NCBI GenBank assembly: GCA_946481275.1
Contig: CAMLMV010000064.1
Coordinates: 1-27,314, forward strand
DNA: 27,314 nucleotides
From: an uncultured Massilia sp.
GTDB taxonomy: Bacteria > Pseudomonadota > Gammaproteobacteria > Burkholderiales > Burkholderiaceae
Direction of reading: 5' to 3'
Position numbers and translations under genes: made by a program. Positions 1 through 27,314 of this stretch are shown one piece after another. The notes beneath the pieces are model-generated. The model was not told the origin of the DNA, did not search any database, and saw only the letters and a program-made list of their open reading frames with translations. The first letter of the stretch is position 1. Each line of letters opens with the position of its first letter.

Positions 1-516
1 GAACTGCTGAACGATCCGAAGGAAGTGGCGGAACACGTGATGCTGATCGACCTGGCCCGCAACGACATCGGCCGCATCGCCACGACCGGCAGCGTCAAGG
101 TCACGGACCAGATGGTCATCGAGAAGTACTCGCACGTGCAGCACATCGTCTCCAACGTGGAAGGCACGCTCAAGGACGGCATGTCGAACCTGGACGTGCT
201 GCGCGCCACCTTCCCGGCCGGCACGCTGACCGGTGCCCCGAAAGTGCGCGCGATGGAAATCATCGACGAACTCGAGCCCGTGATGCGCGGCATCTACGGC
301 GGCGCCTGCGGCTACCTGTCGTTCGGCGGCGAGATGGACGTGGCGATCGCGATCCGCACCGGCGTGATCAAGGACGGCAACCTGTACGTGCAGGCGTCGG
401 CGGGCATCGTCGCGGATTCCATCCCCGAGATGGAATGGCTGGAAACGGAACACAAGGCGCGCGCCGTGCTGCGCGCGGCCGAGCAAGTGCAAGACGGACT
501 GGATGGGGAGATCTGA
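1..516 (+). CDS. trpE: Anthranilate synthase component I, C-terminal part (5' end outside window)
   Basis: The open frame runs in from the window edge, so only the last 171 residues are visible. TrpE converts chorismate plus ammonia (delivered by TrpG) to anthranilate, the first committed step of tryptophan synthesis in the cytoplasm. The visible part is the chorismate-binding domain: [12 protein letters not shown] near the start, the family signature [15 protein letters not shown] about half-way, [17 protein letters not shown], and the closing [17 protein letters not shown]. These identify it as an anthranilate synthase or a close paralogue such as PabB. The directly adjacent trpG and trpD decide for TrpE. 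The stop TGA is followed by a single C and then the trpG ATG, implying translational coupling. Any leader or attenuator lies upstream and cannot be seen. Confidence 0.96.
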
Positions 517-517
517 C

Positions 518-1087
<570 letters not shown>

Positions 1088-1105
1088 CCGACTGAAAGAC
1101 CTGCC

Positions 1106-2140
1106 ATGATCACCCCACAAGAAGCCCTCCTCCGCTGCATCGAGCACCGTGAAATCTTCCACGACGAGATGCTGCACCTGTTCCGGAAAATCATGTCCGG
1201 CGAAATCTCGCCGACGATGGTCGCCGCGCTGACCATGGGCCTGCGCGTGAAGAAGGAAACCATCGGCGAGATCACCGCCGCGGCGCAGGTGATGCGCGAG
1301 TTCTCCACCAAGGTCCCGATGGCCGACACGACGCACCTCGTCGACATCGTCGGCACCGGCGGCGACGGTGCGCACACCTTCAATATCTCGACCGCGTCGA
1401 TGTTCGTGGCCGCCGCCGCCGGCGCGCGCGTCGCGAAGCACGGCGGGCGCAGCGTGTCGTCGTCGTCCGGCAGCGCCGACGTCATCGAATCGCTGGGCGC
1501 GCACATCGACCTGAAGCCCGAGCAGATCGCCCAGTCGATCGCGCAGACGGGCATCGGCTTCATGTTCGCGCCGAACCACCACGCCGCCATGAAGAACGTC
1601 GCGGCCGTCCGGCGCGAGATGGGCGTGCGCAGCATCTTCAACATCCTCGGCCCGCTGACGAATCCGGCCGGCGCGCCGAACATCCTGATGGGCGTGTTCC
1701 ACCCGGACCTCGTCGGCATCCAGGTGCGCGTGCTGCAACGCCTCGGCGCCCAGCATGCGCTCGTCGTCTGGGGCCGCGACAACATGGACGAAGTCTCGCT
1801 CGGCGCCGGCACGATGGTCGGTGAACTGGTCAATGGCGAAATCCGTGAATACGAGATCCATCCGGAAGACTACGGCCTCGCGATGATCGCCAGCCGCAAC
1901 CTGAAGGTGGCCGACGCAACCGAATCGAAGGCCCGCATCATGGAAGCGCTGCGCGGCGAGCCGGGTCCGGCGCACGACATCGTGGCGCTGAACGCGGGCA
2001 CGGCGCTGTACGCGGCCGGCGTGGCGGCGTCCATCGAGGACGGCCTGCAGCGCGCGCGCACCGCCATCGCATCGGGCGCGGCGCTGGCGAAGCTCGACCA
2101 GTTCGTGAGCGTCACGCGAGCGCTCGGCGCGGCGGGCTGA
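1106..2140 (+). CDS. trpD: Anthranilate phosphoribosyltransferase
   Basis: A 344-residue protein of normal family length that joins anthranilate to phosphoribosyl pyrophosphate to give phosphoribosyl-anthranilate. The PRPP-binding loop GTGGDG is at residues 83-88 with NISTAS just after it, and the second signature [16 protein letters not shown] starts at Lys111. Downstream, [31 protein letters not shown] is the classical anthranilate-site segment. The start ATG follows trpG by 18 bases. The stop is separated by a single C from the ATG of the next gene, a LysE-type exporter, so the two are likely translated in a coupled way. No unusual residues were seen. Confidence 0.97.
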
Positions 2141-2141
2141 C

Positions 2142-2780
2142 ATGTTCGGCATCCACGATCTCGCGCTGTTCGTGGTGTCCGGCCTGCTGCTGAACATCAT
2201 GCCGGGCCCGGATTCGCTGCTCATCATGACGCGCAGCGCGACGCAGGGCTGGCGCGCCGGCAGCGCCGCGGCCCTCGGCATCGGCACGGGCACGTTCGTG
2301 CACATCTTCGCCGCGGCCCTCGGCCTGTCGGCGATCCTGGCCACGTCGGCCGCCGCGTTCACCGTCGTCAAGCTGGCGGGCGCCGCGTACATCCTGTACC
2401 TGGCCGTCGGCATGCTGCTCAGTAAGCGCGGCGACGGTGGCGAGCCAACGGCACCCGCACTCGCCCCGCTGCCCCTGCGCCGCATCTATGCGCAAGGCAT
2501 CCTGACGAACGTGCTGAACCCGAAGGTGGCGCTGTTCTTCCTCGCCTTCGTCCCGCAATTCATCGATGCGAACGCGCCGCACAAGGCGGTTGCCTTCCTG
2601 ATCCTCGGCGCCATCTTCAACATCAACGGCATGTTGTGGTGCCATGCACTGGCGCTGTTCACCGCGCAGGCGCGTGCCCGTCTGAAACTGAATCCCGCCG
2701 TCACCTTGTGGCTCAACCGCGCCACGGGCGGCCTGTTCGTCTGGCTCGGCGTCAAGCTGGCGCTGGCGAAACAACACTGA
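2142..2780 (+). CDS. LysE/RhtB-family amino-acid exporter within the trp operon
   Basis: A 212-residue inner-membrane protein of the LysE/RhtB translocator family, which exports amino acids or related small molecules. Seen in the sequence: an N-terminal hydrophobic span, the family signature [15 protein letters not shown] at about residues 18-32, then further hydrophobic segments at about 40-60, 65-85, 115-135, 145-170 and 185-208, compatible with six spans. [20 protein letters not shown] is the second family landmark. Its ATG lies one base after the trpD stop, and trpC starts eight bases after its own stop, so it is embedded in the tryptophan operon. This suggests, as inference, export of tryptophan, a pathway intermediate or a related metabolite. 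The substrate cannot be read from the sequence. Confidence 0.9.
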
Positions 2781-2788
2781 ATACCATC

Positions 2789-3589
2789 ATGTCCGATATC
2801 CTGAACAAGATCCTCGACGTCAAAGCCACCGAAGTCGCCGCGGCGAAACAGCAGCGCGATTTCAACAGCCTGCGCCGCGACGTCGAAAGCGATGCCGCCC
2901 TGCGCGCCGACCTGCGCGGCTTCGAAGCGAGCCTGCGCCGCAGCATAGCCGCGGGCCGCGCCGGCGTGATCGCCGAAGTGAAAAAGGCGTCGCCGTCGAA
3001 AGGCGTGATCCGCGCCGACTTCCGTCCGGCCGAGATCGCCCGGAGCTATGCCGCGGGCGGCGCATCCTGCCTGTCCGTCCTGACCGACGTGCAATTCTTC
3101 CAGGGCTCGCCCGAGTACCTGAAGCAGGCGCGCGCCGCGTGCGACCTGCCCGTGATCCGCAAGGATTTCATCATCGACCCGTACCAGGTGGTCGAGGCCC
3201 GCGCGATGGGTGCGGACGCGATCCTCCTGATCGTCGCTGCGCTGGATCATGGACTGATGGCCGACCTGGAAGCATGTGCCCAGGAACTCGGCATGGACGT
3301 GCTGGTCGAAGTCCATGACGGCGACGAACTGGATGCGGCCCTGAAGCTCAAGACGCGCCTGCTGGGCATCAACAACCGCAACCTGCGCACCTTCGAGGTC
3401 ACGCTCGACACGACCATCGGCCTGCTGCCGCGCATTCCGGCGGAGCGCCTCGTGGTCACGGAGTCCGCGATCCTCGCGCCCGCCGACGTCAAGCGCATGC
3501 GCGACGCCAACGTGCATGCGTTCCTGGTGGGCGAAGCGTTCATGCGCGCGCCCGATCCCGGCACGGAACTCAAGCGCTTATTCGACTGA
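2789..3589 (+). CDS. trpC: Indole-3-glycerol phosphate synthase
   Basis: A 266-residue TIM-barrel enzyme that closes the ring of carboxyphenylamino-deoxyribulose phosphate to indole-3-glycerol phosphate. Recognisable segments: [16 protein letters not shown] at the start, the active-site [12 protein letters not shown] at about residues 63-74, [38 protein letters not shown] and LVVTESAI. It is monofunctional: no TrpF domain is fused and no trpF lies in the window. I chose ATG 2789 because it begins the conserved N-terminus; the frame is open further upstream but only through the end of the exporter gene. The stop and the next ATG again have the TGA-C-ATG form. Confidence 0.97.
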
Positions 3590-3590
3590 C

Positions 3591-4055
3591 ATGGACACGA
3601 TCATCCGCCCAGGCCTCGTTCTCATCACATTGATCGCAGGCTTGAGCGGATGCTCGGGCGTCAGGACGGCTACCGAGGCCGTCACCGCGCGCATCTTCCA
3701 TCCAACCTCACCGACAGCGCCCTCGCCCCCTGGCCTGGACGACTACAAGACCCAGGTCGCGCACCACGTGGCCGACCACAATCCCGAACGCACCTACACG
3801 GGCACCCTGCCGCCCATGCTGCCGGCCATCGTCGTGCTCGAGATCACGGTCGACCGCGACGGCCAGCTGGCGGACGTGGCCGTGCAACGTTCGCGTAACG
3901 CGGATGCGTCCGCGATCGCGCTGGCGTCCGTGCGGCGCAGTTCGCCGCTGCCGCCTCCGCCGGCGGGCAGGCTCACGTTCTCCGAGACCTTTTTGTTCGC
4001 GGACAGCGAGCGGTACCAGTTGCGCAGCCTGGCGGGGCCGCAGGCGTCGGAATAA
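3591..4055 (+). CDS. Small lipoprotein with TonB C-terminal-like domain
   Basis: A 154-residue protein with a lipoprotein signal: a hydrophobic stretch and the lipobox LSGC with Cys21 as the lipidation site. A Pro/Ser/Thr-rich linker follows (about residues 35-50). Residues about 75-145 resemble the TonB C-terminal fold: a strand-forming AIVVLEITVDRDGQLADVAV, an Ala-rich helix, a Pro-rich turn and a closing strand (LTFSETFLF). It lacks the N-terminal cytoplasmic anchor of a true TonB, so it is unlikely to be the energy transducer itself. Its ATG lies one base after the trpC stop, so it may be co-expressed with the trp genes. The stop is followed by a short inverted repeat (GCATTG/CAATGC, 4056-4073). 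Function unknown. Confidence 0.72.
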   Translation: MDTIIRPGLVLITLIAGLSGCSGVRTATEAVTARIFHPTSPTAPSPPGLDDYKTQVAHHVADHNPERTYTGTLPPMLPAIVVLEITVDRDGQLADVAVQRSRNADASAIALASVRRSSPLPPPPAGRLTFSETFLFADSERYQLRSLAGPQASE

Positions 4056-4106
4056 GCATTGCCATGACAATGCGCCTCGGGTGCGCCTGCTCTGCAATAT
4101 TCCATC

Positions 4107-4112
4107 TATAAT
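4107..4112 (+). promoter_or_regulatory. Candidate -10 box before the hydrolase/kinase pair
   Basis: A perfect TATAAT lies in the 87-base gap between the lipoprotein gene and the RsbQ-like gene. This gap is notably more AT-rich than its surroundings. A start of transcription near 4119 would leave a leader of about 24 bases. No good -35 hexamer stands 17 bases upstream, so the promoter may be weak or activator-dependent. Confidence 0.4.
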
Positions 4113-4142
4113 CCTGCGTTACATTTTATACATTTGATAATC

Positions 4143-4949
4143 ATGTCGAAAGTTCAGCGCAGGAATAACGTCCGGGTGGCCGGCACCGGCCCGGCGACGA
4201 TGGTGTTTGCCCACGGCTTCGGCTGCGACCAGACCATGTGGCGGTTCCTGGCGCCGGCCTATGAGGATCGCTTCCGCACGATCGCGTTCGACCTGGTCGG
4301 CAGCGGTGGTTCCGACCTGTCCGCGTACGACCGCGACAAGTACGGCACCCTGCACGGCTACGCGGACGACCTGATCGAAATCGTCGACGAATGCGCGACC
4401 GGTCCCGTCATCTTCGTCGGCCATTCCGTCAGCACGATGATCGGCCTGCTGGCCACGATCAAGGCGCCGGAAAAATTCGTCGCGCAGGTCATGGTGGGCC
4501 CGTCGCCCTGCTACATCAACGACGGCGACTACATCGGCGGGTTCAGCCGGGACGACATCGACGAGCTGCTCGAGACAATGGACGCCAACTACCTCGGCTG
4601 GTCCAGCAGCCTGGCGCCCGCGATCATGGGCGTGCCCGACCGTCCCGAACTGCGCGCGGAGCTCACGGAGAGCTTCTGCCGCAACGATCCCGAGATCGCC
4701 AAGCACTTCGCCCGCGTGACGTTCCTGTCCGACCACCGCGCGGACGTGCCCCACTCGACCGTGCCGGCGCTGATCCTGCAATGCAGCGACGACCTCGTGG
4801 CGCCCCGTGCCGTCGGGGACTTCCTGCACCGGCACCTGCCGGACAGCGTCCTGCACGTCATCGAGAACGTCGGCCACTGCCCCCACATGAGCGCGCCCAC
4901 GGAAAGCTCGCGCGCCATCGACAACTTCCTCGCGCACGCCCTGCGCTGA
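4143..4949 (+). CDS. RsbQ-like alpha/beta hydrolase (partner of the PAS kinase)
   Basis: A 268-residue cytoplasmic alpha/beta hydrolase without signal peptide, matching the RsbQ/KAI2 type in length and layout. The oxyanion region is HGFGCDQTMWR. The catalytic triad reads Ser95 in VGHSVSTMIG, Asp217 in QCSDDLVAP and His245 in ENVGHCPHM. The segment FDLVGSGGSDLSAY after strand 4 is also typical of RsbQ. In Bacillus subtilis, RsbQ hydrolyses or binds an unknown small hydrophobic ligand and signals through the PAS domain of the phosphatase RsbP. Here the next gene, starting six bases after this stop, encodes a PAS-histidine kinase, which supports an equivalent sensing role (inference). ATG 4143 was chosen because it starts the conserved region; no clear ribosome-binding site precedes it. 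Confidence 0.87.
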   Translation: MSKVQRRNNVRVAGTGPATMVFAHGFGCDQTMWRFLAPAYEDRFRTIAFDLVGSGGSDLSAYDRDKYGTLHGYADDLIEIVDECATGPVIFVGHSVSTMIGLLATIKAPEKFVAQVMVGPSPCYINDGDYIGGFSRDDIDELLETMDANYLGWSSSLAPAIMGVPDRPELRAELTESFCRNDPEIAKHFARVTFLSDHRADVPHSTVPALILQCSDDLVAPRAVGDFLHRHLPDSVLHVIENVGHCPHMSAPTESSRAIDNFLAHALR

Positions 4950-4954
4950 CATCC

Positions 4955-6514
4955 GTGCCGACCGCGCCGTCCGGCGACATCCTGTTCGACCACGCCGCCT
5001 GCGCGCTGCTGCTGACGGCGGCGGACGGCGTGATCCTGAAGGCGAACAGCATGGCGTGCACGTGGCTCGGCTATGCGGAGGAGGAACTCGTCGGCAAGGT
5101 GCGCATGCAGGACCTGTTGCCGGTCGGCGCCCGCCTGTTCTACCACACGCATTGCCAGCCGATCCTGCAGGTGCAGGGCTCCGTGGCCGAAATCCAGGTC
5201 GACCTGCGCAACAAGCGCCAGGAGCGCATCCCCGTGCTGATCAACATCAGCCGCCGCCAGGAAGCGGACGGCATGATCGACCACTGGGCCCTGTTCAAGG
5301 CATCCGACCGGCGTGCCTACGAGCGCGAACTGCTGGCGGCCCGCAAGGCGGCGGAAGCGGCGCTGGACGCGCGCCGCAGCGCCGAGGCGGAACTGAAGAA
5401 ACTGAATGCGCAGCTGTCGGCCGCGGACCGGCGCAAGGACGAATTCCTCGCGACGCTGTCGCATGAACTGCGCAATCCGCTCGCGCCGATGCGCAGCGCG
5501 CTCGACGTCCTCAAGCTGAAGTTCGGCCAGGGCACGGACAACCGCCTGCTGCAGGCGTTCGACCGGCAGCTGCGCCACATGACGCGCCTCGTCGACGACC
5601 TGATGGAAGTCTCGCGCATCACGCAGGGACGCATGCAGCTGCAGCGCGCGCCGGTGGAACTGTCGGCCCTCGTGCACGGCGCGGCGCACGACCTCGCCGC
5701 GACGATGGAGGCGGCGCGTCACACGCTGCGCGTGTCCATCGCCGAGCCGCCCGTCATCGTGGACGGCGATGCGACGCGGCTCGCGCAGGTCGTCATCAAC
5801 CTGCTCACCAACGCGGCCAAGTACACCCCGGAAGGCGGCACGATCGAACTGCGCCTGTCGTGCAACGACGGCACGGCCGAGATCAGCGTGCGCGACAACG
5901 GCATCGGCCTGCCCGCGTCGGCCCTCGCCACCGTCTTCGACATGTTCTCGCAACTGGAACCTGCGCTGGAGCGCTCGAAAGGCGGCCTCGGGATCGGGCT
6001 GGCGCTCGTACGCGGCATCGTCGAACTGCACGGCGGCAGCGTGCATGCGGACAGCCCGGGACCGGGCCTCGGCAGCACGTTCACGATCCGGCTGCCGCTG
6101 GCGCAAGGCAGCGTGTGCGCCCCCTCTTCACCGGCGCCGGCCGGCACGGCGGCGCCGGCCCAGCTGCGCGTCCTCGTCGTCGACGACAACGAGGATGCCG
6201 CCGAGACGCTGGCGATGACGCTGGAACTGCATGGCTGCGAGGTGAGGACGGCGGCGACGGCGACCCGCGCGCTGGAGATGCTGCCCGGCTTTGCGCCGGC
6301 CGTGGCCCTGCTCGACATCGGCCTGCCGGACATGAACGGCTACGAACTGGCGCGCCGGATGCGCCAGCTGCCCGCGGGGGCGGGCATCACGCTGGTTGCG
6401 ACGACCGGCTGGGGCCAGCAGAAGGACCGCGAGCGGGCGTTCGCGGCCGGGTTCGATCATCACCTCACCAAGCCGATCGATTTCGACCTGCTGCGGTCGT
6501 ATTTACCCCGTTAG
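4955..6514 (+). CDS. PAS-domain hybrid histidine kinase with C-terminal receiver
   Basis: A 519-residue soluble kinase starting with GTG six bases after the hydrolase stop; no ATG is available before the PAS domain. Order of domains: PAS (about 8-118, with LFYHTHCQPILQVQGSVAEI and IPVLINISRR), a coiled-coil Ala/Glu/Arg linker (about 118-158), the HisKA domain with phospho-acceptor His170 in LSHELRNPLAP, and HATPase_c with NLLTNAAKYTPEGG (N box), DNGIGLP (G1) and GGLGIGLALVRGIVELHGG (G2). A receiver domain from about residue 404 has acidic Asp410/Asp411, phospho-acceptor Asp454 in LLDIGLPDMNGYE, and Lys506 in LTKPID. There are no transmembrane segments, so the signal is sensed in the cytoplasm, probably through the neighbouring hydrolase. 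No separate DNA-binding output lies nearby. The final codon overlaps the stop of the opposing M61 gene. Confidence 0.93.
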   Translation: MPTAPSGDILFDHAACALLLTAADGVILKANSMACTWLGYAEEELVGKVRMQDLLPVGARLFYHTHCQPILQVQGSVAEIQVDLRNKRQERIPVLINISRRQEADGMIDHWALFKASDRRAYERELLAARKAAEAALDARRSAEAELKKLNAQLSAADRRKDEFLATLSHELRNPLAPMRSALDVLKLKFGQGTDNRLLQAFDRQLRHMTRLVDDLMEVSRITQGRMQLQRAPVELSALVHGAAHDLAATMEAARHTLRVSIAEPPVIVDGDATRLAQVVINLLTNAAKYTPEGGTIELRLSCNDGTAEISVRDNGIGLPASALATVFDMFSQLEPALERSKGGLGIGLALVRGIVELHGGSVHADSPGPGLGSTFTIRLPLAQGSVCAPSSPAPAGTAAPAQLRVLVVDDNEDAAETLAMTLELHGCEVRTAATATRALEMLPGFAPAVALLDIGLPDMNGYELARRMRQLPAGAGITLVATTGWGQQKDRERAFAAGFDHHLTKPIDFDLLRSYLPR

Positions 6515-8331
6515 CTCGCGCTCGGCCGCTTTACCACCGGCCCCTTGCGCGTGCCCGGCGCCACCGAGATCTGCACGCACGGCACGCGGTCGCCCTGCAG
6601 GGTGACGTCGAACGCCATCAGCTCGTCGCGCCGGAACGCGTGCACGGTTACCGTGTCGCCCACGCGGTAGCGCGCGAACAGCTGGTCCAGGTTGGACGGA
6701 TTGCCGTTCACGCGCAGGTTATCCACGGCGATCAGGACGTCGCCGGCCGACAGGCCCGCCTGGTGCGCCGCGCCGCCTTCGTGCACCTGCGTCAGCTTGA
6801 CGCCGGCCGCGTCGCGGCCGATGCCCGCGTCCAGCGACGGCCTGGCGTTCTTGCGTTCTTCCGTCACCTTCACGCTGAACGGCGCGTACAGCTTGGCCAG
6901 CGGGATGTCTTCCGTGCCGCGGATGTAGCGGTCGAAGATCGACTTCAACCGCACGCCGCTCGCTTCGTCGAACAGGCTTTCGACCTCCTGCTCCGTCACG
7001 CCGCGTGCGCCACCTTTGTAGAAATCGCGGCCATAGCGGTCCCACAGCGCGAGCATGATGTCGTCCAGCGACTTCGCGCCTTCCGTCTTCGCACGGATCG
7101 TCAGGTCGAACGCGAGGCCGACCAGCGAACCCTTGGTGTAATAGCTGATGATGGCGTTCGGCGCGTTCTCGTCCTGGCGGTAGTACTTGCTCCAGGCGTC
7201 GAAGCTGGAATCGGCGATGCTCTGCTTCGTGCGGCCCGTGCCGCGCAGGACGCTGCCGACGGTCTTGCCGAGCAGCTTGAGGTACGTGGCCTCGCTGATG
7301 ATCCCGCTGCGCACGAGCATCAGGTCGTCGTAATAGCTGGTGAAGCCCTCGAACAGCCAGAGAAGCGGCGTGTAGTTCTCGACCTGCAGGTCGTACGGCG
7401 CGAACACGGCCGGCTTGATGCGCTTGACGTTCCAGGTGTGGAAGTATTCGTGGCTGCACAGGCCCAGGAACTTGATGTAACCCTCGTTCGGCTCGGCCGT
7501 CTTCGGTGCGGCCGTCGACGGCAGGTCGGTGCGCGAGCAGATCAGCGCCGTCGACGCGCGGTGTTCCAGGCCGCCGTAGCCGTCGCCGACGACCATCGTC
7601 AGGAACACGTAGCGGTCCATCGGCGCCTTCTTCGTCTTCGGCTCGAAGAACGCGATCTGGGTTTCGCAGATGGCTTTCAGGTCTTTTTCGAGACGCGCCA
7701 TATCGAGGTTCGGCACGCGGCCCGTGATGACGATGTCGTGGCGCACGCCGTGCGCCGTAAAACCGCCCAGCGCGAAATCGCCCATCTCGACGGGGTGGTC
7801 GATCAGTTCATCGTAGTCGCCCGCGGCATAGGTGCCGAAGCCGTAGCGCTTTGCACCCGCTTCCGGCAGCGCCGTGGCCACGCGCCACGTGCGGGCGGCC
7901 GGGTCGGCGGGGCGCTGGATGTCGACCTGGTGCGGCCGCGTCTCCTGGCCCACCACGCGCAGGAACACGCTCGTGCCGTTGAAGAAGCCGTGGGTCTGGT
8001 CCAGGTGGGCGGCGCGCACCGACAGGTCCCACGCATACACCTCGTAATGCAGCGTCAGCGGCCCGGCGACGGGCGCGGCCTGCCAGCTATGCTTGTCCAG
8101 CTTCGCCAGGCGGACAGCCGCACCGCCCGCTTCGGCGCGGATGCGCACGATGTTGCGGGCGAACTCGCGGATCATGTAGCTGCCCGGAATCCAGGCCGGC
8201 AGCGCGAACACCTGCCCGTCCGGATGCGGCTCCGCCACGGTCACGGTGACGTTGAACAGGTGCCCGGCCAGGTCTTTCGGGACGATGGTGTACTGGATGG
8301 CCGGCGGCTGCTTCTGGGGTGCTTTTTTCAT
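6511..8331 (-). CDS. M61-family metallopeptidase (glycyl aminopeptidase type) with PDZ domain
   Basis: A 606-residue zinc peptidase. The N-terminal beta domain (about 10-200) contains the family segment ALPAWIPGSYMIREFARNI. The zinc site is His294-Glu295-x-x-His298 in CSHEYFHTWNVKRIKP, with the third ligand Glu328 in LLWLFEGFTSYYDD. A PDZ domain occupies about 500-585 (DAAGVKLTQVHEGGAAHQAGLSAGD is its opening). M61 enzymes cleave N-terminal Gly or Ala residues. No signal peptide is visible: the N-terminus is Lys/Pro/Gln-rich. I used ATG 8331 rather than the upstream start at 8355, because the residues between match nothing. The gene converges on the kinase gene and the two stop codons overlap within TTAG. 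Confidence 0.93.
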   Translation of the reverse strand: MKKAPQKQPPAIQYTIVPKDLAGHLFNVTVTVAEPHPDGQVFALPAWIPGSYMIREFARNIVRIRAEAGGAAVRLAKLDKHSWQAAPVAGPLTLHYEVYAWDLSVRAAHLDQTHGFFNGTSVFLRVVGQETRPHQVDIQRPADPAARTWRVATALPEAGAKRYGFGTYAAGDYDELIDHPVEMGDFALGGFTAHGVRHDIVITGRVPNLDMARLEKDLKAICETQIAFFEPKTKKAPMDRYVFLTMVVGDGYGGLEHRASTALICSRTDLPSTAAPKTAEPNEGYIKFLGLCSHEYFHTWNVKRIKPAVFAPYDLQVENYTPLLWLFEGFTSYYDDLMLVRSGIISEATYLKLLGKTVGSVLRGTGRTKQSIADSSFDAWSKYYRQDENAPNAIISYYTKGSLVGLAFDLTIRAKTEGAKSLDDIMLALWDRYGRDFYKGGARGVTEQEVESLFDEASGVRLKSIFDRYIRGTEDIPLAKLYAPFSVKVTEERKNARPSLDAGIGRDAAGVKLTQVHEGGAAHQAGLSAGDVLIAVDNLRVNGNPSNLDQLFARYRVGDTVTVHAFRRDELMAFDVTLQGDRVPCVQISVAPGTRKGPVVKRPSAS

Positions 8332-8409
8332 ATGACGTGAACAATCTCTCTCCAATGCGCCGTAGTGTAACGGGATTTTTCAAGAAATAGCATGTTCACA
8401 CGGTTGGGA

Positions 8410-9006
8410 TCACGCTCCCGTCAGGTCGGCCGGCAGGTCGATGTCGCGAAAAATCCCGGGGTCGTCGACCGGTACTTCGGTCACGGGAAACGTCTGCAAC
8501 AGACGTCGAGCACCTGCGTCACCGCTTAACGCCAGCAGCGCATCCAGGTGGACGGCGCCGAAACCGACCGGATTGCCCCGCCGCTCCTTCATGACTGGCG
8601 CCGCGATGCCCGCGCCGGCCGCCAGCGCGTCCGCGAGGCGGCGCAGCGTGTCCGGCTCCACGAAGGGCATGTCGCCCAGTGCCACGAGCCAGGCCTGCGG
8701 CTGCAGTGCCAGCGAATGGCGGATGGCGTGCGTGAGCGAGGCCGCCATGCCGCTGTCGGCATCCGGGCACACGGTCACGTCGCACCCGAGCGCGGCCAGC
8801 CGCGCGGCCACCCCGGCGTCAAGCGGCGGCACGACGGCGACGACCTGCGGGACAACGGCCAGCAGCTTGCGCGCGCTGGCCACGACGACGGGTTCGCCGG
8901 CCAGCGGCTGCAGCAGCTTGTTGCGCTGCCCGGCCGGATCGAAGCGGCGCCCCCGGCCGGCGGCCAGCAGAAGGCCGACAACATGCGCGACCGGGGACAC
9001 GCTCAC
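8410..9006 (-). CDS. MobA-like nucleotidyltransferase (molybdenum cofactor cytidylyl/guanylyltransferase type)
   Basis: A 198-residue protein with the nucleotidyltransferase fold of MobA/MocA. It has the nucleotide loop GLLLAAGRGRRFDP near the N-terminus, a Lys-Leu-Leu segment after it, the metal-binding GDMPFVEPDTL near the middle, and RRGNPVGFG, which is typical of MocA and YgfJ. MocA transfers CMP to molybdopterin to form the cofactor used by xanthine-dehydrogenase-type enzymes. Start GTG 9006 overlaps the stop of the iorB-like gene (GTGA), indicating translational coupling; a second GTG lies six bases on. The coupling strongly suggests that it makes or loads the cofactor for the upstream IorAB-like enzyme. 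That link is an inference. Confidence 0.85.
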   Translation of the reverse strand: MSVSPVAHVVGLLLAAGRGRRFDPAGQRNKLLQPLAGEPVVVASARKLLAVVPQVVAVVPPLDAGVAARLAALGCDVTVCPDADSGMAASLTHAIRHSLALQPQAWLVALGDMPFVEPDTLRRLADALAAGAGIAAPVMKERRGNPVGFGAVHLDALLALSGDAGARRLLQTFPVTEVPVDDPGIFRDIDLPADLTGA

Positions 9007-11210
9007 GCCGCCGCCAGGTCGAACGGCAGCCTGCGCAGGCGCTTGCCCGTCAGCTTGAACATGGCATTGGCCAGCGCCGGCGCCAGCGGCGGCAGGCCCG
9101 GTTCGCCCATGCCCGTCGGCGGATCCTGCGACGGCACGATGAACACATCGACCTGCGGCATGTCGTTCATGCGCGCCACCGTGTAGTCGCCGAAGTTCTG
9201 CTGCTCGACGACGCCGTCCTTCAGGGTGATGCGCGCACCAGGCAACGTCGTGCCGAGGCCCATCAGCGCCGCGCCCTGCACTTGCGCTTCGATGGACATC
9301 GGGTTGACGGGCAGGTTGCAGTGCACGGCGGCCGTGACCTTGTGCACTTTCGGGCTGCCGTCGACGATGGACGCCTCGACGACGTAGGCGACGACCGTGT
9401 TGAACGATTCGTGCAGCGCCACGCCGACCGCATGCCCTTTCGGCAGCGTCTTCCTGCCGTAGCCGGACTTCGCCACGGCGAGGTCCAGCGCCGCGTGATG
9501 GCGCGCGTGCTTCGCGTCGATCAGCTTCTTGCGGTACGCGACCGGGTCCTGGCCGGCCGCATGGGCCGCCTCGTCGATCAGCGTCTCCATCACGAACGCC
9601 GTGTGCGTGGAACCGACGGAACGCCACCACAGCACGGGCACGTTGGCTTTCACCGCATGGGCCGTCAGGTTCAGCGGCACGTCGTACGGCTCGCCCATGC
9701 CTTCGACCATCGTGGCGTCGACGCCGTTCTTGACCATCATCGGTTCGAACGGGGTACCGCTGATGATCGACTGGCCGACGATCGTGTGGTCCCACGCGAC
9801 GATGTTGCCGCCGGCGTCCAGGCCGATGTCGGCGCGGTGCACGTGCGACGGACGGTAGTAGCCGCCGCGGATGTCGTCTTCGCGGCTCCAGATCAGTTTC
9901 ACGGGGCCCGCATGGCCCGCGGCCTTATAGGCCTTGGCGATGTTGACGGCTTCCACGATGAAGTCCGACGTCGGCACGGCGCGCCGGCCGAAGCCGCCGC
10001 CCGCCATCATCGTGTTCAGGGTCACCTGCTCGGGCTTCAGGCCGGCCGTCGCGGCGGCGGCCGCCTGGTCGATGGTCTGGAATTGCGAGCCGACCCACAA
10101 GGTGCAGGCGTCATCCTTGAGGTCGACCGTGCAGTTGATCGGTTCCATCGGCGCGTGCGCCAGGTACGGGAATTCGTAGACGGCCGAGATTTTCTTGCTG
10201 GCGCCCGCGAGCTTGGACGTGTCGGCCTTGCGGGCGACGGCGCCCGGCGTCTTCGCCAGTTCCGCGAACTGCGCCAGCTGCTTGCCGCTGTCGACTTTTT
10301 CGACGGCGCTCGTGTCCCACTCGATGGCGAGCAGGTCGCGCGCCTGTTTCGCCGGCCAGTAACCGTCGGCGACGACGGCCACGCCGCGGCCGCCCCGGTC
10401 CACCGGGATCTCCAGCACGGCGACCACGCCGCGCACGGCCTTGGCCTTCGCTGCATCGAACTTCGCCACCTTCGCGCCGAACACGGGCGGGTGCGCGACG
10501 ACGGCGACCTTGGTGCCGGCCGGCTTGACGTCCAGGCCGAACTGCTGGCGGCCCGTCGACTTGGCGCGGGCGTCCAGGCGCGGCATCGGCTTGCCGATGT
10601 AGCGGAACGCCTTCTGGTCCTTCAGCGTGACGGCCTCCGGCACCGGCAGGGCCATCGCCGCTTCGGCCAGCGCGCCATAGGTCGCTTTCTTGCCCGCCGG
10701 GCCGTAGACGACGCCTTTCGCCGTGCGGCACTGCGACGGCTCCACCTTCCACGCCTGCGCGGCGGCCGCAACCAGCATCGCGCGGGCGCGGGCGCCCACT
10801 TCGCGGTATTGCGTGAACGAGTGGGCGATGGTGCCCGAGCCGCCCGTCATCTGGATGCCGAAGGCCGGATCCTTGTACACGTCGGCGGCCGGCGCGAGCT
10901 CGCTGCGCACCTGGCTCCAGTCGGCATCGAGTTCGTCCGCGATCATCATCGGCAGCGCCGTGTGCACGCCCTGGCCGAATTCGAGACGGTTGACCAGCAC
11001 GGTCACCGTGTTGTCCGGCGCCACGCGCAGGAAGGCGTTCGGGGCGTAGACGGTGGGCTTGGCGGCATCCGCGGCGCGGGCGAAGCGGCCGCCGGCCGGC
11101 AGCACGAAGCCCAGCACGAGGCCACCCGTGGCGAGCGTGCCGGCTTTCAGGAAGCCACGGCGGGATACACCACCGGCGGGAGCGACATTCTTGATCTGTT
11201 CGAATAGCAT
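9003..11210 (-). CDS. Molybdopterin-binding subunit of an IorB/aldehyde-oxidase-type hydroxylase
   Basis: A 735-residue large subunit of the xanthine dehydrogenase superfamily, in the subgroup with a Tat signal (isoquinoline 1-oxidoreductase beta type). SRRGFLKAGTLATGGLVLG at about residues 16-34 is a Tat motif with its hydrophobic stretch, so the enzyme is predicted to be exported folded to the periplasm. Cofactor landmarks: NRLEFGQGVHTALPMMIADEL, GGSGTIAHSFTQYREVGA, LAHAPMEPINCTVDL, GGGFGRRAVPTSDF and VLWWRSVGSTHTAF. Glu703 in PTGMGEPGLPPLAPALANA is the expected catalytic base. The ATG 11210 is ten bases after the iorA-like stop. The substrate (N-heterocycle or aldehyde) cannot be read from sequence, and no cytochrome c subunit accompanies it here. 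Confidence 0.92.
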   Translation of the reverse strand: MLFEQIKNVAPAGGVSRRGFLKAGTLATGGLVLGFVLPAGGRFARAADAAKPTVYAPNAFLRVAPDNTVTVLVNRLEFGQGVHTALPMMIADELDADWSQVRSELAPAADVYKDPAFGIQMTGGSGTIAHSFTQYREVGARARAMLVAAAAQAWKVEPSQCRTAKGVVYGPAGKKATYGALAEAAMALPVPEAVTLKDQKAFRYIGKPMPRLDARAKSTGRQQFGLDVKPAGTKVAVVAHPPVFGAKVAKFDAAKAKAVRGVVAVLEIPVDRGGRGVAVVADGYWPAKQARDLLAIEWDTSAVEKVDSGKQLAQFAELAKTPGAVARKADTSKLAGASKKISAVYEFPYLAHAPMEPINCTVDLKDDACTLWVGSQFQTIDQAAAAATAGLKPEQVTLNTMMAGGGFGRRAVPTSDFIVEAVNIAKAYKAAGHAGPVKLIWSREDDIRGGYYRPSHVHRADIGLDAGGNIVAWDHTIVGQSIISGTPFEPMMVKNGVDATMVEGMGEPYDVPLNLTAHAVKANVPVLWWRSVGSTHTAFVMETLIDEAAHAAGQDPVAYRKKLIDAKHARHHAALDLAVAKSGYGRKTLPKGHAVGVALHESFNTVVAYVVEASIVDGSPKVHKVTAAVHCNLPVNPMSIEAQVQGAALMGLGTTLPGARITLKDGVVEQQNFGDYTVARMNDMPQVDVFIVPSQDPPTGMGEPGLPPLAPALANAMFKLTGKRLRRLPFDLAAA

Positions 11211-11220
11211 GCGGACCTCC

Positions 11221-11679
11221 TTACGCGAGCGTCCTGGCGGCATCCTTGATGGCCGCGCGGATGCGTTGGTAGGTGCCGCAGCGGCAGATGTTGCCGCTCA
11301 TGGCGTTGTCGATGTCGGTGTCGGTCGGCTTTTTATTCACGCGCAGCAGGGCCGTGGCGCTCATCACCTGGCCGCTCTGGCAGTAGCCGCACTGCGGGAC
11401 GTCGTGCTTGACCCAGGCGTCCTGCACGGCCTTGCCGACCTTGTCGGTTTCCATCGCTTCGATGGTCGTGATCTTGTGGCCCGCGGCGGCGGAGATCGGC
11501 GTGACGCAGGAACGGATCGCCTGGCCGTCCAGGTGCACGGTGCAGGCGCCGCACAGGGCGGCGCCGCAGCCGAACTTGGTGCCCGTCATGTTCAGGTTGT
11601 CGCGCAGCGTCCACAGGATGGGCGTGGAGGGATCGGCGTCGACCTGGACGTCGCGCCCGTTGATGTTCAGTGTGAGCAT
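11221..11679 (-). CDS. [2Fe-2S] small subunit of the IorAB-type hydroxylase
   Basis: A 152-residue ferredoxin-type subunit with two [2Fe-2S] clusters. The plant-type cluster ligands are Cys38, Cys43, Cys46 and Cys58 ([18 protein letters not shown] onwards). The second cluster has Cys97 and Cys100 (QCGYCQSGQ) and Cys132 and Cys134 ([13 protein letters not shown]). Length and spacing match IorA, which passes electrons from the molybdenum site to an external acceptor. It has no signal peptide, so it probably crosses the membrane bound to the Tat-tagged large subunit. It is first in the three-gene order small subunit, large subunit, nucleotidyltransferase. Its promoter must lie in the 63 bases after the dsbC-like gene, next to that gene's terminator. 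Confidence 0.94.
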
Positions 11680-11713
11680 GTTGTCTCCCTTGTTCTGGTT
11701 TGTGTTACCGCGT

Positions 11714-11735
11714 AAAAAACCCGGCGGTGCCGGGC
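11714..11735 (-). terminator. Intrinsic terminator after the dsbC-like gene
   Basis: Read on the minus strand, a 6-bp GC stem (CCCGGC/GCCGGG, 11720-11734) with a 3-base loop is followed directly by six T (11719-11714). It starts eight bases after the dsbC-like stop. It separates the ubiH-dsbC unit from the ior-type operon. Confidence 0.85.
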
Positions 11736-11742
11736 TTCTGGA

Positions 11743-12465
11743 TTACTGCTTGAGGGTGGCCAGTTTGGCCTCGAGCGTTTTCTGGTCGACGGCGCCCGGG
11801 ATCCGGCTGCCGTCCGAGAAGAAGATCGCCGGCGTGCCGGTGATGCGCAGCTTCTGGCCCAGTGCCAGCACCTTCTCGTTCGGCGATTCGCAGTTCGCCG
11901 GCGCGGCCGGTGCCGGCTTGTTGTTGATCATCCAGTCATCCCAGGCCTTCACGCGGTCCGGCGCGCACCAGACGTTCTTCGATTTCTCGAACGAGTCCGG
12001 CGACAGGATGTTGTACAGGAACGTGTAGATCGTCACGTTGTCCAGGTTCTTCAGCGTCGTCTGGCGCAGGCGCTTGCAGTAGCCGCAGTTCGGGTCTTCG
12101 AACACGGCGATCACCCGTTTGCCGTCGCCCTTGACCTGCTTGATGGCGTCGTTCAGCGGCAGGTCGGAGAACTTGATCTTGTTGATGTCGTCGATGCGTT
12201 CGCGGGTCAGGTCGCGCGTCGTCTTGGCATCGTAGACGTGGCCGATGATGAGGTACTCACCTTTCTTGTCCGTGTACAGGATGTCGCCGGCGACGCGCAG
12301 TTCGTACAGGCCGGCGTACGGCGTTTCCTTGATCGACTCGATCTTGGCGCCGCCCAGGCGCGGTTCGATCGCCTTCTTGATGTTCGCCTCGACCGAGTTC
12401 TGCGCACCGACGCAGGACGTGATCAGGCCGGTCGCCAGCAGGACGGCGAGCTTCGTTTTACCCAT
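11743..12465 (-). CDS. dsbC: DsbC-family thiol:disulfide interchange protein
   Basis: A 240-residue envelope protein of the DsbC/DsbG family, which reshuffles wrong disulfides in secreted proteins. The N-terminal dimerisation domain (about 25-85) is followed by a thioredoxin domain with the redox motif Cys127-Gly-Tyr-Cys130 in DPNCGYCKRLR and the cis-Pro at 212 in TGTPAIFF. Cys167 and Cys192 could form the second, structural disulfide. CGYC is the DsbC form. The signal region contains ITSC ending at Cys18, a fair lipobox, so the protein may be a lipoprotein, although cleavage after VGA is an alternative. It starts 27 bases after the ubiH-like gene and is followed by a terminator, so the two form one transcription unit. 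Confidence 0.92.
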   Translation of the reverse strand: MGKTKLAVLLATGLITSCVGAQNSVEANIKKAIEPRLGGAKIESIKETPYAGLYELRVAGDILYTDKKGEYLIIGHVYDAKTTRDLTRERIDDINKIKFSDLPLNDAIKQVKGDGKRVIAVFEDPNCGYCKRLRQTTLKNLDNVTIYTFLYNILSPDSFEKSKNVWCAPDRVKAWDDWMINNKPAPAAPANCESPNEKVLALGQKLRITGTPAIFFSDGSRIPGAVDQKTLEAKLATLKQ

Positions 12466-12492
12466 GAGTGAATTCCTTAAAGATGTGCCGCG

Positions 12493-13743
12493 TTACCTGC
12501 CCATCGCGTGGGCGATCAGCCGTCGCTTGACCAGAGGCAACTTATCCAGCAAGTTTAATCCTAAATTGCGAACGACGCGCACGGGCTCCAGATTTGCGCC
12601 GAACAGGCGCTCCAGGCCATCCGTGGCGAGTTGCATCAGCAACACGTCTTCCTTGCGTGCGCGGGCATAGCGCGCCAGCAGGCGCTCGTCGCCGATACCC
12701 TGGTGGGCGTCGCGCGCGGCGAGCGTGTCGAGCAGCGCATTGATGTCGGCGAAGCCCAGGTTCATGCCGTGCCCGGCCAGCGGATGCACGGCGTGGGCGG
12801 CGTCGCCGATGAGCGCCACGCGGGGCGCCGTGATCGCATGCGGGCGCACGAGCGCCAGCGGGATCGCCTTGACGTCTTCCGGCTGCAGCGGCTTCAGCAG
12901 GCCCAGCTTGTTCTCCGAATACTCGCCCAGGCGGATCGCCAGCTCGCCCAGCGATTCGTTCATGATGGTGTCGGCCAGCGTATCCGGCGCGGACCACACG
13001 AGCGACACTTTATTCCCCGGCAGCGGCAGCAGCGCGACGATGCCTTCCTTGCACGTGAACCATTGATAGGCCACGTTGTGATGCGGCTTTTCGCACGCAA
13101 AATTCGCCACGATGGCGCGCTGGTGGTACGAGCGGTAATCGATGCCGATGTCGCACTGCCCGCGCACCCAGGAATCGCGGCCGTCGGCGCCGACCAGCAG
13201 CTGGGCGGCGAGCACCTTGCCGTCTTCCAGCTCGACCTCGACGTCCTCCGCACTGCTCACGATGCGGCAGGCCCGTCCGGCGACGGTCTCGACGTTCTGG
13301 GCGAAGCGCAGCGCCGCGTCGAGCGCCTGGTTCAGGTTGCTGTCCTCGACGATCCACGCGAGCGCCCCGGCATGGGCGCCGAACGCGTCGAAACCGAGAT
13401 GGCCGCCCTGCTCCCCGTCGCCCTGCACGTCCATGGCGTCGACGGGCGCCACGCGTGCCATGTCGAGCGCGCCCCAGACTTTCAGCGACGACAACAACGT
13501 ATGCGCCGTGTGGTTGAGCGCATACACGCGCACGTCCCAGGGCTTCTCGCCTGACGCGGCCGGCGTATCCTGTGCCTCGGGCCGCGCGGGCGGCACGAGC
13601 AGCGTGACGCTGTGCCCGGCCTGCGACAGGCCCAGCGCTGCCGTCTTGGCGATGGCGCCATTGCCCACGATACAGATGTCGCTGCGGCGCGCGACGTTGC
13701 GATGAGGTGCGGAGGAAGTGGTCTGTGTGCTCATAATGAACAT
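12493..13743 (-). CDS. FAD-dependent UbiH/UbiF/VisC-family hydroxylase
   Basis: A 416-residue flavoprotein monooxygenase of the family that hydroxylates the ubiquinone ring. The FAD fold starts with IVGNGAIAKTAALGL (about 25-39), the second motif LLVGADGRDSWVR is at about 182-194, and ALIGDAAHAVHPLAGHGMNLGFAD (about 310-333) binds the flavin ribityl chain. All are characteristic of UbiH/UbiF/UbiI/COQ6; which ring position it serves cannot be told from sequence. ATG 13743 has GAAGAG six bases upstream. A second ATG at 13734 gives a protein three residues shorter; a TATAAT on this strand (13747-13742) would start transcription close to that ATG. The gene is divergent from tRNA-Phe. Confidence 0.9.
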   Translation of the reverse strand: MFIMSTQTTSSAPHRNVARRSDICIVGNGAIAKTAALGLSQAGHSVTLLVPPARPEAQDTPAASGEKPWDVRVYALNHTAHTLLSSLKVWGALDMARVAPVDAMDVQGDGEQGGHLGFDAFGAHAGALAWIVEDSNLNQALDAALRFAQNVETVAGRACRIVSSAEDVEVELEDGKVLAAQLLVGADGRDSWVRGQCDIGIDYRSYHQRAIVANFACEKPHHNVAYQWFTCKEGIVALLPLPGNKVSLVWSAPDTLADTIMNESLGELAIRLGEYSENKLGLLKPLQPEDVKAIPLALVRPHAITAPRVALIGDAAHAVHPLAGHGMNLGFADINALLDTLAARDAHQGIGDERLLARYARARKEDVLLMQLATDGLERLFGANLEPVRVVRNLGLNLLDKLPLVKRRLIAHAMGR

Positions 13744-13826
13744 TATAGACTCTTCACCGTGGCCTGCTTCCGGCGAACGGGACGGGCATCTTGTCCTACC
13801 CTCTTCCAGAAAGTACTCGACAGGAC

Positions 13827-13855
13827 TTGCAGCTTCGCAAACCCGTCGCTATAAT
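13827..13855 (+). promoter_or_regulatory. Sigma-70 promoter of tRNA-Phe
   Basis: TTGCAG (13827-13832) and a perfect TATAAT (13850-13855) are separated by exactly 17 bases. The predicted start of transcription, about 13862, is six bases before the mature tRNA 5' end. Confidence 0.88.
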
Positions 13856-13867
13856 CATGCCTCCTTT

Positions 13868-13943
13868 GGCCTGGTAGCTCAGTTGGTAGAGCAGAGGATT
13901 GAAAATCCTTGTGTCGGTGGTTCGATTCCGCCCCGGGCCACCA
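13868..13943 (+). tRNA. tRNA-Phe (anticodon GAA)
   Basis: A 76-base cloverleaf read by eye. The acceptor stem GGCCTGG pairs with CCGGGCC with one G-U. The D arm is AGCTCAGTTGGTAGAGC. The anticodon stem-loop AGGATTGAAAATCCT shows GAA flanked by T and A, decoding phenylalanine. The T arm is GGTGGTTCGATTCCGCC, with the TTCGATT loop. The discriminator is A and the CCA end is encoded. It stands alone, with its own promoter and terminator. Confidence 0.98.
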
Positions 13944-13966
13944 AAGAATTCAGCAGTATTTAACGA

Positions 13967-13998
13967 AACGCCAACCCATGCAGGTTGGCGTTTTTGTT
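13967..13998 (+). terminator. Intrinsic terminator after tRNA-Phe
   Basis: A perfect 10-bp stem (AACGCCAACC 13967-13976 with GGTTGGCGTT 13983-13992) and a 6-base loop are followed by TTTGTTT. It lies 23 bases after the tRNA and before the YjbR-type gene. Confidence 0.88.
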
Positions 13999-14014
13999 TC
14001 TCGAGCGGGAAATC

Positions 14015-14374
14015 ATGAACGTCGAAGAGCTGAAATCATTTTGCCGGGGATTCGCGGGCGCGACCGAAGTGCTGCATGGCGCGCCCACGAACGTTCTTGC
14101 GTACGCCGTTGGCGGAAAGAACTTCGCTTATTTCAAGACAAGCGAGCCGGAGAAATGGCGCTTCAGCACGAAAGTCTCGACCGACCGTTTTGTGGAACTG
14201 ACAGACATTCCCGGGGTGAAGCCAGCCCGCTACATGGGACGTTTTCACTGGGTAACGATCGTCGAGGTCGAACATTTCCCTTCTGCGTATCTGACGGAAC
14301 TGGTCGAGTGGTCGTATCAGAAAGCGTTCAGCTCGCTCAGCAAAGCCGCACAGCGTGCCATTGCGGGCACTTGA
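14015..14374 (+). CDS. MmcQ/YjbR-family protein
   Basis: A 119-residue cytoplasmic protein of the MmcQ/YjbR family (CyaY-like fold; sometimes described as DNA-binding, true role unknown). The sequence begins MNVEELKSFCRGFAGA and contains the family pattern of a G-K-x-F-A-Y segment (VGGKNFAYFKTSEPEKWRFS), then a pocket motif RYMGRFHWVTI and a final helix with SYQKAFSSLSKA. Length is normal. ATG 14015 has GCGGGA upstream; the upstream alternative at 13985 lies inside the tRNA terminator and is rejected. The gene stops one base before the convergent pectate lyase stop, with no terminator between them. Base composition is less GC-rich than its neighbours, a mild hint of later acquisition. Confidence 0.82.
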   Translation: MNVEELKSFCRGFAGATEVLHGAPTNVLAYAVGGKNFAYFKTSEPEKWRFSTKVSTDRFVELTDIPGVKPARYMGRFHWVTIVEVEHFPSAYLTELVEWSYQKAFSSLSKAAQRAIAGT

Positions 14375-14375
14375 G

Positions 14376-15911
14376 CTACAGCTTGCCGACGCCGGCCGCG
14401 GCCGGTACCGCAGTGGCGAGATTGCCCGTACCATCCACCGAATAGCTGTAATAGCTGGCCGGCGTCGCCGACGGCGTCCCTGCCGGATTGCTGGCCGACG
14501 ACCAGGGCGTGGACGTGACGGTCACCAGTGAATTGGCGCTGTGGGCCGTCGCCCCCAGGTTCACGGGCGCGCCGTTGAGCAGGTTGCCGCTGTCAAAGAT
14601 ATAGGGCGAGCAACGCACCGTGCTCATGCCCGACAGGGCCGCGCAATGGGTCAGCGCACTGCCGGACGAGACCGACGCACCGATCGTGTCGCCGGCCGTC
14701 GCCCCGCCGCTGATGTTGAAGACATTGTTCTCGACGTAGAGTTTCGAGCCCTGCCCCGACGTCAGCCCCACCATCCAGTTATACAACGTGACGCTGTTGC
14801 TGCCGGCGAAGTAATTGTTGTACAGGTGGACCATGCCATAGCGCACGCGCGGCTTGCGCTGCACGAGGTTCTGGAAGTAATTGTGGTGGAACGTGGTCTT
14901 CAGCACGCCCGGATTTTCCGCCGTCAGGCTGGCCGTATCCGTGCCGCCCATCAGCATCGACTTGTCGTGGTCGTGCAGGTGGTTGTACGACACGGTGATG
15001 AGGTTGGCCGACTTGGTGATGTCGAGCAGGCCGTCGTGGTGCTGCACGTGGTAGAGGTCGCCGTCATACGGGGCGGCCCACACGGACGGGAATTGGTCGT
15101 CGGTGCGCGCGCCGTCGGAGAACGTGCAGTGGTCGATCCACACGTGGGTGGCGTACTGGATCGACACGGTGTCGTAGTTCGAGTTCCAGCGCCCGCCGGA
15201 ATCGGTCGGGTCCCACGCCGGGAAGAAGTCGAACGCGTCTTCGAACGCCACGTTGCGGATCACGACGTTGTCGACCGGCGCGCTCGACGTGCCGCTGATC
15301 ATCAGGGTGCCGTGGATGATCTTCGCGGTCGAGTCGTTGCCGATGATCGACGTATTCGACGGCACGGTCAGGACTATGGTTTTCTTCATCTGGTTGCTGG
15401 CGCAGGCGCGGGCCGCCTCGACCTTGTCCGTCGACGGCGGCACCTTCGCGTAGGGTGGCTTGTAGGCGGCCAGGTAGTCGCTCCAGATCTTGTCGAACGT
15501 GGTGTAGCCGTAGCCGGCGCAGGTGCTGCTGGCCGCGTTGGCATAGGTCACGTAGTTGTTGGCCGTCAATTCGGTACCGGCCGCGTTCTGGTTCAGGCTG
15601 ATGGTGCCCGAGATGTAGATGATCTTCCTGCTGTTGTCGAGCGTGCCGCTGAACGTGCCGTCAGGCTTGATCGTGGCCGTGTTGCCGTACAAGGCCTGGA
15701 TCAGGCCGGCACGCGTCGACACGGTATGGATCCTGGCCGCCGCCGCGCCGTTGCCGCCGGTGGTGCCGGTCCCGCCCAGGTTGTTGGTGCCGGTGGCTGC
15801 CCAGCCGGTTGCGCCGAGCGACGAGATTTGCGCATGGACGCCCGCGCTGGTGCCGGCCAACACGGCCGCAATACAAAATGCCTGGCATAACTGCTTTTTG
15901 GAAATCGTCAT
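14376..15911 (-). CDS. Secreted pectate lyase, polysaccharide lyase family 1
   Basis: A 511-residue exported enzyme that cuts de-esterified pectin (polygalacturonate) by calcium-dependent beta-elimination. A signal peptide ends around residue 27 (GVHA, then QIS). The parallel beta-helix carries the family-1 signature: VWIDHCTFSDG from 257, calcium-ligand candidates Asp247, Asp293 and Asp298, and the catalytic R-x-P-x-x-R at 352-357 (QRKPRVRYG). An insertion at about 130-175 with two Cys (131, 170) and a Ser/Gly-rich C-terminal part (about 415-511) make it longer than the minimal family. No carbohydrate-binding module or PEP-CTERM tail is seen. A promoter with a TGGTCAGACCA operator lies about 130-180 bases upstream, suggesting control by pectin breakdown products. 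Confidence 0.93.
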   Translation of the reverse strand: MTISKKQLCQAFCIAAVLAGTSAGVHAQISSLGATGWAATGTNNLGGTGTTGGNGAAAARIHTVSTRAGLIQALYGNTATIKPDGTFSGTLDNSRKIIYISGTISLNQNAAGTELTANNYVTYANAASSTCAGYGYTTFDKIWSDYLAAYKPPYAKVPPSTDKVEAARACASNQMKKTIVLTVPSNTSIIGNDSTAKIIHGTLMISGTSSAPVDNVVIRNVAFEDAFDFFPAWDPTDSGGRWNSNYDTVSIQYATHVWIDHCTFSDGARTDDQFPSVWAAPYDGDLYHVQHHDGLLDITKSANLITVSYNHLHDHDKSMLMGGTDTASLTAENPGVLKTTFHHNYFQNLVQRKPRVRYGMVHLYNNYFAGSNSVTLYNWMVGLTSGQGSKLYVENNVFNISGGATAGDTIGASVSSGSALTHCAALSGMSTVRCSPYIFDSGNLLNGAPVNLGATAHSANSLVTVTSTPWSSASNPAGTPSATPASYYSYSVDGTGNLATAVPAAAGVGKL

Positions 15912-16039
15912 GTCTTCTCCGGAATGGTGAACTCTGATGTACCCAAGAACAGCTGCACAGCGCCCGTCCTCGCCCCTACCGCTATCTGGTCGGTCCGGTT
16001 TTTACAAAACTGGCGTAGGAATCGCTGATTTGTTGAAAG

Positions 16040-16050
16040 TGGTCAGACCA
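16040..16050. promoter_or_regulatory. Palindromic operator TGGTCAGACCA at the pectate lyase promoter
   Basis: A perfect 5+1+5 palindrome. It matches the core recognised by FadR-subfamily GntR regulators (TGGTC-N-GACCA). It would sit at about +7 to +17 of the predicted transcript, where a bound repressor blocks polymerase. GntR regulators of this subfamily often control uronate use, so induction by pectin-derived sugar acids is a plausible inference. No such regulator gene lies in the window. Confidence 0.55.
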
Positions 16051-16063
16051 ATTCAACCGATGC

Positions 16064-16092
16064 AGTATGACCGCATTTGTGATGTGTTGCAA
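16064..16092 (-). promoter_or_regulatory. Candidate sigma-70 promoter of the pectate lyase
   Basis: On the minus strand, TTGCAA (16092-16087) is followed after exactly 17 bases by CATACT (16069-16064). Each hexamer matches the consensus at four of six positions. Transcription would start near 16057, leaving a leader of about 146 bases. The adjoining palindrome at +7 to +17 strengthens the case. Confidence 0.5.
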
Positions 16093-16132
16093 TTTAATCT
16101 TGCGAGTTGGAGCAGCAATTTGGAGAACCATA

Positions 16133-16167
16133 ATAAAAAACGGATTCACGTTGCACGTGAATCCGTT
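16133..16167 (-). terminator. Intrinsic terminator of the PEP-CTERM gene
   Basis: A perfect 13-bp stem (16139-16151 with 16155-16167) and a 3-base loop; read on the minus strand it is followed by a run of T. It lies about 75 bases after the PEP-CTERM stop codon. Confidence 0.87.
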
Positions 16168-16183
16168 CTAGCTCCTGGCGCCA

Positions 16184-16219
16184 GCGGGTCAATGCCTTGA
16201 GCGACAGGCATTGCCCCGC
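16184..16219 (-). repeat. Second hairpin in the 3' region of the PEP-CTERM transcript
   Basis: GCGGGTCAATGCCT (16184-16197) pairs with AGGCATTGCCCCGC (16206-16219) at 13 of 14 positions around an 8-base loop. It has no T run and stands between the stop codon and the terminator. It could protect the mRNA 3' end (inference). Confidence 0.6.
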
Positions 16220-16242
16220 AGGTGGCGTTTATTCATGCCAGT

Positions 16243-17034
16243 TTATTTGGCCTGCTTGCGACGGCGCGAACGCAGCATTGCGCCCGCCCCCAGCAGCATC
16301 AGCGCGGCCGAAGCCGGTTCCGGGACATTAACCGGCGGAATAACGGCACCGAAACCGTCGATATAGGCATAACCCGTGTGGCCGGTCGGCTCGCAATCCG
16401 CCGCCAGAATCGACAGCGTGAAATCGTGGCCCGACAGCGACGAATCGATTGCGAGCTGTTCGATTTGCCATGCCGAGGTATAAAACAGATCGCCGTTGAC
16501 GGAGAAACGGCTGTCGACGCCGCCGCCGCCGTCGCCGGCATTGTAGACACGATTGATCAGGACCGTGCCCGTCGTGTCGTCGGTCAGCGTGATCAGCAGT
16601 TCGGCCGATTGGTCGTCGGAGTGGCCGCCATTTTCCAGCACGGCTTTCCAGGCGAAGAAGATGTTCGCTTCCGTGTAATTCGTCACCTTCTGGCTGAGGA
16701 CCGACGCATTACCGCCGAACGTGGTGTCTTCCGTGCGATAAGAATACTGGCCCGAATAGACGGTCGAACCCAGCAATCCGCCCAGCAGCGGATCGGACGT
16801 GCCGGCGGCGTTGATGGCCGAGCGGGTGGCCGGCCCGGTGTACAGGCTGCCGCCCGGCAGGAACGTCGCCGGCGTCAGGCTTGGATTGTCGACTCCGCTC
16901 CGATTCCCTTCGCCAGTCGTCCAGCCATTTGCATTGCCAGCTTCAAAACCGCCATTGATAAAGGCGCCGGCGTGTGCGGTGCCGGTAATGGCGGTGAATG
17001 CGAGGGCAGCGGCCAGCGCGAATTTTAATTTCAT
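16243..17034 (-). CDS. PEP-CTERM protein (exosortase substrate)
   Basis: A 263-residue secreted protein. A signal peptide (KLKFALAAALAFTAITGTAHA) is cleaved near residue 22. The body has the pattern of a surface beta-sandwich: GAFINGGFEAGNANGWT at the start, many Thr, Gly and Ser, and few Cys. The C-terminus is a complete exosortase sorting signal: Val-Pro-Glu-Pro at 237-240, a hydrophobic segment ASAALMLLGAGAML and a basic tail RSRRRKQAK. Such proteins are processed by exosortase EpsH and are tied to exopolysaccharide and floc or biofilm formation. Start ATG 17034 has AAAGGA eight bases upstream; the frame upstream of it reads through the promoter. A sigma-54 promoter lies about 60 bases upstream. 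The function of the mature domain is unknown. Confidence 0.93.
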   Translation of the reverse strand: MKLKFALAAALAFTAITGTAHAGAFINGGFEAGNANGWTTGEGNRSGVDNPSLTPATFLPGGSLYTGPATRSAINAAGTSDPLLGGLLGSTVYSGQYSYRTEDTTFGGNASVLSQKVTNYTEANIFFAWKAVLENGGHSDDQSAELLITLTDDTTGTVLINRVYNAGDGGGGVDSRFSVNGDLFYTSAWQIEQLAIDSSLSGHDFTLSILAADCEPTGHTGYAYIDGFGAVIPPVNVPEPASAALMLLGAGAMLRSRRRKQAK

Positions 17035-17095
17035 CTCAGTGGTCCTTTCAAGTGAATAAGTGTAATAGGTGCGCGTAAAGCACTGCGACACCTTA

Positions 17096-17110
17096 GCAAT
17101 TCCCGTGCCA
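17096..17110 (-). promoter_or_regulatory. Sigma-54 (RpoN) promoter of the PEP-CTERM gene
   Basis: Minus-strand TGGCACGGGAATTGC matches the -24/-12 consensus TGGCAC-N5-TTGC at every fixed position. The GC of the -12 element lies at 17097-17096, so transcription should start near 17084, about 50 bases before the ATG. PEP-CTERM genes are known in some betaproteobacteria to depend on RpoN with the PrsK/PrsR two-component system, which fits well. Confidence 0.88.
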
Positions 17111-17317
17111 ATCACTTATCTATTTGAAAGAAAATGGATTTTTTAAAATTCTACCGATATAGATCCTGTAACTGTCAAATACTCCGACATTTAAATCGGG
17201 TAAATCGGTGATGGCATATAAAACATATGTACTCCTAATATCCGATACGCTTTCATATTATGTACATATTCTTATTTAACCCCGGAAAATATCGATTATT
17301 TTAATCAACTCTTGTAC
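17111..17317. other. AT-rich region upstream of the sigma-54 promoter, possible enhancer site
   Basis: This stretch is strikingly AT-rich beside the GC-rich coding regions and holds no credible gene. TGTC (17173-17176) and GACA (17186-17189) form an inverted repeat about 90-105 bases before the predicted start. That is a usual distance for the activator of a sigma-54 promoter. The short repeats AAATCGGG and AAATCGGT follow at once. The activator-site call is speculative. Confidence 0.3.
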
Positions 17318-18247
17318 TCAACCGGCACGCCATAATTGCAATATCTCTTCCGCAATAACATCAGGAAATTCCTCCTGAAAAAATAGTTTTCCTTTTGGAA
17401 CTCGGCGTATGCCCTGCGAGCGCGGGAAAACACGGTCAAGATAAGCGGCATCCGCCATGGGAAAAATGATGTCGCTGGCGCCCCATACCATCCGCACCGG
17501 CACCGTACTGCGTTTGAGCGCCGTCTCGATGCCCGCCAGCGGATTCGGCGCCAGCGCGTTGTGGAACGCGTGGTACTGCCTGCGCCGCAACGGCGTGCTC
17601 ACCAGCGGTGCCACGTAATACTCGATGATGTCGTCCGTGAGCAGTGCAGGATCGTGGTACACGGCCGTGCCGAACGTCGCGCGCGCCAGGTTTCCGTCGG
17701 TCAGCCATGTCGCCGTATCGTCGGCCAGCGTGCCGGCACGGGCCATGTCGAGCACCGGCTGGATCAGCGGCGGCGGGCTGTTGGGTTCCGTGTCGCAGTT
17801 CGTCAGCAGCATCGAGCGCACCCGCGCCGGATAGCGGACCAGGAACAGCTGGGCGACCGCGCCGCCGCTGTCGGCAGCGACGATGTCGGCCTGGCCGACG
17901 CCCAGCGCATCGAGCAGCGCCGCCAGCATCGCCACCTGGGCGGCGGGTGCTACCGACTGGTCCTCGGGAACCTGCGAATAGCCGAGGCCCATGAAATCGG
18001 GGGCAATGCAGCGCCGGTGCGGCGCCAGGCGGTCGATCGCCCCGCGCCACTGGAAGCCGTTGAGCGGAGCGCCGTGCAGGAACAGCGCCGCCGCGCCCCT
18101 GCCCCGCTCGACGCAGGCGATGCGGCCGCACGGCAGGTCGACGTAGCGCCGCGCGCGGCGATAGCGTTCCACCTCCGTCTGCGCCGCCTGCGCACGGCCG
18201 GCCACGACGGCTGCCGCGGTCACATACAAGAAATCCCTGCGTTTCAT
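17318..18247 (-). CDS. Tat-type exported alpha/beta hydrolase lacking the usual catalytic His
   Basis: A 309-residue protein. The N-terminus MKRRDFLYVTAAAVVAGRAQA has a twin-Arg R-R-x-F-L core and an Ala-rich stretch, so Tat export is likely. The hydrolase core has HGAPLNGFQW (oxyanion, from 58), PDFMGLGYSQ, a nucleophile elbow AADSGG with Ser127, and Asp259 in WGASDIIFP. Where the catalytic His normally stands, just before the final helix, the sequence reads VPKGKLFFQEEFPD with Lys287-Leu288 instead. It may be inactive as a hydrolase or use another mechanism. ATG 18247 has AAGGAGA upstream. A much longer upstream extension of the frame is a GC-driven shadow of the AraC gene. Probably controlled by the divergent AraC regulator. 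Confidence 0.82.
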   Translation of the reverse strand: MKRRDFLYVTAAAVVAGRAQAAQTEVERYRRARRYVDLPCGRIACVERGRGAAALFLHGAPLNGFQWRGAIDRLAPHRRCIAPDFMGLGYSQVPEDQSVAPAAQVAMLAALLDALGVGQADIVAADSGGAVAQLFLVRYPARVRSMLLTNCDTEPNSPPPLIQPVLDMARAGTLADDTATWLTDGNLARATFGTAVYHDPALLTDDIIEYYVAPLVSTPLRRRQYHAFHNALAPNPLAGIETALKRSTVPVRMVWGASDIIFPMADAAYLDRVFPRSQGIRRVPKGKLFFQEEFPDVIAEEILQLWRAG

Positions 18248-18384
18248 GGTCGACTCTCCTTCGATGCGTTGGACATGGAAGGATGCTAGCGGCGCGTGCC
18301 GGTCCCGGCGCGCACCGGCGGCCGGCCGCGGACACGAACGGATGATTTCCTTGTACATTGGCGAGACGCGTACCGGAGGATGCG

Positions 18385-19215
18385 ATGACCGACCGACCCT
18401 CTTGCTATCCCAGCCCATCGACGGCCCCGCTGCCGCTCCTCGACGTCCTGACGTCGCCGGTGCCGCCGGGCCGGTTCGATTCGCCCGTGGACGAGCGCCA
18501 CGTCCTGTGCCTCCACCTGGGCGCGCCGGTGCCGGTGTCGTACCGGGCCGGCAAGGCCGAGCGGCAGGGCGTGCGGTTGCATGGACAGTTCTGCGTCGTG
18601 CCCGGTGGTTCCAGCACCCGCTGGACCCTGTCCCGGCCGGCCACCTCGCTGCTGCTGCGGCTCGCGCCCGCGCACCTGCGCGCCACGGCCGACGACATGG
18701 GACTGGGCGCGCGCACCTTCGACCTTGCGCCGGCGATCCACGTCCGCGATCCGCAGATCGAACGCATCGGCTGGATGATGCAGGCCGAGGACCATGCCGC
18801 CCACCCCGGCGGCAGGCTGTTCGCCGACAGTCTCGCGTCGGCGCTGGCCGTGCGCCTCGTCGCGCTGCAGTCGCCTTCGACGCCCGCACCGGCACGGGCG
18901 CTGCCCGCCTGGCGCCTGCGCCACGTCATCGACTATGTCGACGCCCACCTGGACCAGGACCTGACGCTCGCCGAACTGGCCGCGGTCGCGGGGTTCAGCC
19001 CGTCGCATTTCAAGGCCCTGTTCAGACAGGCGACCGGTACGCCGGTCCACCGGTTCGTGCTCGAGCGGCGCGTGGAACGGGCGCGCCTGCGCCTGCTCGA
19101 GGGGCGGCACAGCATCACGGAGATCGCGCTCGACTGCGGGTTCGCACATCCGAGCCACATGGCCCGCTGGATGCGCCGGCTGCTGGGGCTCAGCCCCTCG
19201 CAGATCCGCGCTTGA
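18385..19215 (+). CDS. AraC-family transcriptional regulator
   Basis: A 276-residue regulator. The N-terminal half (about 1-170) resembles the cupin-like sensor of AraC proteins, including an arginine-rich segment and a Pro-Gly-Gly turn (CVVPGGSSTRWTLSRP). The C-terminal part (about 178-276) carries the two helix-turn-helix motifs: LTLAELAAVAGFSPSHFKALFRQATG, then the linker PVHRFVLERRVERARLRLLE, then SITEIALDCGFAHPSHMARWMRRLLGLSP. ATG 18385 has GGAGGA five bases upstream. The gene diverges from the exported hydrolase across 137 bases, the standard arrangement of an AraC regulator and its target. It ends directly against the stop of the convergent carboxylesterase. The effector is unknown. 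Confidence 0.9.
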   Translation: MTDRPSCYPSPSTAPLPLLDVLTSPVPPGRFDSPVDERHVLCLHLGAPVPVSYRAGKAERQGVRLHGQFCVVPGGSSTRWTLSRPATSLLLRLAPAHLRATADDMGLGARTFDLAPAIHVRDPQIERIGWMMQAEDHAAHPGGRLFADSLASALAVRLVALQSPSTPAPARALPAWRLRHVIDYVDAHLDQDLTLAELAAVAGFSPSHFKALFRQATGTPVHRFVLERRVERARLRLLEGRHSITEIALDCGFAHPSHMARWMRRLLGLSPSQIRA

Positions 19216-20748
19216 TCAGCGCTTGGGCGGCTGCCCGAACAGCGAAAAATCCGGCAGCTTGCCGCGCGCCTGCAGGTCGGCCGCATCGCCGATGCGCAGG
19301 ATGGTCGCCGGCCTGCCGTCGAACGCGGGCCAGTCGGGCAAGCCCTTGCCGTTCGGCGATCCCGTGCGCGCGAAGCTTGCCCAGGTGTCGGCCAGGCGCG
19401 CGGCCAGCTGCCGGTCATATGCGGACCACGGCCGCGGATCCTGGCCGAGATGGTCGAACACGTACTGGATCTCGGCGCCATGCCCCGCCCCGCAGCCATA
19501 GCCGCACGGTGTCAGGGGTTCGGTCGGCCGGTGCGTGAAATAGTAGAGGTAAGGCCTGGCCTTGCCGTACTGCGCCTGCAACGACGCCCAGTACCACGTG
19601 CGCCAGCCCCACCAGTCGGTCGTGAGCTTGTCGATCGACGCCCTGGCTTCGGCATCCGTCGCCCCTGGATACGCGGCCAGCACGGCGGCGGACGGCGCAT
19701 GGCCCAGCAGCTTCGCCACGAGCGCCTTGTGGGTGGCGGCCGTGAACTTGTCCGTGCCGAGGATTTCCGGCGCCAGGTCCTTGCCCTCTTCCGCATTCCA
19801 GCCTGCGAGCAGGGGCACGTCGTTGTGGCGGTGGTTACGGTACGTCGTCGTCAGGTCTTCGCGCAGCAAATGGCCGTCGACGATGGGGTGCGGCGCCCAC
19901 GCCGGTTTCTGCAGCGCGGCGGCGGGCAGCGCACGCAGGTCCGCGAGGCTCTTCGCGCCGACCGATCCGGTGAACGCCACGCCGGTCTTTTCCGCGGCCG
20001 CGCGGTCGAACAGGGCGTTCTCGCTGGCGTCGATCGGCATGGCGAAATTGCCGCTTTGCGAGATCGCGCGCTGGAACAACCCTTTCGCCAGCGGTGACGC
20101 GACGAGCACCGCGACGGATTCGCCGCCGGCGGATTCGCCCATGATCGTGACGCGCGCCGGGTCGCCGCCGAAGGCCGCGATGTTCTCCCGCACCCAGCGC
20201 AGCGCCGCGACCTGGTCTTCCATGCCCTGGTTGCCCGACGCCTTGTCCGGCGACTCCGCCGTGAGCTCGGGATGGGCGAAGAAGCCGAAGATGCCGAGAC
20301 GGTAGTTGATGGTGACGACGATGACGCCGCGCCGCGCCAGGTTGGCGCCATCGTAACCGGGCTGGGCGCCCGTGCCGCCGTAGTAGCCGCCGCCGTGGAT
20401 CCAGACGATCACGGGGAGTTTCTGCTTCTGCGTCTGCGCGGGGGCCCACACGTTCAGGTACAGGCAGTCTTCGCTTTTCGGATCCGGCACCCATTGCGCC
20501 GTCTGGGCGCAGGCCGGCGCATAGGCGTTGGCGGACTTCACGCCCTGCCACGGCACGACCGGCTGCGGCGCGCGCCAGCGCAGTTGGCCGACGGGCGGCG
20601 CCGCGAACGGCACGCCCTTGAATGTGTTCACGCCATCGGCCGCCGTGCCGGCGATCCTTCCTCCCGTGACCTGCACCGGGTCCGTCACCTGGGCCGCCTG
20701 GGCCGCGCAAGCCAGCAGGCATCCGGCGGCTACCGCCACACGTTTCAT
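19216..20748 (-). CDS. Secreted type-B carboxylesterase
   Basis: A 510-residue esterase of the cholinesterase/para-nitrobenzyl esterase family, with a signal peptide (about 1-19, cleavage near AQA). Landmarks: FKGVPFAAPPVGQLRWRAPQ, SEDCLYLNVWAP, the oxyanion HGGGYYGG (118-125), and the nucleophile Ser206 in the G-E-S-A-G-G elbow. Glu321 in NAEEGKD and His423 in GAGHGAEIQYVF complete the triad. Cys80/Cys95 are spaced like the family's first disulfide. Length is normal. ATG 20748 has a GGAGA site upstream. It shares a 200-base upstream region, which contains the TTATCG-type boxes, with the divergent exported hydrolase and ohr, so the two directions may be co-regulated. Substrate unknown. Confidence 0.92.
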   Translation of the reverse strand: MKRVAVAAGCLLACAAQAAQVTDPVQVTGGRIAGTAADGVNTFKGVPFAAPPVGQLRWRAPQPVVPWQGVKSANAYAPACAQTAQWVPDPKSEDCLYLNVWAPAQTQKQKLPVIVWIHGGGYYGGTGAQPGYDGANLARRGVIVVTINYRLGIFGFFAHPELTAESPDKASGNQGMEDQVAALRWVRENIAAFGGDPARVTIMGESAGGESVAVLVASPLAKGLFQRAISQSGNFAMPIDASENALFDRAAAEKTGVAFTGSVGAKSLADLRALPAAALQKPAWAPHPIVDGHLLREDLTTTYRNHRHNDVPLLAGWNAEEGKDLAPEILGTDKFTAATHKALVAKLLGHAPSAAVLAAYPGATDAEARASIDKLTTDWWGWRTWYWASLQAQYGKARPYLYYFTHRPTEPLTPCGYGCGAGHGAEIQYVFDHLGQDPRPWSAYDRQLAARLADTWASFARTGSPNGKGLPDWPAFDGRPATILRIGDAADLQARGKLPDFSLFGQPPKR

Positions 20749-20823
20749 GGTGTCTCCTCATTATTGTCGAAATGGCATTCTAGCCGGGCAGGCTCTTCGG
20801 ACATACCGCCTTGTCGAAAATAA

Positions 20824-20902
20824 TTATCGAAATAATGGTTTTCGCGCTTGCAAAGCGCGGAAAGCTCGGATACAGTTATCGACATAATGATTATCGCGAT
20901 AA
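20824..20902. promoter_or_regulatory. Array of three TTATCG-NN-ATAA operator boxes
   Basis: Three 12-base boxes match TTATCG-NN-ATAA: 20824-20835, 20876-20887 and 20891-20902. The last, TTATCGCGATAA, is a perfect palindrome. Boxes two and three are 15 bases apart and cover the end of the -10 element and the predicted start of the promoter listed next. Degenerate relatives occur at 20811-20823 and near 20764. This looks like binding of a dimeric repressor, of MarR or TetR type by size; no such gene is in the window. Confidence 0.6.
20848..20876 (+). promoter_or_regulatory. Sigma-70 promoter of the exported hydrolase-ohr unit
   Basis: TTGCAA (20848-20853) and TACAGT (20871-20876) are 17 bases apart, with transcription predicted near 20883. 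The -35 lies in a perfect inverted repeat GCGCTT-GCA-AAGCGC (20844-20858). Since TTGCAA is its own complement, it might also serve a leftward promoter for the carboxylesterase, with GATAAT 19 bases on; that is weaker. Confidence 0.6.
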
Positions 20903-20950
20903 GCAATTTACGACAGCAGATCACCTGAACCATTTACCGGAGGAATCGAA

Positions 20951-21943
20951 ATGAACCAGTCCATCGCCCGCACGCTTCGCAACGTCTTCGGCGCAGCCGC
21001 CCTCACCGTCGCCGCCCTCGGCCCGGCCCACGCACAAACGGCCGACGCCTTCTCGTCCGTCAAGCAGATCAACGCGGGCGTGCTGAACGTCGGCTACGTC
21101 GACGCGGGTCCGGCCAACGGCCCCGTCGTGATCCTGCTGCACGGCTGGCCGTACGACATCCACAGCTATGTCGACGTCGTGCCGCTGCTGACGAAGGCCG
21201 GCTACCGCGTGATCGTGCCGCACCTGCGCGGCTACGGCACGACCCGCTTCCTCGATCCGAAGGCCGTGCGCAACGGCGAACCGGCCGCGCTGGCGCAGGA
21301 CGTCGTCGACCTGATGGATGCGCTCAAGATCGACAAGGCGATCCTGGCCGGCTACGACTGGGGCGCGCGCAGCGCCGACATCGTGGCCGCGCTCTGGCCG
21401 GAACGCGTAAAAGGGCTGGTGTCCGTGAGCGGCTACCTGATCGGCAGCCAGGAAAGCGGCAAGCAGCCGCTGCCGCCGGCCGCCGAGCTGCAATGGTGGT
21501 ACCAGTTCTACTTCGCCACCGACCGCGGCGCCGCCGGCTACGCGAAGAACCACCACGATTTCGCCAAGCTGATCTGGAAAACCGCGTCGCCGCAATGGCA
21601 GTTCGACGACCGCACATTCGACCGCAGCGCCGCGTCGCTGGAGAACCCGGACCACGCCGCCATCACGATCTTCAACTACCGCTGGCGCCTCGGCCTCGTC
21701 CGGGGCGAAGCGAAGTACGACAAACTGGAACGGCGCCTGGCGACCTTCCCGGCCATCACCGTGCCGACGATCACGCTGGAAGGCGACGCCAACGGCGCCC
21801 CGCACCCGGAACCGGCCGCGTACGCCAGGCGCTTCACCGGCAAGTACAAGCATGAACTCATCAAGGGCGGCATCGGGCACAACCTGCCGCAGGAGGCACC
21901 GCGCGCGTTCGCCGATGCCGTCATCGCCGTCGACCATCTGTAA
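20951..21943 (+). CDS. Exported alpha/beta hydrolase with Asp nucleophile (epoxide hydrolase/dehalogenase type)
   Basis: A 330-residue protein with a signal peptide ending near residue 28 (PAHA, then QT). The mature part is an alpha/beta hydrolase: oxyanion HGWPYDIHSY (from 64), nucleophile Asp136 in AGYDWGAR, acid Asp279 in LEGDANGAP and His310 in GGIGHNLPQEAP. An Asp nucleophile and the HGWP motif place it with epoxide hydrolases and related fluoroacetate or haloalkane dehalogenases. Tyr184, Tyr187 (WWYQFYFA) and Tyr243 (NYRW) are candidates for the cap-domain Tyr pair that activates an epoxide. GGAGG lies six bases before ATG 20951. Periplasmic location is unusual for the family. It is followed after 35 bases by ohr, suggesting a link with peroxide or electrophile stress. 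Confidence 0.87.
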   Translation: MNQSIARTLRNVFGAAALTVAALGPAHAQTADAFSSVKQINAGVLNVGYVDAGPANGPVVILLHGWPYDIHSYVDVVPLLTKAGYRVIVPHLRGYGTTRFLDPKAVRNGEPAALAQDVVDLMDALKIDKAILAGYDWGARSADIVAALWPERVKGLVSVSGYLIGSQESGKQPLPPAAELQWWYQFYFATDRGAAGYAKNHHDFAKLIWKTASPQWQFDDRTFDRSAASLENPDHAAITIFNYRWRLGLVRGEAKYDKLERRLATFPAITVPTITLEGDANGAPHPEPAAYARRFTGKYKHELIKGGIGHNLPQEAPRAFADAVIAVDHL

Positions 21944-21978
21944 TCCGAAGTTACTCACCTAAACGAAAGGTATACATC

Positions 21979-22395
21979 ATGAGCAAGATCGACAAGGTTC
22001 TCTACACCGGCAAAACCCGCACCACCGGCGGCCGCGAAGGCAGCGCAAAAAGCGACGACGGCCGTCTCGACATCACGCTGTCGCCGCCGGGCGGCCACGG
22101 CAAGGGCACGAATCCGGAGCAGCTGTTCGCCGCGGGCTGGTCGGCCTGCTTCATCGGCGCGCTGGGCCTCGCCGCGCGCGACCGGCACGTGGCCCTGCCG
22201 GCGGAAACCGCCGTCGACGCGGAAGTCGACCTCGGCACCGGCACCGACGGCTATTCGCTGCAGGCGCGACTGAACGTGAGCCTGCCGGGCGTGCCGCGCG
22301 ACGTCGCGCTGGACCTGGTCCACGCCGCGCACTCGACGTGCCCGTACTCCAAAATGTCGCGTGGGAATATCGACGTGAACATCACGGTGGCGTAA
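21979..22395 (+). CDS. ohr: Organic hydroperoxide resistance protein (Ohr/OsmC family)
   Basis: A 138-residue thiol peroxidase that reduces organic and fatty-acid hydroperoxides. The Ohr pattern is complete: KVLYTGKTRTTGGREG at the start with Arg19, GGHGKGTNPEQLFAAGWSACF with Glu50 and the peroxidatic Cys57, and the resolving Cys121 in HSTCPYSKMSRGN. Length is normal, and the sequence favours Ohr over the OsmC branch. AAAGG lies upstream of ATG 21979. It is second in the exported hydrolase-ohr pair and is followed by a strong hairpin. No OhrR regulator is adjacent, which differs from many ohr loci. Confidence 0.95.
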   Translation: MSKIDKVLYTGKTRTTGGREGSAKSDDGRLDITLSPPGGHGKGTNPEQLFAAGWSACFIGALGLAARDRHVALPAETAVDAEVDLGTGTDGYSLQARLNVSLPGVPRDVALDLVHAAHSTCPYSKMSRGNIDVNITVA

Positions 22396-22406
22396 GCCCC
22401 GGAAAC

Positions 22407-22434
22407 GACAACGCCACCGGCTGGTGGCGTTGTC
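22407..22434 (+). terminator. Hairpin after ohr, probable terminator
   Basis: A perfect 12-bp stem (22407-22418 with 22423-22434) with a 4-base GGCT loop lies 11 bases after the ohr stop. The following ATTCGTTG is a poor T run, so it may terminate only partly or act from both sides, since the leftward gene at 22459 also ends just there. Confidence 0.65.
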
Positions 22435-22458
22435 ATTCGTTGCGGCGAGTTCCCACGA

Positions 22459-22536
22459 TCAGTGGAAGAACAGGTACAGGATGACCAGCACGATGGCCGG
22501 CACGCCCATGATCCAGGCCAGGAAATATTTGCCCAT
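22459..22536 (-). CDS. 25-residue single-span membrane peptide
   Basis: A very short gene, ATG 22536 to TGA 22459. The peptide starts MGKYFLAWIMG, has Pro13, continues with a run of Val, Ile and Leu (IVLVILYLF) and ends in Phe-Phe-His. Almost the whole chain is one hydrophobic helix with Lys3 near the N-terminus. The evidence that it is real is a strong AAAGGAGT (22548-22541) four bases before the ATG, a frame made up of clean hydrophobic codons, and its position between the ohr hairpin and the helicase remnant. Tiny one-helix proteins usually bind and tune a larger membrane complex, but no partner is evident here. I do not recognise a named family. Confidence 0.66.
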   Translation of the reverse strand: MGKYFLAWIMGVPAIVLVILYLFFH

Positions 22537-22563
22537 GATCGTACTCCTTTCGTTTGCGATTGA

Positions 22564-23929
22564 TCACGGGTTCAGGATGCCGCAGGCGGACGCGGGCGTC
22601 CGTACGCTAATGCACGAAGCGCGCGTGCCGGCCCAGGGTTGCGCGAACAGCACCTGCAGGTCGTCCCGGCCGATGGCCGCGGCGAGCCCGCCTTCGGCAT
22701 CGAGCACGGCCAGTCTTCGAGCAATGGATCGTCCGGCGCCGGCAAGGCGAAGCCGGACGCCGCGCGATCACGTCGACGCCACCATCGAGCACGCTGAGTA
22801 ATACGGGCTCGTCGATGCCTTCCGTGGAGAGGCCGTCGTAGTCGAACGTCAGGATGGCAATGTCGCGCCAGTCCCAGTCGCGGCGCGTCGGTATCTGCAG
22901 GCTGTCCTGCATGAGGTGGGGCACGGGCGCGATGTCGCGCCGCTCGCGCACCTCGAGCGATGCCGGCGCGGGCAAGAGGCCGTCCAGGCCCAGGTCGATC
23001 ATGCGGCCTGCGACGCCGTTGCGCTGTTCCCCGCGCAGCGCAGGGGCCTGCGCGACGATGTCCAGGAGGACCGCCGGCGGGATGGCCGCCAGTTGTTCCG
23101 GCAGCGCCACCGCGCCGACCGCGAGACCGTCCAGGTAGACCATAGGGTCGGTGGGATACATGTGCTCGGGCAGCTGGCCGCCATCCGCGCGCCAGCCCAG
23201 GCTCACGGCCTCACGGTCGGCGTCATGCTGCAGCCCGCCGAGCGCCAGCGTACGCCGCGGCCCCGGCGCCACCCGTTCCAGGTGGCCGTACCTGGCCGCC
23301 TTCAGCGAGCGCGCGCTACAGCCAGCCTGCGGCACTGAGTTTTTCCAGCAACGCGGCGCCGAGGGCGCCCGCGGGTTTCGGCGTGTGATGGCTTACCTGC
23401 ATCGCGCCCAGCAGGCGCAGCGGCTCGTCGTGCTCGCGTCCCACGTGGGACGGTCGCATCTTGAGCAGCCGCAGCGGATCCGTCTCGAGCATGGCTTCGG
23501 CGATGCTGCCGTCCTGCCGCAGGCGGACCGTGTGCGAATGCAGGCCCGGTACCTTGCCCTCGCGGTCCGGAGCGAGCACATAGATGAGCCCAAGCGGGGC
23601 GCCGCCAGTTGCCGCAGCCAGCGCTCGGCCGCCGCCGGTACATCCACCGGGCGGTGCGCGAGTTCGGCCAGGAGCGCGGCCACGACGTGCTTGCAGTTGC
23701 GGGTCATGGGGCAGCTGCAGTCGCCGCGGAAACGCACGCCGCGCTTGTCGCTCGTCACGCGTATTTCCTGGCGGTACGTCTTGCCGCCGCTGCCCACCAC
23801 CTCGCCGTGGAGCGTGCCGGAAAACTCGATGTCGATGGAGATCACGCGCCCCTTGCGGGCGTACTCCTCGCCCCGGGCAAACGTGCCGGGGTCGAACTGG
23901 CGCCTGATGTCGTCGTGCGTGAATTCCAT
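22564..23929 (-). pseudogene. Frameshifted, truncated SWIM-finger SNF2-type helicase remnant
   Basis: The reading starts intact at ATG 23929 with MEFTHDDIRRQFDPGTFARG and a SWIM zinc finger C-S-C-P-M-x5-C-K-H (CSCPMTRNCKHVVAALLAEL, about residues 71-90). That is the N-terminal layout of SWIM/SNF2 helicases. The frame then shifts near 23600, where PLGLIYVLAPDREGK and RLRQDGSI continue in a second frame to a stop at 23318. It shifts again near 23320, continuing with YLDGLAVGAVALPEQL, VRERRDIAPVPHLMQ and ILTFDYDGL in a third frame, and once more near 22740, where RLAVLDAEGGLAAAI continues to 22564. The helicase motor domains that should follow are absent. Several indels plus the deletion point to a decaying gene rather than a sequencing error alone. 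Confidence 0.8.
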
Positions 23930-24009
23930 GTGAACGTGTATGTCGAACGAATCGACGCGCCATTATCCCCGATCCGCGCGTCGCGCCACACGCGTGCCGT
24001 TGACGGACC

Positions 24010-24525
24010 TCAGGCCGGCTGCGCCACCCGCGCCGCGCGCGCCATGCGCCAGATCGTCGTGCCGTTCACGACCGCCATCACGATCTCGAGCGCCGTGCCG
24101 CCGATCGAGCCGGCGATGATGTTGTTCGCGATCCATAGAAAGGTCCCGCACAGCATCACGAGGCGCATCGGAATGCCGCGCAACAGGAACAGCGCGAGCG
24201 TGCCGATGCAGGACGCGCCCAGCGGCAGCCAGTCCGTCATGCGCGTGGCGAGCGTCAGGCCCAGGGCGAGGTTCATCGCGACGACGCCCACCGCCACCCA
24301 CACCGAACGCGTGTACAGCGCCAGCACGGAGCGCAGCAGCGACATGGTCGTGCTGGCGACGGGCGTCGGGTTACCGAGCAGCGCGAAGTGGACGATGTAG
24401 GCCAGGCATTCGCCGGCCATGAACAGCTTGAACCGGCGGTCGTCCTTCTGCATGGCGCAGGCGACGCCGAGGACGAACGCGATGTAGCCGACGCATTGGG
24501 CCGGCGCGAACCAGTCGAGGGACAT
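24010..24525 (-). CDS. YgjV-like inner-membrane protein
   Basis: A 171-residue membrane protein with about five or six hydrophobic segments: residues about 6-24 (PAQCVGYIAFVLGVACAMQ), 34-52, 66-95, 103-125 and 127-150. A short charged loop (KDDRRFK) follows the first. The pattern, and the way the N-terminal helix is followed by a x-K-L-F-M/E-x-L-A-Y segment, resemble the YgjV family, whose role is unknown. ATG 24525 was chosen because the upstream extension is not hydrophobic and runs into the promoter. A TATAAT lies on this strand about 26 bases before it. The gene diverges from the secreted COG4315-type gene. Confidence 0.68.
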   Translation of the reverse strand: MSLDWFAPAQCVGYIAFVLGVACAMQKDDRRFKLFMAGECLAYIVHFALLGNPTPVASTTMSLLRSVLALYTRSVWVAVGVVAMNLALGLTLATRMTDWLPLGASCIGTLALFLLRGIPMRLVMLCGTFLWIANNIIAGSIGGTALEIVMAVVNGTTIWRMARAARVAQPA

Positions 24526-24550
24526 GGGAACACTCTTCGGAAGGAGCGGC

Positions 24551-24556
24551 ATTATA
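24551..24556 (-). promoter_or_regulatory. Candidate -10 box of the YgjV-like gene
   Basis: Minus-strand TATAAT (24556-24551) lies in the gap between two divergent genes, with transcription predicted near 24544, about 19 bases before the ATG. No convincing -35 is present. On the plus strand, TAGAAT at 24572-24577 could be the -10 of the rightward gene. Confidence 0.4.
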
Positions 24557-24619
24557 GCCCGCATCCTGGACTAGAATGTCTGGGCAGTCCTGACAACCGA
24601 TGTCTTCCAAGGAGCTACC

Positions 24620-24994
24620 ATGAAAGCACTGAAATTCGGTATCGCCTGTCTGTCCGCCCTCTTCGCCCTCTCCGCCCATGCCGCCGACCAGGCGCCGGTC
24701 AAGAAAGTGAACGGCGTCCTCGTCGACGCCCACGGCATGACGGTCTACACGTTCGACAAGGACGTCGCCGGCAGCGGCAAGAGCGCCTGCAACGGCCCAT
24801 GCGCGGAGAACTGGCCGCCGGTGAAGGCCGGCGACGCGGCCGTGTCCGCGCCGTACTCCACCGTCACGCGCGACGACGGCAGCAAGCAGCTCGCCTACCA
24901 GGGCAAGCCGCTGTACACGTTCGTGAAGGACAAGAAGGCGGGCGACCGCGAAGGCGACAAGAAGATGAACGTCTGGCACGTCGTCACGGATTGA
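24620..24994 (+). CDS. Secreted COG4315-type repeat protein (lipoprotein_15 family)
   Basis: A 124-residue exported protein. A signal peptide ends near Ala21 (SAHA, then ADQ). The mature part contains two copies of the short repeat of this family: NGVLVDAHGMTVYTFDKDV (about 32-50), followed by the Cys pair CNGPCAENWPPV (about 57-68), and DGSKQLAYQGKPLYTFVKD (about 86-104), ending in NVWHVV. This layout is diagnostic for the family of unknown function often found in the periplasm. No lipobox Cys is present, so this member is probably soluble. AAGGAG stands five bases before ATG 24620. Confidence 0.88.
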   Translation: MKALKFGIACLSALFALSAHAADQAPVKKVNGVLVDAHGMTVYTFDKDVAGSGKSACNGPCAENWPPVKAGDAAVSAPYSTVTRDDGSKQLAYQGKPLYTFVKDKKAGDREGDKKMNVWHVVTD

Positions 24995-25020
24995 CGGCCA
25001 CTTGTCGCCATCGGGCGGCA

Positions 25021-25656
25021 TCAGGCGGCGGGGTCGTGATCGTCGCGGCGCTGGCCCAGCGCCAGCCCGGCGCCCATGCCGCCGCCCCCGTCCATGCCGC
25101 CGCCTCCACCGCCCTTGCCGCCGCCCTCCCCTTTGCCGCGGCCACCGCTGCCCTGCGTGCGCGTGGGGCCCTGCAGCGGGATCGCGACGCCGTCCGGGAC
25201 CGGCCCCAGGTCGAGCGCTTCGCGGATGAAGGCGCGCAGCGAGATCACCAGGTCGGCCGTGTGGATCGGCCGTCCCGCCGCGAGGTCGCTCGCGGCCTGT
25301 CCCGCGAGGCGGCAGTGTTCCTCCGTGCCGAGCAGCAGGATGTCGGCCAGCGCCGCCTCGACGGCATCGCGGATGCGGCGCGCGCGGTCCGACCCCGCGT
25401 CGAGGCCGGCCGCGCGCAGGTCGCGCAGATGCTTGGGATCGACCGTCAGCTCGCCCGTGAACGAGCCGCCCAGCGTGCGGTAGGCGGCGATCAGGGTGCG
25501 CAGGCGCTCGTTGATCTGGCGGTTCATGCGCTCGCGCCGCTGTTGGATCGTCTGCATCATGAGCACGCGGATGCCCACGCCGATCAGGGTGAAGACGGCG
25601 AGACCGAGGAAGGTCGTCGCCAGCGCCTGCCACGAACTGAAGTCCAGGTAGCGCAT
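25021..25656 (-). CDS. Membrane-anchored protein with Gly-rich tail, function unknown
   Basis: A 211-residue protein. One N-terminal span (about residues 9-32, WQALATTFLGLAVFTLIGVGIRV) is followed by a basic, probably helical region (QTIQQRRERMNRQINERLRTLIAAYRTLGGS) and an alpha-helical cytoplasmic domain up to about 155. The last 50 residues are almost only Gly with Lys, Met and Asp, and look disordered. The helical middle with RRIRDAVEAALADILLLG and EEHCRLAGQAASDLAAG recurs in uncharacterised proteobacterial proteins, as far as I recall. It starts seven bases after the stop of the binding-protein gene and is probably co-transcribed with it. I assign no function. Confidence 0.7.
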   Translation of the reverse strand: MRYLDFSSWQALATTFLGLAVFTLIGVGIRVLMMQTIQQRRERMNRQINERLRTLIAAYRTLGGSFTGELTVDPKHLRDLRAAGLDAGSDRARRIRDAVEAALADILLLGTEEHCRLAGQAASDLAAGRPIHTADLVISLRAFIREALDLGPVPDGVAIPLQGPTRTQGSGGRGKGEGGGKGGGGGGMDGGGGMGAGLALGQRRDDHDPAA

Positions 25657-25663
25657 CGCTCGT

Positions 25664-26800
25664 TCAGTCGACGCTGCCGCGCACGACCCGCAGCTTCGTC
25701 AGCTGGCCACGGCGGTAGGTGTACAGCGTGAGGGCCGCGTCGCGCAGGTCGCCGTTCGCGTCGAAGGCGATGGTGCCCGTGATGCCCTGGTACCTGATCT
25801 TTGCGAGGGCCGGCAGGAACTTCACCGGATCGGACGATCCGGCCGCGCGCATGGCGGCGGCGAAGGTCATCGTCGCGTCGTAGGCGTACGGCGCGTAGGT
25901 CTGGAAGCCCATGCCGTAGCGCTTTTTGTAGCGGTCCGCAAAGGCCGCCATGCCCGCCTCCAGCGGCGCGTCGACGCCGCCCGCCACGACGCACACCACC
26001 TTGTCGTCGCCGAGCGCGCTGCCGGCCAGCTGCGGCAGCTTTTCCGAGCACACGCCGTCGCCCGACACGAACTTCGCGGCGATGCCCAGCGCCTGCATCT
26101 GCTTGAGCATCGGGCCGGCCGTCGCGTCCATGCCGCCGTAGAAGATCACGTCCGGCCGGCGCGCGCGGATCTGCGTGAGGATCGCATTGAAATCCGTCGC
26201 GCGGTCGTTGGTGAACTGGCGGCTGACGATCTCCGCGCCCTTCAGGCGCTTGACGTCCTTCGCGAACTGGTCGGCGAGGCCCTGGCCGAACGCGGTGCGG
26301 TCGTCGATGATGGCGATCTTCTTCGCCTTCAGCGTATCGATGGCGTAACGGGCCAGCACGCGGCCCACGAGATCGTCGTTGGCGACGATGCGGAATGCCG
26401 TCTTGTAGCCCTGGTGCGTGTACAGCGGCGTGGTGGCGGCCGGAGAGATTTGCGGGATGCCCGCGCTGTTGTAGATCTTCGAGGCGGGCACCGTCGTGCC
26501 GGAATTCAGGTGGCCGACGACGGCCACGACGCCGCCGTCGACGAGCTTTTGCGCGACCGCCGTGCCGAGCTTCGGATCGCTGCCGTCGTCCTCCGCCTGC
26601 AGCACCCATTTGACCTTCTTGCCCGCGATCGTCGCGCCCTGCGCGTTCAGGTCGTCGATCGCCAGGCGCGCGCCGTTCTCGATGTCCTTGCCCTGGTGCG
26701 CGCTGGGACCGGACAGCGGCGAGGCGCTACCGATCTTCACTTGCGATTGGGCGTGAGCCGAAAAGGCGACAAGGGCGGCGGCGATGAGAGTCAGGCGCAT
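25664..26800 (-). CDS. Periplasmic binding protein of branched-chain amino-acid ABC type (LivJ-like)
   Basis: A 378-residue type-I periplasmic binding protein with a signal peptide (MRLTLIAAALVAFSAHAQS, cleavage near residue 17). The family start VKIGSASPLSGPSAHQGKDIENGARLAIDDLNAQG is clear, as are VVGHLNSGTTVPASKIYNSAGIPQISPAATTPLYT and FDANGDLRDAALTLY near the end. It binds an amino acid or related solute and delivers it to LivHMGF-type permeases; none of these is in the window, so it is an orphan here. ATG 26800 has AAGGA six bases upstream; longer starts would precede the ribosome-binding site. The ligand is not readable from the sequence. Confidence 0.92.
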   Translation of the reverse strand: MRLTLIAAALVAFSAHAQSQVKIGSASPLSGPSAHQGKDIENGARLAIDDLNAQGATIAGKKVKWVLQAEDDGSDPKLGTAVAQKLVDGGVVAVVGHLNSGTTVPASKIYNSAGIPQISPAATTPLYTHQGYKTAFRIVANDDLVGRVLARYAIDTLKAKKIAIIDDRTAFGQGLADQFAKDVKRLKGAEIVSRQFTNDRATDFNAILTQIRARRPDVIFYGGMDATAGPMLKQMQALGIAAKFVSGDGVCSEKLPQLAGSALGDDKVVCVVAGGVDAPLEAGMAAFADRYKKRYGMGFQTYAPYAYDATMTFAAAMRAAGSSDPVKFLPALAKIRYQGITGTIAFDANGDLRDAALTLYTYRRGQLTKLRVVRGSVD

Positions 26801-26856
26801 GGGCATTCCTTCGATGGGATGCCCGATTGTAAAGCCTCCCGGCCGCCGCCGGCGCG

Positions 26857-27314
26857 TCACCAGAACACGACGCGGTCCTGCGGCGCCAGGTACATCCGGT
26901 CGCCCGGCTTGACGTCGAACGCTTCGTAGAAGCCCGGGTGGTTGCGCAGGCTGCCGTTGACGCGGAATTCCGACGGCGAGTGCGGATCGGATTTCACCTG
27001 GGCGATCAGGGCGGCGTCGCGCGCCTTGCCGCGGCGCGCCTGGGCAAGGCCCATGAAGATGCGCTGCTCCGCCGTGAAGCCGTCGATGACGGGCGCCGGC
27101 TTGCCGTGCAGCGAGATCTTGTAGGCGCGGCTGGCCATGACGGCGCCCGCGTTGTCGGCGATGTTCTCGCCCAGCGTCAGTTCACCGTTCAGGTGGTAGC
27201 CCTCGAGGGGGCTGTAGCCCGCATACTGCGCAACCAGAACCTTGCCTTTCGCCGCGAATTTCTCGCCGTCTTCCTTCGTCCACCAGTTGCGCAGGTTGCC
27301 GTCGCCGTCGTACT
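26857..27314 (-). CDS. M13-family metallopeptidase, C-terminal part (5' end outside window)
   Basis: The frame runs off the window edge; the last 151 residues are visible. The family segments GNLRNWWTKEDGEKF, QYAGYSPLEGYHLNGELTLGENIADNAG and the C-terminal SPSEFRVNGSLRNHPGFYEAFDVKPGD identify a neprilysin-type peptidase (PepO-like). Glu in GENIADNAG is the third zinc ligand; the H-E-x-x-H motif lies upstream, outside the window. The C-terminus ends in DRVVFW, close to the usual R-V-x-x-W. The signal peptide, if any, is outside the window. The binding-protein gene starts 56 bases after its stop. Confidence 0.93.
   Translation of the reverse strand, partial: YDGDGNLRNWWTKEDGEKFAAKGKVLVAQYAGYSPLEGYHLNGELTLGENIADNAGAVMASRAYKISLHGKPAPVIDGFTAEQRIFMGLAQARRGKARDAALIAQVKSDPHSPSEFRVNGSLRNHPGFYEAFDVKPGDRMYLAPQDRVVFW

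Follow-up and report, generated by a model that had tools for sequence, protein, structure and literature searches.

The question raised by this locus is whether a small α/β hydrolase and the histidine kinase encoded directly behind it work together as one sensor and, if so, through which surfaces. The window, as we call the whole analysed stretch of 27,314 nucleotides, carries the two genes with the following features, all on the forward (+) strand:

4143–4949, +: RsbQ-type α/β hydrolase, 268 residues, ATG start (1wom match; Abhydrolase_6)
4425–4427, 4791–4793 and 4875–4877, +: codons of the catalytic triad Ser95, Asp217 and His245 (alignment to 1wom)
4542–4730, +: hydrolase lid, residues 134–196, helices aT1–aT3, the proposed PAS-docking face
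4950–4954, +: intergenic gap of five bases (from the sequence; short gaps also in relatives)
4955–6514, +: PAS hybrid histidine kinase, 519 residues, GTG start
4979–5323, +: RsbP-type PAS domain, Fa motif R-x-F-x-x-x-H-x-x-P (PAS_9, E = 5.8e-7; alignment A1)
5435–5629, +: HisKA dimerisation and phospho-acceptor domain (PF00512, E = 8.7e-15)
5462–5464, +: phospho-acceptor His170 (motif position)
5765–6103, +: HATPase_c catalytic domain (PF02518, E = 1.1e-28)
6170–6499, +: C-terminal receiver domain (Response_reg, PF00072, E = 1.7e-21)
6314–6316, +: receiver Asp454 (motif position)

A PDB profile search with the hydrolase returned Bacillus subtilis RsbQ (PDB code 1wom) as the best match (E = 3.1e-91), followed by Olei00960 (E = 3e-71) and then by chains of the plant KAI2 family (E = 4e-62 and weaker). 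The plant receptors are thus not its closest solved relatives in this search. Homology with B. subtilis RsbQ extends over 262 residues, and Pfam assigns the protein to Abhydrolase_6 (E = 6.9e-24). No NCBIfam equivalog was found, as all 23 of 23 matches fell well under their own cut-offs. The complete triad described in the initial annotation (Ser95, Asp217, His245) aligns with the identical triad of 1wom, and is invariant in 111 PAS-paired RsbQs (window included) and in 32 members of a PAS-free group described below. The RsbQ marker residues F27, V97, F136 and F196 of the B. subtilis protein correspond to F26, V96, F134 and F194. With the GTG start, the gap between the two genes comes to five bases rather than the six originally counted.

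In the kinase, nothing precedes the PAS domain, which spans approximately residues 9–123 and is followed by a charged linker at about residues 124–160. The most hydrophobic 19-residue segment (mean 1.65, starting at residue 9) lies within the PAS domain, and both proteins are predicted to be cytoplasmic. Pfam detected PAS, HisKA, HATPase_c and Response_reg but no other input domain, in line with the earlier description of a kinase with one PAS domain as its sole input. Its His, ATPase and receiver motifs are all intact. The attached receiver and the lack of a DNA-binding regulator nearby were likewise borne out, by PF00072 and by a Pfam scan of 28 of the window's open reading frames that found no DNA-binding domain; the partner in phosphotransfer is presumably encoded elsewhere in the genome. 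A promoter and terminator scan gave a single terminator-like site, within the range of shuffled sequence, and nothing resembling a sigma-70 site. When the PAS domain was used for the PDB profile search, the matches were weak and were to other PAS proteins.

This arrangement has a published precedent. Nadezhdin, Brody and Price (2011; PMC3183031, cited here and below from the part of its text that was available) described 45 adjacent RsbQ and RsbP-PAS homologues with a phosphatase, a kinase (three with a receiver) or a cyclase as output, and with PAS and output separated by a coiled coil of 21 residues or more in 36 of the 45. Like the window, these modules have an upstream RsbQ, an N-terminal RsbP-type PAS domain and an output behind a linker, and hybrid kinases are included. 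The same text provides two-hybrid as well as pull-down evidence for B. subtilis RsbQ and RsbP, names the B. subtilis module as the only one with a known target, and describes the cue as unknown. For modules of the kinase type, the literature searched here yielded neither a ligand nor an output partner nor an assay. In the window, RsbQ lies directly upstream, the PAS domain is N-terminal and the output is a histidine kinase. The nine PAS positions that distinguish the class (C10, L13, L48, Q53, F55, C56, Y59, E72 and P86 in B. subtilis; PMC3183031) correspond to C16, L19, L54, R60, F62, Y63, H66, E79 and P93. They were matched by spacing to the published numbers and consensus letters and by alignment A1 (24 RsbQ-linked PAS domains, window included), with a one-residue shift between L48 and Q53. 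As the match was made without aligning B. subtilis RsbP, and the available text leaves some consensus letters unplaced, we say that the window PAS appears to fit the RsbP-PAS class signature. The DIT motif is absent from the end of the domain, which reads ...ASDRRAYERE.

The window pair is very probably a sensing module of the RsbQ-PAS kind whose output is a hybrid histidine kinase. Its initial reading is borne out in part: conserved adjacency, co-occurrence and the PAS signature support a two-part sensor, for which a small hydrophobic molecule is a putative ligand. The reading is not new, since two-part sensing for kinases and hybrid kinases was already proposed in 2011 (PMC3183031). What the window adds is a hybrid-kinase member of the module in a soil-type genus. 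While hydrolase, triad and PAS class residues by position all resemble the B. subtilis RsbQ-RsbP system, the output there is a PPM phosphatase and here a histidine kinase with a receiver, which implies no sigma-B pathway. LuxP-LuxQ, an analogy drawn in PMC3183031, resembles the pair in that a separate small-molecule protein acts on the PAS domains of a hybrid kinase, but that system works in the periplasm.

If the two genes form a functional unit, they should recur side by side in other genomes, as was anticipated from the start, and this is what a survey showed. An RsbP-type PAS domain is encoded directly downstream and on the same strand at 111 of 149 distinct RsbQ places (110 by a coordinate rule, plus L123, whose RsbQ frame overruns its true end). 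These places were drawn from two loci, 100 chosen regions among the places listed and the best 80 of 405 loci, with duplicates and matches shorter than 180 residues dropped, and close relatives are over-represented among them. Kinase plus receiver is the usual output in the sampled pairs: 86 of 110 have it (one truncated where its contig ends), 21 have a kinase only, one a cyclase, and two are short or broken, with a Pfam check on seven. The corresponding figure in PMC3183031 is 3 of 45; our sample leans towards close relatives from Burkholderiales. The Pseudorhodoferax locus L211 encodes an RsbQ-linked PAS kinase (5786–7525, +) that ends in a GAF domain and gave no match to a receiver.

Among 392 genomes of the family, from lists compiled by hand, 131 have both RsbQ and a strong PAS match (not adjacent in every case), 21 RsbQ only, 4 PAS only and 236 neither. 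The resulting odds ratio is 368, for genomes that are related and hence not independent, at an RsbQ cut-off of E ≤ 1e-40 and a strong-PAS cut-off of about 1e-19 that was chosen after the scores were seen. Weaker PAS matches occur in 35 further family genomes, one of them with RsbQ. In a sample drawn from across the class, 3 of 369 genomes pass E = 1e-40 for RsbQ, including the family reference G001, so that RsbQ is rare and patchy outside the family. Chance adjacency was rejected, as the pairing goes far beyond chance. A broader alternative joins chance to hitchhiking within an operon, with the hydrolase as a housekeeping esterase and the kinase sensing something else through its PAS domain. 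We consider it very improbable: the pairing recurs across genera and families, two loci from metagenome-assembled genomes labelled Myxococcota among them, despite changing flanking genes, and the co-occurrence is strong. In its favour, some genomes have RsbQ without PAS (21 of the 152 RsbQ-bearing family genomes lack a strong match, one having a weak one), which indicates that the hydrolase can have another role, and co-folds of this pair gave no confident contact.

These co-folds, made as one continuous chain across the stop that separates the genes, returned pTM values of 0.73 (28 joined rows) and 0.65 (84 rows). Each domain folds, the PAS confidently and with a long Fa helix, whereas their relative placement is unsure and the lid is among the less confident parts. 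No confident contact between hydrolase and PAS emerged. The models are, however, single chains that contain neither linker nor dimer, and docking is therefore not excluded by them. A mean-field coupling analysis of 110 pairs (effective number 68, 396 columns) gave scattered top pairs, the alignment being too shallow. No natural RsbQ-PAS fusion was found among proteins of about 285–908 residues: the 120 matches listed, out of 205 in the PAS search, carry Pfam domains of kinases and none of a hydrolase. An AlphaFold2 model in print puts RsbQ between the PAS domains and the linkers.

How might the hydrolase act on the kinase? RsbQ would bind a small molecule in the pocket beneath its lid, and the lid helices would then dock with their outer face onto the PAS domains of the kinase dimer, at helix Fa and probably the linker. 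Docking would shift kinase activity through the linker, and phosphate would pass from His170 to Asp454 of the attached receiver and on to an unlinked partner. As an overall explanation, an RsbQ-PAS module on a hybrid kinase with a lid-PAS contact and an onward phosphorelay can be held with good confidence. PMC3183031 sets out two ways for such a module to signal and leaves both open, product delivery (Model 1) and ligand-gated contact (Model 2). The second, acting through the lid, is in our judgement the most likely mechanism, at about even chances. In B. subtilis, F55A in PAS helix Fa breaks RsbQ binding (PMC3183031). Under Model 1, the main rival, RsbQ is an enzyme that hands a product or cofactor to the PAS pocket, so that the PAS domain is the true sensor. 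The invariance of the triad in the 111 paired rows, the null effect that triad substitutions have in B. subtilis according to PMC3183031, and the confident PAS fold with its long Fa helix all speak for it. RsbQs for which no PAS was found retain the triad as well, so that triad retention by itself is no argument for product delivery, and we rate Model 1 as rather unlikely.

These PAS-free RsbQs, here called orphans, allow the proposed contact to be approached by comparison. In a quick, midpoint-rooted tree of 150 rows, 32 of the 38 orphans fall into one group (SH-aLRT 80), and the orphan state requires 6 changes against about 34 with shuffled labels. The group sits among paired RsbQs, mostly from Oxalobacteraceae, on weakly supported nesting branches (14–77), and its members have Ser, Asp and His at 100%. 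Searched at E ≤ 1e-6, no RsbP-PAS was found in the 16 genomes chosen for having PAS-free RsbQ only, nor in G024 or G121. Of the 28 genomes covered by the search, 6 have a PAS domain, all of them together with an RsbQ, adjacent to it in four (G022, G739, G782, G116) and elsewhere in two (G016, G564). In Massilia sp. ZL223 (L049) and Massilia sp. ST3 (L051), an orphan-group RsbQ lies about 110 bases upstream of a full RsbQ-PAS-kinase set, which suggests that the orphans arose by tandem duplication.

In the PAS-only genome G634, a reduced RsbQ, of which the two ends are left, lies just ahead of the PAS kinase (contig C62; L221, L227). The upstream RsbQ of the PAS kinase on G564:C35 (L218) is a weak 41-residue match, and that of G016:C31 (L216) amounts, by eye, to at most a few residues of the RsbQ start. 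Elsewhere, G016 has a full RsbQ whose own PAS match ends after about 24 codons. At 14 of 37 orphan loci, for example L064, L065 and L083, RsbQ is divergent to ORFs in the place of the L020 radical-SAM gene (82–1461, −; TIGR03916, putative DNA modification/repair radical SAM protein, E = 2e-161), and 12 other orphan loci have a different common neighbourhood. The underlying clustering mixes reading frames, and L020 is the sole locus typed.

When the 111 paired rows (window included, with L031 excluded from the paired group) were compared with the 32 grouped orphans, the separating positions included 156, 155, 144, 145, 135, 152, 175, 176, 148, 141, 172 and 179; a few, among them 6, 222 and 223, lie outside the lid. 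Of the 25 positions that separate the two sets best, 16 fall in the lid (residues 134–194 in this comparison), against 0–7 in 27 control comparisons among paired subclades, which are partly nested and not independent. By a loss-of-conservation score, 18 of 25 lie in the lid, against 1–11 in the controls, and the ratio of mean divergence between lid and rest is 1.93 for the orphans and 0.51–0.96 for the controls. The lid (here residues 134–196, with L031 and L123 excluded) accounts for 16% of the differences between paired RsbQs and 27% of those among the grouped orphans; when these orphans are compared with the closest paired relative, the share is 29%. Variation falls on one side of the lid helices, and L142, L143, W153, A158, P159, I161, L174 and F178 are nearly fixed. 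The signal appears to have a helix-like spacing, with periodicity peaks at 85–90 degrees. From these alignments, we read the lid signal as constraint lost on the outward face, and infer that the varying face of the lid helices may be the one that docks the PAS domain. The comparison names residues 145, 152, 155, 156, 175 and 179 as docking-surface candidates. A comparison of this kind between orphan and paired lids was not met in the open-access literature searched, parts of which were available only as partial text, and is the new element here.

This signal could instead reflect a change of ligand or of lid dynamics in a single orphan lineage rather than a loss of PAS docking, given that 32 of the 38 orphans form one group and that the pocket is altered too (F26 is Tyr in 41% and F134 in 22% of the grouped orphans). 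The independent orphans outside the group support docking through the lid in part. L100, L109, L111, L166 and L032 differ at T145 and S155 from the residues usual in paired RsbQs, as do 28 (T145) and 32 (S155) of the 32 grouped orphans. Orphan L166 shows a lid excess, with 0.36 of its differences in the lid, compared with a mean of 0.16 (5–95% range 0.11–0.25) in paired controls. L100 has little excess (0.24), L109 and L111 (0.17) and L046 (0.14) have none, and the distant orphan L032 retains G152 and C179, all of which favours the ligand or lid-dynamics account. L046 keeps T145 and S155, and its genome has an RsbP-type PAS elsewhere. Two further observations count against the lid reading: B. 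subtilis RsbQ carries Met and Thr where the window has residues 145 and 155, and the paired L031 also differs at both. Against a change of ligand or dynamics stand the almost fixed opposite face of the helices, F194, which is kept in all, and the changes at T145 and S155. We regard that account as possible, though improbable on balance. Our own proposal is that RsbQ docks PAS through the outer aT1–aT3 face, and that a Massilia/Duganella-type lineage lost its PAS kinase, probably after tandem duplication, whereupon this face was freed with the triad kept; we offer it tentatively, at somewhat less than even likelihood, the weak nesting branches having counted against it. If true, it would be a bacterial case of the partner loss that would come before rewiring of the sort found among plant receptors, with the orphans as a natural variant set for testing partner loss.

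The contact loop of Kaneko, residues 126–135 of B. subtilis RsbQ as told in the available text of PMC3183031, was considered as a mark of PAS coupling and rejected: it is largely kept in paired and orphan RsbQs alike and is thus no marker.

RsbQ is clearly kin to the plant strigolactone and karrikin receptors. KAI2 and D14 share fold and triad with the window hydrolase (ShHTL1, E = 4e-62), but their partner is an F-box protein where that of RsbQ is a PAS domain. Available portions of two papers on the rice proteins touch on the lid. In OsKAI2, lid residues E174 and N181 are modelled at the contact with D3, together with D30 and D51 outside the lid (PMC11350264). By numbering and the ShHTL1 alignment, OsKAI2 itself being unaligned, the two lid residues correspond to window E173, conserved in paired (95%) and orphan (97%) RsbQs, and R180, conserved in 98% of paired and 72% of orphan RsbQs. 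A quadruple alanine mutant of the modelled contacts increased D3 binding rather than decreasing it (PMC11350264), and the regions of rice D14 protected with D53, 103–124 and 204–225, are not the lid helices (PMC10858650); both findings speak against docking through the lid.

Around the pair, trp genes and a TonB-like gene lie upstream of RsbQ, and a convergent M61 peptidase gene lies downstream of the kinase. Parts of this gene order are retained in the eight nearest loci; in more distant ones, the flanking genes were mostly not found within the 8–11 kb compared. Further along the window, the region 8410–11679 (−) encodes molybdopterin-binding and 2Fe-2S proteins, which we take to be an isoquinoline/aldehyde-oxidoreductase-like enzyme, beside a MobA-like protein (8410–9795). 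The region 14376–21958 (−) encodes a pectate lyase, a PEP-CTERM protein, an α/β hydrolase-type protein and a carboxylesterase, and a hydrolase ORF lies at 20951–21943 (+).
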